Part shown: piece after piece, positions 1 to 64,000 of the stretch | Numbering within the stretch: the first letter of the stretch is position 1 | Layout of the letters: each line of letters starts with the position of its first letter | NCBI GenBank assembly: GCA_030446465.1 | Contig: JAUJNI010000001.1 | Location: 605,859-669,858, forward strand | Length of the DNA: 64,000 bases | Direction: 5' to 3' | Origin: Actinomycetota bacterium | GTDB lineage: Bacteria > Actinomycetota > CADDZG01 > WHSQ01 | Notes under the pieces: generated by a model | Told to the model about the DNA's origin: nothing | The model's input: the letters and a program-made list of their open reading frames with translations, nothing else | The model's database searches: none | Position numbers and translations under genes: made by a program

Positions 1-723
1 GTCGCCCATCAGCGCGTCGATGACGTCCCTCCACGTATAGCTGAGGATGCCGATCGTCAGGTGCGCCGACTCGCGCTCGACCGTCTCGGCGCCATGCAGA
101 AAGCCCCTGGGAATGTAGAGGCAGTCGCCCGGCTTGAGCTCGACGTCGATCTGGGCCTCGCCGGGATCGGTGATCTTTCCTTCCCGCTTTTGGTGGGCCA
201 GGGGGTAGTGGATCGCCTCGCCGTAGACGGCCCAGTGCTTGACCCCCGATACCTGCAGCACGAAGACATCGTGCGTGTCGTAGTGAATGTCCAACCCGCG
301 CGACGATGGGGGAGTGAGGTAGACGTTGACCTGCACGGGATGCGTGAGGGCCAGCTCCAGCTCGCGACAGAAGTGCGATAGGGGGCTCCAGTATCGGTGC
401 AGGGCTTGAAGAACGATCGTGGCGCCCTGCGAGAAGTGCTCGTAGACACGCCCAGGATCGATGACGTCATCGAGGTTGCGGGACTGCAAGCGAGCGCGCT
501 TCGTGTAGGTCGAAGGTGCGAGCGTGGCGCCGTCTTTGACCAACCGCAGGGCGGGGAACCGCAGCCCTCTCTCGGCCAGCAAGCTGTCGATGTCCTCGAG
601 GGTCAGGACATCGGCGAAGGCATCCGTGCCCGAGCCCGGCCGGTGCAGGGGGGCCTGGCCCCAGTAGTGATCGAGGAAGCCGCCGACGTCTCCGACGCAG
701 CGCTCGAAGGCTGTCGTGCCCAT
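1..723 (-). CDS. JmjC-domain (cupin) oxygenase, 3' end beyond window
   Basis: The minus-strand frame is open from an ATG at 723 to the window edge (241 codons, C-terminus missing). The protein has a jelly-roll JmjC core: an HYDTHDVFVLQ segment around residues 147-157 supplies the HxD metal ligands (H147, D149), and a GDCLYIPRGFLH segment supplies the distal His (H210). These are the Fe(II)/2-oxoglutarate ligands of the bacterial ribosomal-oxygenase-like JmjC proteins, which hydroxylate protein side chains. It lies 18 nt downstream of the Asp/Thr-rich small gene on the same strand, so the two are probably co-transcribed. The substrate is unknown; that the neighbour peptide is the substrate is inference. 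Family members are usually near 390-400 aa, so roughly 150 residues lie outside the window. Confidence 0.85.
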   Translation of the reverse strand, partial: MGTTAFERCVGDVGGFLDHYWGQAPLHRPGSGTDAFADVLTLEDIDSLLAERGLRFPALRLVKDGATLAPSTYTKRARLQSRNLDDVIDPGRVYEHFSQGATIVLQALHRYWSPLSHFCRELELALTHPVQVNVYLTPPSSRGLDIHYDTHDVFVLQVSGVKHWAVYGEAIHYPLAHQKREGKITDPGEAQIDVELKPGDCLYIPRGFLHGAETVERESAHLTIGILSYTWRDVIDALMGD

Positions 724-741
724 CTGACGCTCGTCTATCGG

Positions 742-933
742 TTAGCCGGCGTCGGTCGTGTCGTCGTCGGTGTCCGTGGTGTCGGTGTCGGTGCTGTCTG
801 TGGTGTCGGTGTCGCTGCCGGTGTCGTCCTTCGCATCAGTGGTGTCGTCGTCATCGTCGGCCACGGCGACCGGCCTGCCGTCTTCTCGCCACGTCGTGCG
901 GATTTGCTCGTCGGTGAGAGTCGGATCGGTCAT
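742..933 (-). CDS. 63-aa Asp/Thr-rich small protein, candidate peptide substrate of the adjacent JmjC enzyme
   Basis: An ATG at 933 is preceded by a perfect AGGAGG seven bases upstream, much better than most starts in this window, so the gene is very likely real. Residues 1-25 are ordinary in composition (LTDEQIRTTWREDG). Residues 26-63 are almost only Asp and Thr (about 18 D and 13 T out of 38). This leader-plus-repetitive-tail layout, with a modifying-type oxygenase gene 18 nt downstream, resembles a RiPP precursor, with Asp residues as candidate beta-hydroxylation sites. That assignment is inference: no cleavage site, transporter or protease is visible inside the window. It could also be a plain acidic low-complexity protein. 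Confidence 0.7.
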   Translation of the reverse strand: MTDPTLTDEQIRTTWREDGRPVAVADDDDDTTDAKDDTGSDTDTTDSTDTDTTDTDDDTTDAG

Positions 934-1082
934 TACGAACCTCCTGTGGGGCGGACGGGTCAGAGGATGCTACGACCTGCGCTTCATCCGCGCACGATCC
1001 GGTCACCCTCGACAGCTCCAACATCGCATGGTCCTATACGACTACGACGTAGCCGGCTGCTGGAGAACGACGGGAGGCGCAG
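934..1082. promoter_or_regulatory. Divergent intergenic region between the acidic peptide gene and the P450 gene
   Basis: These 149 bp separate two divergently read genes and should carry both promoters. The minus-strand side ends in the AGGAGG of the small peptide gene (about 941-946). No convincing -35/-10 pair or operator palindrome can be read with confidence. Confidence 0.35.
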
Positions 1083-2129
1083 GTGGCGCAGGACTTCGCA
1101 GCGACGATGAGCCCGGCGGGCGAGGCCGTGACACAGCTGATCTTCGATCCCATTGCTCGTGCGAACCCCTATCCGGCGTACGAGCGCATGCGCGCGCACG
1201 ACGCCGTTCACCTGTCGAACCTCGGGATGTGGTTCGTGACCTCCTACGAGGAGTGCGCTCGTCTCATGCGCGACCAGAGGCTTCCTCGCCACTTTGGCAA
1301 CTCGTGGGAGCTTCGAGCGGAGCTGAATGACTCCGTCGGTCGCAAGTGGTACGAGCATCAGTCTCGATGGATGCTGTGGCTTGATCCTCCGGACCACGGA
1401 AGAATTCGCAGCCTCGTGAACAAGGCCTTCACCCCTCGCTATGTGGAGAAGCTCAGGGGAAGGGTGCAAGAGGTCGTCGACGCCTTGATCGACGAGATCC
1501 TGGGGCGCCGGGGAGGTGGACTTGCTCGCACAGCTCGCCTTCCCGCTGCCCATCACGGTCATCGGCGACATGTTGGGGATCCCACAGGAAGACCGCAGGG
1601 ACTTCCGCACCCGAACCGTGCACATCGCACAGACCCTCGAACCCCTCCCGCCCAAGGAGGTTCAGGACCGGGCGGATGAGGCGACGGCGGAGTTCGAGTC
1701 TTACTTCCGCGACCTGATCGATGCACGCCGCAAGAAACCAGGTGACGACTTGTTCTCCGCGCTGATCGAGGCAGAGTACAGTCCGGTTCAGTTGGCGACA
1801 CCTCGAGTTGCGAACGCTCCGATCGAGTCCGCAGGGCACACGATCGAGCCGGGTCAGGGAGTCATAGCCGTTGTGGTGGGGCAAATCGTGATCCGTCTCG
1901 CTTCGAGGAACCCGATGCTCTGAACCTCCGCCGCCCTGATCCGGCGCCGCTGAGCTTCGGCGGAGGAGCCCACTTCTGCCTCGGTGCCTCCCTCGCACGC
2001 ATGGAGGGGGCCGTCGTCTTCCAGTCCATGGCCCGTCGTCTTCCGAAGATGGCGCTCACTGAGGACGAGCCGCGCTGGAGGGCGGGCTTGAACCTCCGGG
2101 GCCTCGAGTCGCTAGAGGTAACTGTCTAG
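1083..2129 (+). pseudogene. Cytochrome P450, frameshifted and internally deleted
   Basis: The N-terminal part reads in one frame from GTG 1083 (FDPIARANPYPAYERMR, then WLDPPDHGRIRSLVNKAFTP, the P450 C-helix region). Near 1505 the reading shifts to a second frame (FPLPITVIGDMLGIP). Around 1779 the sequence jumps from SALIEAEYS straight to PVQLATPRVA, so the I-helix (AGxET) and the K-helix ExxR are missing. After 1923 it returns to the first frame for the heme-binding FGGGAHFCLGASLAR and the usual C-terminus, ending at 2129. Without the I-helix and ExxR the product cannot be a working P450. The gene diverges from the peptide/JmjC pair, so it may once have belonged to the same pathway. Confidence 0.9.
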
Positions 2130-2153
2130 GGCGGCAACTGTTCCGTAATGCGC

Positions 2154-2173
2154 CCTGAGTCCGTGCCCTCAGG
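2154..2173. terminator. Short hairpin between convergent relics
   Basis: CCTGAG and CTCAGG form a 6-bp stem with an 8-nt loop, 25 bp after the P450 stop and just before the end of the opposite-strand YczE-like fragment. There is no T tract, so only position supports a terminator role. Confidence 0.25.
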
Positions 2174-2176
2174 CAG

Positions 2177-2320
2177 TTAGGCGATGCTGGTGTGGCCCTC
2201 GGGTGGCGTCGATGGCTCCGTTGCACCCATGGTGAATGCCGGGATGAATACGTGAGCCAAGGGGCCTATAGCAACGGCATAGGCGATTGTTCCGATGCCG
2301 ACGGATCCTCCTAGCGCCCA
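2177..2320 (-). pseudogene. C-terminal fragment of a YczE-like membrane protein
   Basis: The minus-strand frame encodes LGGSVGIGTIAYAVAIGPLAHVF near its end. This resembles the last membrane segment of YczE/YitT-like integral membrane proteins, with their GGxVGxGT...IGPxxH signature. Only about 45 residues are recognisable; the upstream part of the frame reads through the end of the adjacent IS3-like element. The gene was therefore most likely cut by that insertion. The short length and lack of a credible start argue that it is non-functional. Confidence 0.55.
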
Positions 2321-2331
2321 TCCCCTTGACC

Positions 2332-2760
2332 TGACCCCCTGAAATCGGTCCACCGCGAATGAGAGTCTTGATGCCTCTGAAGAGGCGGAAGGAGGTCTCT
2401 TGCGAGGCACACACCCGATCAGGTGGTGCGCAATAAGGGAGGCCGATCGTCGACGGAGGACATCGGTGAGGTCAGCAAGGCCTCGAGATCTCCGAGCAGC
2501 CTATCACCGGTGGCGCACCCGATGCGGCCTCAGGCCGACGACGCAAAGCACCTCAAGGAACTCGCGAGAACATCCGAATCGTTGCCGACAAGGAGCGAGA
2601 TCGACGCCCCCCAAGGCGAGGAGCCCGGCGGCCGGCTCGCCAAGACCGCTTCCAGACGGACTGCCGCATAGTCGGTCAGCAGGAAGCGCCGCCCGGTGAC
2701 GCATCGACGACGAGGCTCCACTATGACGATCGCAAGGCGTGGTTGCTGATGGTTCCTGGG
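2332..2760 (+). mobile_element. IS3-family insertion sequence relic (end plus degenerate orfA)
   Basis: At 2332-2354 lies a sequence like an IS3-family terminal repeat (TGACCCCCTGAAATCGG...). An ATG at 2371 opens a short MPLKRRKE frame. Scattered over three frames are the pieces of an IS3 OrfA: DQVVR, READR, DIGEVSKA, AYHRWR, ADDAKHLKELAR and RIVADKE, in the right order, ending near 2600. Weak traces of the OrfB start (CRIVGQQ) follow. Multiple frameshifts make it inactive. The right end was not found. The call rests on motif order rather than a database match. Confidence 0.65.
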
Positions 2761-3628
2761 ACGCCAACCCAAGGTCGTTGTCGTAACGGGATCCACCGCA
2801 AGAAAAACAACACCGCCACTCCGACGGCGATGGCCTCGACTTCCAGTTCGATGGACACGTCCTGCTCAACATCGTCGACGCTGAGGCCCTGGTGAAGGAC
2901 ATCCCAACCGTCGCCGTTGATGGCATCGTCGCCCGAGAGCGGCTTCCACCATCACCGGGGCGTGGGAGCTTTGTCGAACCCGTAGAGAGCGAGTTCGACA
3001 CCTTGTGTAGAGCTGCACGAGTCGGCCGCACAGCAGTCTCGGCTGGCGCTCTTGCATCGCTAGGGGGAATCGGAAGTAGCAGAGGCACGGTCGATGAGCA
3101 TCCCCAGGAGTGGAGCAGAGTCCTTACCACTATGGAACGACCGTCCCTGCCGGTCAAGGACTGCGGAGCCATCCTGGGCAGCGTCAGAGGGATCACACTA
3201 GGGAGGAGTCCGTCGGACGCATCGACGCGAGTGCGGCGGGGCGATGGCAGCCCTGGTCCGAAAGGATCAGATGAAAGCCCGCGAGGACGTTGTTGTTAGG
3301 GTGATAGCCGTCCGAGGAGTCCACCATGCTGGCCCCCGCCGCGACAGCCCACGAGCGGGAATCGGAAGTAGCAGACCTCACCGCCTTTCGTTGGCATGAG
3401 GACTCCTGGGACGGCACACTACCAGATCCATCCCGACGGAGTTACGCCACGAGGGTGATAGCCGTGGAGTCACCATGCTGGCCCCCGCCGAGCAACGCCA
3501 GCCCCTATTTTTCCGGCCCCAGGCTGGACGGACCAGATCCATCCCGACTCACCCGGCGGCGGGCGAGTCGCTATTTTTCGAGACATCTCACCCGGCGGCG
3601 GCGAGTCGCTTTCGAGGGCGGCAGCTAA
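2761..3628. other. Gene-free decayed stretch with short duplicated segments
   Basis: No frame here has a recognisable family or a convincing ribosome-binding site. A frame at 2892-3299 is open but has no recognisable domain. The right part (3065-3610) is built from repeated short segments, listed separately. The stretch lies between an IS relic and a headless gene, consistent with eroded mobile-element territory. Confidence 0.5.
3065..3610. repeat. Patchwork of short direct repeats
   Basis: Four different segments each occur twice. A 19-nt piece starting GGGAATCGG is at 3065-3083 and 3357-3375. A piece starting AGGGTGATAGCCGT and ending GGCCCCCGCCG is at 3298-3341 and, five bases shorter, at 3452-3490. 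ACCAGATCCATCCCGAC is at 3421-3437 and 3532-3548. TCACCCGGCGGCGGGCGAG... is at 3549-3572 and, one base shorter, at 3588-3610. The order suggests a tandem duplication of roughly 100-150 bp followed by small deletions. Confidence 0.75.
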
Positions 3629-4417
3629 TCGCGGTCCAACATCTTCGTCGCGGATCTGGAGACGGGTGCGACGAAACAGTTGACGCGGGGCGACGGTGTG
3701 AAGGAGCACCCGTCGTGGTCGCCTGACGGGCGCAGGATAGTCGCAGACTGCGGTCCCCAGCTATGCATCATGAGGAGCGACGGGGAGGGCACGCCCCGGC
3801 GAATCACCGCTAATGACTATAGGGAGAATGAACCCGAATGGGCACCCGACGGCAGCAGAATCGTGTTCGAGAGCGAGCGCGGGATCATGACGATCAAGCC
3901 CGACGGCACCGGGTTGCGGCGCCTAACGGCGGGCAGGGCTGACACCGTCCCGATATGGTCACCGGACTCCGCGCGCATCGTCTTCACTCGGAACTCCTCA
4001 CAGGGGTACGCGCACCTCTTCGGCATCCGTCGGGATGGTGAAGATCTCATCCAGTTGACGCACGGACAAGCATCTGACGGCGAGGCAGAGTGGGCGCCGG
4101 ATGGGTCGCAGCTCGTGTTCGTGCGTTCCGAGCCCTCCGATGATGGTCGGTCTTACTGCGCGTACATTTCCACGATCGACCTGGAGGGCTTGCGTGTGCA
4201 GAAACTGACGGACTGTCGGCCCCACGGGGGCTACGCGTCCTACCATCCTGTGTGGTCTCCCGATGGTCACAGAATTGGTGTCGTGCTGACCCACGTCCCC
4301 GCCGCGGGTCTTAGGCCCAGGGACGACGTCTTCTCTATGGCACCCGACGGGTCCGACCGGCGGAACCTCACGCGTGAGCTCGAGGAGGACGTCAACTACT
4401 TCGGTCTCGACTGGTGA
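3629..4417 (+). pseudogene. TolB/PD40-type beta-propeller protein lacking its N-terminus
   Basis: The frame contains repeated PD40 blades: SWSPDGRRIV, EWAPDGSRIVFES, IWSPDSARIVFT, EWAPDGSQLVFV and VWSPDGHRIGV. These are typical of WD40-like TolB propeller proteins, which are usually exported or periplasmic. In-frame sequence starts right after a stop at 3626-3628 and is already mid-blade (SNIFVADLETGATKQL), with no signal peptide and no good start; the first possible start is a TTG at 3680. The 5' end therefore appears to be lost at the border of the repeat patch. A cytoplasmic product from the TTG cannot be excluded. Confidence 0.7.
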
Positions 4418-4663
4418 CGACCTTCCTCCCACGTCCACTGCCGCAGGCGCCGAGCTAGAGGGGCTCGGGCTAAGAAACGAGGGTCTTCCTATCCCGGTGC
4501 GGCGAGGTCTAGGGACACCGGCGTGCCGACGAGCGCCTCGAGCCCGGCGACCTCTTCCTCGAGCTCTGCTCGTGTTGCGGCCGACGTCTACCGCTAGCCG
4601 CAATTGATGTGCTTGGGGAGAGACGACTGCTGTCAGGGGGCGGCGCCGCTCCATAATCAGTCG
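4418..4663. other. Intergenic stretch without a recognised gene
   Basis: No credible complete gene is seen. On the minus strand near 4495-4590 a short frame ends in RAELEEEVAGLEALVGTP..., which looks like the tail of a coding sequence but cannot be assigned. Confidence 0.4.
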
Positions 4664-5005
4664 ATGGCGACCTGGGCGACCGTGAAGAAGCTGGGAAAGG
4701 GCCTTCCGGAGGTGGAGGAGTCGATTTGGTTCAACACACCGTCGTTGAAGGTGAGGAGGCGTTCCTTCGTTCGCTTGCGGGAGCGCGATGTCATCGTGGT
4801 ACTTATGGACCTCGACGAGAAGGAGGCCCTCCTCGCGGCCGAGCCCCACATCTTCTTCCAGACTCCGCACTACGAAGGCTATCCCGCTGTGCTCATTCGC
4901 TTGCCTCAAATCGACAGCGCAGAACTAGCAGAGGTGGTGACCGAGTCCTGGCGCCGCGTCGCACCGAAACGGCTCCTGCGCGAGTTCGACGCACGGACGA
5001 CCTAG
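4664..5005 (+). CDS. MmcQ/YjbR family protein
   Basis: A 113-aa protein with the MmcQ/YjbR (DUF419) fold pattern: an N-terminal LPEVEESIWFNTPSLKVRRRSFVRLRE segment, a central PHIFFQTPHYEGYPAVLIRLP motif, and a C-terminal ESWRRVAPKRLL helix. Family members are small proteins with a double-wing-like fold; they are sometimes annotated as DNA-binding, and their function is poorly defined. The ATG at 4664 was chosen because the family normally begins a few residues before the LPxVEE motif. An in-frame ATG at 4604 would add a 20-residue tail unlike the family. It is intact, unlike most of its neighbours. Confidence 0.8.
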   Translation: MATWATVKKLGKGLPEVEESIWFNTPSLKVRRRSFVRLRERDVIVVLMDLDEKEALLAAEPHIFFQTPHYEGYPAVLIRLPQIDSAELAEVVTESWRRVAPKRLLREFDARTT

Positions 5006-5028
5006 CGGCACAAGGGAGAAGTGAAGGC

Positions 5029-5826
5029 TTACCCGCTCAGCCACTCCTTGAGTTGCACCGGCACGTCGAGGACTGAGAAGTCACCGTCGTCTCTAATCTT
5101 GGCGGCCGCATCGACCATCGCCGCGATTGCGACCCACGTCAGTGCGCCGCCCACGCTGATCCGCCGGCCGCCGGCCTCCACGATCTCGTTCAGCGACAAG
5201 ACCGGGTGGGCGAGCACGTTGAGAGGCCTGGAGATCGATTGGCACACGGTTCGGATCTCACCCCCATCCCTGAGGCCCGGCGCGTAGAGAACATCCGCGC
5301 CGGCGTCCTCGTAGGCCTGCAACCGAGAGATGGTGTCGTCCAGATCCGGATTCCCGCGGATGTGATTCTCTGCTCTCGCCGTGAACACGAAAGGAAAGCC
5401 CAGTTTCCTGGCGGCCTCACTGGCTGCGGCTACTCGTTCGACGGCGTGATCGAGGCTGTAGATCTTCCCGCTGCGATCGTAGTCCTCGATCGAACCACCG
5501 ACGGCTCCGGCGTCGGCTGCCCGAGTGATGGCCGTTGCAGCATCTTCCGGATCAGGCCCATAACCGTTCTCGAGATCGACCGAGACCGGAAGTGAGGTGG
5601 AGCGATGCACCGAACGAACGTGCTCGATCACCTCGTCGAGCGTGGCCTCCCCATCCGAACGACCCAACGTGAAAGCGAAGCCTGAACTCGTGGTCGCGAG
5701 AGCCTTGAACCCAAGTCTTTCGAGGATCCGCCCGGATCCGGCATCCCACGGGTTTGGGATAATGAACGCCCCTGCGTCGTGCAGAGCTCGGAAATCTGCT
5801 GCTTTCCTCTGCTGTTCGGACTGCAC
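5029..5826 (-). CDS. Isocitrate lyase/PEP mutase superfamily protein
   Basis: 265 aa, a normal length for the single-domain phosphoenolpyruvate-mutase-like branch (methylisocitrate lyase, carboxyphosphonoenolpyruvate mutase and related lyases). Visible features are IPNPWDAGSGRILERLGFKALATTSSGFA at residues 23-51, the DLENGYGPDPED metal-site region near 105, GGSIEDYDRSGKIY, FTARAENH and a GGRRISVGGAL turn. These fit Mg-dependent C-C or C-P bond chemistry on 2-oxo/alpha-carboxy substrates, but the classical KRCGH lyase loop is absent, so the substrate is open. The BKACE gene starts 10 bp upstream on the same strand, suggesting co-transcription. Confidence 0.88.
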   Translation of the reverse strand: MQSEQQRKAADFRALHDAGAFIIPNPWDAGSGRILERLGFKALATTSSGFAFTLGRSDGEATLDEVIEHVRSVHRSTSLPVSVDLENGYGPDPEDAATAITRAADAGAVGGSIEDYDRSGKIYSLDHAVERVAAASEAARKLGFPFVFTARAENHIRGNPDLDDTISRLQAYEDAGADVLYAPGLRDGGEIRTVCQSISRPLNVLAHPVLSLNEIVEAGGRRISVGGALTWVAIAAMVDAAAKIRDDGDFSVLDVPVQLKEWLSG

Positions 5827-5836
5827 TTTGACCTCC

Positions 5837-6365
5837 TCACCTCATCATTGATGCGGCGGCACGAACGAGGGCCGCGTTGTCAACCGCGGGACGTCCATCA
5901 GGCATAACAGTCGTGTCCTCGAGGCCGGTCCGGATGCCGTGGCCGCGTTCAAGTGCCCTGAGGGACACTGCCCAACTGGCTACGCCGTCCCCATGATGAA
6001 CCTGCTCCAATGAGACCCCGGCGCTCGCCAGTACCCTTTCCATGGCTGCGGCATGGGCAACCGCTTCATCCGGTTCGGTGTCGAGAGGTTCTATCAGCGC
6101 GCGCACACACCGATCGGCGAGCCCTGCGCGCACAAAAGCCTCCGCATCTGCCACACTGAGAAGTCCCGCTTCGATGCCCACGCCCCGACCTATCAGATGA
6201 TCGCAGAGCTCCACGATTCCCTCTTCGCCTTGATTGGCGCTCACGAGGTCGGGTAGTTCCGTCCAACTGGCGACCAACTCCAGGCGCCTGTCGGGGTCGG
6301 ATTCGATTCCTGCCGACGTAGTTAGAGAGATGGGAACTCCAGGGCACGCCGCCCGTGTCGTCACC
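5837..6365 (-). pseudogene. BKACE (DUF849) beta-keto acid cleavage enzyme, 5' end missing
   Basis: Conserved BKACE sequence is present from about 6355 to the stop at 5837: RAACPGVPISLTTSAGIE, LPDLVSANQGEEGIVEL, GIEAGLLSVADAEAFV, LIEPLDTEP and GIRTGLEDTTVMPDGRPAVDNAALV. These enzymes cleave beta-keto acids with acetyl-CoA through a zinc ion bound by an N-terminal HVHxR(D) motif. That motif and about 60 preceding residues are absent. The frame stays open to an ATG at 6511, but the extra residues do not resemble the family. The gene ends where the opposite-strand nuclease-like gene begins, so both were cut at one breakpoint. It is probably inactive. Confidence 0.75.
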
Positions 6366-8264
6366 CCGCAACTCCCCGGCGGTCTCGAATACTCCCTAAT
6401 CCAGCGGCTGGCGCCGTTCCATTCGCCCGGCGCGACGGTTACGACGATGACCGGCTCGTCGCCCGGCCCCTTCGCCGAGACGTCTATCGCGACGGTGGGT
6501 TTCCCGGGCAAGAAGCTCGTTGACCAAGCATCCGGTCCCGCGTCGCCGGAGAGCCTCTGGGCGGCGACGATTCTCGGCCGTTACTCGCCCGAGGCTCGTC
6601 AGCTCATCGAAGGACTCGGCGAGGCGGTCACCGACTACCAGCCGGGGAGCGCAGTGCAGCTGCTCGATCTCTACGGCAAAGGTCGTCCTGACCCTCAAGT
6701 CGCTTACCCGTGGGACCCGGGCGATACGGGACTCGGACACTACCGACGCGCTGCGCCGCACCGACATCCCGTGATCGTTGCCGGAGATGGGGCCTGGGAC
6801 TTCGCTCTTTTCTATGCGTTGCGACGGATGGGCGAGACCGTGTGGTGGTGCCCCGCGCAGTTTCTGGACGACGCGATCTTCCGGATGCGTCTGATGCCCA
6901 TGCTCGATCGTGCCGCGACGAGTGCTCGTCTGGCGCACGTGGTCTCCCTCTCGTCGCTCGACGTCGCTGGGGAAGTGGCCGAGAGGCTGCGCGGAGAAAT
7001 CCTTCAGTCGAAACGCCCGATCAAGATCTCCCACACGTCGTGGCGTGATGTGTTACCCGAGGATCCCAGTCGATTGTACGAGCGCGACCGTTACGGATTG
7101 CCGCAAGCCATTCTCCTCCAGGACGGGATGACCCCCGAGCTCCCTACGCCTATCCCGAACATCGCGCCCGGCGCGGGGCCCGCAGATCTTCACTGGATAA
7201 CCGAGGTGCGCTGCGAGGGGTGGGCCCCGATGCGTAACGGCGGTCTCGCGACCGAGTTGTTGGAACAGCACCTCTACGACACCGAATACCTGCGCACGAC
7301 CCGCGATGGCGTCGCTTACTACTGCCCCAACTATGTGTGGGCAGGGACACCTAGTCTCGAGACCGTGGTCGCGCGGCCCAAGCTCCGTCCGTGGCCTCTC
7401 CTAGAGCAAATCCGCGAGATCGCGTACGGTGATGGGTGGAAGGTCGAGCCATCCGACAAGGGTATCTACGCGTCCGAGTCGGCGGCGCTGTTCGGTGGCT
7501 TCCGTGAGCTCGACGAGGCACTTCGCGACGGACCGACCCGCACGATCCTGGATGCCTATCTGCGGCCGGCCAAAGACGATCTAGGCTTGTTCCTGAAGAG
7601 CGATCGTCGCCGGTATCTCGACATCGTTGAGCTCCGCGAACTCGCCAAGACTGCACCCGACGCCGGGCAGCTGATCGGGTCACTTCTGGACAATGGCGTA
7701 CTGGTTCGCGGTTATCCGCTCAAGTGTGCCAAGTGCCGGCAGGTCTCGTGGTACCCGCTGGACGACGTGGGGACAACGTTTCGTTGCGCGCGATGCCGCC
7801 TTGTGCAGGATGTCGGACAGGCCGGGTTCCTCACCGGGATCGAGCCCGTCCTTCGGTATCGGCTGTCGGAGGTCTTGTACCAGATGCTCGAACACGACGG
7901 GGACCTACCTCTTCGAGCCGCGCTTCGGCTGACAGAAGGTTCTCTGCGGCCACCGGACTATTGCTTCGAGCTGGAGTTCGTGTCTCAGACCGGGAGGAAA
8001 GCAGAACACGACATCGTGCTGTCCGATGGTTACAGGTTGTGGATCGGTGAAGCCACCTCGTCGGATCGGCTTGAAAAAAGCGCGGCGAAACAGCAGCAAC
8101 GGTTAGTGGAACTCAAGGAGCACGCCGAGATGCTCGGGGCCTACGGGGTAGTTCTCGCGACGACCGCCCCGGCGTTTTGGCACAAGGTGCGGGCCCAGGC
8201 GCAGTCACAGGCGCTCTTCGGAGGTCCGTGGCCCCGCCTTGTGCTACTCGAGGGTCTCAGCTAG
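6363..8264 (+). CDS. Zinc-ribbon protein with a PD-(D/E)xK-like C-terminal domain, 5' truncated
   Basis: A long frame whose native sequence seems to begin near 6363 (open upstream to 6234; the first internal ATG is at 6447). The middle has no family I recognise (HPVIVAGDGAWDFALFYALRRMGETVWW). Near the C-terminus two CxxC pairs (7725-7736 and 7785-7796) form a zinc ribbon. They are followed by EFVSQTGRKAEHDIVL and LWIGEAT, spacing an Asp (8010) and an ExT (8049-8057) as in PD-(D/E)xK nucleases, but with Thr where Lys is usual. Large proteins of this build are often found among defence genes, but no partner gene is visible. Because the 5' end is lost, the product may be non-functional. Confidence 0.55.
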   Translation, partial: TPQLPGGLEYSLIQRLAPFHSPGATVTTMTGSSPGPFAETSIATVGFPGKKLVDQASGPASPESLWAATILGRYSPEARQLIEGLGEAVTDYQPGSAVQLLDLYGKGRPDPQVAYPWDPGDTGLGHYRRAAPHRHPVIVAGDGAWDFALFYALRRMGETVWWCPAQFLDDAIFRMRLMPMLDRAATSARLAHVVSLSSLDVAGEVAERLRGEILQSKRPIKISHTSWRDVLPEDPSRLYERDRYGLPQAILLQDGMTPELPTPIPNIAPGAGPADLHWITEVRCEGWAPMRNGGLATELLEQHLYDTEYLRTTRDGVAYYCPNYVWAGTPSLETVVARPKLRPWPLLEQIREIAYGDGWKVEPSDKGIYASESAALFGGFRELDEALRDGPTRTILDAYLRPAKDDLGLFLKSDRRRYLDIVELRELAKTAPDAGQLIGSLLDNGVLVRGYPLKCAKCRQVSWYPLDDVGTTFRCARCRLVQDVGQAGFLTGIEPVLRYRLSEVLYQMLEHDGDLPLRAALRLTEGSLRPPDYCFELEFVSQTGRKAEHDIVLSDGYRLWIGEATSSDRLEKSAAKQQQRLVELKEHAEMLGAYGVVLATTAPAFWHKVRAQAQSQALFGGPWPRLVLLEGLS

Positions 8265-8500
8265 AACGCGCTGCAGGCGACCGTGTCGCCACGTAGCCGA
8301 CCTTCCACACCTCCGGTCGACGGCTCGGCATTCGTCTAGCACCGGCCGCTCCGGCGTCAAGGGCACTCCGTTCCTGGCTGCGCTCCGGTACTCGCGTCAC
8401 TACGTGATGCCTGCGCCACCCTTGACCCCTCCGCTGATGGCCTGCGCTCCTCGGACGACGAAAGCCGTCGACCAAAAAGGAGGCAGACGTGGAAGAAACC
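8265..8500. other. Non-coding stretch with a spaced inverted repeat
   Basis: No gene is recognised. An 11-bp perfect inverted repeat (GGTCGACGGCT at 8315-8325, AGCCGTCGACC at 8463-8473) encloses a compact hairpin GCGTCAC-TAC-GTGATGC at 8394-8410 (one G-T pair). This could be residual mobile-element structure. Confidence 0.4.
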
Positions 8501-8712
8501 CGGTCGTAGCGCTGCTCAACCATCGAAACATCCACCCACTGGCACGGCGTCCTCCTTGGCTCGGTTGAGTACAAGTGATGACGCGGTTGGGCCCTAGAGA
8601 CGTGGAATTGGTGGGACACAGGTGCCGAGGCCACTGTCGCCCAGGAGCCGAGGCCGGGTCGCAGAGTGGGACGCAGGTCCCGAGGCCAATGTGAGACAGA
8701 GGTACCGAGACT
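8490..8712 (-). mobile_element. IS481-family element relic with subterminal repeats
   Basis: On the minus strand an ATG at 8523 opens with MVEQRYDRV, the usual beginning of IS481-type transposases, but homology ends after about ten residues. Upstream of this start lie four imperfect copies of a roughly 22-nt unit of the form GTGGGACACAGGTGCCGAGG at 8611-8633, 8635-8655, 8666-8687 and 8690-8712. They resemble terminal and subterminal repeats of such elements. The catalytic DDE domain is missing. The relic sits 28 bp from tRNA-Arg. Confidence 0.5.
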
Positions 8713-8739
8713 TCACACCCGAACAGGACACGTTGGTGC

Positions 8740-8812
8740 GCGCCCGGAGGGATTCGAACCCCCGACCCTCGGATTAGAAGTCCGACGCTCTATCCGGCTG
8801 AGCTACGGGCGC
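8740..8812 (-). tRNA. tRNA-Arg (anticodon TCT)
   Basis: 73 nt. The minus strand folds as a cloverleaf: acceptor GCGCCCG paired with CGGGCGC (the discriminator position is not separately resolved), D arm GCTCAGCCGGATAGAGC, anticodon stem TCGGA/TCCGA with loop CTTCTAA (anticodon TCT), and T loop TTCGAAT. No encoded CCA. It borders the decayed region to its left and could have served as an integration landmark. Confidence 0.93.
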
Positions 8813-8920
8813 AGGCGTTTCTGTGGCGTTTAGAAACTATCCTCTCCGGCGCTGTGAGGCGTCGATCCGGGTGTTGATCCCGTGAAACCAATCGACCTCT
8901 TCCGCGACTACCATGCCGCC

Positions 8921-9397
8921 ATGCGCAAGGCCCTTCTGATCCTCCTCGCCACGGTCATCTTGTTGACGGTGCTGCCCGCTGCGGTTTTGGCGGGTGAGCA
9001 GTGGCGTCCCGGCCTCCGTCGGGCGACCGCTTATGCCGACGGCCGGGCCGGGTCGGTGCGGTTCGCCATCGTCGCTCCCGACGGCGCCATGTATCGGCAT
9101 CGAGCGGTGGGCACCGTCCCTGCGGCGAGTGTGGTGAAGGTCATGTTCATGGTCGCCTATCTGCGTCAGTCCTCCGTCAGGGATCGTCCGCTGCGTGACG
9201 CCGACAAGGACCTGCTGCGGCCCATGATCCGTCGCTCGGACAACGACACCGCGACGCAGATCGCAAACCTGCTCGGCCCCCAGCCCATCGAGCGCCTGGC
9301 GAAAGACGCTGGGATGCGCCACTTCTCCTACACGCGACCCTGGGGCCTCAGTCGGATAAACGCCCGGGACCAAGCCCGCTTCACGTCTGGGTTCTGA
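8921..9397 (+). pseudogene. Class A beta-lactamase-like serine hydrolase, 3' truncated
   Basis: After the ATG at 8921 comes a signal peptide (MRKALLILLATVILLTVLPAAVLAG). The mature part has the SxxK nucleophile motif in PAASVVKVMFMVAY and the SDN motif in RRSDNDTA, as in class A beta-lactamase-related exported serine hydrolases. The frame ends at 9397, just after GLSRINARDQARF, so the third domain half with the K(T/S)G motif is missing. The last few codons lie inside the convergent M20 gene, which is also cut here. An upstream in-frame ATG at 8882 is less likely because it would precede the signal peptide with charged residues. Confidence 0.75.
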
Positions 9398-10377
9398 TGC
9401 GGCACCAGACGCATGTCGATCTTGCACCTGGCCTCCTTTGGCAGGACGGTCTTCGAGGTGCCGGGCTCGATGAAGCCGGCGACGATGCCCGCGATGTTGC
9501 AAGTCGGCTCAAAGAAATAACGCCTGAGCAAGTCGGGTCCCGAGTCATCTCCCACAAAGCCCTGGACCCCGAGACGCTCGCGCTCGGCCTCTTCGTCAAA
9601 CGGAAGGTCGGCGAGGACGGCCAGGTCCTGCTCGCTCGGTGGGATCACGTCGTCGTAGAACCCGTCGATGAGGACCCTGCCATCCGGCGCGCGCAGCGTT
9701 GCGAGAGCTTCCACGAGGTGCCACACCGGGCTCGGCGCGATGACCGCGAGTGACGAATGCTGGTCCTCCGCCAGCCCCCTGTGGGTCAATTCCACGTAGG
9801 CCAGACCCTTGGCGCCAAAGACGACCTCGCCCCTGCCGGCGTGATCGATCCCGGCCCCCTCCCAAATGCAGCCGTCGGCCGCCAGCTTGTCCCCATGGCG
9901 CGCCACCATCGCTTCGAAGGACTTGGATCCGGTCTCCTCTTCCCCCTCGACCAAGAACTTGATCCGGCACGGAAGCTGCCTGTTTTCCTGTCGATAGGCG
10001 TCGAGCGCCGCAAGGCGAGCGACCAGGTCGCCCTTGTTGTCCGCGACTCCTCGGGCATAGAGGACCCCATCGCGAACTTCCGGTCGAAACGGCTCCGACA
10101 CCCATAGGTCGATGGGATCGACCGGTTGGACGTCGTAATGGTCGTAGATCAGGACCGTCCTGTCGCCCTCGCCCATGGTGGCAAGGAGCGCGTCCGGTGC
10201 GCCGGGGTAGGAGAGGCGCTCGACCCGAGCCCCCAGGTCGACAAACTTGGCCTCGAGCCATGAGCACATCTGCGCGAGACCCTCTGGATTGGTCGCCAAG
10301 GAGGGAATGGAGCATGCCTCCGTCAGCCATCCGACGTACGTGTCACGGTTGGTCTGCACGACTTCAGAGACGCTCAC
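9385..10377 (-). pseudogene. M20 family dipeptidase, 3' truncated
   Basis: The N-terminal and middle parts are those of a CNDP-like M20 zinc peptidase: TVLIYDHYDVQPVDP (first zinc His), GVADNKGDLVARL (bridging Asp), LVEGEEETGS (catalytic Glu-Glu), then FFEPTCNIAGIVAG and the dimerisation-domain end MRLVPHQNPD. Family members are about 450 aa; here recognisable sequence stops after about 330 residues and the frame runs on to 9328 with unrelated residues. The C-terminal zinc His is absent, so activity is unlikely. It converges with the truncated serine hydrolase, sharing a breakpoint near 9385. Confidence 0.8.
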
Positions 10378-10411
10378 CCCAAGCCCCCTTCCCGAGTAAC
10401 TGACCCGACAG

Positions 10412-10482
<71 letters not shown>

Positions 10483-10636
10483 ACGCTGCTGCCAAAGTAC
10501 CTGGTGAAGGGCCTTATCCCTTCTACACCCCCCACCTGGACCACCCTTCCGGAGAGGCCCGTGAGCCGAGGCGGGACCAAGCTAGCATCGCCGACCCCCC
10601 GAGCCTATCGAGCACCAGTCGCTGCGAGTTGCGGGC

Positions 10637-12109
10637 TCAAGAGCCCTGCAGCCCAACGGGCTCGAGGATCCACAGCCCACTGTTGATGTCGCTCACAAGG
10701 ATCACCCCGTTCTCGGCATTGGGCCAGACGCCCCAGACGAACGGGGAGGACGGCAGGTTGCCCCTCGGATCCTTCATCCGCGGCGGAAGGAAGTGAGCCA
10801 CCTCTCGAGGTTTGCTTGGCCTGGAAAGGTCGATCCACCGCACGCCGTCCGAGTACCACGAGGAAAACGCCTGATCCTGGCCCACGACCTCGGTGTTGTG
10901 CACGGTGTAGACGCCGTCCGCTGTGCGCTGCTTGGAGTTGGCAGTGCCGAATGACGCGATGAACCGGGGCTTGGACTCGTTGCTGTTGTCGAAGATGCTC
11001 AGCTGCCCCCATTCATCGCCCGGCGTTGATTGACAGTGCAGATCCTTGATGAAGACTTCGGGGAAGGGCGAGATGTCCTCGGAATTGATCAGTAGGAGCC
11101 GGCCGTCGCTCGCCAGCGTCATCGAGTGATTGTCTCCGTCACTGCTGTGCTCACGGAGGGACGTCACTTCCATCTGCGTCGGGCTGGCGGGATTATCGAC
11201 GTCAAGCAGCACCGTCCCCGCGTCCCAGTAGGAGACGTATAGCCGTCTCGCATCGTCGAAGAACCGGACGCTGTGGGCGAAGCTGAGCGGGAGGCAGCCA
11301 AACCCCGGGCTCGTAGCCAGAGTGAAGCCGCCCACTTGCTCGGGCGAGCGGGGGTTGGTTGCATCAACGAGCGCCACCTCGTCCACCCCGGCGCCGGCCG
11401 CCGCGTTGGGGTTGGCGCAGGCCGCAACAACGCGATCGGACTTCCCGGCCCCCGGTCTGACGGCCAGGTCGATTTCGTGGCAGCCGCGGGTCCCCGCCGG
11501 TGCCTCCCACGACCCGAGCTCCTTGGGTTTGTAGGGATTGCTTACATCGAAGAAAAGGAGACCCCTCGGGGCAGCCAGCTCCTTGTTGCACGCCTGAAGC
11601 CCCGTGACGGCAAGGTCTCCCTCGAACTCCTTGGTCCTCACCTTTCGCACAACGATGTCTTCTGCACTTGTGTTGGCCGGGTTGTGAAGCACAGCTGCGA
11701 GCTTCGGTTCTGATGGGTTGGAGATGTCGATCGCCTTTACGCCGTCCGAGGGGCAGGGGATCCCGGTGGCCGGATCGTGACCGAAGTCGCCCACGTAGGC
11801 GAAGTCGCCCAGCGAAAAGACATCGGCGTTGTACCCGTCACCCCCGAGCGGATGATGACCGATCACCTTTAGCGCGCGTTTCTGGATCCGCTTGACAGAC
11901 CGGTCGGAGCCGGTCCTGTTGTCGGGTGAGGGCGAGCTCTCTGCGGGAGATGACGCCGGCTGCGAGTAAGGACTCGGAGCTGCCGTCCCCGGCCCTGGGG
12001 AGCTCTGCTCGGCGGTACAGGCGGCGAGCAGAAGGACGATCGTCGCCATGACACCACCGCCTCTGAGAAAAAGGGAGTCGGCGCGGGTCGACCTAAGAAT
12101 CGATGGCAT
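10637..12109 (-). CDS. LVIVD-repeat lipoprotein
   Basis: 490 aa from the ATG at 12109. The N-terminus has arginines followed by a hydrophobic run ending in LLLAAC, a lipobox, so the protein is probably exported and lipid-anchored. A Ser/Pro-rich linker follows, then beta-propeller-like repeats with phrases such as GLLFFDVSNPYKPKELGSW, VALVDATNPRSPEQVGGF and VLLDVDNPASPTQMEV, which define the LVIVD family. Function is not established; such proteins are found on cell surfaces. The frame opens further upstream into tRNA-Pro, so 12109 (or ATG 12049) must be the start. It ends 154 bp before tRNA-Gly. Confidence 0.8.
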   Translation of the reverse strand: MPSILRSTRADSLFLRGGGVMATIVLLLAACTAEQSSPGPGTAAPSPYSQPASSPAESSPSPDNRTGSDRSVKRIQKRALKVIGHHPLGGDGYNADVFSLGDFAYVGDFGHDPATGIPCPSDGVKAIDISNPSEPKLAAVLHNPANTSAEDIVVRKVRTKEFEGDLAVTGLQACNKELAAPRGLLFFDVSNPYKPKELGSWEAPAGTRGCHEIDLAVRPGAGKSDRVVAACANPNAAAGAGVDEVALVDATNPRSPEQVGGFTLATSPGFGCLPLSFAHSVRFFDDARRLYVSYWDAGTVLLDVDNPASPTQMEVTSLREHSSDGDNHSMTLASDGRLLLINSEDISPFPEVFIKDLHCQSTPGDEWGQLSIFDNSNESKPRFIASFGTANSKQRTADGVYTVHNTEVVGQDQAFSSWYSDGVRWIDLSRPSKPREVAHFLPPRMKDPRGNLPSSPFVWGVWPNAENGVILVSDINSGLWILEPVGLQGS

Positions 12110-12173
12110 AGCTTTCCGGACGATTATGACGTCACCGCGGGGTTGCCTCGTGCCGCCCGCAGAACCCGTTTTG

Positions 12174-12248
12174 TCGGGATGGCCGGATTCGAACCGGCGA
12201 CCTCGGCGTCCCAAACGCCGCGCGCTAACCAAGCTGCGCCACATCCCG
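12174..12248 (-). tRNA. tRNA-Pro (anticodon TGG)
   Basis: 75 nt with A discriminator. Acceptor CGGGATG pairs with CATCCCG, the D arm is GCGC...GCGC with a 10-nt loop, the anticodon stem CGGCG/CGCCG has loop TTTGGGA (anticodon TGG), and the T arm GCCGG-TTCGAAT-CCGGC is perfect. Confidence 0.93.
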
Positions 12249-12557
12249 CCTGCTACATCCTGCACCAGCGAAAAAGTCTAAAAAAGCGCGCTTGAGACAG
12301 CCATTTCGTCGCGTAGCGGGCGATGAGGAATTAGGCTAACGTTCACGACACCGGCTGGGGGACATCCAGGCTGGGGGCCAGGGGCCGTCATCCCCACTTC
12401 GTCCGCCTAGCGCGGTCTCTGGCTCCCAACCTGGATAGCTCTCGAGCTTGGGTTCCTTATTCGCCTCTTGATTCACCGCGCGCTCGGGTGTTCCTGCTTC
12501 CTGGACCCAAAGGGCGCGGTATCTGGGGCGTCGGCACCCCCCATTAGGATGACCGCC
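12249..12557. promoter_or_regulatory. Leader region upstream of tig
   Basis: About 300 bp between divergently oriented tRNA-Pro and tig. It must carry the tig-clp promoter. No riboswitch, palindrome or clear -35/-10 pair was recognised. Confidence 0.35.
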
Positions 12558-13889
12558 ATGGCGACTGCCTCTTTGCAAACCGCGTCAGAAACCGTGACCA
12601 AGGACAGGGTCAAGCTTCGTGTCGAGGTTCCGGAAGACGCGCTCCGGGGGGCCATCGATGCGGTCTACCGGCGGTGGGCGAAAGAGATCAAGGTCCCGGG
12701 CTTTCGCAAGGGCAAGATTCCCCGTCAAATAATCGACACTCGCGTCGGCGTCGACACGATTCGCCAAGAGGCCCTGCGCGACGCTCTACCCGATCTCTAC
12801 GTCGAGGCCCTTAGGGCAGAGGAGCTCGAGGCGATTGCGCCTCCGGACATCGAGGTCGTGACCTTCGAAACGGGGGCCCCCCTGATCTTCGAGGCGACCG
12901 TGGACGTGCGGCCCGAGATCACCCTCCCCGATCTGGACTCGATCACCGTTGAGGCCCCCTCTCAAGAGGTCACAGAAGTAGAGCTCGACGAGCAGATCGA
13001 TCGCTTGCGGGACCGCTTTGCCGAGCTCGAGACCGTCTTTCGAGAAGCTCGAAGGGGTGACCATGTCCTGATCGATCTGAATGGATACAAGAACGGGGAG
13101 TTAGTGGAGGGGGCGAGCGCTCCCGACCTTCTATACGAGGTGGGTTCTCGCTCGGGACCTCCCAAGCTCGACGAGGAGCTCGAGGGAAACAGACCTGGAG
13201 CCATCCTCAAGTTCACAGACACGCTCCCACCAGGACTGGGCGACTCTGCGGGTCAAGAGGCGTCCTTCACGGTCCTGTTGAAGGAGGTTAAGACCAAGAA
13301 GCTTCCCCCGGTCGACGATGACTTCGCGAAAACTGCGGGCGACTTCGACACGCTGGATGACTTGAAGCAGGACTTGCGCGAACGACTCTCTGAGCTGAAG
13401 AAGCAAATCGTTCGTGACGAGATCCGAAGCCGCGTGTTGGAGGAGCTGGTTCGAGCCTCGGACCTCGATCCTCCCGAGAGGCTCGTCGAAGATGAGTTCA
13501 ACCATCGCTTGTCTCACTTGAACGCGGAGCTACAAAGGGTCGGCGCGACCCTCCAGGAATACGCGGCACATTCCCACCTAACCGAGCTCGAGCTTCGCGG
13601 CGACATGCGTACTCAGGCGGCCATGTCCGTCACCGCCGAGTTGCTTCTGGAGGAGGTTGCTCGGGAGCACGGGATCGAGGCGACGAACGAGGACCTGGGC
13701 CGGGAGGTCGCTTATATCGCGGCAAGGTCAAAGACCGACCCGAAGGAGGTGGCGCAGCAGCTAGCGTCTTCTGGCCGTTTGGGAGCGGTGGTGGCCGATA
13801 TCATGCGCCGAAAGGCTCTTGATCACGTCGTGCACCATGTGAACGTGACGGGTCTCGACCGAGACGATGGCGCCGAGGAAGAGGGCTAA
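12558..13889 (+). CDS. tig: Trigger factor
   Basis: 443 aa. The ribosome-docking signature is present ([15 protein letters not shown] near residues 46-60), then a PPIase-like FKBP domain region ([19 protein letters not shown]...), and a long helical C-terminal chaperone domain. The protein binds the ribosome exit tunnel at L23 and shelters nascent chains. The ATG at 12558 matches the family start; longer in-frame extensions have no homology. It stands 11 bp ahead of clpP, and the tig-clpP-clpX order is the common bacterial arrangement linking folding and proteolysis. Confidence 0.96.
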
Positions 13890-13900
13890 GGAATACTCGG

Positions 13901-14665
13901 ATGAGTGAGAGACTTGAAATGTCTCGACTAAGAGACCCATACCGTCTGGAGGCTGTTGTCAACATGACCCCCCAAGAGCATCTGCACAACTATCTGGTCC
14001 CCATGGTCGTCGAGCAGACGAGCCGCGGCGAGCGCGCTTTCGACATCTACTCACGGCTCCTTAAGGAGCGCATCGTCATGCTGGGCACGCCGGTTGACGA
14101 TCAGGTTGCCAACTTGATCGTGGCGCAGTTGATACACCTAGAGTCCGAGGATCCAGACAAGGACATCAACATGTACATCAACTCGCCCGGCGGGATGGTC
14201 TACGCGGGCATGGCGATCTACGACACGATGCAGTACATCAAGCCGGACGTTTCCACTATCTGCGTAGGAATGGCGATGTCGATGGGGGCCATCCTCCTAA
14301 GCGGTGGAGCGCCCAAGAAGCGTTATGCCCTGCCCAACGCAAAGGTCATGATCCATCAAGGCTCGGGCGGGTTCCAGGGGACCCCTGCCGACATCGAGAT
14401 CCATGCAAGAGAAGCGCTCGACCTGCGCAAGCGCATGGCGGAGATCATGGCCGACCACACCGGCCAGTCGGTCGAGCAAGTCGAAAAGGACATCGATCGG
14501 GACCGTTTCATGACCGCAGAGGACGCAAAGGCCTACGGTATTATCGACGAGATCATCGCTAGCAGAGCCGTTGCTGAGAAGAGTAGTCAGCTGCTTCCGG
14601 GCGAGCCGTCTAGGCTGGTCGACAACAACATCAGCGAAGTTCCTTTGCAAGACGGCGAGGTATAG
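13901..14665 (+). CDS. clpP: ATP-dependent Clp protease proteolytic subunit
   Basis: 254 aa serine peptidase that forms the tetradecameric degradation chamber. The catalytic Ser lies in GMAMSMGA (S127) and the His in KVMIHQGS (H152); INSPGG forms the oxyanion strand. The C-terminal tail (about residue 220 onward, [27 protein letters not shown]) is longer than in short ClpPs. The start could be ATG 13901 or the internal ATG 13964. Only one clpP is visible here, whereas many actinobacteria carry two. clpX follows directly. Confidence 0.95.
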
Positions 14666-14711
14666 GGGGATTGGTGCCGAAGTTCGGTGACGGGGGAGAC
14701 CCGGCCCGGGC

Positions 14712-15893
14712 GTGTACATCTGCGACGAGTGCATCGACCTCTGCAACGAGATCATCGAAGAGGAGCTCGCCGAGACTCCCGAGCTGAAGCTCGAGGATCT
14801 GCCAAAGCCGAAAGAGATCTACGAGTTCCTTAACGACTACATCGTTGGCCAGGACCAAGCGAAGAAGGTCCTTTCCGTAGCGGTCTACAACCACTACAAG
14901 CGCATCCAGGTCGGGACACAGGCGGACGGCGACGTCGAGCTGGCCAAGTCGAACATCTTGCTGCTTGGTCCCACGGGCTGTGGCAAGACGCTGCTGGCAC
15001 AGACCCTGGCCCGGATGTTGAACGTTCCCTTCGCTATTGCGGATGCGACGGCTCTCACCGAGGCGGGATACGTCGGCGAGGACGTCGAGAACATCCTGTT
15101 GAAGCTCATCCAGGCCGCGGACTACGACGTCAAGCGCGCCGAGACAGGGATCATCTACATCGACGAAGTCGACAAGATCGCTCGGAAGAGCGAGAACCCG
15201 TCCATCACGAGAGATGTGTCGGGAGAGGGCGTTCAGCAAGCCTTGCTGAAGATCTTGGAGGGAACGACCGCAAGCGTTCCTCCTCAAGGGGGCCGAAAGC
15301 ACCCCCACCAGGAGTTCATCCAGATCGACACGACGAACGTCTTGTTCATATGCGGAGGGGCGTTTGCAGGGCTCGAGAAGCTGATCGAGCACCGCATCGG
15401 GCGCAAGGGCATTGGCTTTGGCGCCGACATCAGAAAGATGGAAGAAAAGGACCTCGGCACCATCCTGGGTCACGTGCTGCCCGAAGACCTGCTCCGTTAT
15501 GGGTTGATCCCCGAGTTCGTCGGCCGGCTCCCCGTCATCACCCACGTCCACACCCTCGACGAGAAGGCGCTGATCAAGATCCTTACCGAGCCCAAGAACG
15601 CACTCATCCGCCAGTACAAGCGCTTCTTCGACTTCGATGGCGTCGAGTTGGAGTTCACCGAAGACGCTCTGGAGGCGGTGGCCGAGCAGTCGATGCTGCG
15701 GGGTACGGGGGCCAGGGGGCTGAGGGCGATCCTCGAAGAGGTCCTCTTGAACGTCATGTACGACTTGCCGAGTCGGCAGGATGTGGGCAGGTGCGTGATC
15801 ACGCGTGAGGTGGTACTCGAGAAGGTCAACCCGACGCTGGTGCCCCGGTCCAAGGTCCGCAGGGAGCACACCGCGCGCGAACGCTCTGCCTAG
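14712..15893 (+). CDS. clpX: ClpX unfoldase with damaged N-terminal zinc-binding domain
   Basis: The AAA+ core is intact: Walker A GPTGCGKT, Walker [31 protein letters not shown] and sensor/C-terminal small domain. The N-terminus is not. A GTG at 14674 with a good Shine-Dalgarno starts PKFGDGGD, the usual ClpX beginning, but the family's next 18-19 residues (with the first CxxC of the zinc finger) are missing. Sequence resumes in another frame at [14 protein letters not shown]. The net loss is about 55 bp, so translation from 14674 would fail. The best available start is GTG 14712, leaving only the second CxxC. This domain mediates dimerisation and substrate/adaptor docking. An assembly deletion is a real alternative. 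Confidence 0.85.
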
Positions 15894-15984
15894 CGTTTTC
15901 TGAATCAAGCCCCGATCCGGCTCCCGCGCCTTCTTTTGCTCGTAAGATTCGCACTCCGGCTGTGCTAATCGGGTTGGAGGTGCC

Positions 15985-17589
15985 ATGAGGCCAAGGGGTG
16001 TCGCGCTTTTGGTGGGGGGGCTGGTGGTCTTGGTGGCCTTGGTCGGGGCCGGGGCTCTCGCGTGGAGCTTCTTTTTCTCACCGGCGGAGGACTCCGCAAT
16101 TGAAATGATCCCCGAGGACGCCTTCGTCTACGGCAACGTGTTTCTCGATCCCTCTACGGGCCAAAAGAGGGCGATCTCCGATCTTCTTGAGAAGTTTCCC
16201 GCGGCTCCAAGCCCCGACGAGGCCAAAGACAAGCTCACCGAGGCCATCGACGAGGGCCTGGCAGAGATCGATGCGACATTCGAAGAGGATGTGGAGCCGT
16301 GGCTCGGTGACCAGGTCGCTGGCTTTGCCGTTGCTCCGGAAAACGCAGGTGAGGACCCCCAGGGGGCCTTTCTGATCGCCTCCGAGGACAACGACCAGGC
16401 TCAGGCATTCATCGACAAAGGCTTTGAGAACAGCCCCGACGGCGGGGATGTTTCTGACGAGAGCTACAGGGACGTCGACTACAAGCGGGGCGTCCAAGAC
16501 GATGCGGCGGTCGGAATCGTTGGTGACTTCATAGTCATTGGCACCGAAGAAGGCTTCAAGTTGGTGGTCGACGTGAGTGAGGGAGCCAATAACCTGGCGG
16601 ACTCGGAGCGCTTCAACGACACTGTCGATCAGCTCACCGACGATCGAATCTTCACCCTTTACTTCGACGGCAAAGGGCTAATCGAGCTCGCTCAGGAGTC
16701 GGGCGAGTTCCCGCCCGGGTTCAGCGAAGACTTCTTTGCGGGCTTGGCGGAGCCCGTTGGGGCTGCGTTGTTTGTTGGTTCCGACACGGTGGTGCTCGAG
16801 AGCTCGTCGAAGATCCCTGAGGAAGGACGTCTGGCCAGCCTCACCACCGCCAGCCTGGGGTCCGGTCTCTTAGCGGAGCTGCCGGGCCAATCTTGGGGAG
16901 CGTTCGGGATCTCAAACGCCGGGGAGGCCTTCGGCGGCCTCTATGACTTCTTTGCCGACGCCTTCGCCGAAACGACGGGTCAGGACCCCGAGCTCATCAG
17001 CCAGCAGTTCGAGGCTCAAACCGGTCTCGATCTTCAAGATGACATCTTTGGGTGGATGGGCGACCTGGGACTCTTCGTCGAGGGCACGACGGTCTCTGAG
17101 GTCGGCGGTGGCGTGGTTATCGAGACTACTGATCCCGAGACGTCCAGCGCGACCGTGCAGCGGGTGGGGGAGCTACTCGGTCAACAGGGAGCCCCAGTGG
17201 GCCCCCTTCAGCTCGAGGACCAAGAGGGCTTTGCGATCCAGGAACCCGGCATGCCGCAACCCATCAACGTCGTTGCGGCTGAAGACAAGGTTGTAGTGGC
17301 CTACGGGAACATCGCCACCGAGGATGCTCTTGGCTCGGAGTCCACTCTCGACTCCAACGACACCTTCCAGGCCGCCACCGAAGCCCTCGGACAAGACTTC
17401 GAGCCGAGCGGTTTCTTCGACGCTCAAGCCATCATCACGCTGGTGGAGAATGCCGCTCCGGAGCTTGGGAGTGACTCGACCTACCAAGAGGACGTGAAGC
17501 CATCGCTCGAGCCATTGTCCTTCTTGACATTTGGATCGAAGGAGGAAGGCGGCAGGATCTTGCAGCGTGTCGTGGTCGGAGTCGAGTAA
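15985..17589 (+). CDS. DUF3352 family membrane-anchored protein
   Basis: 534 aa. An N-terminal membrane anchor (VALLVGGLVVLVALVGAGALAWSFFF, residues 6-31) precedes an acidic extracellular domain with the DUF3352 pattern: IEMIPEDAFVYGNVFLDPS at the start, repeated GLxxEEDVEPWLGDQVAGFA, DYKRG, and a C-terminal SFLTFGSKEEGGRILQRVVVGV. The molecular role of the family is unknown. An ATG at 15985 is preceded by GGAGGTGCC. The stop is followed immediately by valS, with the valS start inside its 3' end, so the two are probably translated from one message. Confidence 0.82.
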   Translation: MRPRGVALLVGGLVVLVALVGAGALAWSFFFSPAEDSAIEMIPEDAFVYGNVFLDPSTGQKRAISDLLEKFPAAPSPDEAKDKLTEAIDEGLAEIDATFEEDVEPWLGDQVAGFAVAPENAGEDPQGAFLIASEDNDQAQAFIDKGFENSPDGGDVSDESYRDVDYKRGVQDDAAVGIVGDFIVIGTEEGFKLVVDVSEGANNLADSERFNDTVDQLTDDRIFTLYFDGKGLIELAQESGEFPPGFSEDFFAGLAEPVGAALFVGSDTVVLESSSKIPEEGRLASLTTASLGSGLLAELPGQSWGAFGISNAGEAFGGLYDFFADAFAETTGQDPELISQQFEAQTGLDLQDDIFGWMGDLGLFVEGTTVSEVGGGVVIETTDPETSSATVQRVGELLGQQGAPVGPLQLEDQEGFAIQEPGMPQPINVVAAEDKVVVAYGNIATEDALGSESTLDSNDTFQAATEALGQDFEPSGFFDAQAIITLVENAAPELGSDSTYQEDVKPSLEPLSFLTFGSKEEGGRILQRVVVGVE

Positions 17590-20116
17590 CGAATTGAACG
17601 ACATCGAAGCGAGGTGGAGGGCCTTTTGGCAGGAGGCCGGTATCTACCGCTACGACCCCACGCGCGGCCGCGATGAGACCTTCGTCGTCGACACTCCGCC
17701 GCCCACCGTAAGCGGCACGCTCCATATCGGTTCCGTCTGCTCGTACACGCACACCGACTTGATGGTGCGCTACAGGCGGATGTGCGGGGACAACATCTTC
17801 TACCCCATGGGGTGGGACGACAACGGCCTTCCGACAGAACGAAGGGTCGAGAACGTCTTCAACGTCCGCTGCAATCCGACCTTGCCGTACGACCCCCAAC
17901 TCGAGCTCGACTTCAACAGAGAGGGAGAGACCCTGAGCGTGTCGCGGCGCAACTTCATCGAGCTCTGTGACGCTGTGGTCACGCAAGACGAGGTGCGCTT
18001 CAAAGAGATATGGCAGCGACTTGGTCTGTCGATCGACTGGCGCTATACGTACGCGACGATCGACGAGCATTGCCGGCGGGTCAGCCAGTGGTCGTTCGTC
18101 AAGCTTGTCAAGAGCGGGGAGGCTGAGCTGCGCGAGGCTCCCGTGATGTGGGACGTCGACGACCAAACCGCCGTCGCGCAAGCCGAGGTCGAGGACAGGG
18201 AGCGGGAGGATGATCTCTTCCGCATTCGTTTCGGGGTAGAAGGCGGTGGCGCCTTCACGATCGCCACAACCCGTCCAGAGTTGCTTCCTGCATGCATCGC
18301 CGTGGCAGCCCATCCCGACGACGAGCGCTACACCCGTCTCATCGGCAGCCGTGCAATAACCCCCCTGTTCAATGCGCCCGTCCCCATAGTCGCCGACGAC
18401 ACCGCCGATCCTGCAAAGGGCACGGGCGTCCTCATGGTGTGTACCTTTGGGGATGTTGCGGACGTCGACAAGTGGCGCACGATGAAGGTTCCGGCCCGCG
18501 AGGTCGTAGGGCGCGACGGCCGCATCACGGATGCGCAGTGGGGGGAGGTGCAATGGTCCTCGACGGATCCCGAAGCGGCGCGCCGGAACCACGAGAAGCT
18601 GGTTGGTCTCTCGGTCAATCAAGCGAGGCGCGCGATCGTTGAGCTGCTCTCCGATGCGGGTGCTCTGGAAGGAGATCCCGAAAAAACACGCCGGCCTGTC
18701 AAGTTCTACGAGCGCGGACGACGGCCACTCGAGTTCATAGTCACGCGCCAGTGGTTTATCAAGGTCATGGACAAGAAGGAGCGCCTGCTGGAGCAAGGGC
18801 GGAAAATCCAGTGGCATCCCGGCTTCTTCCGCAGGCGCTACGAGGACTGGGTCGAGGGTTTGAATCAGGACTGGAATACCAGCCGCCAGCGTTATTTCGG
18901 CGTGCCAATTCCGGTCTGGTACGAAATCGCGGACGATGGAACCGTTGACTACGACGAACCCATTCTTGCCTCACTGGATGATCTCCCCGTCGACCCCTCC
19001 GCCGAGGCGCCGCCGGGATACTCGGAGGACCGGCGGGGGCAACGCGGAGGGTTCATCGGGGACCCCGACGTATTGGACACCTGGGCAACGTCATCTTTGA
19101 CGCCGTTCATCACGACCGGGTGGCCGGAAGACATGCAGCGTCACGCCGCGCTCTATCCGGGCGACGTGAGGCCCCAGGCCCACGACATCATTCGGACCTG
19201 GGCTTTCTACACGATCACTCGTTCCCTGCTCGAAGATGGCTCCATCCCGTGGAAGCACGCAGCGATCAGCGGCTTCATCACAGACGAACATCGCAAGAAG
19301 ATGTCAAAGTCCAAGGGGAACGTGGTCGTGCCGACGCAGCCATTCGACGACTACGGCCCCGACGCAGTGAGGTACTGGGCGGCCTCGGCCCGCCTTGGCC
19401 TCGACGCCGCATACGACCCGAAAGTCTTCAAAGAGGGAAGACGGCTCGTGACCAAGCTGGTCAACGCCGCCCGGCTGATAAGAGGCTTCGAAGGCGAGTC
19501 GGGAGCCCCTGCGCGCCCTCTGGACAAGGCCCTCATCGCACGGCTTCGACGCCTAGTCGACGAGGTCACGGCACGCTGGGACGCCTGGGATCATGCAGGG
19601 GCGCTGGCCCTTACCGAGTCGTGGTTTTGGGGCGATCTCTGCGACAACTACCTCGAGCTGTCCAAGGCGCGGGCCTACGATGGTGACCCTTCTGCCGTCG
19701 GCACGCTGAGACTAGCGCTGGACATCGTGCTCAAGCTGTTTGCTCCTGTGATCCCCTACATCACCGAAGAGATCTGGAACTTGGACAAGGACGTTCCGCA
19801 ATCGATTCACGTGGCCCGCTGGCCCATCCCCTCGGACCTGCCCGATTGTCACGACGACGGTTGCTTCGATGCGGCGGTTCAAGTGCTCACGCAGATCCGC
19901 AAGGCAAAGTCCGAGGCCCACGTGTCCCTGCGTGTCCCAGTGGAACTCGCCACGATCACGGGACCTAGCGACCGCCTGGGCCTTTTCGAGGAAGTGAAGC
20001 AGGAGGTGGCCACGACCGTCAACGTCCAGAGCTTCGAGGTGGCGGAAGATTCCTCGAGCCAGGATCTCGTGGTGTCTGTGCAGCTCGGGAAGCCCGAGGC
20101 TGCTGCCGCTAAGTGA
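17567..20116 (+). CDS. valS: Valine-tRNA ligase
   Basis: About 849 aa class I synthetase. HIGH appears as HIGS in PPTVSGTLHIGSV, and KMSKS as HRKKMSKSKGN. Between them is the CP1 editing domain, starting near FRIRFGVEGGGAFTIATTRPELLP. The GWDDNGLPTERRVEN signature and the lack of the long C-terminal coiled coil place it with the archaeal-like/Rickettsia-like ValRS branch rather than the common bacterial form. Start uncertain: GTG 17567 has an AGGA 8 nt upstream, and TTG 17594 is the alternative. Its TGA overlaps the GTG of folC. Confidence 0.93.
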   Translation: MSWSESSNELNDIEARWRAFWQEAGIYRYDPTRGRDETFVVDTPPPTVSGTLHIGSVCSYTHTDLMVRYRRMCGDNIFYPMGWDDNGLPTERRVENVFNVRCNPTLPYDPQLELDFNREGETLSVSRRNFIELCDAVVTQDEVRFKEIWQRLGLSIDWRYTYATIDEHCRRVSQWSFVKLVKSGEAELREAPVMWDVDDQTAVAQAEVEDREREDDLFRIRFGVEGGGAFTIATTRPELLPACIAVAAHPDDERYTRLIGSRAITPLFNAPVPIVADDTADPAKGTGVLMVCTFGDVADVDKWRTMKVPAREVVGRDGRITDAQWGEVQWSSTDPEAARRNHEKLVGLSVNQARRAIVELLSDAGALEGDPEKTRRPVKFYERGRRPLEFIVTRQWFIKVMDKKERLLEQGRKIQWHPGFFRRRYEDWVEGLNQDWNTSRQRYFGVPIPVWYEIADDGTVDYDEPILASLDDLPVDPSAEAPPGYSEDRRGQRGGFIGDPDVLDTWATSSLTPFITTGWPEDMQRHAALYPGDVRPQAHDIIRTWAFYTITRSLLEDGSIPWKHAAISGFITDEHRKKMSKSKGNVVVPTQPFDDYGPDAVRYWAASARLGLDAAYDPKVFKEGRRLVTKLVNAARLIRGFEGESGAPARPLDKALIARLRRLVDEVTARWDAWDHAGALALTESWFWGDLCDNYLELSKARAYDGDPSAVGTLRLALDIVLKLFAPVIPYITEEIWNLDKDVPQSIHVARWPIPSDLPDCHDDGCFDAAVQVLTQIRKAKSEAHVSLRVPVELATITGPSDRLGLFEEVKQEVATTVNVQSFEVAEDSSSQDLVVSVQLGKPEAAAAK

Positions 20117-21432
20117 GCTGGGAGGAAGCCTCACAGTACCTGGACGCCCTCGGCGTGGACGCCATGAAGTCGATGCGCCCCAACACCGCTCGCATCGAGG
20201 CACTGTGCGAGGCGTTGAACCATCCCGAAAGGACTGCGCCGGCAATCCACATCACCGGAACGAACGGGAAGACCTCCAGCGCGCGCATCGCCACCTCGAT
20301 CCTCGTGGCTGCAGGCCTCTCCGTTGGGACTTACACGTCCCCCCACCTCCAAACGATGAGAGAGCGGATCGCCCTGAACGGCGACCCTTTGTCGGAGGAG
20401 GTCTTTGGCGACGTGTTCGAACACTTGAAGCCGTACCTCGAGATGGTGGAAAGGACCCTCGGCGAGCGTCTCACTTACTTCGAGGTGCTCACCGCAATGT
20501 TTTTTCTGTGGGCGGCCGAGGCGCCGGTCGATGCGATGGTCGTCGAGGTCGGTTTGGGCGGAAGGTGGGACGCAACCAACGTGATCGACGCGCCGGTTGC
20601 TGTCATAACCAACGTTGCCCTCGACCACACCGGGGTGCTGGGCATGGAGCGAGAGCAGATTGCTCGCGAGAAGGCGGGGATCATCAAGCAAGATGCCATC
20701 GTGGTGACGGCCGAGCGGACCCCGGGCATCGTCGAGCTCATCGGTGATCGTGCTCGGGAAGTCAACGCGGTGGTCGCCAGCAACGGACGCGACTTCTTCG
20801 TTAGAGTCAATCAGATGGCGGTAGGGGGGCGATATCTCTCGATCGAGCCAAGCGAGGGACTCTACGAGGGGCTCTTTCTTCCTCTTCACGGAAGCCATCA
20901 AGGAATCAACGCGGCTGTCGCAGTGGAAGCCACGGTTCGCTTCACGAACAAGCCGTTTGATCGAGAGGTGGTTGCCGAAGGGTTGGCAAATGCAAGGGTT
21001 CCGGGACGCCTGGAGACGGTGCGGCTCGAGGGTTTGGCAGCCGTTCCAGTTGTGATCGACGTTGCCCACAATCCCGACGGGGCATCGGCTCTTATCAACG
21101 GTTTGGTCGAAGCCTTCACGTTCGAGCGAGCGATCTTCGTCGTGGGCATCTTGGAAGACAAGGACTATCGCGGGATATTAGCGGAGCTCTCGCGCCTTCC
21201 TTGTCTCGTGATCGTGACCCATCCACGAAGCGCGCGCTCGGTTTCTTTGGAGTTGTTGCTGTCGGCTGCGCGCGAGTTGCAACTAGAGTGCATCTCAGTG
21301 GAAGAGGTGACAGCTGCAATTGATTCGGCACTCGAGCAGGCTCGTGGAGGTGATCTGGTCTGCATAACCGGATCTCACTACGTCGTTGGCGAGGCGTGTG
21401 CTCATCTCGACGCTTGTCGAACAACTAGCTAA
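20113..21432 (+). CDS. folC: Bifunctional folylpolyglutamate/dihydrofolate synthase
   Basis: 439 aa Mur-ligase-fold enzyme that adds glutamates to folates (and makes dihydrofolate if bifunctional). The ATP loop is ITGTNGKTSSARI. The omega-type loop YTSPHLQTMRERI binds substrate, GLGGRWDATNVID is a family hallmark, and the C-terminal Rossmann half has IDVAHNPDGASAL. The GTG start overlaps the valS stop by four bases, and valS-folC coupling is common in bacteria. It is followed after 68 bp by ndk. Confidence 0.94.
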   Translation: MSWEEASQYLDALGVDAMKSMRPNTARIEALCEALNHPERTAPAIHITGTNGKTSSARIATSILVAAGLSVGTYTSPHLQTMRERIALNGDPLSEEVFGDVFEHLKPYLEMVERTLGERLTYFEVLTAMFFLWAAEAPVDAMVVEVGLGGRWDATNVIDAPVAVITNVALDHTGVLGMEREQIAREKAGIIKQDAIVVTAERTPGIVELIGDRAREVNAVVASNGRDFFVRVNQMAVGGRYLSIEPSEGLYEGLFLPLHGSHQGINAAVAVEATVRFTNKPFDREVVAEGLANARVPGRLETVRLEGLAAVPVVIDVAHNPDGASALINGLVEAFTFERAIFVVGILEDKDYRGILAELSRLPCLVIVTHPRSARSVSLELLLSAARELQLECISVEEVTAAIDSALEQARGGDLVCITGSHYVVGEACAHLDACRTTS

Positions 21433-21500
21433 GCCGGCGCGGGCTGTCGCAGACCACTCTGCTAACGTCTGTGGCCGCTTCCATTCAGGAGGGTTGAAAA

Positions 21501-21908
21501 GTGTCGGATAGGCAACGGACATTCGTCATGGTGAAGCCGGACGGCGTGCGAAGAGGCCTAATAGGAGAGGTTGTTCGGCGCATGGAACAAAAGGGTCTGT
21601 CGATACAGGAGATGAAGCTCTTTACGATCGATCGGGATCTGGCCGAGCGCCACTATGGAGAACACCGGGACAAGCCTTTCTTCGGTGAGCTCGTCGCCTT
21701 TATTACCTCTGGTCCCGTGGTCGCAATGGTGGTGGAGGGACCATCGGCTGTAGCGGCCGCCCGGCAGATTATGGGCGCCACCAACCCCCTCGACGCCGCC
21801 CCCGGCTCCCTTCGTGGGGACCTCGCCACGGCGATCACCGAGAACATCGTCCACGGGTCGGATTCGCCTGAGTCGGCCGATAGAGAGGTCGGTCTCTTTT
21901 TCGGCTAA
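21501..21908 (+). CDS. ndk: Nucleoside diphosphate kinase
   Basis: 135 aa, full length. Begins [19 protein letters not shown]; the phospho-accepting His lies in [13 protein letters not shown], with the Kpn loop [10 protein letters not shown] before it. It balances NTP/dNTP pools using ATP. GTG start with a clear GGAGG upstream. Confidence 0.97.
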
Positions 21909-21953
21909 CCTTTGACCAGACAGTTAGCACGCGCCAGCGTCAGGAGACCGGGC

Positions 21954-22985
21954 ATGGACAACCTGTTCCAGATCATCGGCCGAGACATGGCCGTCGACTT
22001 GGGCACCGCCAACACGCTCGTCTACGTGCGCGGGCGAGGGATCGTGCTAAACGAGCCCTCGGTGGTGGCCATCAACACCAAGACGGGGGCCATTCTGGCC
22101 GTCGGGTCCGAGGCCAAGCAGATGATCGGACGAACTCCCGCTCACATCGTGGCCATTCGACCGCTCAAGGATGGGGTCATCGCCGACTTCGACGTAACCG
22201 AGAAGATGCTTCGTTACTTCATACAGAAGGTCCACCGCCGTTCGTTCCTAGCTAAGCCTCGTGTAGTTGTGTGCGTGCCTTCGGGAATCACAGGAGTGGA
22301 ACAGCGGGCGGTCGAGGAGGCGACCATCTCGGCCGGAGCGCGTAGCGCTTTCATCATCGAAGAGCCGATGGCGGCGGCGATCGGCGCGGGGCTTCCTGTG
22401 CACGAGCCGACCGGCAACATGATCGTGGACGTCGGTGGTGGGACAACCGAGGTAGCAGTCGTTTCGCTTGGCGGAATCGTGACCAGTCAGTCGATTCGCA
22501 TCGGCGGTGACGAGCTGGACGAAGCCATCATCAACTACGTAAAGAAGGAGTACTCGCTCATGTTGGGCGAGCGAACTTCTGAAGAGATCAAGATTGCAAT
22601 TGCTTCTGCGTTCCCGATGCCGGAGGACAAGAATGCCGAGATCAGGGGACGCGACCTCGTGACCGGTCTACCCAAGACCATCGTCATCTCCGCCGAGGAG
22701 ATTCGTCGAGCGATAGAAGAGCCGGTCAACGCGATCGTCGACGCCGTCAAGAACACGCTCGACAAGACCCCCCCGGAGCTGGCCGCCGACATCATGGACA
22801 AAGGCATCGTCCTCGCTGGAGGAGGGTCGATGCTCTGCGGCCTCGACGAGCGACTGAAGCACGAGACCGGCATGCCCATTCACATCGCCGACGACCCCTT
22901 GTTTGCCGTAGCGGTGGGCTCCGGCAAGTGCCTCGAGGAGTTCGAGTCGCTCAAACGAGTCCTCATCTCCTCGACCAGGCACTAG
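21954..22985 (+). CDS. mreB: Rod-shape determining actin homologue MreB
   Basis: 343 aa actin-fold ATPase that organises the elongation complex under the membrane. Phosphate loops are [25 protein letters not shown] and [17 protein letters not shown], and the adenosine site is [18 protein letters not shown]. The ATG at 21954, 5 nt after AGGAG-like sequence, fits the family start. An upstream in-frame start at 21912 would add a non-homologous tail. It opens the mreBCD-mrdA-rodA cluster. Confidence 0.96.
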
Positions 22986-23171
22986 CCCGGAAAGGTCGCA
23001 AAGATGTGCCTCCAGGTCACCTTTTTCCTGGTCAGGCGGCCCCCCGGCGGTTAGCCTGTAGTTGCGGGCTACCATGGCGGCACGAGGCGGCAGCCCGCGA
23101 GGTCTCCTAGGGGGGCCTTTGGCGCCGCTTCACCAAGTTTCTGCAACCACGCAGAGAGGTTTGACAACTAG
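22986..23171. promoter_or_regulatory. mreB-mreC spacer with hairpin
   Basis: A 186-bp gap that is unusually long for this otherwise tightly packed cluster. It contains GCGGGCT...AGCCCGC (7-bp stem, 21-nt loop) near 23066-23100. It may be a processing or attenuation site or hold an mreC promoter; nothing firmer can be read. Confidence 0.3.
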
Positions 23172-24026
23172 ATGTACCGGCAACCCGGGCGCGGACGAGT
23201 GCTCTTGCTTGTCTTCGTGGCGCTGTCCATATTTCTCATCACGCTCGACTTCCGCTCAGGCGCGGAGGGCCCGCTTGCCCGCGCCAAGGAGTGGTCGATC
23301 GCCGTGGTTGCCCCGGTCCAGCGGGGGTTTACCACTGTGTTTCGCCCCGTAGGAAACTTCTTCTCGTCCCTCGGAGAGATCGGCGATCTTCGAGGACAGA
23401 ACCAGGAGTTGGAGCAGGACGTACGCCGGCTACGGTCCGAGAACGAGGGCGCCGACGCAATTCTCGACGAGAACAAACGACTCACGGAGGTGCTCGACCT
23501 TAAGGAGTCGTGGCAGACCATGGACGCGGTGGCAGCGCAGGTCTACTCCAACGGCGCAGGCAACTACAACTGGGCGGTCGGGATCGACAAGGGACGCGAG
23601 GACGGAATCGCTCGAGAGATGGCCGTTATCTCCCCCGAGGGTCTCGTCGGAAAGGTCGTGCAAGTCACCGCCAACGAAGCGCAGGTGCTGGTGATCGTCG
23701 ACCCGACGGCTGCGGCCGGTGCCCGCATCGAGGGTCCCCGCGACACGGGCACCGTGCAAGGGCAGGGGGCCGGGCTTCCCCTGCTGATGCTGGACATCGG
23801 CAAGGACGCCGACGTGTCGGTCGGCGACGAGGTCGTCACCTCGGGTCGCAACCGCAGTGTCTTTCCGCCGGGCATTCCGATCGGTGAGATAAGCCGGGCG
23901 GATGTCGAGGGGGGTTCCCCGACCATGGACATCGACGTCGATCCGTATGTGGAATATCGCAAGCTCGATTACGTGTCGGTCTTGCTGGAGTCCGGACCAG
24001 CTGCCACCGCGCAGGAGGACCGGTGA
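23172..24026 (+). CDS. mreC: Rod-shape determining protein MreC
   Basis: 284 aa. A single N-terminal membrane segment (VLLLVFVALSIFLITLDF) is followed by a coiled coil (GQNQELEQDVRRLRSENEGADAILDENKRLTEVLDL) and a beta-rich domain containing VYSNGAGNYNWAVGIDKGREDGI and SPEGLVGKVVQV, the MreC signature. It bridges cytoplasmic MreB and the periplasmic/extracytoplasmic synthases. The stop overlaps the start of mreD. Confidence 0.94.
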   Translation: MYRQPGRGRVLLLVFVALSIFLITLDFRSGAEGPLARAKEWSIAVVAPVQRGFTTVFRPVGNFFSSLGEIGDLRGQNQELEQDVRRLRSENEGADAILDENKRLTEVLDLKESWQTMDAVAAQVYSNGAGNYNWAVGIDKGREDGIAREMAVISPEGLVGKVVQVTANEAQVLVIVDPTAAAGARIEGPRDTGTVQGQGAGLPLLMLDIGKDADVSVGDEVVTSGRNRSVFPPGIPIGEISRADVEGGSPTMDIDVDPYVEYRKLDYVSVLLESGPAATAQEDR

Positions 24027-24589
24027 TGGCGGTGACCGCAAGGAGCGCGGGTCGGTCAGGAACGCTCGGCGAGATCGGGTTGGGGCGCGTCGCCGCCTAT
24101 GCGGCGATGTTGATAATCGCTCTCGCGGTTCAATCGACCGTCCTGGCACAGCTGACCATCTTGGGCGTGGTGCCCAACCTCGTCCTCGTTGTCATAGTTG
24201 TCCTTGCTTATCTCGACGGCGAGCGAGTTGGAGTGGTCTTGGGCTTCTTTGGAGGTTTGCTTCTCGACCTCCAGCTCGAGCAGGCGATCGTGGGCGTCTC
24301 TGCACTGCTGTACACGCTGATTGGTTATGGAATTGGGACCGTACGACGACTGTCCACCAAGGAGTCGGTCTGGACTCCGGTACTGGTCATCGCAGGCGCT
24401 TCGGCCGTTGCAGAGTTTGGCTACGCAAGCCTTTCGATCATTCTCGGGCGGGAGTGGGTCGGGCTTCAGGTCACCGCCAAGCGAGCCGGTCTGGTAGTCC
24501 TCTACAACACCTTGCTGACACCTTTTGTCTTCCCACTCGTACGACGCGTCGCCAACAGATTCCGACCTGAGAGGGTGCTCCGGTGGTAG
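24026..24589 (+). CDS. mreD: Rod-shape determining protein MreD
   Basis: About 187 aa hydrophobic protein with five to six predicted membrane segments (for example YAAMLIIALAVQSTVLAQLTI and NLVLVVIVVLAYLDG). The MreD family is recognised by position and by the conserved G...GLLLDLQLEQ motif. It overlaps mreC upstream (ATG 24026, or GTG 24023) and mrdA downstream, so translational coupling across mreC-mreD-mrdA is likely. Confidence 0.88.
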   Translation: MAVTARSAGRSGTLGEIGLGRVAAYAAMLIIALAVQSTVLAQLTILGVVPNLVLVVIVVLAYLDGERVGVVLGFFGGLLLDLQLEQAIVGVSALLYTLIGYGIGTVRRLSTKESVWTPVLVIAGASAVAEFGYASLSIILGREWVGLQVTAKRAGLVVLYNTLLTPFVFPLVRRVANRFRPERVLRW

Positions 24590-26697
24590 CGAGGAAAAAG
24601 AGGTCCTCCAAAGGGGATAAGGGGACGCGCGGGGGGGGTGGCGAAACCTCACTCGGTATCGACCGCACCAAGATCCGGCTCGCCGTCTTTGCGGTTCTTC
24701 TCATAGCCGCTTTTGTGGCTCTTTACTCGCGGCTGTGGTTCCTTCAAGTGCTTGCGGCCGACGACTACCGAACTCAAGCGAGAGAGAACCGGGTCCGCAG
24801 AGTCGAGACCGAGCCGCCGCGGGGACGCATCTTGGATCGCAACCGGGTAGTGCTCGTAGACAACAGCTTCGAGCGGACCGTAACCATAGATCGCCAGGTC
24901 GTGGACGACGATCAAGCCAAGCGTACCCTGAGATGGCTAGCGCGACCGGAGCCGCGCGGTGCGGGACTGGAGACCTCGTACAAGGAGCTGTACGAGAACC
25001 TCAACGACGCCGCAGCGTCTCCCTACAAGCCGGTACCGGTGGCCAACAACATCAACGCAACGCAGGCCAACGTCATACGCGAGAGCGCAAACATGTATCC
25101 AGGGGTCGATGTCGACTACCTCCCCATGCGCAAGTACCCGCAGGGCGGGATCGCGCCTCACATCCTGGGCTATGTGGGCGAGATCGGCGAAGATGAGCTC
25201 AAAGACGACTTCTTCAAGGGCTCCAATGCAGGCGATGTGATTGGGAAGGCGGGGATTGAGCGGACCTACGATCGCTACCTGCGAGGGACCCCAGGCCTCG
25301 AGAAGGTTGTCGTTGACGCTGCCGGCGAAGTGGTCGGGGAGCCACTGCTCACTCGTGAGGAAGAGGCCGGGTCCGACCTCATCCTGTCGATCGATAGCGA
25401 GATCCAGAGGTTGGCCCAGAAGTCGCTCAAATCAGGGATTCGGGCCGCCCGCCGGGCCGCCTATCAGGCCCCCGCGGGCGCCGTCGTAGTCATGGACCCG
25501 ACCAACGGGCAGGTCATCGCGATGGCGAGCTTCCCCACCTACAGCCCGAGCCTTCTTGCCGATGGCTTCAGCACCAAGGACGCGCGCAAGCTGGGGGTCC
25601 CAACGGAGACCGGAGATGACGACGCCCAGGTAAATCGGGTGATCGCGGCGCAACGTCAACCCGGCTCCACCTTCAAGGTCGTGACTGCCGGCGCGGCGCT
25701 TGCGAACGACCTCATCTCTGCAACGAGCCAGGTTCCCTGTCCCGGCCGGACCGAGTATCCCCCCGAAGATCCGTTCGCCACGGTCTTCCACAACTGGACT
25801 AGGGCAGACCTCGGATTGATGGGCGTGCCCGAGTCCCTCCAGGTCTCGTGCAACACCTTTTATTACGAGTTGGGATGGCGGTTGGAGACCAGCTACGGCC
25901 CCCCCAAAAGCGCCGGCGGTGACGGCACCGAGGAATTCCAGAGGTACGAGCGGCTGGCTGGCTTCGGCAATCCAACCGGGATCGATCTTCCCTACGAGCT
26001 TGGAGGACGAGTCCCCGACGAGAAGTGGTGCCTCGAAGCGCAGGAGGAGACCGAGAACACCCAGTATCCGCTTTGCGAGCAAGGATGGCTGCCCGGCTAC
26101 ACGGTGAACATGGCCATCGGCCAAGGAGACCTCATCGTCACCCCCTTGCAGATGGCCGTGACCTATGCGGCGATAGCAAATGGCGGAACGGTGTGGGAGC
26201 CGCGCGTCGCCATGGCGGTTGCCAAGGACGAGCTGGACGACGGCACCGTCACTACGTCCAAGCAGAAGGGCAAAGCAGGAGCAAGGACCATCGAGGGCGG
26301 GCTTCAGGGAGAAGACATCGTCACTTCCATCGAAGCGAAGCCCGCCGGTGAGCTGCCTCTCGACGACGTGGAGCTCGCCGCCATCCGTCAAGGGCTAGAG
26401 CTGGTCGTCGCCAGTCCGGGGGGAACTGCGAACCCTGCTTTCTCGGGGTTCCCCTTGGACAAGTTCCCGGTAGCAGGAAAAACGGGAACAGCCCAACTTG
26501 GTGGAACTAAGTTGAACGATGCATGGTTCATCTCCTACGGTCCCAGCAACAATCCCAAATACGTCATCGCCGTCTACCTGGAGAAGGCCGGTCACGGTGG
26601 TGAGAGCGCGGCGCCCGTTGCCCGGCAGATATGGGAGGGCATTGCGGGCGTGGACAAGAAGACCGAAGTCTCTTTGGCGGAAGACGACTCGCGCTGA
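24583..26697 (+). CDS. mrdA: Penicillin-binding protein 2 (elongation transpeptidase)
   Basis: 704 aa class B PBP. A basic cytoplasmic tail and one membrane anchor (FAVLLIAAFVALYSRLWFLQVLA) precede the dimerisation domain (RVETEPPRGRILDRNR) and the transpeptidase domain with SxxK in QPGSTFKVV, SxN in VSCNTFYYELG and KTG in VAGKTGTAQLG. It cross-links peptidoglycan in partnership with RodA. GTG start inside the mreD end; the stop TGA overlaps the rodA ATG. Confidence 0.95.
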   Translation: MVARKKRSSKGDKGTRGGGGETSLGIDRTKIRLAVFAVLLIAAFVALYSRLWFLQVLAADDYRTQARENRVRRVETEPPRGRILDRNRVVLVDNSFERTVTIDRQVVDDDQAKRTLRWLARPEPRGAGLETSYKELYENLNDAAASPYKPVPVANNINATQANVIRESANMYPGVDVDYLPMRKYPQGGIAPHILGYVGEIGEDELKDDFFKGSNAGDVIGKAGIERTYDRYLRGTPGLEKVVVDAAGEVVGEPLLTREEEAGSDLILSIDSEIQRLAQKSLKSGIRAARRAAYQAPAGAVVVMDPTNGQVIAMASFPTYSPSLLADGFSTKDARKLGVPTETGDDDAQVNRVIAAQRQPGSTFKVVTAGAALANDLISATSQVPCPGRTEYPPEDPFATVFHNWTRADLGLMGVPESLQVSCNTFYYELGWRLETSYGPPKSAGGDGTEEFQRYERLAGFGNPTGIDLPYELGGRVPDEKWCLEAQEETENTQYPLCEQGWLPGYTVNMAIGQGDLIVTPLQMAVTYAAIANGGTVWEPRVAMAVAKDELDDGTVTTSKQKGKAGARTIEGGLQGEDIVTSIEAKPAGELPLDDVELAAIRQGLELVVASPGGTANPAFSGFPLDKFPVAGKTGTAQLGGTKLNDAWFISYGPSNNPKYVIAVYLEKAGHGGESAAPVARQIWEGIAGVDKKTEVSLAEDDSR

Positions 26698-27875
26698 TGG
26701 GCATGCAGGGAGTCTTCGGCGGAGCGGTCGACCGCATCGGCGGCGAACCGATTACCGCCCGCATGGCGCGAAAGGCGCCGATTCGGCACCTCGATCCCAT
26801 GTTGATGATGATCACGCTCCTGCTTACGACCTTCGGCGCCGTGATGATCTTCTCGGCGACGTCCTCGAACCAGGAGTTCCTTGGTTCGGACCCCGCCTTC
26901 TTCATGAAGCGGCAGATCATCTATGCGTTCGTGGGAGCGTTCGCGTTGGCTGGACTCGCGCTGTTCGATTACCGCCACCTGCGCGCGTTCGCGCCCATCA
27001 TCTATGGCGTGGCGCTCTTGACGCTGGTCCTGGTTCTGACGCCGCTGGGAGACGTTCGCAACAACACGAAGAGCTGGTTCGACTTCGGCGCCTTTCAGAT
27101 CCAACCATCCGAGTTTGCGAAGATCGCCGTAATCCTTGCGATCGCCACTTATCTGGCGGAGCGCAAGGGGGACGTGAGAGCGATAGATGTCGCCATCGCT
27201 GTGGGAATAGGGGGCGCCGCCGCCGGGCTGATTTTCATCGAGCCAGACCTGGGTGGGACTCTCGTGGTGGTGGCCGTTCTTGCAGTCATGCTGCTGGTCG
27301 GGGGGGCCAAGATCAGACACTTCGCCGCCCTCGGTTTCCTCGGAGCGGTGCTCGTCGTTTTCTCTCTCCAGGCCGGCCTCATCAAGGATTACCAAATCGA
27401 ACGGATCACCGCCTTTTTGGATACGAGCCCAGACGTTCAGACGTCCGGTTACACCTTGGTCCAAGCGAAGATAGCGATCGCGTCGGGAGGCATGGACGGA
27501 AAAGGTCTGGGAACCGAGAACACCCAGACGGACCTTCGCTTCGTCCCCGAGCAACACACCGACTTCATCTTTACGGCGGTCGGAGAGCAGTTGGGCTTCG
27601 TCGGAAGCGCGGCTCTTCTCGGCCTCTTTGCCATCCTCATCTGGCGCGCGCTGCGCATCGCGGCAATGTCGCGTGATCTCTTCGGGACCCTCGTTGCGGC
27701 AGGGATTGCCGCCATGTGGGGCTTTCAGTTGTTCGTGAACGTTGGGATGACCATGGGCATCATGCCGATCACCGGTCTACCTTTGCCTTTCGTCTCCTTC
27801 GGGGGCTCGGGTCTGCTGACCAACTTCCTTGCCGTCGGCTTGCTCTTGAATGTGCACATGAGACGGCTTATCTAG
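26697..27875 (+). CDS. rodA: RodA peptidoglycan glycosyltransferase (SEDS)
   Basis: 392 aa, about ten membrane segments. SEDS signatures are NNTKSWFDFGAFQIQPSEFAKIA, the FIEPDLGG Asp region, EQHTDFIFTAVGEQLG, and the C-terminal MGIMPITGLPLPFVSFGGSGLL. It polymerises lipid II glycan strands. The ATG at 26697 overlaps the mrdA stop, giving 1:1 synthesis of transpeptidase and polymerase. Confidence 0.95.
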   Translation: MGMQGVFGGAVDRIGGEPITARMARKAPIRHLDPMLMMITLLLTTFGAVMIFSATSSNQEFLGSDPAFFMKRQIIYAFVGAFALAGLALFDYRHLRAFAPIIYGVALLTLVLVLTPLGDVRNNTKSWFDFGAFQIQPSEFAKIAVILAIATYLAERKGDVRAIDVAIAVGIGGAAAGLIFIEPDLGGTLVVVAVLAVMLLVGGAKIRHFAALGFLGAVLVVFSLQAGLIKDYQIERITAFLDTSPDVQTSGYTLVQAKIAIASGGMDGKGLGTENTQTDLRFVPEQHTDFIFTAVGEQLGFVGSAALLGLFAILIWRALRIAAMSRDLFGTLVAAGIAAMWGFQLFVNVGMTMGIMPITGLPLPFVSFGGSGLLTNFLAVGLLLNVHMRRLI

Positions 27876-27903
27876 TGGACCGCTCAGACAACTGGGGGCA
27901 CTA

Positions 27904-29304
<1,401 letters not shown>

Positions 29305-29516
29305 ACCTCGCTGGTCGCTCTGGCGGGCGTTGGTAGGTGAGATAGGAAGGGCGAGGACGGCGGGCGTTCCGGAGCGAAGGCTGAAGAGAGTGGGGTGCCT
29401 GAGCGGAGCGGACGCCCGTCGCCGCAGCCGTTCCGGTCCCCGGAGTTACTCAGGCAGCGTCGGGCTTGGTATTCTTGCTGGGCCCTCGGTTCGGGGGCTT
29501 GATCCTCGGGAGAGAC
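29305..29516. promoter_or_regulatory. rng-rplU intergenic leader
   Basis: About 210 bp without a gene, likely containing the rplU-rpmA promoter; TATTCT at 29469-29474 is a possible -10. In many bacteria an L21 leader RNA lies here, but I could not fold a match with confidence. Confidence 0.3.
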
Positions 29517-29879
29517 ATGTACGCAGTTATCCGCGCGGGCGGCAAGCAATTCAAAGTCACAAAGGGCGACGTCATCGAGGTGGAGCGCCTCAAAGGCTCC
29601 GACGAGGTGGCGTTCACGCCATTGCTTATCGTTGACGACGAGGGCAAGGCGCGCTCGGGAAGATCCGATTTGTCGAGCGCTCGGGTGCTCGGCCGGGTTG
29701 TCGGCGAAGCCAAGGGGCCCAAAGTCGATGTCACCAAGTACCGCAACAAGACCGGATACAGGCGCCACGTAGGGCACCGGCAGAAATACACGAGCGTTCA
29801 GATTGCCGACATCGAGCTGGGCGTCGGCGGGTCCGAGGATTCATCAACCGAAACTGGAGGAAGTGGCGATGGCTCATAA
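29517..29879 (+). CDS. rplU: 50S ribosomal protein L21
   Basis: 120 aa. Starts [25 protein letters not shown] and contains the L21 signature [23 protein letters not shown]. The acidic Ser/Gly-rich tail (residues 103-120) is a lineage extension. The start is fixed by the conserved N-terminus, with CGGGAGAG upstream. The 3' end overlaps rpmA by 11 bp. Confidence 0.97.
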
Positions 29880-30120
29880 GAAAGGTGCAGCATCGTCCCG
29901 AAACGGCCGGGACTCCGCCAGCAAGCGGCTAGGGGTCAAGGTTCATGGTGGCCAGCAGGCAAAGGCCGGTTCGATCATCGTGCGCCAGCGGGGAACCAAG
30001 GTGCATCCCGGGCTGAACGTCGGGAGGGGCGGGGACGACACCCTTTTCGCCACCGCCGACGGAACGGTGACCTTTCACAGCATGAGGGGACGCCGGGTAG
30101 TCAGCGTAGTCAACGACTGA
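29869..30120 (+). CDS. rpmA: 50S ribosomal protein L27
   Basis: 83 aa. [48 protein letters not shown] is the canonical L27 start without the cleavable extension found in Firmicutes. GGAGG lies inside the rplU end. L27's N-terminus reaches the peptidyl-transferase centre. Confidence 0.97.
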
Positions 30121-30178
30121 CCTCGGCGTCCTCCCGGCGGGCTTCGCCGCCTCCCATGTCCTCGACCGCAGGTGCCCC

Positions 30179-31459
30179 GTGAAGTTCGTAGACGAAGCAA
30201 AGATCCACGTCGCCGCAGGCGCCGGTGGCAATGGTTCCACCGCCTTTCACCACGAGCCCTACAAGCCGAAGGGTGGCCCGGACGGAGGGGACGGGGGGGA
30301 CGGAGGGGACGTCCTCCTGAGAGCGGATGGTTCCATAGGCACGCTTGCCGAGTTGCGGGACCATCCCCACATAAAAGCCGGGCGCGGAGGCCACGGCGAG
30401 GGCAAGCGCCGTCATGGTGCCCGAGGCAAGGATCGCGTCGTCCTCCTCCCGCCCGGAACCGTCGTCTACGGCGAAGACGGGCAGGTGATTGCCGACCTGG
30501 CGGCTCCTGGGCACGAGCTGCTCGTCGCAAAGGGTGGTCGAGGGGGCCGAGGCAACGCGCGCTTTGCCACACCGACGAGACGCGCCCCCACGTTCTCGGA
30601 GCGCGGCGAGCCGGGAGAGCAAGAGTGGCTTCGCCTCGAATTGCGGCTGTTGGCGGACGTGGGCCTCGTCGGGTTTCCGAACGCCGGGAAATCGACCCTG
30701 ATCTCCCGTATCTCAAAGGCAAAGCCGAGAGTCGCCGACTATCCATTCACAACGCTCGTGCCCAACCTGGGAGTCGTTACGGTTGATGACGATTCCTTCG
30801 TGGTCGCCGACATCCCGGGCCTGGTGATGGGCGCTAACGAAGGCAAGGGCCTCGGCACAAGGTTTCTCAGGCATGTGCGCAGAGCCGCCGTGCTCGTTTT
30901 CTTGATCGACCTGGCTGCCGACGACCGTGATCCGGCAAATGACGTCGATGCTTTGCGCCGGGAGCTGAAGGCGTTCGATGAGGTGCTCGCATCCAGGCCC
31001 TCACTCATCGTTGCCAACAAGGTGGACGCCGGACGGGATGTCCTTCCTCGAGTCCTCCGGAGGCATGCCGAGGCTCTTCCGATCTCTGCAGTCACCGGCG
31101 AGGGGATAGAAGGGCTCGTGAGGCGCCTCGATGATCTTGTCAAACACTCGAGAAGCGAGCTGGCCCCCTCGAGCGGCGGCTACGTGCGCCATGTGGTCAG
31201 GGACGATCCAATTAAGGTCACTCGCCACCCTGACGGCTGGCAGGTGTCGAGCCGGCGGGCAGAGCGGGCGGTTGCGATTACCGACCTGGACAACGAAGAG
31301 GCCGTCGGACGGCTTCAGCGTAAGCTGATCTCAATGGGGGTGGAGCGGGCCCTCGAGGAGGCTGGTGCAACAAGAGGGGACGACGTCGTCATAGGGAATG
31401 CATCTTTTGAGTTCGAGCCTGACGAGAAGAGCTCCTCGACGGCGCACGAGGAAGGTTGA
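30179..31459 (+). CDS. obgE: GTPase ObgE/CgtA
   Basis: 426 aa. The glycine-rich Obg domain (HVAAGAGGNGSTAFHHEPYKPKGGPDGGDGGDGGD) is followed by the GTPase domain with G1 GFPNAGKST, G3 DIPGL, G4 NKVD, and a C-terminal OCT domain (residues about 340-415). It acts in 50S assembly and stress signalling. GTG start. Downstream lie two strong hairpins before nadD. Confidence 0.96.
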   Translation: MKFVDEAKIHVAAGAGGNGSTAFHHEPYKPKGGPDGGDGGDGGDVLLRADGSIGTLAELRDHPHIKAGRGGHGEGKRRHGARGKDRVVLLPPGTVVYGEDGQVIADLAAPGHELLVAKGGRGGRGNARFATPTRRAPTFSERGEPGEQEWLRLELRLLADVGLVGFPNAGKSTLISRISKAKPRVADYPFTTLVPNLGVVTVDDDSFVVADIPGLVMGANEGKGLGTRFLRHVRRAAVLVFLIDLAADDRDPANDVDALRRELKAFDEVLASRPSLIVANKVDAGRDVLPRVLRRHAEALPISAVTGEGIEGLVRRLDDLVKHSRSELAPSSGGYVRHVVRDDPIKVTRHPDGWQVSSRRAERAVAITDLDNEEAVGRLQRKLISMGVERALEEAGATRGDDVVIGNASFEFEPDEKSSSTAHEEG

Positions 31460-31554
31460 ACAGCCACGGAGTTCATATTGCGTCCGCGAGGCCGTCACTT
31501 GCCCTCAACCTGCTCTCCCTACCCTCTCAATCGCGTCCCGGCTCGAGGACACGA

Positions 31555-31627
31555 GGGAAGTGGTCAAGTCCCCCTGATCACTTCCCGTGCCGTGGTGCGA
31601 GGGGGGCCACTCCCAGGGCCCCCCTCG
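31555..31627. terminator. Two tandem strong hairpins between obgE and nadD
   Basis: Hairpin 1: 31555-31586, a 12-bp stem GGGAAGTGGTCA / TGATCACTTCCC with one G-T pair and an 8-nt loop. Hairpin 2: 31598-31627, a perfect 11-bp stem CGAGGGGGGCC / GGCCCCCCTCG with an 8-nt loop. There is no T tract, so factor-independent termination would be atypical; a processing site or structured leader for nadD is also possible. Confidence 0.5.
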
Positions 31628-31698
31628 TCCCTCGAGGAAGGTCCCTTCATCACCCTCGATCGCTCGCGCCGAATCGGCTTTTCGGGTTTGCTAGCGGG

Positions 31699-32322
31699 AT
31701 GCAATCCAAACTGGGCGCGGTGAGGCGCCTCGGTGTCTTCGGAGGCACCTTCGACCCTCTCCACATTGGTCACATCGCGGTTGCGGCACAGGTGTCGGAA
31801 GAGTTCGAGCTCGACCGTCTGATGTTCGTCCCTGCCGGTCGGCCCTGGCAGAAAGAGACCTACGCGGGGCCGGAGGACCGGTATCTCATGAGCGTTCTCG
31901 GTGCCTCCGACGCCAGTTTCTCCGTCTCCCGGATTGAGATCGACCGCAAGGGGCCGACCTACACCGCAGACACCATGTCCTCTCTTCGGTCCTTCTATGG
32001 GGACGAGGTGCGCCTGCTCTTCGTCGCAGGGGCCGATGCAGTGCTTCACCTCGGCTCGTGGGAAAAGCTCGACAGTCTGGCGCGACTGGCCGAGGTCGTT
32101 GCAGTCACCAGATCAGGTTTCGAATTGTCACAACTCAGCCCGGAGCCATGGTGGCCCGCCGTACGAATGATGGAGGTGCCGAACGTTGACGTCTCTTCCA
32201 CGGGCATACGCGAGCGCGTGACGCAGGGTCTGCCGATCGGCGGCTTGGTTCCCCCCGCCGTCGAGCTCTACATCCACACCCATCGGCTGTATTCCGGGGG
32301 AGCTTCCCGCAAGACGCCCTAG
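31699..32322 (+). CDS. nadD: Nicotinate-nucleotide adenylyltransferase
   Basis: 207 aa nucleotidyltransferase making NaAD in NAD synthesis. The HxGH motif is in VFGGTFDPLHIGHIAVA, the second motif is SxTxxR-like VDVSSTGIRERV near the C-terminus, and FVPAGRPWQK contacts substrate. The ATG at 31699 suits the family start; the frame is open further upstream through the two hairpins but that part lacks homology. nadD-rsfS is a conserved pair. Confidence 0.94.
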   Translation: MQSKLGAVRRLGVFGGTFDPLHIGHIAVAAQVSEEFELDRLMFVPAGRPWQKETYAGPEDRYLMSVLGASDASFSVSRIEIDRKGPTYTADTMSSLRSFYGDEVRLLFVAGADAVLHLGSWEKLDSLARLAEVVAVTRSGFELSQLSPEPWWPAVRMMEVPNVDVSSTGIRERVTQGLPIGGLVPPAVELYIHTHRLYSGGASRKTP

Positions 32323-32377
32323 GTGGTTAGGGCGGGGTATCGTGAAAGCCTCCATGACTGCGGAAAGGGCTTATTGA

Positions 32378-32824
32378 GTGCGTTTGGCGGAACAAGCGTC
32401 GGCCGAGCGCGCCGACCTCGCTCTGGAAGCCGCACGAGCCGCATCGGACAAGAAAGCAGAGCGGATCGTGATACTCGATGTCTCCAAGCACCTCGTGATA
32501 ATCGATCACTTTGTCATCTGCAGCGGGAACACCGAGCGCCAGGTCCACACCATCGCCGATGAGGTCGAACGACGGCTGGCCGCTTCAAACGCTGTGAAGC
32601 CACGTCGGCGAGAGGGCAACCGGGAAGCCCGCTGGGTGGTTCTGGACTACATCGACTTTGCGGTTCACGTCTTCCACAAGGAAGAGCGTGATTACTACGA
32701 CCTCGAGCGGCTGTGGGCGGACGCGCCGAGGGTGGCATTCACCGAGTCGGGCCGGTCCGGGGTCTCGGCTCCCACTAACCAGGAGGAACAGGATGAGCCC
32801 ACAGCCACGGCGGAGGCGACGTAG
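32378..32824 (+). CDS. rsfS: Ribosome silencing factor RsfS
   Basis: 148 aa. The core matches RsfS/Iojap: ASDKKAERIVILDVSKHLVIIDHFVICSGNTERQVHTIADEVE and ARWVVLDYIDFAVHVFHKEERDYYDLERLW. It binds L14 and blocks 30S joining when nutrients are short. GTG start. A C-terminal disordered tail (from about residue 125) overlaps the start of the next gene in another frame. Confidence 0.94.
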   Translation: MRLAEQASAERADLALEAARAASDKKAERIVILDVSKHLVIIDHFVICSGNTERQVHTIADEVERRLAASNAVKPRRREGNREARWVVLDYIDFAVHVFHKEERDYYDLERLWADAPRVAFTESGRSGVSAPTNQEEQDEPTATAEAT

Positions 32825-33350
32825 GCGTCGAGGAAGTGGTCGACAAGGACAGGAAGGTTCTCAGAGCTCGCCGTCCCCATCAGCGGCCTCCGATCGAGTG
32901 CAAGGCCAGGGCGCACCGAGGCGATCCAGAAGGGGAAGGAGGGGCCAGGGTGAGAGGTCCACTTCTCCGGCGTCCTCCGAGGACCTGGTAAGGGGAGTTC
33001 GCAAGCCGCGTCCCGCCAGGCTCACGGGTCCGCATGACGGTCAGACGCTCGAGGGCCTCATCGGAGACCTCCAGTCGGAGTGGGGGGTGCCCGAGAGGCC
33101 CCAGGAGTACCGCATCACCCTTAAGGTTGCGGAGGTCCGAGAGTCTAGGGGCGGCCGTGAACCTGCCGTGGAGGAGGGGCGGACGGCCCCGGACCCCCCG
33201 AACGCTTTGGGGAGACCCAGAAGGGAGAAGGCCCCCGCGGCACCCCGAATGGGGGCCGATGGATCGGCCGAGACGGCTCGAGACAAACCACCGTCCGGCC
33301 GAAGGAGAGGTCGTCGCCGCCGCCGAGGCAACAGCGGGCCACCCTCATAG
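32793..33350 (+). CDS. Arg-rich basic protein of unknown function overlapping rsfS
   Basis: 185 aa from ATG 32793, with an AGGAGG at 32781-32786, one of the best ribosome-binding sites in the window. Both ends carry Arg clusters (eight Arg near residue 6, and GRRRGRRRRR near the C-terminus). The middle has one more ordered segment (GQTLEGLIGDLQSEWGVPERPQEYRITLKVAEV, about residues 85-117). The rest is low-complexity and probably disordered. RNA or ribosome binding is plausible from composition and from its rsfS context, but no family is recognised. Confidence 0.6.
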   Translation: MSPQPRRRRRRRRGSGRQGQEGSQSSPSPSAASDRVQGQGAPRRSRRGRRGQGERSTSPASSEDLVRGVRKPRPARLTGPHDGQTLEGLIGDLQSEWGVPERPQEYRITLKVAEVRESRGGREPAVEEGRTAPDPPNALGRPRREKAPAAPRMGADGSAETARDKPPSGRRRGRRRRRGNSGPPS

Positions 33351-33374
33351 GGCTGCTAGCATCGCAGGCCAAGA

Positions 33375-33447
33375 GGGCCCGTAGCTCACTTGGTAGAGCG
33401 CCGCCATGGCATGGCGGAGGTAGTCGGTTCGATCCCGATCGGGTCCA
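33375..33447 (+). tRNA. tRNA-Ala (anticodon GGC)
   Basis: 73 nt with A discriminator. Acceptor GGGCCCG pairs with CGGGTCC (one G-T). D arm GCTCACTTGGTAGAGC, anticodon stem CCGCC/GGCGG with loop ATGGCAT (anticodon GGC), and T arm with TTCGATC. A serine-recombinase relic lies just downstream on the other strand. Confidence 0.92.
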
Positions 33448-33502
33448 CCCCAACCTTGCGGTGCGCGAACCAAGGATGCCGCTCCACCTCCTCGGTGATC
33501 TC

Positions 33503-33890
33503 TGTTTCCGCCGCTGGCCTCGGCCAGCGCGTCCGCGATGAGCGAGCTGTCTTGATAAACCTCCGCCATCTGCTCGATGACCGCCTCTTCGAGCGCCTCT
33601 CTGGGAAGACGGTCGGCATTGCATCGGCTGGTTCCGTAGCGATACCGCGTCGAGCACGTGTAGTAGTGGTAGAGGCGCGAGCGGCCCTTGGCCGAGGTTC
33701 CGATGTACGCGCGCTCGCAGCGCACCACTCCCGACAGGTAGTCACTCGCGTGCCCCCGCTTTAGAGCCTGGGACTCGCCGCGCTCTCTGAGGATGCGGCG
33801 TCGCTGCCTCGAACGTCTCGCAGTCGACGACCGCGTCGTGCAGCCCCTCGTATACCTCGCCGCGTTCTTTGCGAACCTGAGGATTCAAGG
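33503..33890 (-). pseudogene. Serine site-specific recombinase, C-terminal relic
   Basis: Read on the minus strand, one frame gives NPQVRKERGEVYEGLHDAVVDCETFEAA, the Recombinase domain motif (normally NPxYxGKxxxxGEVYxGxHxxxVdxetFe). A second frame, from about 33728, gives VRCERAYIGTSAKGRSRLYHYYTCSTRYRYGTSRCNADRLP, the zinc beta-ribbon. The first CxxC is damaged, a frameshift separates the two, and the catalytic resolvase domain is missing. It is therefore a dead remnant of an integrated element beside tRNA-Ala. Confidence 0.75.
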
Positions 33891-34014
33891 ACCAGAAGGC
33901 GGATCGGAATCCAAAGCGGTCTGATCTCCTGGTGGTTGGCACTGGCTTTGGATTCGGCGGAAATGGCCCGCTACTTTTTGGTTGCCTCGTACGTCTAGTT
34001 AGCGTGATGAGCCG

Positions 34015-34539
34015 GTGAACACCACAAGTTTTGGGGAGGCAGTGGCCAAGCGAGGCGAGCAGACGCTGGCCGGTCTCTACTGGCGACACGCCAGCGACGC
34101 GGTGCGCCTTGCTTTTCTCCTCACGGGTGATCAGCACGCCGCAGAGGACATCGTCCAGGATGCCTTCATACGCCTGTTCGGTCGCTTCCAGGAGCTCAGA
34201 AGCCCCGATGCGTTTGAGGTTTATCTGCGCAGAACGATCGTCAATCTGTCCCGAGACCGCTTTCGCAGGCTGAGGCTAGAGCGCGACTACGCGGCCCGAG
34301 AAGGAGATTCCTCCTTCCGACAGGCCGTTACGCCGCAGATCGAGGAACGCCAGCTGATCCGCGACGCCCTACGGAGCTTGCCGCATCGGCAGCGCGCGGC
34401 ACTCGTTCTGCGGTTCTACGCGGATCTGTCGGAACAACAGACCGCCGAGGTGCTGCAGTGCTCGGTGGCTGCGGTGAAGTCCTTGGTATCCCGAGCGACC
34501 GCTTCATTGAGGGAACGCATGAGAGGTGACGTCCTGTGA
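34015..34539 (+). CDS. ECF RNA polymerase sigma factor (SigE-like)
   Basis: 174 aa. Sigma region 2 is in DAVRLAFLLTGDQHAAEDIVQDAFIRLFGRF, region 4 in RDALRSLPHRQRAALVLRFYADLSEQQTAEVLQCSVAAVKSLVSRATASLRERM with its helix-turn-helix. GTG start. The stop overlaps the GTG of the downstream membrane protein, a typical sigma/regulator arrangement. Confidence 0.9.
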   Translation: MNTTSFGEAVAKRGEQTLAGLYWRHASDAVRLAFLLTGDQHAAEDIVQDAFIRLFGRFQELRSPDAFEVYLRRTIVNLSRDRFRRLRLERDYAAREGDSSFRQAVTPQIEERQLIRDALRSLPHRQRAALVLRFYADLSEQQTAEVLQCSVAAVKSLVSRATASLRERMRGDVL

Positions 34540-35717
34540 CCGACATCGAACGCCAGATCGCTGGCTTTCTTCACGAGGAAGCTGAGAGAGCAGCACTTTC
34601 CACCGGGATGTACGAGCGCGTGCGTCGACGGGCCAGGATTCGCCGGGTAGTGACGGCAACTGTCGCGGGGCTTGCAGTCATCGCCATCGTCATGGGGGGT
34701 GTTGTGACGGCAGGGGCGCTCCGATCGCCATCGGATATCGGGCCCGTGGGTCCGGAAGAGCCCGCGCAGCCCTCGGCCACGCCTCGTGATGACGGTGACG
34801 GTGTGCAACCCATTGGATCCGAAGTGGTCGTAGGACAGGGGACTGTTTCGGGCCAGTCGTGGACGCTGATCGCGTATGAGAGCAACGCCGGGCTTTGCGT
34901 CGAGCTGGAATTGGGAGCTGGTCGCGGCGGCGGATGCGGCTTTGATGTTCCCGAGAAAGGCGATCTAAGTTTGATTGTCGGCTCCGAGGCCGGCTTGTCC
35001 AAATCGATTATTCACGGCGTGGTCTCTAAGCGAGTCGCCGCGTTGGTGGTGACACTCGACGCGGGCGAAGATTCGGAGTGGGAGATCATCGAAGGTCCCA
35101 GCGGTTTCGATGTGAACTTTTTCGCTGAGTTCCTTCCCCCAAATGCCGAAGGAATCGTCGAGGCAAGAGACGATCGGGGTGCTGTCTTGCAGAAGACGCG
35201 GTTGCGGTCGCCTTCAGAGTTACGTGACCAGGAAGCCTTCACCGAAGAGGTTCTCGACGATCACAAGCTGACCCTTTATTACCCGGAGGGTTGGAATCGT
35301 TCGTCGGAGACGCTGACTCCCAACCTCGATCAACCCATGGAACTTGTTTCGCTGGGCACTTATCAGCTCAGTCCGGGTGGAGAAGATTGTGTTCAGATCC
35401 CGGAGCGGGCGATCGAGAGTCTCGGACCGACAGATGCCTTCATCACCCTGCAGGAGGCGTCATCGGGAGCCAATTTCCCTGCTCGTCCCGCGAGGTTCTC
35501 CGCCGAAGATGGCGAGGTGTCTGAGGCGGTCGATTGCCTGGACAATGCCGAGGATGTCTTCTTCCGGATGTTCCGTTTCAGCGATGAGGGGCGGAATTTC
35601 TACGCTTACGCGGCGATTGGGAACTGGGCTTCACCTCAAACCCGCAAAGAGGTCTGGCAAGTCCTGAACGCGGTGCTCTTCTGCGATCCGGCGTCACCAC
35701 CCGGCGACTGCCTATAG
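34536..35717 (+). CDS. Membrane-anchored partner of the ECF sigma factor, unknown family
   Basis: 393 aa. An N-terminal cytoplasmic part (about 35 residues, Arg-rich RVRRRARIRRVV) precedes one membrane segment (ATVAGLAVIAIVMGGVVTAGAL), a Pro-rich linker and a large acidic extracytoplasmic domain with several Cys (for example GLCVELELGAGRGGGCGF, AVDCLDNAED, LFCDPASPPGDC). The gene overlaps the sigma gene by four bases, so it may sense an external signal and bind the sigma factor. No zinc-finger anti-sigma motif is seen; its role is inferred only from context and topology. Confidence 0.7.
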   Translation: MTDIERQIAGFLHEEAERAALSTGMYERVRRRARIRRVVTATVAGLAVIAIVMGGVVTAGALRSPSDIGPVGPEEPAQPSATPRDDGDGVQPIGSEVVVGQGTVSGQSWTLIAYESNAGLCVELELGAGRGGGCGFDVPEKGDLSLIVGSEAGLSKSIIHGVVSKRVAALVVTLDAGEDSEWEIIEGPSGFDVNFFAEFLPPNAEGIVEARDDRGAVLQKTRLRSPSELRDQEAFTEEVLDDHKLTLYYPEGWNRSSETLTPNLDQPMELVSLGTYQLSPGGEDCVQIPERAIESLGPTDAFITLQEASSGANFPARPARFSAEDGEVSEAVDCLDNAEDVFFRMFRFSDEGRNFYAYAAIGNWASPQTRKEVWQVLNAVLFCDPASPPGDCL

Positions 35718-35803
35718 GGACAGGCGGAAAGGAAAGCTGACGGGGCGTTCGTCGCAGTTCGCGCACCACGCTTCTGGGCCACCCAACCTGACTGCGTGGA
35801 CCG

Positions 35804-36182
35804 TCAGCCGTGATACGGGGGTTGAAACCTCTCGAACATTGGGAAGTGCCTCACGTTGCCCGTAGCGAGATCGGCCCCCAGCAGTTCGGCAGTTGCCGCG
35901 ACGACAAGGTCCGGGCCGCTTATCCACGGGTGGCTTTTTCTCCATTTGCGCCCGAGCTCCCCGGCTCGCCTCGCGATCGGCTCGTCAAGTGCAACCCAAC
36001 TGGAGCTGCTGGAAGAGTCGCTCGGCGGGCACTCGCTCCGCGGTGCGCAGGCCGCGGAGCACCTCAACCCGAGTGATCTCGCTGCAGGCAGGCACATCCT
36101 CAAGTCTTTCGACATAGCCGACCGCTGCAGACAGCCCGCGAAGGATGTCGATGATCACAGAGGTGTCGATGACCGTGCTCAT
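35804..36182 (-). pseudogene. vapC: VapC-like PIN-domain toxin, frameshifted
   Basis: From ATG 36182 one frame gives MSTVIDTSVIIDILRG and EITRVEVLRGLR, the first two acidic PIN sites. It stops at 35985 after RLFQQLQLGCT. A second frame continues with WVALDEPIARRAGELGRKWRKSHPWISGPDLVVAATAELLGADLATGNVRHFP, holding the remaining PIN Asp residues, and ends at 35804. Joining them by a one-base shift near 35990 gives a normal VapC. It is either inactivated or a sequencing error. Its ATG overlaps the vapB stop. Confidence 0.8.
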
Positions 36183-36460
36183 GCGCGCCGACGGCGCTCG
36201 TTCTCTTCCTGACGGCGAACGTCCAGGGCGCGCACGCTCTCAACGTAGGTCTTTCCATCGGGCAAGTAGTCAGCACTACCCGCCGCGCCGCGCACCGCGA
36301 CCCTAAATCGGTCGAGCCGGAGCCGTTCGTCTGCGGGGCCCTTGAGGTAGGCGTCGATCGCCTCTCTGATCAGAGTTGACTTTGTCACCCCCGCAGCGGC
36401 AGCCCGCTGTGCTAGCGATTCGTCCTGCTCCTCGTCAACATAGATCTGCGTCCTCTTCAC
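36179..36460 (-). CDS. vapB: VapB-like ribbon-helix-helix antitoxin
   Basis: About 93 aa from GTG 36460 (KRTQIYVDEEQDESLAQRAAAAGVTKSTLIREAIDAYL), an RHH DNA-binding module in the first 40 residues, then a charged C-terminal tail that would wrap the toxin. An ATG at 36478 is an alternative start, but it lies within the inverted repeat. Stop and vapC start overlap (ATGA). The antitoxin is intact while the toxin is frameshifted. Confidence 0.8.
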   Translation of the reverse strand: MKRTQIYVDEEQDESLAQRAAAAGVTKSTLIREAIDAYLKGPADERLRLDRFRVAVRGAAGSADYLPDGKTYVESVRALDVRRQEENERRRRA

Positions 36461-36479
36461 GATGTACCGAATATACATC
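36461..36479. promoter_or_regulatory. Inverted repeat at the vapB start, likely operator
   Basis: GATGTA-N7-TACATC, a perfect 6-bp inverted repeat directly abutting the GTG start of vapB. RHH antitoxins bind such palindromes to repress their own operon. Role inferred from position. Confidence 0.55.
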
Positions 36480-36831
36480 GTGGGCTCCAGACCGGATCAA
36501 GCCGGGCGGGAGTGCACCTTCTGTCCAAATGCCAATGTGCCGGTAGCTTTGCTCCACGGGACATGCCAGCGGTCGGAAGCGCCCTCTGGTTCTTCGACCT
36601 CTTGCTTTCTGTCTGAAGTTCCGCTTGACTTGCCGGGTATAGAAGCGGCCGCATCCGGCCTTTGCGACGGGGAGGTGATGGTTGATGGACAAGACACCGA
36701 CCGCAACCATGCCTGTGCCCGGCTCCGCCCGGTAACCACCGGCGGTTCGTTAGACCTCGCACACCCTTCGCTTAATCACGCGCGCACAGGCGGCGAGCCG
36801 CCGGGCGCGCCACAACGAATGGAGAACCCTC
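36480..36831. other. Spacer between vapB and rsgA
   Basis: About 350 bp. A GGGGAGG at 36669-36675 sits just before ATG GTT, but the resulting short frame has no recognised family and ends at 36854 inside rsgA. A GGCGG-CGAG-CCGCC hairpin lies at about 36790-36803. This should hold the divergent promoters of vapBC and rsgA. Confidence 0.35.
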
Positions 36832-37917
36832 TTGATCACTGCTGTTCCGCTTGACCACCTCGGCTGGACCGAGGAGCTCCAAAAGAAATTCTCAGCAACC
36901 GCTTCCGCCGGCATGCTGCCGGCGCGAGTCGCCGCGCAGCACCGCGGGAGCTACATCTTGGTGACCGAGCATGGCTCCTTCAGTGCGTCGCTTACTGGTC
37001 ATCTGCGCCGGGACGAAACTCCAGCGTCTGGGCGCCCCGCGGTCGGGGACTGGGTTGTGGCCTCCCCTATTCCAGAGGAACAAAAGGCTCTTATCCATGA
37101 CCTCCTACCGAGGACAACCGCGATCTCGCGCAAGGTCGCTGGTCTGGGCACCGATGAGCAGGTGCTCGCAGCGAACGTGGACACGCTGTTCTTGCTGAGC
37201 TCACTGAACAGTGAGCTGAATCCTCGCCGGATCGAGCGTTACCTGACCATGGCTTGGGACAGTGGGGCCGCCCCGGTGATCGTCCTGACGAAGTCGGATC
37301 TGATCGAAGATGTAAGAAGTGCCATCTTGGAGGTGCAAGCCATCGCTCCTGCGGTTCCGATTCATCCCGTTAGCAACCTCTCGGGTGAGGGCTTCGAGAA
37401 GCTCGCGGCATACCTGAGTCCGGGGCGCACCGTAGCGTTGCTGGGGTCGTCGGGCGTGGGCAAGTCCAGTCTGGTCAATCGGTTGGCCGGCGAGGATCGC
37501 CAAAAAGTGAAGGAGATACGCGAGGACGACGACAGGGGCCGGCACACGACCACGCACAGGGAACTGATTCCGCTGCCGTGCGGGGGCCTGGTCATAGACA
37601 CGCCCGGCCTGCGCGAGCTTCAGCTATGGGAGTCACAGGAGGGTATCGACCACGCCTTCAGCGACGTTGCAGAGCTTGCCGCCGGTTGCCGCTTCACCGA
37701 CTGTGCTCATGACTCGGAACCCGGATGCGAGGTCAAGGCAGGCCTGAGGGACGGCAGGTTGCGAGCCGACCGCCTGGAGAGCTATCGCAAGCTTCAGAGG
37801 GAGCTCCGATACCTGAAGCGCAAGCAGGATCATCGAGCGGCGGCCCAAGAAACTCGCAAGATAAAGCGTCTAAGCCGGCAGATCAAAGAACAACGCAGCG
37901 ATGTCCCCTACTACTAG
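36832..37917 (+). CDS. rsgA: Ribosome small subunit-dependent GTPase A
   Basis: 361 aa. An N-terminal OB-like domain is followed by the circularly permuted GTPase: G4 TKSD, then G1 GSSGVGKSSLVN, G2 TTTH and G3 DTPGLRELQ. A C-terminal zinc site is formed by CRFTDCAHDSEPGCEV. It helps late 30S maturation. TTG start at 36832 with GGAG six bases upstream; there is no better start in frame. Ends with a basic helix (LKRKQDHRAAAQETRKIKRLSRQ). Confidence 0.94.
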   Translation: MITAVPLDHLGWTEELQKKFSATASAGMLPARVAAQHRGSYILVTEHGSFSASLTGHLRRDETPASGRPAVGDWVVASPIPEEQKALIHDLLPRTTAISRKVAGLGTDEQVLAANVDTLFLLSSLNSELNPRRIERYLTMAWDSGAAPVIVLTKSDLIEDVRSAILEVQAIAPAVPIHPVSNLSGEGFEKLAAYLSPGRTVALLGSSGVGKSSLVNRLAGEDRQKVKEIREDDDRGRHTTTHRELIPLPCGGLVIDTPGLRELQLWESQEGIDHAFSDVAELAAGCRFTDCAHDSEPGCEVKAGLRDGRLRADRLESYRKLQRELRYLKRKQDHRAAAQETRKIKRLSRQIKEQRSDVPYY

Positions 37918-37936
37918 GAGCCGGCTAGACCGGGGG

Positions 37937-39601
37937 CTAATCCCCCTTGGCCGCCAGCGACACCTCCGACTTGATCGGCCGACCCGGCAGGACATCCCGA
38001 TTAAGGCCTTTCAGGTCCTTGACGACCTGCCCCCTGACGAGGACCCAGTTGATTCCCTTCGAGAACTTCGAGGGGTCGTCCACCGTAGCTCGGTCCTCGA
38101 CGGTGTCGGGGTTGAAGACGACGATGTCTGCATCGGCCCCGATCTGGAGGCGCCCTTTCCTTCGAAGGGCAGGGGCGTTGCTCTCGAGTAGGTCCGCCGG
38201 CTGGATAGTCATCTTGGCGAGAGCGTCCATCAGTGGCAGCACTTGTTCTTCTCGCACGTACTTCCCAAGAACGCGCGCAAAGGTGCCCGCACCTCGGGGG
38301 TGGTTGTTGTCACCGGGTTCCAATATGGCGTCGCTTCCGATCATTACAAGAGGGGACTGAAGCCCCAGCACGACATCCTCTTTTGGAATCGCATAAGCGG
38401 CCGTTAGGGTGTTCTGCGCTTGGTGCTGGGCGAAGGTCGCCTTGGTGAGACGCTCGCCGGTGCCGGGGATGGCGAGATCCGAGTAGCCGATGCGGAACCT
38501 CTCTTGCCACCCTGGGGCGAAACGCTCCGAGGCAAGGTAGGTCGCCCAGAAGTTGTAGGGATAGAGATCGGCGGTTATGTCTATGCCCTCGTCCCTCGCA
38601 TCTTGGAGCATCTGGAGAGACTCCGGCATGGTGAAGGTCCCACCGGTGCTGGTGATGTGGAGAACGTGCACCGCAGCCCCCGTATCGCGGCCCGCGCTGA
38701 TTATCTCGTTCAACGTGTCGAAGTTAGTCCCGGGCTCTTCAGGGTCCGAGTATCTGCCGTGGAAGAAGGCGGGAACCCCATACTTGGCCGCCACCCGGGA
38801 CACCTCCACGATCTCCTTGTAGCTGATTCCGGGAGCGTACTCAGGAGAGAACTCGACTCCTATGAACCCCTCTTTGATGCCTTCCTCGGCGGCGGCCGCG
38901 AGCTGGTCGATCTGCGCCTGAGATGCCTTGTCTCCGACACCGAGGTTCAAGCCTTCGGGATTCGAACGGACCCAGTTGTCGTCGAAAGCGCCGCCGAAGT
39001 GCGCTGGTGAACCGGTTGACTTCCATTGGGAGTACCACTCGCTGGCGTCGCCGTTGGTCCCGTGCATGCCAAGGTTCGTGGTAACCCCGTCGGCGATCTT
39101 GTACCAGATGCCGTAGGGGTTCGGATCATAAGACTCGATGTCTATGAAACCGGGGGCGACTACCCGGTCGGTCGCATCGATCTCCTTACGCCCGCGCAGC
39201 GGGTCGGTGGTAATGGCGGTGACCCTTCCGCCATCCACTCCTACGTTTGCCACTTCATCGAATCCGGAGGCCGGATCCATGACCCTGCCCCCTGTAATGA
39301 CGATGTCGTAGACATGGTCGGGGGAGGGCGGCGAAACGTTCTGGTAGGAGCTCAAAACCGGTGGTTGGGCCGCACTGTCCGACTCGTCTGCCGAGGAGCC
39401 GGCTCCGTTGCTCCCTTCGGTCCCAGTGCTCGAGGAGGCCGAGGACTCTTCACTGCTAAGGATCGACGGGTCTCCTTCGAAGAGTCCGGTCGCCAGGGCG
39501 AGGACAACCACGGCGAACAGTCCCAGGGCGAGGGCGTATTCCGCGACCCATGGCCGGTTGTTTGGTGCCCGCGAAGGCCTGTGACGCATGCCAGACGTCA
39601 T
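37937..39601 (-). CDS. Membrane-anchored amidohydrolase (D-aminoacylase-like) without HxH
   Basis: 554 aa. A short cytoplasmic tail and one membrane segment (YALALGLFAVVVLALATGLF) are followed by a Ser/Gly-rich linker and an amidohydrolase TIM-barrel: YDIVITGGRVMDPASGFDEVANVGVDGGRV, VVAPGFIDIESYDPNPYG, GVTTNLGMHG, HVLHITS, DITADLYPYNF, SDAILEPG, and the C-terminal RRKGRLQIGADADIVVFNPDTV. It resembles D-aminoacylase/N-acyl-D-amino-acid deacylases. The metal-binding HxH normally following PGFID is replaced by IESYDP, so chemistry may differ. Probably acts outside the membrane. Confidence 0.82.
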   Translation of the reverse strand: MTSGMRHRPSRAPNNRPWVAEYALALGLFAVVVLALATGLFEGDPSILSSEESSASSSTGTEGSNGAGSSADESDSAAQPPVLSSYQNVSPPSPDHVYDIVITGGRVMDPASGFDEVANVGVDGGRVTAITTDPLRGRKEIDATDRVVAPGFIDIESYDPNPYGIWYKIADGVTTNLGMHGTNGDASEWYSQWKSTGSPAHFGGAFDDNWVRSNPEGLNLGVGDKASQAQIDQLAAAAEEGIKEGFIGVEFSPEYAPGISYKEIVEVSRVAAKYGVPAFFHGRYSDPEEPGTNFDTLNEIISAGRDTGAAVHVLHITSTGGTFTMPESLQMLQDARDEGIDITADLYPYNFWATYLASERFAPGWQERFRIGYSDLAIPGTGERLTKATFAQHQAQNTLTAAYAIPKEDVVLGLQSPLVMIGSDAILEPGDNNHPRGAGTFARVLGKYVREEQVLPLMDALAKMTIQPADLLESNAPALRRKGRLQIGADADIVVFNPDTVEDRATVDDPSKFSKGINWVLVRGQVVKDLKGLNRDVLPGRPIKSEVSLAAKGD

Positions 39602-39729
39602 GAAGGGACGATGTTAACCCGCCGCGGATTTGAGGGGCGGGGTTAATGAGATCCCGCCTCCCCATGCCGAGCCGACTAACCCAATCAGCCCTCGGGCGGC
39701 TCTATAGGTAGAACAATCTTCGTGGCGAG

Positions 39730-40212
39730 ATGAGGAATGAGGCCCTGGACTTCGATGAGTTCTACCGAGGCTCGTATCCAAAGGTGTTCGCCGCCGCGTT
39801 CACGGTGTCGGGTGACAGGGTGGCAGCTCTCGACGCGGTTCAAGAAGCGTTCGAGCGGGCGTTCATGCGGTGGTCCCGCCTCGGTCGGGAGCCGTGGGCG
39901 GAGGGCTGGGTCATGACCACGGCCATGAACTTCTGCAGGCGCACCGCAACAAGGACGGCCAAAGAGCATCTCGTCCCATCGGTGATGGAGGGGGGGCAGG
40001 CGCCGGTGGTGGACTCGGAAAGAGTGGATCTTGTCACGGCGATACGGCGTCTTCCCTGGCGCCAGCGACAGGCAACCGTCCTCTTCTACCTCGGAGATCT
40101 TCCACTTGGTGCTGTCGCCGAGCTGATGAGCTTGAGCGAGGGGACGGTCAAGGCCCATCTCGCCCAAGCCAGAAAGGCGCTACGTCGAAGTCTGGAGGTA
40201 TCCGATGTCTGA
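39730..40212 (+). CDS. ECF RNA polymerase sigma factor
   Basis: 160 aa. Region 2 is FDEFYRGSYPKVFAAAFTVSGDRVAALDAVQEAFERAFMRW, region 4 is VTAIRRLPWRQRQATVLFYLGDLPLGAVAELMSLSEGTVKAHLAQARKALRR. Resembles the SigE/SigM-like ECF group. Overlaps the next gene by eight bases, forming a second sigma/partner unit. Confidence 0.88.
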   Translation: MRNEALDFDEFYRGSYPKVFAAAFTVSGDRVAALDAVQEAFERAFMRWSRLGREPWAEGWVMTTAMNFCRRTATRTAKEHLVPSVMEGGQAPVVDSERVDLVTAIRRLPWRQRQATVLFYLGDLPLGAVAELMSLSEGTVKAHLAQARKALRRSLEVSDV

Positions 40213-41191
40213 AGACCTCAGAGAAGCGATCGCCTCACTACCCTCGATGATCGAGATCCCCGCGGCGCCGCCTCTGGGGATCGTTCGACGCCGCGGCCGC
40301 CGTCGGCAAATGGCCAGGAGGATTCTCGGGGCATGTGCTGCCGGAGTGGTCGCAGTGGGAGTTTGGGCATCGTGGGGTCTTCTCGCTACAGGAGAGGAGG
40401 CCCGCCGGATGCGGGGGGCAACCGGGTTCCCATTCACGACACCGGTCGCTGGCGAGGACGCTTACGTCTTCTCGAACATAGAGGTGGCCTATCGAGATCG
40501 CCCTAGCCGGGACACCTCGTTCGTCAGCTTTGACATCGCATGGGGGACCGAGGAATGGCCCGGTATCTACGAGTGCTCGTGGACCGTCTACGGCAAGGAC
40601 GGCAAGGTCGTCGGTGAGGTGACCGACGCGGTGCCGTTGATCCGGCATAGGCGGTCCGCCCCCGGGCTCGTCGAATATGTGCGGGTATCGGGACGCCCCG
40701 ACCACGCGGAGATTGGCTGTCATGGCAGTCGACTTGACAGCCCCGGTGGCGACTTCGCGAGGGCTACACCGGCACCAGACACGCACCCTTACCCCCGCGG
40801 GGCGTTCGAGTCGTGTCCGGATCTTGAAGGGACCGTGAGAGTGACGTCATCAGACGCCAAAGGCGCCTGGAGGGTAGCCCTTCGGTTCGACGCTGCTGTC
40901 GTACACCACCGGGTAGACACCATCGAGCGGCTTGCCGACCGTTCGGTTTCCGCCCCGGCCACCCATCCGTGGGCTTCGACGCTCGAAGTCAACGAATGGG
41001 CTCGGATTACTCGGAGCGAGCCGGCGACATCCGACGACATGGTCATCTTCGGGTGCGGCCGGAAGGTCGCCCGACGCTCGTGGGCTGTGACGGTCAGCGA
41101 CAAGAACCAGTTCCACAGCGCCAGCATGGGATCGGCGACCTTCTATCTCGTTCGTCGCGCTGAGGGATGGAGGGTTTGGGGCTCCTACTGA
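40205..41191 (+). CDS. Membrane-anchored partner of the second ECF sigma factor
   Basis: 328 aa. An N-terminal cytoplasmic stretch rich in Arg (GIVRRRGRRRQMARR) leads into one membrane segment (ILGACAAGVVAVGVWASWGLL), then an extracytoplasmic domain with beta-rich segments (SNIEVAYRDRPSRDTSFVSFDIAWG, YECSWTVYGKDGKVVGEV) and scattered Cys. No named family recognised. Genetic overlap with the sigma gene suggests a regulator or sensor role. It shares general layout but not sequence with the 34536-35717 protein. Confidence 0.68.
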   Translation: MSEDLREAIASLPSMIEIPAAPPLGIVRRRGRRRQMARRILGACAAGVVAVGVWASWGLLATGEEARRMRGATGFPFTTPVAGEDAYVFSNIEVAYRDRPSRDTSFVSFDIAWGTEEWPGIYECSWTVYGKDGKVVGEVTDAVPLIRHRRSAPGLVEYVRVSGRPDHAEIGCHGSRLDSPGGDFARATPAPDTHPYPRGAFESCPDLEGTVRVTSSDAKGAWRVALRFDAAVVHHRVDTIERLADRSVSAPATHPWASTLEVNEWARITRSEPATSDDMVIFGCGRKVARRSWAVTVSDKNQFHSASMGSATFYLVRRAEGWRVWGSY

Positions 41192-41223
41192 AGGTTTCCT
41201 GTAGACCTACGTAGAGTAGGTGG

Positions 41224-42270
41224 ATGGAGGAAACTCGATCGCTGCCGGGACGGATCCAGGCGCGCATCGAAGCGGCAATCGACGGTTTCTACAACAAGCT
41301 CTGCGCCAATCCGGTTACACGCTTTCCGTGGGCGGTCATTCAGACCTTCTCCAAGGCGCAGGGGGCCCTACTTGCAGGGAGCCTCGCTTACTACACCTTC
41401 CTCTCTCTTCTGCCGCTGTTGATGATTGCCGGCTTCCTAGTGGGGACCCTCTTGCACGGCAGCCAGGATCTCCAAGACGCCATGGTGACGGCGGTAAAGC
41501 GTCTCTTTCCGGGGATCCAAGGTGCCCAGATACTGCAGCAGCTGATCGAGACGAGGGCCGTCTTCGGACTCATTGGTCTCATCACAGTGAGCTACGCGGG
41601 GAGCGGGTTCGTGGGGGCGCTGACGGCTTCGCTCAACCAGATGTGGGAGGTCAAGACGGGGCGCAACCCGGTTGGGCAAAAGCTGCTCAACTACCTCGTC
41701 ATCCTGCTGCTTGGAGCGGTCATGCTGGGGTCAACAGGCCTGACGATATGGACGGCCTATCTCACGAGGGTCGCTCTCGGGGCCCGGGCAGCTCCCGCCG
41801 CTCGGTTCCTCGAGGTCATCGCGAGCCCCCTGTCGCTCTTTTTCGTCCTGCTGCTGCTCTACAGGCTGCTGCCGGCCAGGCGTCTGTCGTGGAGAAGCCA
41901 GATCCCCGGCGCGGTAGCGGGCGCCGTCGCGATCGAGTTGCTGAAGCGCGGCTTCACCTTTTGGGCCCAGCACTCGGCCGGCGTGGCGGTGCTGCCCCGC
42001 ACGCTCTTGTCGGTCGTCCTCTTGCTGGTATGGCTCGGCTTCTTCGGTCAGGCGATCCTCTACGGAGCCGCCCTCAACGTGGTTAGGGACCGCCGCAGAA
42101 GGGGCGCCCCGCTGATGCCCCCCGACTTCACCGACACGGAGGGGGGCGCGATTACTACCCCGGCCCCCTCTGCCTTACCAAACGGTTCTAACGACGACTC
42201 GTTCACCGACCCCAGAACCACGAACGCGAACCGGCGGAGGCTGCCGACACGACCTCGATCGGATCGTTGA
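41224..42270 (+). CDS. YihY/BrkB family membrane protein
   Basis: 348 aa. Six membrane segments are spread over residues 35-290, with family motifs GSLAYYTFLSLLPLLMIAGFLVG, LIGLITVSYAGSGFVGALTASLNQMWEV and RRLSWRSQIPGAVAGAVAIELLKRGFTFW. Often annotated as virulence factor BrkB or, wrongly, RNase BN; function unknown. The C-terminal 60 residues are low-complexity and overlap the opposite-strand MOSC gene by 68 bp. Confidence 0.9.
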   Translation: MEETRSLPGRIQARIEAAIDGFYNKLCANPVTRFPWAVIQTFSKAQGALLAGSLAYYTFLSLLPLLMIAGFLVGTLLHGSQDLQDAMVTAVKRLFPGIQGAQILQQLIETRAVFGLIGLITVSYAGSGFVGALTASLNQMWEVKTGRNPVGQKLLNYLVILLLGAVMLGSTGLTIWTAYLTRVALGARAAPAARFLEVIASPLSLFFVLLLLYRLLPARRLSWRSQIPGAVAGAVAIELLKRGFTFWAQHSAGVAVLPRTLLSVVLLLVWLGFFGQAILYGAALNVVRDRRRRGAPLMPPDFTDTEGGAITTPAPSALPNGSNDDSFTDPRTTNANRRRLPTRPRSDR

Positions 42271-42718
42271 CCCTGATCAGTCCCGACTCCAGCACCCTTG
42301 CGCAGACTCCCCCCCGTCCCCGGCCGAGGGCTTTGGTCATACCTCGCTCCGAGCGCGTCTGGATGTAGCGACAGGGGGGCCTGGGGCGGTCGTACTCGAG
42401 CAGGGCGTCCCCGACGGTGAAGCGCTTGCCGGCGAGGTCTCCAAGGCCGACTCCGCGCGTGATGATGTTCCTGCGGTGCTCCCCGTCAGAGACCCTTACC
42501 TCCGTGGTCTGCCTTATGTAGTCGAGCGCCTCCCCCTCGATCAACGTCACCTGGCACTCGTCGACTCCTGTCCAGTAGCCCTTCCTTGTCATGTAGCGAT
42601 CGCCCTGGAGTCCGCTTCCTGCGACGGCGTGGATGGCCTCGACCGGTTGCATTGGCTCGCCACCAATGGCGGTGATGTAGATGGCCTCGACGATTGCCAC
42701 GTTCCTCCCATCTCTCAC
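42203..42718 (-). CDS. MOSC domain protein
   Basis: 171 aa. MOSC (molybdenum cofactor sulfurase C-terminal) signatures: AVAGSGLQGDRYMTRKGYW, QVTLIEGEAL, RRNIITRGVGLGDLAGKRFTVGDALLEYDRPRPPCRYI and RGGVCARVLESGLIRVND. Two conserved Cys are present. These domains carry sulfur or act on N-hydroxylated compounds in larger enzymes; the stand-alone form is of unknown specificity. Confidence 0.88.
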   Translation of the reverse strand: MRDGRNVAIVEAIYITAIGGEPMQPVEAIHAVAGSGLQGDRYMTRKGYWTGVDECQVTLIEGEALDYIRQTTEVRVSDGEHRRNIITRGVGLGDLAGKRFTVGDALLEYDRPRPPCRYIQTRSERGMTKALGRGRGGVCARVLESGLIRVNDPIEVVSAASAGSRSWFWGR

Positions 42719-42793
42719 GGATCACCGGCGATTATCGTTCCCCCAGCGGACTAGTTTGACCGGCCTGCTTCGGCTTCTGGGAGGGAGGGTGCG

Positions 42794-43243
42794 TTGCAAC
42801 AGCCGACGGAGAAACTGGGCTTCATTGCCCGCCAAAAGGCGAAGGTCGCCGGCCACATGGATCAGGCGCTGGCCCAGGTCCTGGAGCCGGGCGAGAAGGT
42901 GGAGGCTCGCGCCTACGCGGTGACAATGCCAAGCAACTGGTGGTACCTCCTGACCTACTTCGTGATGCTTTTGGCGAAGTACTGGTTTGTGGCGGTCACC
43001 GACCGCAGGGTCATCTTCATCAAGGTGTCGAAGACCGGCACCAGCCGATCGGAGTTTGCCTGGGCTGATCCGCGTCCCGGCATGGGCGCCGGCGAGCTCA
43101 AGAAGAGCCTTGGTTGGACGAAGCTCGACATCTTCAAGCCCGACGGCGGCAGGATGACACTTAGCTTCGATCGCAACTGGCGCGACGAAGCTGCGGCCAT
43201 CCAGGAGGCCCTGCGCCGGAGCGGCGGACCGCTTACGGCCTGA
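42794..43243 (+). CDS. PH-like small protein of unknown function
   Basis: 149 aa. TTG start with an AGGG upstream. The N-terminus is amphipathic (LGFIARQKAKVAGHMDQALAQVLEPGEKVEARAYAV). A hydrophobic stretch around YLLTYFVMLLAKYWFVAVTDRRVIFI continues into a strand-rich C-terminus (RMTLSFDRNWRDEAAAIQEAL) as in bacterial PH/YokE-like domains. No function can be given. It lies in a short gap between MOSC (divergent) and the S9 peptidase (convergent). Confidence 0.6.
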   Translation: MQQPTEKLGFIARQKAKVAGHMDQALAQVLEPGEKVEARAYAVTMPSNWWYLLTYFVMLLAKYWFVAVTDRRVIFIKVSKTGTSRSEFAWADPRPGMGAGELKKSLGWTKLDIFKPDGGRMTLSFDRNWRDEAAAIQEALRRSGGPLTA

Positions 43244-43252
43244 AAGTCTCGC

Positions 43253-45196
43253 CTAGCGGCTCTTGAGGTGCCGGTCGAACCAGTCGAGCAGGATCTCGAA
43301 ACGCATCACTCTGTGGACTGGATTTCCCGAGCGCGTGAGCTCGTGGCTCTCGGCTGGGAAACGGACGAATTCGACCTCCCGCTTGAGCAACCTCAGGGTC
43401 GTGAACAACTGCTCTGCTTGCTCGACGTTGCAGCGAAGGTCGTCTTCCGAATGCAGGATCAACAGCGGCGTGGTGATGTCCGTTGCATAGGTCGAGGGCG
43501 ACATCTTGATCCAGGGCTCCATGTCCTCGTAGACATGGGAACCGACGTAACCCCTGAAAGTCCAGCCGAAGTCGCTCGAGCCATACATCGAGATCCACTG
43601 GTTCACGGCGCGCTCTGAGCAGGCGGCCTTGAATCGGCTGTTGTGGGAGACGATCCACGAGGTCATGTAGCCCCCGTAGGACCCTCCAATGACGCCAAGC
43701 CGGTCCGGGTCGCAGAAGTCAAAGCGCTTCACCGCTTCTTCGGTGACCGCCATGACGTCCTCGTAGTCGACCGATCCCCAACCCGGCCCTCCGTCGACCG
43801 GTCCTCTGATGGCGCGCCCCCATTCCTCTGAGTAGCCGGAAGACCCGCGGGGGTTGCAGTAGACGACCGCGTAACCTGCCCCGCAGAAGACCTGGAACTC
43901 GTCGAACAGCTTGTTGCCGTACTGCGTGAACGGCCCTCCGTGGATGTTCAAGAGGACCGGATAGCGAGTGCCTTCCTGGAACTCCGCAGGGCGCATAACC
44001 CAGGCTTCGACCTCTGAGCCATCCTTGGACGTCGCCGTGAAGCGCTCGGGCGCCACCAGCATCTGCTGCGACGAGAAGTTGGCCCCCACATCGGTCAACT
44101 TCTTCTCTGAGTTGTGCAGCTCCGAGACCGAGGTTGGCGTTGTCGCGGAATACACCAGACGTCCATTGGAGCAGTCGAATCCGACGACCCAGGTAGGGCC
44201 CCCGACGACGACCTCGGGATCACTCGATCCGTCGGAGGGCGCCCGGTAGATCAGCGTGTTGCCCCGGTCCTCGACTGCAAACAGGATCTGGTCGCCATCC
44301 CACAGGGGGGCGCGCACCGTTGGGTAAGGTCCGCACTGGCGGTCGAGCGTCTCCGTAAGCAGATGCCGCTGCCCTGAGTCCACCTCTACTACCGCTACCT
44401 GGGTGTGGCGAGGCTCGTCGAACGGATCTGGTGTGTAGTGGTAGGCGATGCGAGCGCCGTCGGGTGACCACGTCGGGTCGCTGCAAAAGCCATCCGTGGC
44501 GGTCACCCGGCGTGGCTCACCGCCCGACGCAGTGGTGACGTAGATGTCCGTGCCCAACTCCACGTCCCAGTCTTCGTGACGGGCCGACGAGAACGCGATG
44601 TGTGAGCCGTCGGGCGACCACGCGGGATTGCCGTGCTCGTAGTCACCCTTCGTGATCTGCTCCGGCTCGGTCGACCCGTCCGCACCGACCACGAAAAGGT
44701 GATTCGGCCGATCGATCGTCCAGCCCTCGCTGTCGAGCTTGAACTGAAGGCGGGTTATGCGACGCGGCGCTCTCTTCTTGTCGTCCTTTTCCTTGTATGC
44801 CTCGTCGGGTACGCGCACCACGCAGACCAGTTGCTTTCCGTCCGGCGACCACGCGATCTCGGTGACGCTTTCGTCGAAGTCGGTGAGACGCTGCGCCTCG
44901 CCCCCCTCTATGGGAATGACGTAAAGCTGGCCCTGTTCCTTGTCTCTATTCGAGAGAAACGCAAGCCGGGAGCCGTCGGGAGACCAGCGCGGCGAGCCGT
45001 CCCTCTTGGCGCCGGCGGTGAACTTCCTCGGCGAGCCAGAGCCGTCGGTGGCGGTCAGCCAGATGCTGCTGGTGTACTCGTTGGCGTTCTTGTCGACGCT
45101 CCAGACCACGAAAGCTGCGGTTGAGCCGTCGGGGGAGAGGCGGGGATCGAGCACTCCCGTCAACTGGTAGATGTCCTCCGGAACCATGCCGGTCAT
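43253..45196 (-). CDS. S9 family prolyl oligopeptidase-type peptidase
   Basis: 647 aa. The N-terminal beta-propeller has SPDGS blades (PRLSPDGSTAAFVVW, RWSPDGSRLAFLS, AWSPDGKQLVCVV). The C-terminal alpha/beta hydrolase domain has the nucleophile GGSYGGYMTSW, the Asp in LHSEDDLRCNVEQAEQ and the His in PAESHELTRSG. No signal peptide is seen, so a cytoplasmic acylaminoacyl-peptidase or dipeptidyl-peptidase-like role is likely. The start was set at ATG 45196 (MTGMVPEDIYQL) with GGGGG upstream; the longer frame lacks homology. Confidence 0.92.
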   Translation of the reverse strand: MTGMVPEDIYQLTGVLDPRLSPDGSTAAFVVWSVDKNANEYTSSIWLTATDGSGSPRKFTAGAKRDGSPRWSPDGSRLAFLSNRDKEQGQLYVIPIEGGEAQRLTDFDESVTEIAWSPDGKQLVCVVRVPDEAYKEKDDKKRAPRRITRLQFKLDSEGWTIDRPNHLFVVGADGSTEPEQITKGDYEHGNPAWSPDGSHIAFSSARHEDWDVELGTDIYVTTASGGEPRRVTATDGFCSDPTWSPDGARIAYHYTPDPFDEPRHTQVAVVEVDSGQRHLLTETLDRQCGPYPTVRAPLWDGDQILFAVEDRGNTLIYRAPSDGSSDPEVVVGGPTWVVGFDCSNGRLVYSATTPTSVSELHNSEKKLTDVGANFSSQQMLVAPERFTATSKDGSEVEAWVMRPAEFQEGTRYPVLLNIHGGPFTQYGNKLFDEFQVFCGAGYAVVYCNPRGSSGYSEEWGRAIRGPVDGGPGWGSVDYEDVMAVTEEAVKRFDFCDPDRLGVIGGSYGGYMTSWIVSHNSRFKAACSERAVNQWISMYGSSDFGWTFRGYVGSHVYEDMEPWIKMSPSTYATDITTPLLILHSEDDLRCNVEQAEQLFTTLRLLKREVEFVRFPAESHELTRSGNPVHRVMRFEILLDWFDRHLKSR

Positions 45197-45249
45197 GCTG
45201 CCCCCTTCGATGTGTCTCGTAGCGCCGACTCGAGCCCTACGATCCTCAG

Positions 45250-46047
45250 GTGAAGCTCGAAGTCCTGCGTTTGGTCGGTTGTGTGCTTGCCGGCATGCTA
45301 GCCGCGTGCTCCCCCGGGGCCCAACCAGCCAACCCACCGGCAGAGGTCACAAGGGACGGAGGGGAAGCTGCGGTGTCGACCCCGTCGTCGCCGGCTCCTT
45401 CACTGGAAGGTGTCGCCGGCTGCAACGGGGGTGCCGCCGCCCTCGGCGACCCGGCGTTGCGCGAGGAGGCTTTGTCGGGGGATCTCGACGGCGATCGAAA
45501 GCCGGATCATGCCTATCTCGTCGTCGATCCCGAGGCGACGGTCGGTTGCCGGGCCTATCTCGTGGCCGAGACCGCGGAGGGATCGCAAGCAATCGTCATC
45601 GACCGAGAGGACATGACCTTCGACCTGGGGTTGCCGGTGCTGCTCGAGCTGAGGCAGATAGACGGGAGGCCTGGGCTCGACGCGGTGGTGGACTTGGTCA
45701 CGGGGGCATCTACTGCCTTTGCCGGCGTTTTCACGATGGGTTCCGGCTCGCTCGAGCAGCTCGCGCTTAAAGGAGACGATCCACTCGTCGACGACCTCTT
45801 CTCCCACGGTGCCAGCATCGGCCAGCTCGCAGGCGCCGACTGTGGGGAGCGGGGGACCGTGGTGATCACGGGCGCGACGCCCGCCGGTCGCCTCTACGTC
45901 GTGGACCGGCGCTTCTATCGGGTGGACCGCGGTGTGCTCAGGCCGGACCCGTCGGGCGACGAGCGCGCTGCGGTGAAACTCGACCGGATACCCAACCGGT
46001 TCCCCGAGCTAGGGTCTCCAATTTTCTCCAACTGCCCCTCGAAGTAA
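45250..46047 (+). CDS. Lipoprotein with FG-GAP-like dockerin/calcium motif
   Basis: 265 aa. GTG start; the signal peptide ends in a lipobox (GCVLAGMLAAC), so it is lipid-anchored outside the membrane. After a Pro/Ser-rich linker comes GDLDGDRKPDHAYLVV, a calcium-binding FG-GAP/VCBS-like repeat, plus a second similar segment (IDGRPGLDAVVDLV). Several Cys are present. Function unknown. Diverges from the S9 peptidase gene and precedes leuS by 18 bp. Confidence 0.65.
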   Translation: MKLEVLRLVGCVLAGMLAACSPGAQPANPPAEVTRDGGEAAVSTPSSPAPSLEGVAGCNGGAAALGDPALREEALSGDLDGDRKPDHAYLVVDPEATVGCRAYLVAETAEGSQAIVIDREDMTFDLGLPVLLELRQIDGRPGLDAVVDLVTGASTAFAGVFTMGSGSLEQLALKGDDPLVDDLFSHGASIGQLAGADCGERGTVVITGATPAGRLYVVDRRFYRVDRGVLRPDPSGDERAAVKLDRIPNRFPELGSPIFSNCPSK

Positions 46048-46065
46048 GCATTTAGGGTGAGGTGC

Positions 46066-48549
<2,484 letters not shown>

Positions 48550-48557
48550 CCCTTGGC

Positions 48558-49784
48558 TTAGAAGTTTTCCGGGCACCAGGGGGCCCGCTCCCATCTGAAC
48601 AATTCGTCCGCGCGCTGCGTCACTCCTGGTTCGTGCTCGATCACTCTTCCGGCTCGCATGAGCTGCGCAAAGCTGCTTCCGCCTAAATAGCAGGCGCCGA
48701 GCTCCGCAATCGACATGGTGAGCTCAGGCTCTTCGGATGCGTAATCAACGCGCGCTTCTCCTCCCTTCGCCTCGAGCTTGTAGCGACCTTGGTTCCCGGG
48801 ACAGAACGAATCGCTCAGCTCGAACACAAGAGAGCCGTCCGCCGGGTAGGCCCGCGCCTCCAGCGCGCTCTTCACGTCGGCGATCCGGAGCCACAAGCCG
48901 TCGTGCAACATCGGTCGGAGACGTCTGGGCTCTTCGAGCATGTGGAACAACGGATCGTCGACCGGCTGCATCCATCCCTTGACGCGCGCTACGAGATCGA
49001 TTCCCAGCACGAAACGCCACATCTCTCTCGTCGCAACTGGAGTCGTCGCAATCAACTCGTTGACGAAGACGTGTCCCGACGGCACGCCGTCGTCTCCCCA
49101 TTGTGAGTGAACGCGGCAAAGAGCGTAGGCGGCTGCATCGCCGTCGAGCTCCCATACCGCCCGCATAAGCGGACCCGCACCCTCGCGATGATGCTCTGGG
49201 TCTGCCAGGGTGTGTGCGTCCCACCACTCCTGCGAGCGCCTGTACATGCCGGGCGTTTCCGACCGTACCCGGTCGTAGATATCGGGAAGTACGAGAAGCG
49301 CCTCCTCTGTGCTCAACAAACGGGTGCGTCCGACGGGATCCGACCGGTGGAGGAAGCCGGCGCGATCTCGGTCGAGATCCATGGTGGCCACGACGGTCGC
49401 CATGCCGTAACCGAAGCGTTGGTAGATGCCGCCCTCAGACGCCCACAGGATTGCAACCGGCTCTTTGCGACTGCGGACGTCGTCCAGCTGGTGCCTCATC
49501 ATCCTGGTGAGGGCGCCCCGCCGGCGGTGACTGGGCAGGACGGTGACGACGGTTACACCCGCAGCCGGGACCTCGCCTCCCGGTACCGTCAATTGAAACG
49601 AGAAGGCCCCGGTAGTGCCGACGATTGCGTCACCCTCGACCGTCGCGATCGACCGTTCGATCTCGTGGATGCGGGCGAAGCGCGGCAGGTCGTCCTCGCG
49701 CAGCTCGTGACCGAATATTTGGCTGGCGATCGAGAGGAATTCTTTGACTTCGCGTTCCTCGATAGGTCTGACGGTCAGATCCAT
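48558..49784 (-). CDS. Eis-like GNAT N-acetyltransferase
   Basis: 408 aa, the three-domain size of Eis-type enzymes. N-terminal GNAT core with acetyl-CoA loop VTVVTVLPSHRRRGALTRMM. Central second GNAT-like fold. C-terminal sterol-carrier-like domain (DGSLVFELSDSFCPGNQGRYKLE) and a terminal Phe (CPENF), whose carboxylate is the usual base in Eis. Eis enzymes acetylate amines, including aminoglycosides and some protein Lys; the substrate here is unknown. Start ATG 49784 preferred over 49796. Confidence 0.88.
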   Translation of the reverse strand: MDLTVRPIEEREVKEFLSIASQIFGHELREDDLPRFARIHEIERSIATVEGDAIVGTTGAFSFQLTVPGGEVPAAGVTVVTVLPSHRRRGALTRMMRHQLDDVRSRKEPVAILWASEGGIYQRFGYGMATVVATMDLDRDRAGFLHRSDPVGRTRLLSTEEALLVLPDIYDRVRSETPGMYRRSQEWWDAHTLADPEHHREGAGPLMRAVWELDGDAAAYALCRVHSQWGDDGVPSGHVFVNELIATTPVATREMWRFVLGIDLVARVKGWMQPVDDPLFHMLEEPRRLRPMLHDGLWLRIADVKSALEARAYPADGSLVFELSDSFCPGNQGRYKLEAKGGEARVDYASEEPELTMSIAELGACYLGGSSFAQLMRAGRVIEHEPGVTQRADELFRWERAPWCPENF

Positions 49785-49872
49785 GACCCCTCTCACTTCG
49801 TCTTAGGAGGGCAGATAGTCGCCTGTGGTACGCGCCACGGCCGGCTGCCAGAACTTCGGGAGTATACGGGCC

Positions 49873-50520
49873 GTGCCTGAGATCGTCGTACCAAGCGGTT
49901 GGAGCGACAAGCTCGAAGCCCTGGTTGGCCGCCGACGCGACTCATGGCTGATCGCAGCGGTTGCGCTGGTGGCCGTGATCGCGGCCTCGCTCGTGTGGGT
50001 GAAGGGCGCACCTTCGAAGATCGCCCCGCCCGCGACGGCTTCTGAAGCTTCTGCGGTGATCCCCTCGGCCAGCCCCTCTACGTCTGCATCGACGATCTTG
50101 GTCCACGTCGCAGGAGCGGTCAAGAGGCCGGGCGTGTACCAGTTCTCGACCGGCGCCCGTGTGGCCGACGCCATCGAAAGTGCTTCACCCCGCGACAACG
50201 CGGACCTCAATGTCCTGAACCTCGCAGAGCCGCTGACGGATGCGATGAAGATCGATGTGCCCACACGGGGTGAACAAGCGGCGAGCGTCGCCCCCAGCGC
50301 CGCACCCTCCCCGTCGCCTGGTGCGATCGCTCTGGTAAACGTCAACACCGCAGACCAGCCGACCCTGGAGACCATCCCGGGCATCGGGCCTGTTACCGCG
50401 ACGGCAATCATCGACTGGCGCACACAGTCGGGGCCATTCGGCTCGGTCGAGCAGCTTCTCGAGGTTTCGGGCATCGGTCCTGCCACCCTCGAGTCGATCA
50501 GACCCTACGTAACCATCTGA
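49873..50520 (+). CDS. comEA: ComEA-type DNA receptor
   Basis: 215 aa. One N-terminal membrane segment (SWLIAAVALVAVIAASLVWV) is followed by an SLBB domain (ILVHVAGAVKRPGVYQFSTGARVADAIESA), a Ser/Ala/Pro linker, and a C-terminal helix-hairpin-helix (LVNVNTADQPTLETIPGIGPVTATAIIDWR) that binds DNA non-specifically. In competent bacteria it hands DNA to ComEC, whose gene follows after 11 bp. Confidence 0.93.
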   Translation: MPEIVVPSGWSDKLEALVGRRRDSWLIAAVALVAVIAASLVWVKGAPSKIAPPATASEASAVIPSASPSTSASTILVHVAGAVKRPGVYQFSTGARVADAIESASPRDNADLNVLNLAEPLTDAMKIDVPTRGEQAASVAPSAAPSPSPGAIALVNVNTADQPTLETIPGIGPVTATAIIDWRTQSGPFGSVEQLLEVSGIGPATLESIRPYVTI

Positions 50521-50531
50521 CGAGCGAACAC

Positions 50532-51974
50532 ATGGGGTCGGGTCTTGCACGGATCTGGATCGTCGCGCTCGGTTTTGCTCTGGGGTGCGTGTGGGGCGAG
50601 GGCACCGCGTCGTGGCCTTTCGTGGTCGCACTGGCGGCAGGAGCGACCCTGTTGTCCATCAGGCGTCGTTCGGTGGCGCGGATCCCTGCACTCCTTGCTG
50701 TTGCAGTCGGCCTGGGCGCCCTGGCGGCGTCGGTCCGTTCTCCCTTTGACGCGGCCATAGCCGAAATGGCGTCGTCGGTCCCTCAGTGTGATGTTAGAGG
50801 GACCGTCCTGGAACATGCCGGGGGCCTGGGAACGCTCGTGGCTGTCGATCGGGCAACCTGCACCGGCTACGGCTCCGTAGAGCATCCCGGGCCGGTGTGG
50901 ATCGACGACCGCATCGGCTACTCCGGATCTCCCATTCGGGCCCGGGGGTGGTTGTTGCCCCTTAGCGACGAAGGCTTCGATTCGGCTCGGCGCAGGGCCG
51001 GAGGACCGGCGGCGCTCGACGTAACCGAGCTGGAAGTGACACGGCCACCCGTGGGGCCGGCCGGCGTAGCTGCCGCAGTGAGGGACGGGTTGGCTCGATC
51101 GACGCAGGATCTCGGCGGTGAGTCGGGTGCGCTCCTGCGCGGCCTGACCATAGGAGACACCGAGGGTCTGGGGGCGGCGACCGTCGATCGCTTCCGGCGT
51201 TCGGGGCTATCCCACCTCGTTGCGGTCTCCGGAACCAACGTAGCGATCGTCTTGGGGTCGATCTTGGTCCTGGCGAGCCGGCTGCCGCACAAGCTGCGGC
51301 TCGTCCTGTCGGGCCTTGGTCTCGCCCTGTTCGTCTTGATAGTGGGACCCGAGCCATCGGTCTTGCGAGCGGCGGCCATGGGGGGAATCGGCTTGTGCGC
51401 CCTGGCTTGGGGACGCCGCGCAGAGCCTCTTCACGCGCTCGGTATTGCATTGCTCGTCGTCCTTGCCTTTCGGCCGGGGATGGTCTTCTCGGTCGGGCTC
51501 CAACTCTCGGTAGCCGCGACCGCCGGCATCGTGTTGTGGACCACACGACTGGCCCACGCACTGCGGGCCTTGCCTCGGGTTGCGGCTCTTGGCCTGGGGG
51601 CGACGGTAGCTGCGCAGCTTGCAGTTGCTCCTCTCCTTGTCGGCACCTTCGGTCAACTCTCGCTGGCTTCGCCGGTGGCAAATCTCATGGCGATGCCGGC
51701 CGTAGCTCCCGCGACGATCCTGGGACTTGCGGCAGGAGTAGTCGGGACCTTGAGCGAGGCAGCCGGCAGCGCGGTGGCTCGCGTGGCGGAGCCTTTCTCG
51801 GCGTGGATCCTGCTGGTGGGCAACTCGGTCGGGGACCTCGAATGGTCGTCGGTGGCTCTGCCAAAGTGGGGGGCCTTGGTCATCGCGGTCCCCGTCATGA
51901 TCGCGGTGGGTGTGGCCCTCAGGGACGATGATCGACTCCGTCTCCAGCCGCCACCCCAGCGGCCCACAGCCTAA
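50532..51974 (+). CDS. comEC: ComEC/Rec2-type competence membrane channel
   Basis: 480 aa, with about ten membrane segments. N-terminal DUF4131 part (VRGTVLEHAGGLGTLVAV...), then the Competence domain with GLTIGDTEGLGAATVDRFRRSGLSHLVAVSGTNVAIVLG, the family signature. The usual C-terminal metallo-beta-lactamase nuclease-like domain of full ComEC is absent; the frame ends normally at 51974. Ordinary promoter sharing with comEA is likely. Confidence 0.92.
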   Translation: MGSGLARIWIVALGFALGCVWGEGTASWPFVVALAAGATLLSIRRRSVARIPALLAVAVGLGALAASVRSPFDAAIAEMASSVPQCDVRGTVLEHAGGLGTLVAVDRATCTGYGSVEHPGPVWIDDRIGYSGSPIRARGWLLPLSDEGFDSARRRAGGPAALDVTELEVTRPPVGPAGVAAAVRDGLARSTQDLGGESGALLRGLTIGDTEGLGAATVDRFRRSGLSHLVAVSGTNVAIVLGSILVLASRLPHKLRLVLSGLGLALFVLIVGPEPSVLRAAAMGGIGLCALAWGRRAEPLHALGIALLVVLAFRPGMVFSVGLQLSVAATAGIVLWTTRLAHALRALPRVAALGLGATVAAQLAVAPLLVGTFGQLSLASPVANLMAMPAVAPATILGLAAGVVGTLSEAAGSAVARVAEPFSAWILLVGNSVGDLEWSSVALPKWGALVIAVPVMIAVGVALRDDDRLRLQPPPQRPTA

Positions 51975-51990
51975 CGATAGTGTCGAAGGC

Positions 51991-52185
51991 ATGGCCCCCT
52001 TCACCTGGACATTGCAGGACGGCTCCGGCACCGACTTGCGCGTGACCGAGCCTTTTGCCAGCAAGCAAGACGCAGAGGCATGGATGGGTTCGGAGTGGTC
52101 TTCTCTGCTGGAGGAAGGTGCCCAGTTCGTGGCGCTCAAGGAGGACGGTGACCTGGTGTATCGGATGGGCCTCAACGAGCAGTGA
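51991..52185 (+). CDS. Conserved-looking small protein between comEC and holA
   Basis: 64 aa from ATG 51991 (MAPFTWTLQDGSGTDLRVTEPF). Ends by overlapping the GTG of holA (GTGA), which supports it as a real coupled gene. It has a compact alpha/beta composition with many acidic residues; no function known. Confidence 0.65.
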   Translation: MAPFTWTLQDGSGTDLRVTEPFASKQDAEAWMGSEWSSLLEEGAQFVALKEDGDLVYRMGLNEQ

Positions 52186-53105
52186 GCGCCGCGGTCTACC
52201 TCATCGTGGGCGATCCCTTCCTAGCAGAGGAAGCTCTAGCGAGGATTCGTTCGGAGGCCGGCACCGACCCTCTCTCCGAGGTTTCCCTCGACGCAACGAG
52301 CCCCGTTCAGGGCATCCTGGAGGCATTGGAGACCCCATCCCTGCTCGGAGGCAAACGGCTCGTCGTCCTAGCGGGTGCCCACAGCCTCAAGAAAGATCAG
52401 GTCGAAGCTCTTTCCAACTACCTAGCAGCCCCGGCTCCCTCCTCCGTGCTGGTACTGATCTCGTCGGGTCGCACGAAGCTGGCGGATGTCGCCAAGAAGA
52501 GCGGGGTCGTCGTGTCGCTCGAGCCGCCCAAGGGACGGAGGTTGGTTTCGTGGACTCGTGACCGCGCCCGCAGCCACACTCTCAAGCTCGACGACAAGGG
52601 TGCGTGGGCGCTGATCGATTCGGTCGGAAGCGAGCTCCGAGATCTGGATGCAGCGCTGAGCCAACTCGCGACGAGACTCGGCTCGGGGGCGCGCGTGGGG
52701 GCCGAAGATGTGCGCGCTGCCTTTCCGCGGCTAGCCGACCAGAGGATCTACGCCTTTACCGATGCGGTCGGCGACAGGCGTCTGGGCGAGGCCATGGGGA
52801 CCCTGCGTCGCCTGTTGGATCAAGGGGAGCCCCCCCTCGTGCTGTTCGGCGCGCTGTCCAGCCATGTCCGCCGGCTGCTGCTTGCTCATCGCGCCGAGAA
52901 CGCCCAGGCCGCGGGAAGCCTGGTCGGATTGCCCGACTGGCGGGCCGAGCGACTGCTGAAGCAGGCCCGTTCCTACAAGGAAGAGGACCTCGTCTCGGCG
53001 ATGTCCGTGCTGGCCGAAGCAGACGTCGAGATGAAGGCAGGAGACGCCCCGCTGCAAGAGGTTCCCCTAGAACAAGCGGTAGTGCGAATTATTTCCGGAG
53101 CCTGA
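52182..53105 (+). CDS. holA: DNA polymerase III delta subunit
   Basis: 307 aa clamp-loader subunit. N-terminal AAA-like fold (VYLIVGDPFLAEEALARI, LLGGKRLVVLAGAHSLKKDQVEAL), then a helical middle and the C-terminal collar domain (LVLFGALSSHVRRLLLAHRAE, LPDWRAERLLKQARSYKEEDLVSAMSVLAEADVEMKAG). comEC-holA-rpsT is a common bacterial neighbourhood. GTG start overlapping the preceding stop. Confidence 0.93.
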   Translation: MSAAVYLIVGDPFLAEEALARIRSEAGTDPLSEVSLDATSPVQGILEALETPSLLGGKRLVVLAGAHSLKKDQVEALSNYLAAPAPSSVLVLISSGRTKLADVAKKSGVVVSLEPPKGRRLVSWTRDRARSHTLKLDDKGAWALIDSVGSELRDLDAALSQLATRLGSGARVGAEDVRAAFPRLADQRIYAFTDAVGDRRLGEAMGTLRRLLDQGEPPLVLFGALSSHVRRLLLAHRAENAQAAGSLVGLPDWRAERLLKQARSYKEEDLVSAMSVLAEADVEMKAGDAPLQEVPLEQAVVRIISGA

Positions 53106-53140
53106 CGTCCCTTCCTGCGGGCGAGGCGTTTCTGGCTCCC

Positions 53141-53223
53141 GACGGCGGAGGCGGCGGCGTGCCCGAGCGGAGCGCTGACAAAACGGTTTGCCGGAGCGAG
53201 GGTATGTCGCCGCCGGAGCCGTC
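53141..53223. terminator. Imperfect inverted repeat between convergent holA and rpsT
   Basis: GACGGC...GCGGCG at 53141-53156 and CGCCGC...GCCGTC at 53208-53223 can pair with internal mismatches around a roughly 50-nt loop. Position between converging genes suggests a two-way terminator, but the long loop makes this weak. Confidence 0.25.
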
Positions 53224-53247
53224 TCAGGGACCGCGGCCGGATGGCTC

Positions 53248-53511
53248 TTACTGGGTCTTCAGGAGGCGTTTGGCTAGGCGGGATTTCTTGTTGGCTGCCT
53301 TGTTCTTGTGGATGATTCCCTTGGAGGCGGCTTTGTCGAGAGCCTGGGCGGCTTTTCTGTAGGCCTCCTGGGCGCCGTCGCGGTCGCCGGCACCGAGCGC
53401 CTGGTCGATGCGCTTGGTCTGAGTCCTGAGCGATGACCGAGCGCTCTTGTTGCGCTGACGGCGCTCTTCGTTCTGACGGTTTCTTTTTATCTGGCTCTTG
53501 ATGTTCGCCAC
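53248..53511 (-). CDS. rpsT: 30S ribosomal protein S20
   Basis: 87 aa, the usual S20 length. GTG start at 53511 gives (M)[25 protein letters not shown], ending [20 protein letters not shown] lies about 11 nt upstream. The frame remains open upstream to 54072, but this is only the antisense of lepA. Divergent from lepA. Confidence 0.95.
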
Positions 53512-53589
53512 GCGTTTAATCAGCTCCTGAACAGGGGTTGTTGTGAGCGCCAGGATAGCAGAGCGCCATGAGGGCGCTACATTCGTGCC

Positions 53590-55404
53590 ATGGACCAAGC
53601 TCATCAACGCGCCATAGCGGTCATCGCGCACATCGACCATGGGAAGTCCACTCTGTCCGACCGCCTCTTGCAGCTGACCGGGACGGTGGGGGCCAGAGAG
53701 ATGCGTGCGCAGTACCTCGATCGCATGGATCTGGAGCGGGAGCGCGGAATCACTATAAAAGCGGCTGCAGTTCGGATGAGCTACCTGGCGGCAGACGGCG
53801 CCACTTATCAGATCAACCTGATCGATACCCCCGGGCATGTCGACTTCAGCTACGAGGTTTCCCGGTCCCTTGCTGCGTGCGACGGCGTCCTGTTGCTGGT
53901 TGACGCCGCCCAGGGGATTGAGGCTCAGACGCTCACGAACCTCTATCTCGCCGTCGACGCGGGATTGGAGGTCATCCCGATACTGAACAAGATCGATCTT
54001 CCCGCGGCTCAGCCGGACAAGTATGCAGCCGAGATGGCCGCTCTCATTGGTTGTGATGAGTCCGACGTGCACAGGATCTCGGCGAAGACCGGAGAGGGAG
54101 TGCCGGAGTTGCTCGAGGCAATCGTAGCAAGGGTGCCCCCACCGACGGGTAATCCCGAGGCACCGTTGCGTGCACTGGTGTTCGATTCCATCTACGACAC
54201 CTATCGAGGCGTCATCGCTTACATGAGGGTGATCGATGGCCGGATACGACTAAGCGACCCGATCCGGTTCATGGCTACGGGCGTGGAAGTAGACGCGGAC
54301 GAAATCGGGGTGATGGCGCCCCATCTCGAGCCGGTGCCGATGCTCGATACCGGGGAAGTCGGCTACCTGATTGCCGGGATCAAAGAGGTCCGCCTCGCTA
54401 AGGTCGGTGACACGGTCACGGCCTTGGGAGCTCCGGCTTCCCATCCTCTGCCGGGCTATCGAGAGCCCAAGCCGATGGTCTACGCAGGCATCTATCCAGT
54501 CGATGGCGATGATTTTCCTCTCCTGCGCGACGCGCTCGACAAGCTCAAGCTGAACGACGCTGCACTCGTGTACGAACCGGAATCCTCAACGGCCCTCGGG
54601 TTTGGGTTTCGCTGCGGTTTCTTGGGGTTGCTGCATATGGAGATAGTCCGAGAACGACTCGAGCGCGAGTTCCGCCTCGCGTTGATCGCCACCGCTCCCT
54701 CGGTTGCATACGAGGTCGAGCTGACCGAGGGAGCAACTCGGGTAGTGCGCAACCCTACCGAGATGCCGGATGGGGGTTCGATAGCGAGCGTGCACGAACC
54801 CTATGTGTCGGCCATGATCGTCACGCCTTCCGAGTACGTCGGAACCGTGATGCAGCTCTGCCAGGGCCGCAGGGGTGAATTGGATGAGATGCACTATCTG
54901 TCACCTGAGCGGGTGGAGATCCGCTACAACATGCCCCTGGCCGAGATCATCTTCGACTTCTTCGACCAGCTGAAGAGTCAGACGAAGGGGTACGCGTCGC
55001 TCGATTACGAACCGGTGGGATCGAAGGCGTCTTCACTTGTACGAGTCGACGTGTTGCTCAACCAGCAGCCGGTCGATGCCTTCTCCACGATCGTTCACCG
55101 AGACAAGGCCTACGACTACGGGAAGACGATGACCGAGCGGCTACGGAAGCTGATCCCGCGTCAACTCTTCGACGTGCCGATCCAGGCTGCTATCGGGTCA
55201 CGCATCATCGCTCGAGAAACCGTCAAGGCCAAGCGCAAGGATGTCCTGGCCAAGTGCTACGGCGGTGACGTGACTCGGAAGCGAAAGCTGCTCGAGCGAC
55301 AAAAAGAGGGGAAGCGGCGCATGAAGCAGATCGGCTCCGTCGAGGTTCCCCAGACCGCCTTCATCGAGGCCCTCAGGCTGGAGGCGGACGGGAGCAAGCC
55401 ATGA
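53590..55404 (+). CDS. lepA: Elongation factor 4
   Basis: 604 aa translational GTPase. G1 AHIDHGKST, switch [13 protein letters not shown]3 DTPGHVDF, G4 NKIDLP. EF-G-like domains follow, with the LepA-specific C-terminal domain ([32 protein letters not shown]). It back-translocates or rescues stalled ribosomes. Confidence 0.97.
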
Positions 55405-56576
55405 TCGCGACCGCGCCTCTTTTTAACCGCAGCGGCGGCTGGCTGGCCGACCCCGGCTTCGGCGTCTACGTTCACATACCGTTTTGTCTGCACCGGTGCC
55501 ATTACTGCGACTTCAACACCTATGAGGGCCAGGACAGCTTGTTCGAGCTCTATGTGGACGCGCTGGTCACAGAGATCGAGCGCTGGGCGGGCGCGACTCG
55601 ACCTCCCACCTCCATCTTTTTCGGAGGCGGCACTCCAACGCTTCTGGCCGCTAGAGACCTGAGGCGGATCCTCGAGGCGATAACGCGCCGCATGGGCCTC
55701 AGTCCCGGTGCGGAGGTGAGCATCGAGTGCAATCCGGAGACCGTCGACGAACCGAAATTCGAAGCTCTTCTGGCCGCGGGCTTCAACCGTTTCTCAATCG
55801 GCATCCAGTCCTTGATGCCTCACGTCTTGCGCGGGCTGGGCAGAACGCATTCTGCAGAGCGCGCACTGGAGTCGCTCGCCGCCGCTCGGCGCGCCGGGGT
55901 CGCCGACCTCAACGCCGACCTGATCTACGGTTCTCCCTGGGAACGCCCGGAGGATTGGGCTCGTTCCCTGGAAGGAGTGCTTGGCGAGCAGCCCGATCAC
56001 GTCTCCGCGTACGCGTTGACCGTCGAGGAGCGCACGCCTCTGCACACACTCGTCGCGACGGGGCGGGTAAGGGACGTTGACCCCGATGTGCAAGCCGAGC
56101 GCCACGCGCTGGCAGACGAATGCTTCGGCAAGGCGGGTTACGAACGTTACGAGGTCTCCAACTGGTGCTTGCCGGGACGCGCTTCTGCGCACAACCTCCT
56201 CTACTGGTCGGCGGGCGATTACCTGGGCTTCGGTGCAGGCGCCCACGGGCATCTCGACGGACGTCGATGGTGGACCGTGAAGCTGCCCCGTGAGTTCATC
56301 AGCGCGGTTGCCCGCGGGGCTTGTACCGAGGAGGGGGCCGAGGTTCTTGACCACGAGCAACGCGGCCCCGAAGCACTGATGCTGGGATTGCGCCTGGCCT
56401 CCGGGATCGACGTCGGGGCTTTCAACGCTCGCTTCGGCGACGGCTGCCTCTCCGATAGGGCTGGCGTGATCTCAGACATCGTGGGGGCAGGGCTGTTGGA
56501 GCAGAGTGGCTCTCACCTCAGGCTTGCCCCTGGTGCGACGATGGTCGCCAACGAGGTCATCTGCAGGCTCTTGTGA
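55401..56576 (+). CDS. hemW: HemW-type radical SAM protein (coproporphyrinogen III oxidase-like)
   Basis: 391 aa. Radical SAM cluster motif [10 protein letters not shown] (CxxxCxxC) after YVHIPF; the following GGGTPTLL and [27 protein letters not shown] are typical HemW. HemW binds heme and is thought to chaperone it rather than oxidise coproporphyrinogen. The start overlaps the lepA stop (ATGA); lepA-hemW(-hrcA) is a well-known order. Confidence 0.93.
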
Positions 56577-57055
56577 CGAGATCCATCTACGTCTCGGTGG
56601 TCGGCTCGGGTGATCCGGATGCCGACGCCAGAGCCGTTGCCGAACAGGTCGGCCGCTTGATTGCCGAGGCGGGCGCGATCCTCGTTTGTGGAGGACTTGG
56701 CGGCGTGATGGAGGCCGCCTGCAGGGGCGCCAAATCGGCGGGCGGAACCACCGTCGGGATCCTCCCGGGCAACGATCGAAGAGATGCCAACCCCCACGTC
56801 GACGTAGCAATCGCAACGGGTCTGGGAGAGGCTCGCAACACCTTGGTGGCGAGGGCGGCAGACGTCGTGATTGCCGTCGCCGGAGAGTTCGGCACCCTGT
56901 CCGAGATCGGTTTTGCACTGAAGATCAACAAGCCGGTGGTCGGCCTCGATACGTGGGAGCTCGCCGGGCACGGGCATGGCGTCGATGCAATCGCCCGGGC
57001 GACCACTGCCAAGGAAGCGGTGTTCCTGGCGCTCGAGCTGGCGGGGGCCGGCTGA
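56573..57055 (+). CDS. TIGR00725-type LOG-like nucleotide-binding protein
   Basis: 160 aa Rossmann-like fold with GAILVCGGLGGVMEAACRGAKSAGGTTVGILPG and AADVVIAVAGEFGTLSEIGFALKINKPVVGLDTWEL. These resemble the PGGxGTxxE lysine-decarboxylase-like (LOG) and molybdenum-cofactor-carrier families; exact activity unknown. GTG start overlaps the hemW stop. Confidence 0.85.
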   Translation: MTRSIYVSVVGSGDPDADARAVAEQVGRLIAEAGAILVCGGLGGVMEAACRGAKSAGGTTVGILPGNDRRDANPHVDVAIATGLGEARNTLVARAADVVIAVAGEFGTLSEIGFALKINKPVVGLDTWELAGHGHGVDAIARATTAKEAVFLALELAGAG

Positions 57056-57143
57056 AGCGCTTTGTTTCTCCTTGCGCACGGTGGACGCCGTGGGGACAAC
57101 GGCACACAAGAGAAGATGACGGCCGTCGTGCTTGCCGGCGGCG

Positions 57144-58376
57144 CTAGGGGAAGCGCACCCACTCGAAGTGCATGCCGTCGGGGATTTGCCAGTCCCCGCC
57201 CCAGGTGAAGCCTTCGCGCCTGAACAGCTCGACCAGGCGCAGGTCTTGATCGGGTTTGGTGCCATAGAGGTTTTCCGCCACGTTGATGTCGATGGCGACG
57301 CCCCACGCGTGATGCGACAGCCGGCCTCTCGGATCGGAGTTTATGAACCGGGGGCCGAAGCAGCCACCATATTGAGCTGGATTGATGGTGTGCGCCAGGC
57401 CGTTGGCAACGACTGCTTTCAACGCCGAGCGCAGCTGAGGCAACACTGCGCGGTGGCACGCAAGGGATCCCAAGACGGGGACCGTGCCGCTTCTAATGTT
57501 CTGTTGCTGCCAGGCGTTGTCGATCTCGATGCGGCCGTCGGGCAGAGGCCTTGCCGAGAACTCTCCAAAGTTCTTCTTGATGATCAGCTGCGGCAGCACC
57601 GCGTCGCCGTAACGCAGGAACGGCGTCTCGCCCTGTGCCCGCACGCGCAGACGCTGGTCCGGATCCAAGAGCGGCTCGATAGCCCGCACTACTCGCTGCC
57701 GGTCCACGCCCGGCCTTAGGTGGATGAGCACGAATCGATCGGGCCTGCTCCAGTGTTGCGGAAGGGGACCGGTGGCCAGTGCCTCGTAACCACCGGTCGC
57801 GATGTCGCTTGCGATTCCGGACACCCGCACCGACCCCTCGAGGAGCTTGATTTCAAGCCCTTCGCCGGCCCCCCGGAGCTCGGCTTCGGTGTCGGCTAGA
57901 ACGGCGTGGCCCGGCACCAGGGTCCTGACGACGTCGCGCTCCGCAGGAGGAACGAAGCTCGCGTACTCGCCTGGCTCTATATAGGCGACCTCGAAGGGTA
58001 TCGCCATCCCTTGCGGCGGCTGGTCGACGGACGTCCCGTTGGCGCTCCTGGATGATTCGATCCAGTCGAGCCCCGCTTGAACCGTTGTCGCATCGATCAC
58101 GCCTGGGGTTCGTTCGAGCACTTGCTCGGTGTCGAGGGGCAATCCCCCCGTGGCCCACGCCAGCAGAAGCGTCTTTGTAGGCGCCACCTTGGTTGCCCTC
58201 TGGACGACTCTCACCGAGGGGCGCGAGGCTCTCAGCGCCCCTTCGTCATCGGGCCGCGTGCTTGGAAGAACTTCTTCTTGGGTGACGCCGTGAACGCCCA
58301 TGATCGCCGCCGCTCCCAGCAAGGCGCCGACGCATGCGCAACACACTCGAAACGAGAACCTCTTTGCTCCGCTCAT
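57144..58376 (-). CDS. M15-type D-Ala-D-Ala carboxypeptidase-like protein
   Basis: 410 aa. An N-terminal membrane segment (VCCACVGALLGAAAIMGV) indicates export or anchoring. The C-terminal third has the zinc-peptidase motif SHHAWGVAIDINV (SxHxxGxAxD) and PDGMHFEW, as in VanY/M15_4 enzymes that trim peptidoglycan. The N-terminal region has no clear family. ATG 58376 overlaps the stop of the anti-sigma gene (ATGA), so it belongs to the sigma/anti-sigma operon and may be a target or signal component. Confidence 0.82.
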   Translation of the reverse strand: MSGAKRFSFRVCCACVGALLGAAAIMGVHGVTQEEVLPSTRPDDEGALRASRPSVRVVQRATKVAPTKTLLLAWATGGLPLDTEQVLERTPGVIDATTVQAGLDWIESSRSANGTSVDQPPQGMAIPFEVAYIEPGEYASFVPPAERDVVRTLVPGHAVLADTEAELRGAGEGLEIKLLEGSVRVSGIASDIATGGYEALATGPLPQHWSRPDRFVLIHLRPGVDRQRVVRAIEPLLDPDQRLRVRAQGETPFLRYGDAVLPQLIIKKNFGEFSARPLPDGRIEIDNAWQQQNIRSGTVPVLGSLACHRAVLPQLRSALKAVVANGLAHTINPAQYGGCFGPRFINSDPRGRLSHHAWGVAIDINVAENLYGTKPDQDLRLVELFRREGFTWGGDWQIPDGMHFEWVRFP

Positions 58377-60250
58377 CGCAATCCCTGGGCGATTCGAACC
58401 GCGGTTTCTAGGTCGAGGGAAGGAAGGGTGACGGATCGATAGACGCCCCGGTCGATCCACTCGAGCTCGCCCCGTTCCGGAAACCACCGCCCCTTGGAGC
58501 CGTCTCGCATCCGGACGCCGAAGGACTGTTCTGCCGATGGCGCAAGCAACTTGATTGAAGGCGACTGCGTTAGGCGGATCCCGTCGCCCGTGTACTCGGC
58601 TTCCTTTCTGCGGTAGTAGATGGTGAGGGTTCGGCCCCCTGCCTGGGACTTGGACAACAGCGCAGCGCTTGCTTGGTAGCCACTTGGGAGGTAGCGAGGC
58701 GTGGCGCTGAAGGCCGATCTATGAGCCGCGACTTGCGGATCGAGGCGCACCACCGTTCTTTGTCCATCCCGCTCGAGCGTGTGTGGGATGCGTCTGCCGG
58801 GGACGTCGATCGAGGAAGCGACTTTCAAGAGAGTGGAGCGCGCGAGGTTCGATTCGAGCTGTATGTGGGAATGCCGGCCCAAGATGTCAACGCGTCGCTT
58901 CAGCTCTTCCGTCGCCGGCTGGTAGTAGGCGAAGCTGTCATCGCCGAGCTTCACTTCCTCAGCGGTCTCCGCTCCTATGGCACCCTCCCTGCTGCTCGTC
59001 ACCTTTAGCCAGGTCATGCCACTTGTGTACGTAAGCGTGCGAAAGCCCCCGCCCACACCTGCCTTGTAGGGTCTGAGGCGCGCCAGGTGGGAGGGAGCTA
59101 TCCAAGCCGTCGTTTCGGCGAAGGGGCGCTCGTGGAAGCCCCCGCTGCGGACGATCCCTCGGACCGGGGCATCGAAGATCTTCTGCGGCAGGGGGGGCTC
59201 GGAGAAGCTCGTGGCGCGTACGCTCAAGAGTCGCTGACCGCCCCGGTCATCCATGCCCTGGAGCTCGGCCCACATCGACCGCTCTGTGGAAGCGTCGGCG
59301 ATGACCTCGTAGCGGAGCGGGAACCAGGTCTCGTCGTCGAGCCATATCTCGACTCGATCCAAGGGATGAAAGCCGCGCCACAGTCCACCCGGCTGAAGCG
59401 CGCCCACGAGTGGGATCGCCTGCCGGTAGGGAAGCGCCACCTTGATGGTGGAGCGGCCCGCCACCGTCTCACGGCCCAACACCGAGAAGTCACCCGAGCT
59501 CGCAAGCGTCTCGAGCGGCACGATGATGTCGGTCGGCAAGGTGCTCGTCCCATCGAACGGCTGGCGTTGGACGACGGTGCGCTCTTCGGATCCTTCAGAG
59601 ACGGCGCAGGAGGGCAGTGCTTCAGACGGGCAAGTCGAGGGTTCGGCTATCCACCAGCGGCGTGCATTCGCCACCAGATCCACGTCGTTCTCTGGCCACC
59701 GGTCGTCTGGATACGTCGTTAGATCCCGGACCTGCAGCCGAAACTCCTCCGGAGCGTCGAACCACACTCGAGCACTGAAACGCCGCACGCCCACATCCTC
59801 GTTCCATCCTCGTTCGACGATGGAGAAGCTCGCCCTGTAGGTGTCGAGCGCTTGTGCGGCAGCTCGAATCTCTTCCGTGATCTCGCTCGCTTCGGCGCTC
59901 TCAGGAGGTGGTCCGCCGCCGAATGGGAGCGACGCCACGAGCAACAGCGCGGCAACCGCAGCTGCGATGGAGGCGACGCGCACGCCGCCGAGCCATTCGT
60001 CGCGGCGCCTCGCCCGGGGGCCTTCCACTCCCACCCTTTGCATGATCGGCTCGGTGAGGTCTGGCACTGCTTGCGCCGGCTGCACTCGGAGTGCCGTTCG
60101 TATGCGCCTGAGGGAAGCCTCGTGCCGCGTGCAGGGCGCGCAAGTCGAGAGGTGGTCGTCTATAGAGCGGGCAGTTGCATCGTCGACTTCGCCGTCTAGC
60201 CGGGCCGAAAGCTCGACCCTTGCTTCGTCGCAGCGGATCTCAGGCCTCAT
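58373..60250 (-). CDS. Zinc-finger anti-sigma factor with LolA-like outer domain
   Basis: About 625 aa. The N-terminal ZAS finger is seen in EVDDATARSIDDHLSTCAPCTRHEASL (HxxxCxxC), followed by one membrane segment (VASIAAAVAALLLVASLPFG). A large extracytoplasmic part then has the YRASFSIVERG...RVWFDAPEEFRLQV pattern of LolA/outer-membrane-lipoprotein-sorting-like folds, plus a C-terminal sensor-like region. ATG 60250 overlaps the sigma stop; it presumably holds its sigma factor at the membrane until a cell-envelope signal arrives. Confidence 0.85.
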   Translation of the reverse strand: MRPEIRCDEARVELSARLDGEVDDATARSIDDHLSTCAPCTRHEASLRRIRTALRVQPAQAVPDLTEPIMQRVGVEGPRARRRDEWLGGVRVASIAAAVAALLLVASLPFGGGPPPESAEASEITEEIRAAAQALDTYRASFSIVERGWNEDVGVRRFSARVWFDAPEEFRLQVRDLTTYPDDRWPENDVDLVANARRWWIAEPSTCPSEALPSCAVSEGSEERTVVQRQPFDGTSTLPTDIIVPLETLASSGDFSVLGRETVAGRSTIKVALPYRQAIPLVGALQPGGLWRGFHPLDRVEIWLDDETWFPLRYEVIADASTERSMWAELQGMDDRGGQRLLSVRATSFSEPPLPQKIFDAPVRGIVRSGGFHERPFAETTAWIAPSHLARLRPYKAGVGGGFRTLTYTSGMTWLKVTSSREGAIGAETAEEVKLGDDSFAYYQPATEELKRRVDILGRHSHIQLESNLARSTLLKVASSIDVPGRRIPHTLERDGQRTVVRLDPQVAAHRSAFSATPRYLPSGYQASAALLSKSQAGGRTLTIYYRRKEAEYTGDGIRLTQSPSIKLLAPSAEQSFGVRMRDGSKGRWFPERGELEWIDRGVYRSVTLPSLDLETAVRIAQGLR

Positions 60251-60800
60251 TGCTGGTCTCCCGGATGTGGTCGCCGAGAGCATGGGCGAGAAGCCCCCGG
60301 GCTCGATGCACGCGGCTCTTAATGGTTCCCAGCGGGAGCTGCATGGCCTCGGCCACCTCGGCGTAGCTCTGACCCATCACGTCGATAAGCACGAGTGGTT
60401 CACGCAGGTCCAACGCGAGCTCGGCGACCGCCTCCCGCACTTCTATGCCCAGCGTCGGCTCTGCCGCTTGCCGGCGTGGCTGCGCTTCCAGCACGCCCTC
60501 CATGCGCTTCCTCCGTCCTGCCCTTCTCAGCTCGTCGAGAGCGCAGTTCCTCGCAATGGAAAACAGCCAGGTGGAGAACTTTGCATCGCCCCGATAGCGG
60601 GGGAGAAAGCGAAAAGCCCGTACGAAGGCATCCTGGGTAACGTCGTCTGCAAGCGAGTGGCTCCCGAGCAGGTGGAAGCAGAGCCGCCAGATGTCGGCCT
60701 GGTAGATCCGGACGAGCTCCTCGAACGCCCCGGCGTCGCCCCCGCGGGCGGCCGCAAGAACTCGAGGATGCGGATCCTCCACTGCGTCCTCCCCCTGCAT
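60240..60800 (-). CDS. ECF RNA polymerase sigma factor (RpoE-like)
   Basis: 186 aa. Region 2: AFEELVRIYQADIWRLCFHLLGSHSLADDVTQDAFVRAFRFLPRYRGDAKFSTWLFSIARNCALDELRR. Region 4: LREPLVLIDVMGQSYAEVAEAMQLPLGTIKSRVHRARGLL. Stop overlaps the anti-sigma gene start. First gene of a three-gene operon with anti-sigma and M15 peptidase. Confidence 0.93.
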   Translation of the reverse strand: MQGEDAVEDPHPRVLAAARGGDAGAFEELVRIYQADIWRLCFHLLGSHSLADDVTQDAFVRAFRFLPRYRGDAKFSTWLFSIARNCALDELRRAGRRKRMEGVLEAQPRRQAAEPTLGIEVREAVAELALDLREPLVLIDVMGQSYAEVAEAMQLPLGTIKSRVHRARGLLAHALGDHIRETSNEA

Positions 60801-60918
60801 TCAACAAGGTAAGTGCTCATAGTCCCACCTCACCGCTCTTGGACGCTTGGGGCGCTGGGAAGGTTCGGAGCTCTAGAGCGGGTAGCAACGGACACCGGCG
60901 AGCTGCCATGCTGATGGG

Positions 60919-61215
60919 GTGGCCTATATGGGAAGCCTGACCTGCCGGGACTGCGGGCTCACCTTCACCGCGCACTGGGGGCCCTCTGCCGACGCAGACG
61001 AGTATCGCTGCGAGCGCGACCACGTCGTGGAGGTCGATTCCCGAACGGGGATAGTCCTGACCGTAGACCGAACGCTTGTTATGGCAGGCTCCCTTGCGAG
61101 CCTTCGTGGTTGCTGTCCGAGATGCTCGAGCGAGCTGGCCTCAGGTCTACTGCCGTTGTGCCCCGTGTGCGGGGGCCGCGATCACGACGTTCTGCTCCAA
61201 GGGACTCAGCCGTAG
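60919..61215 (+). CDS. Small zinc-ribbon protein
   Basis: 98 aa (89-98 depending on start; GTG 60919 or ATG 60928). CRDC near the N-terminus, then CCPRC and CPVCGG at the C-terminus, suggest two zinc ribbons or one bipartite site. No family function recognised. Lies between the sigma operon (divergent) and the CIRCE element. Confidence 0.6.
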   Translation: MAYMGSLTCRDCGLTFTAHWGPSADADEYRCERDHVVEVDSRTGIVLTVDRTLVMAGSLASLRGCCPRCSSELASGLLPLCPVCGGRDHDVLLQGTQP

Positions 61216-61239
61216 GCCGGAGCCATCGCCTCGTCCCCT

Positions 61240-61266
61240 TTAGCACTCATAGACTCTGAGTGCTAA
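61240..61266. promoter_or_regulatory. CIRCE operator
   Basis: TTAGCACTC-N9-GAGTGCTAA, a perfect match to the CIRCE consensus, 30 bp upstream of hrcA. HrcA binds it to repress heat-shock genes, so hrcA-dnaJ is expected to be autoregulated by HrcA. Confidence 0.97.
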
Positions 61267-61296
61267 AGACGCCCACATCACGGTACGATTGAGACG

Positions 61297-62346
61297 ATGG
61301 AAGAGGAGCAGACTCACCTCAACTCACGCAAGGCAGCGATCCTTCGCGCCATCGTGTCGCACTACGTTCGTTCCGGAGAGCCGGTCGGGTCTAAGACCAT
61401 CGTCGAGCGCTTCGAGCTCGGCGTCTCCCCGGCCACGGTAAGGAACGAGATGGCGGCCCTCGAAGATGCCGGGTTGATCTTTCAGCCGCATACCTCGGCG
61501 GGCCGGGTTCCCACCGATATCGGATATCGCTATTTCGTGGATGCCTGGGCCCGAGACGTGAGGCTGCCGCCCGACGATGCCCGGCGGATCAGACGCTTCT
61601 TCACCGAGCCCAGGTGGGAGCTCGAGGAGGCCCTTCGGGAGACGGCCGCCCTTCTCTCCAGGGTCACCGACCACGCCGCGCTTGTATTTGCCCCGGCGTT
61701 GGATCGCAGCGTTGTCCGTCACGTCGAAGTAGTCCGCCTCGCGGGGGACAGAGCGATGATGGTCCTCGTCACCGATACCGGGCGCGTCGAGAACCACGTC
61801 GTGACCATCCCCGGGCACATCGATGACGTGCAGCTCGAACAGGTGAGCGAGATTCTCAACAAGCTGACGGCCGACGTCGCCTTGGAGAAGGCCGCCACCA
61901 CCATCTCGGAGGGCATAGAGCGTTTTCCGCTCGAGCTTCGAGGGGCGGTAAGCACCGTGGTCAGCGCCTTGTCCGATGAGCTGTCTCAGCGCGCCACCGA
62001 GCGTGTCTTCCTGGAGGGTGCCTCCAACATCGTGGACGAGCACAAGTTCGCCGACCTCGAGACCGTGCGTGGTGTGATCGGCGCACTCGAGCACCGGCGT
62101 CTTGTCCTAGAGATGCTTGCGGACGCATTGGGCGGGGACATGGTCTCGGTGCGAATCGGTTCCGAGAACCCCATGGAGCAGATGCAGTTCTGCTCCGTGA
62201 TCACCGCGCCATACGGCTCGCCGGGAAATGCGATCGGTTCTTTGGGGGTGGTGGGTCCCACTCGCATGGACTACAGGCGAAGCATCGGGGCCGTGCACGA
62301 GGTCGCCGCTGCTCTCGGCCGCATGCTGTCAGAACTCGGGGTCTAG
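61297..62346 (+). CDS. hrcA: Heat-inducible transcription repressor HrcA
   Basis: 349 aa. N-terminal winged helix (LNSRKAAILRAIVSHYVRSGEPVGSKTIVERFELGVSPATVRNEMAALEDAGLI) and GAF-like effector domain (FPLELRGAV..., VRIGSENPMEQMQFCSVITAPYG, GSLGVVGPTRMDYRRSIGAVHEVAAALGRML). Binds the CIRCE just upstream; GroEL modulates its activity in studied species. Confidence 0.97.
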   Translation: MEEEQTHLNSRKAAILRAIVSHYVRSGEPVGSKTIVERFELGVSPATVRNEMAALEDAGLIFQPHTSAGRVPTDIGYRYFVDAWARDVRLPPDDARRIRRFFTEPRWELEEALRETAALLSRVTDHAALVFAPALDRSVVRHVEVVRLAGDRAMMVLVTDTGRVENHVVTIPGHIDDVQLEQVSEILNKLTADVALEKAATTISEGIERFPLELRGAVSTVVSALSDELSQRATERVFLEGASNIVDEHKFADLETVRGVIGALEHRRLVLEMLADALGGDMVSVRIGSENPMEQMQFCSVITAPYGSPGNAIGSLGVVGPTRMDYRRSIGAVHEVAAALGRMLSELGV

Positions 62347-62352
62347 ACACAC

Positions 62353-63444
62353 GTGCCCCTCGATCATTACGAAGTCCTTGGTATCTCCCGCAACGCCTCC
62401 TCCGAGGAGATCAAGAAGGCGTATCGACGTCTCGCCCGTCAGTACCACCCCGATGCCAACAGGGAGGATCCCGCGACCGAGGAGCGCTTCAAGGAGATCA
62501 CGCGCGCCTACGAAGTCTTGTCGGACCCGGTCAAACGCGAGCGCTACGACACGTTCGGGGACGAACGAGCCGCAGTTCCTGGATTCGGAGACTTCGGCGG
62601 CATCTCGGATCTGTTCGCCACCTTCTTTGGGGGCATGGGCGGGACTCAGGGTGGAGGGGGCCCCGGACGCGGCGGCGACGTCCTGGCGGAGATCGAGCTG
62701 ACACTCGAAGAGGCCGCCACGGGTGTCGAGCGCGACGTCGAGGTGAGCAAGCTCGCGACCTGCCCCGAGTGCGCCGGTTCCGGTTCTGCCCCCGGCACTT
62801 CTCCGGTGCGTTGTCCTGATTGTGGGGGCGCCGGGGAGCTGCGTCAGGTACGGCGAAGCCTGCTTGGCAACGTCATGACCGCCACGACTTGTTACCGCTG
62901 CGGGGGCACCGGGGAACGCATCGTGGACGCCTGCAAGAGATGCAAGGGCCAGCGAAGGGTCGAGGTGACCGACACTCTCACCGTCCACGTCCCCGCGGGC
63001 GTCGACGACGGGGCCCAGCTGCGGGTCAGCGGAAGAGGCGAGGCCGGTCTCCGTGGAGGTCGAGCGGGTGACCTCTACGTTGGGGTGAGAATCACCCCTC
63101 ATCCGATCTTCAGGCGGGTCGGGCCCGATCTCGGGTGCGAGGTTGCTGTGCCGATGACCCTTGCTGCGCTTGGTGGGACCATCGACATCCCGACGTTGGA
63201 TGAACCCGAGAGGTATGAGGTAAAGCCGGGCACGCAGTCGGGCGAGGTCGTCCGTCTCAAGGGCCAAGGTATGCCACGGTTGAATGCCAGAGGGCGCGGG
63301 GAGCTCGTGGCTCTGCTGAAGGTAGTCACGCCTCGAGACCTCGATGCCGAGCAAGTGGAGCTCCTCGAGCAGCTGGCCCGTTTGCGTGACGAGAACGTCG
63401 CACCCCAAGGCTTATTCGATCGGATCAAGCAGGCGTTCCAGTAG
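62353..63444 (+). CDS. dnaJ: Chaperone DnaJ
   Basis: 363 aa type I J-protein. J domain with HPD ([12 protein letters not shown]), Gly/Phe region ([21 protein letters not shown]), four CxxCxGxG-type zinc motifs ([31 protein letters not shown]) and C-terminal substrate domains. GTG start six bases after hrcA. hrcA-dnaJ pairing is typical in actinobacteria and clostridia. Confidence 0.97.
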
Positions 63445-63494
63445 CCGGGCGCTCGTGGCGTTGCTCGATGATGAAGGGCTGAGTGGGCAGCACT

Positions 63495-64000
63495 GTGTCT
63501 GAGGATCGGTGGTTCTTCGCGCCGGATGACCACTGGCGAGGCGACGAGGTGTGGTTGCCGTCCGACGAATCGCATCACGCTCAGAGGGTGCTGAGGGTGA
63601 CGCCACCAGACGTCATCACGGTGACGAACGGATGTGGTTTGGTGGCGCGCTGTGCCGTCCAGCGAGTGCAGGACCAGCACCTCGTCGCGGAGATCCTCGA
63701 CCGGGAGCAGCGAAGGCCCCTGCGCCCTGAGATCGTCGTCTATCAAGGCGCCGCCAAGGGGGCCAAGGTCGATTCGATAATCGAGAAGCTTGCCGAACTT
63801 GGTGTCGCCGAGGTGGCCGTGTACCAATCCGCGCGCTCGGTCGCCAAGTGGGACCGCGCCAAGGTGCAGAGGCTCAACCACCGGTGGCGCTCGCTTGCGC
63901 GTTCGGCCGCCAAGCAGTCGCGTAATCCCTTCGCCCTGAAGACACAGGGAGTGCTCTCGTGGGACGAGCTCCTGCACCGGGTCGGGTCGGAGCAACTCGC
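63495..64000 (+). CDS. rsmE: 16S rRNA m3U1498 methyltransferase RsmE, 3' end beyond window
   Basis: About 168 codons present. RWFFAPDDHW...SDESHHAQRVLRV is the PUA-like N-terminus; VVYQGAAKGAKVDSIIEKLAELGVAEVAVYQSARSVAKWD and RWRSLARSAAKQSRNPF are SPOUT signatures of RsmE, which methylates N3 of U1498. Start GTG 63495 (or in-frame GTG 63483). The hrcA-dnaJ-rsmE order is common. Confidence 0.9.
   Translation, partial: MSEDRWFFAPDDHWRGDEVWLPSDESHHAQRVLRVTPPDVITVTNGCGLVARCAVQRVQDQHLVAEILDREQRRPLRPEIVVYQGAAKGAKVDSIIEKLAELGVAEVAVYQSARSVAKWDRAKVQRLNHRWRSLARSAAKQSRNPFALKTQGVLSWDELLHRVGSEQL

Follow-up and report, generated by a model that had tools for sequence, protein, structure and literature searches.

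The locus and its genes

Is the Asp/Thr-rich small protein encoded at this locus the substrate of the JmjC oxygenase that follows it, and, if so, which of its side chains would be oxidized? The original prediction, made from sequence alone, claimed a 63-aa gene with a perfect AGGAGG and a 38-residue tail of about 80% Asp and Thr, followed 18 nt later by a JmjC enzyme with HxD...H metal ligands. Both claims held in the window, by which we mean the whole 64-kb stretch of DNA analyzed (G000:C4:605859-669858; positions in the extended locus, L002, equal window position + 15859). The peptide ORF begins with ATG and encodes MTDPTLTDEQIRTTWREDGRPVAVADDDDDTTDAKDDTGSDTDTTDSTDTDTTDTDDDTTDAG, and its tail contains 18 Asp and 13 Thr (31 of 38 residues, 82%). 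No second 38-aa stretch with at least 22 Asp plus Thr was found in any other of the six frames across the window. The JmjC ORF starts at 723(-), 18 nt past the peptide stop, and extension of the contig completed the gene (L002:15380-16582, equivalent to G000:C4:605379-606581), which encodes 400 aa. The extension also revealed a third gene, encoding a Suc_Fer-like protein and overlapping with its start the end of the JmjC gene, which the original prediction had overlooked and which lies outside the window (Table 1). The peptide had no match in Pfam, NCBIfam, PHROGs, or PADLOC. A defence or phage connection of the cassette was considered and rejected.

Table 1. Coordinates of the features of the peptide-JmjC cassette (window positions unless otherwise stated)
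Feature	Position	Strand	Evidence
Small precursor-like protein (63 aa) with a head and an Asp/Thr tail	742..933	minus	ORF list and translation; recurs 5' of JmjC homologues
AGGAGG ribosome-binding site, perfect	940..945	minus	Sequence; 6-nt spacer to peptide ATG
Recognition-like head motif, residues 6-13, LTDEQIRT	895..918	minus	99 distinct homologous peptides; core regex in 0/6,576 control ORFs
Asp/Thr tail (residues 26-63), presumed to be the modified core	745..858	minus	Composition; unique in window
JmjC_2 (ROX/NO66-type) oxygenase, N-terminal 241 aa	1..723	minus	Gene runs off the left edge of the window
Codons of metal ligands H147 and D149 (HxD)	277..285	minus	Invariant, 61 homologues
Codon of K162, presumed 2-oxoglutarate lysine, 15 residues after H147	238..240	minus	Invariant, 61 homologues
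Codon of metal ligand H210	94..96	minus	Invariant, 61 homologues
Suc_Fer-like ferredoxin gene	L002:14488-15387, outside window		Overlaps 3' end of JmjC gene

Divergent from the peptide gene, window positions 1083-2129 (+) give a cytochrome P450-like reading (start ...FDPIARANPYPAYERMR..., heme loop FGGGAHFCLGASLAR near 1957-2000). The reading is split over several frames, with part of its middle missing, and is, therefore, probably a pseudogene; Pfam made no call on the pieces. Positions 2200-3650, ~1.4 kb without a convincing gene, carry short near-identical direct repeats (3062/3354 and 3322/3471) and appear to be decayed or rearranged DNA. Positions 3680-4417 (+) encode a WD40-like PD40 beta-propeller protein (TolB-like; E 6.9e-26).

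The peptide and the JmjC enzyme are a recurrent gene pair

JmjC homologues were sampled from whole genomes of the phylum, where 52 of 396 genomes were positive at E <= 1e-40, and from named genomes, where at least 556 related stretches were found and the 80 best were kept. The 113 loci, in which five locus pairs represent one organism present in both collections, yielded 99 distinct peptides and span many Actinomycetota families as well as Chloroflexota (L044, L046) and Acidobacteriota (L107). An Asp-rich small ORF was located 5' of the JmjC gene in 83 of the 113 loci under a strict screen, and in 104 under a second screen based on head motif and tail composition. Most of the nine exceptions are cut contigs or variants. 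Five have fewer than 300 bases upstream (L011, L020, L055, L091, L106), L058 retains the end of an Asp-rich tail within its 322 upstream bases, L010 encodes a variant peptide (MALDDDITTSTPGG...) with GADGG repeats, and the tail of L090 is in a disturbed frame; only L105 had no clear peptide upstream of its JmjC gene.

Since these 113 homologues were chosen by similarity, a second set was drawn by PF08007 alone. The peptide was present at every member with a family-profile score >400 bits and sufficient upstream DNA, and L121/L157 and L122/L155 (~360 bits) had GADGG-type tails. No recognizable partner peptide was found upstream of the distant PF08007 members L117 and L124, or of L119. Within the sampled loci, ORFs with Asp-rich ends made up 51 of the 224 just upstream of JmjC, compared with 4 of 6,759 elsewhere, and two of those four were the same peptides read in longer frames. 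The head motif, expressed as L.[DE].[DEQ][IM].[TS] within the first 30 residues, was present in 77 of the 99 peptides and in none of 6,576 control ORFs. The Asp-rich tail plays no part in this count, but these same peptides were the source of the motif and had themselves been picked with a looser form of it.

The pairing of an Asp-rich peptide gene with a JmjC gene is thus a recurrent feature across genomes and meets the RiPP criterion of a short precursor gene beside its modifying enzyme. Given how consistent the pairing is, we consider it very likely that the enzyme modifies the neighboring peptide, in the absence of any mass or activity data. An alternative is that the tail is simply acidic, binds Ca(II), or is of low complexity, and that nothing but operon proximity links it to JmjC. 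Its DxDGxD-like repeats do resemble calcium-binding loops. However, the pairing recurs in ~100 loci over many families where no neighbor other than Suc_Fer is conserved, and the head motif shows a conservation of its own, apart from the tail, which together make this explanation very unlikely.

A conserved head precedes a variable tail

Across the 99 distinct peptides, the head follows the consensus L(90%)-x-D(96%)-[DE]-[DE]-[IM]-x-T(81%). The tails range from 31 to 142 aa (median 66), contain a median of 19 Asp (9 to 43), and consist of 27% Asp and 2.2% Glu, with no Cys and almost no aromatic residues. The disparity between Asp and Glu indicates that charge alone is not what is selected. Several tail classes were distinguished: DGDATDGDA/ADGTDADG types; Asp/Thr types, including that of the window; GADGG tails (EGPADGGATPGQHDGGADGG), built from ~20-aa repeats in Micromonospora, Actinoplanes, Agromyces, and Herbiconiux; and GTYGPRDA repeats in L013/L037. 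The acidobacterial peptide (L107), located ~480-130 bases before the JmjC match, has a head followed by a twin-arginine-like signal (RRSFLGATGALLIG) and then GGDPDKKK repeats; hence, export of the product after modification is possible in that lineage.

When close species were compared, tails gained and lost residues in frame and heads hardly ever did, though head letters vary too. A conserved N-terminal recognition-like region joined to a variable C-terminal core meets a further RiPP criterion. On the enzyme tree (FastTree), the GADGG class required 4 changes, compared with a mean of 17.7 after shuffling, and all 19 GADGG rows fell inside one clade of 22 rows, the remaining three lacking a screen-called peptide. 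Near-copies inflate this clustering. The distribution of the class on the tree indicates that enzyme and tail evolve together.

The enzyme has an intact active site and a ribosomal oxygenase fold

The 400-aa enzyme contains a JmjC_2 domain (PF08007; Pfam E 2.9e-27) in a NO66-type fold with a C-terminal winged helix. H147, D149, H210, and K162 were invariant across 61 homologues. A lysine 15 residues after the first metal-binding His is also the spacing seen in FIH and NO66. By sequence, the closest solved proteins were NO66 (2.7e-45), MINA53 (4.3e-39), YcfD (4.5e-17), and Bacillus subtilis YxbC. The AlphaFold model of a homologue with 48% identity (L036; pLDDT 93.6) aligned with NO66 along its full length (E 1.5e-28, TM 0.70), making NO66 the best match in the PDB by both sequence and fold. 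Membership of the JmjC_2/ribosomal-oxygenase family is therefore supported by the JmjC_2 domain, the HxD...H ligands, the 2-oxoglutarate lysine, and the ROX architecture. DSSP assigned the C-terminal domain of this model as E328-331, E335-341, E344-349, H350-361, H367-370, and H376-388. Profile comparison (hhalign) of the winged helix with PqqD-type RREs of the same phylum detected no sequence relation (probability <2%). RREs diverge strongly in sequence, and winged helices are common.

Given this fold, the peptide could instead be a partner, i.e., an acidic regulator, chaperone, or iron donor, of an enzyme acting on a ribosomal protein in the manner of NO66, MINA53, and YcfD, and acidic tails could conceivably mimic RNA or carry iron. 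Two observations count against this. A short conserved head joined to tails of differing sequence, repeat unit, and length that nonetheless track the enzyme is a leader-core pattern rather than that of a fitted binding partner. Furthermore, the cassette is patchy, occurring in the 52 of 396 phylum genomes noted above, whereas ribosomal proteins are universal. We regard the partner explanation as unlikely and retain the substrate reading.

The third gene and the wider neighborhood

The protein encoded at L002:14488-15387 is a Suc_Fer protein (PF06999, E 2.3e-20). Suc_Fer was found 3' of JmjC in 83 of 109 testable loci; its absence from the other 26, among them those of Micromonosporaceae and some others, indicates it is not essential. 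The best PDB match of its model, the Aquifex thioredoxin-like [2Fe-2S] ferredoxin, had a probability of 1.00 but an E value of only 0.024; domain and fold both support a thioredoxin-like ferredoxin. In Aim32/Apd1, the cluster motif is CX8C...HX3H (PMC8482512). The cassette proteins keep CX8C, but HX3D replaces HX3H in 79 of 83, and identity as a bis-histidinyl ferredoxin was rejected on the grounds that the second His is Asp. An unusual [2Fe-2S] ligand set with Asp as the fourth ligand is a possibility inferred from these motifs. Separately, three Nocardioides loci (L072, L093, L098) carry an extra Suc_Fer-like gene 5' of JmjC.

Neighborhood clustering of the loci found no conserved protease, transporter or exporter, second modifying enzyme, or larger biosynthetic cluster; beyond local synteny, only JmjC and Suc_Fer were conserved. 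The lack of a conserved exporter or protease suggests that the product does not belong among the classical secreted RiPPs, the L107 lineage being a possible exception.

A proposed model for iterative modification of the peptide

Our preferred reading, to which we assign a probability of ~0.62, is a RiPP-like, leader-guided cassette in which the JmjC enzyme carries out beta-hydroxylation of Asp at many positions. The pairing, the conserved head, tails that vary with the enzyme tree, the intact active site, and the folds are shown; the chemistry and the role of the product are inferred. The small protein would be the substrate of the adjacent enzyme, with the acidic head (L-x-D-D-D-I-x-T) serving as a recognition sequence, probably held by the C-terminal winged helix, a step for which there are no binding data. 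In the repetitive tail, many Asp residues would then be oxidized one after another, with the beta carbon as the likeliest site, and 3-hydroxyaspartate would be abundant in the resulting peptide. Where present, the linked thioredoxin-like [2Fe-2S] ferredoxin would probably keep the enzyme iron as Fe(II) over repeated turnovers. The predicted product is a multidentate anionic peptide, probably a metal binder that is retained inside the cell or close to it. The expectation that a polyhydroxyaspartate chain would bind hard metal ions is itself inferred and is the weakest step of the model. Against the model as a whole, there are no product or mass data, and unlike many RiPPs, the cassette has no conserved protease or exporter.

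Asp is inferred as the target because no other reactive side chain occurs in every tail class, Glu is avoided, and relatives of the enzyme hydroxylate the beta carbon. NO66, MINA53, YcfD, and FIH are all beta-carbon hydroxylases. The point against Asp is that GADGG tails contain only ~13% of it, hence another residue could be the target. It is accordingly possible that the peptide is a substrate for other chemistry: Thr, Ser, or His could be hydroxylated, Asp could be oxidized further, or the chain could be cleaved or cross-linked at Asp-Gly. In favor of such chemistry, many tails have frequent Thr and Ser, the HDGG repeats contain His, and a graspetide oxygenase pair takes Asp through beta-hydroxylation to aminomalonic acid (cited in PMC13097080). 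On the other side, GADGG tails have little Thr, most DG tails lack His, and no reactive side chain but Asp is shared by every class. Beta-hydroxylation of Asp remains the reading we favor.

A bolder version of this reading can be framed, which we consider possible but less likely than not. It holds that the cassette makes a widespread bacterial, ribosomally encoded polymer dense in 3-hydroxyaspartate, in which one JmjC enzyme, engaging a short acidic head through its winged helix, iterates to ~40 Asp per chain, and that the product is a resident metal binder rather than a secreted antibiotic.

The observation behind the original prediction is real and stronger than first stated. Both of the recurrence checks it proposed were positive, with the Asp-rich small ORF recurring beside JmjC homologues (the 104 of 113 loci plus the unselected PF08007 matches) and the head conserved beside a variable tail in the 99 distinct peptides; the leftward extension, intended for proteases and transporters, instead gave Suc_Fer, and neither protease nor exporter is conserved. 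Its claim of a leader-tail substrate is supported by the pairing and by the head/tail pattern, the modification itself not being shown. For its claim that the tail is hydroxylated, the enzyme has all the residues for 2OG/Fe(II) hydroxylation and its nearest solved relatives are side-chain hydroxylases, but hydroxylation, and Asp as its target, remain inferences, as does a metal- or mineral-binding product.

JmjC oxygenases of animals are known as ribosomal-protein hydroxylases and histone-modifying enzymes. Here, a dedicated, gene-encoded peptide partner accompanies the fold in many bacterial genomes, with related stretches numbering at least 556, providing a simple two-gene system in which to study substrate choice and repeated modification by JmjC enzymes, and a precursor class that can be searched for with a short motif. 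Hydroxyaspartate binds iron strongly and serves as a ligand in non-ribosomal siderophores; if the model is true, the cassette may offer a gene-encoded source of it.

Comparison with known systems

The nearest precedent is a study of fish and algal JmjC PF08007 proteins that carry RRE-like domains (Bregman et al., November 2025, PMC12710340), one sentence of which states that bacterial homologues at ~30% identity occur in RiPP-like genomic contexts. Like the cassette enzyme, those proteins combine a JmjC_2 domain with a C-terminal domain of order beta3-alpha3. We found no mention there, however, of a precursor peptide, a motif, an Asp-rich tail, or a ferredoxin partner, all of which the cassette has. 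Save for this passing sentence, the claim that no system with exactly this pair had been described held in the literature searched, where no description of the precursor family, the head motif, or the three-gene cassette was found; subscription papers and preprints were mostly not covered, and an earlier mention is not excluded. If the model is true, that one-sentence hint of PF08007 proteins carrying RiPP recognition elements gains substance.

More distant relatives occur on plasmids. In Streptomyces clavuligerus, a 33%-identical PF08007-like relative is preceded by a 48-aa Asp/Pro-rich peptide (L159:3757-3903; WP_009999493.1, hypothetical) of sequence MDDKKTSLEPDEIEV...DNDPSDPPIAIADPDPFDPVI, with a similar head (LEPDEIEV) and with an S9 peptidase and an ABC transporter nearby. 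This peptide is likely a secreted RiPP relative, and its occurrence upstream of a JmjC relative widens the family and supports the precursor reading. Two distant cupin/JmjC relatives (L160, L161) lie in contexts that appear RiPP-like, one in a Streptomyces YcaO/TfuA cluster and the other beside an ABC transporter on a 7.9-kb Escherichia coli plasmid, where the end of a Cys/Gly-rich ORF is directly upstream.

Among characterized enzymes, NO66, MINA53, and YcfD/RoxA share the fold, the metal and 2-oxoglutarate residues, and the JmjC plus winged-helix architecture. Their targets are His or Arg residues of ribosomal proteins, whereas the cassette encodes a dedicated peptide next door; from this gene context, we infer that the peptide, rather than a ribosomal protein, is the substrate. 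Apd1/Aim32 share with the cassette Suc_Fer the PF06999 domain, CX8C, and the thioredoxin-like [2Fe-2S] ferredoxin fold, but have HX3H where nearly all cassette proteins have HX3D.

The JmjC/cupin proteins BpmG, PbsQ, and BipG hydroxylate ornithine of biphenomycin precursors (PMC12257519, PMC12707348), BpmG adding +16 Da to Orn of its RiPP precursor (PMC12257519). As in the cassette, a JmjC/cupin-type 2OG oxygenase has the side chain of a ribosomal precursor peptide as its known or proposed target. In biphenomycin, however, this is a late tailoring step on Orn in a FHAFRF core, in a cluster with an MNIO, arginase, B12-radical SAM, and TldD protease, whereas JmjC is the sole conserved modifying enzyme of the cassette and the core is Asp-rich. 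A biphenomycin-type tailoring cluster was ruled out since MNIO, arginase, and B12-radical SAM are not conserved beside the cassette.

Beta-hydroxylation of Asp in ribosomal peptides, as proposed here, is already known chemistry. SmaO of a graspetide cluster is an Asp beta-hydroxylase (cited in PMC13097080). CinX of cinnamycin is likewise a RiPP Asp beta-hydroxylase. Enzymes of the SmaO/CinX type modify few sites within a larger pathway, whereas the cassette presents up to 43 Asp per tail to one conserved enzyme.
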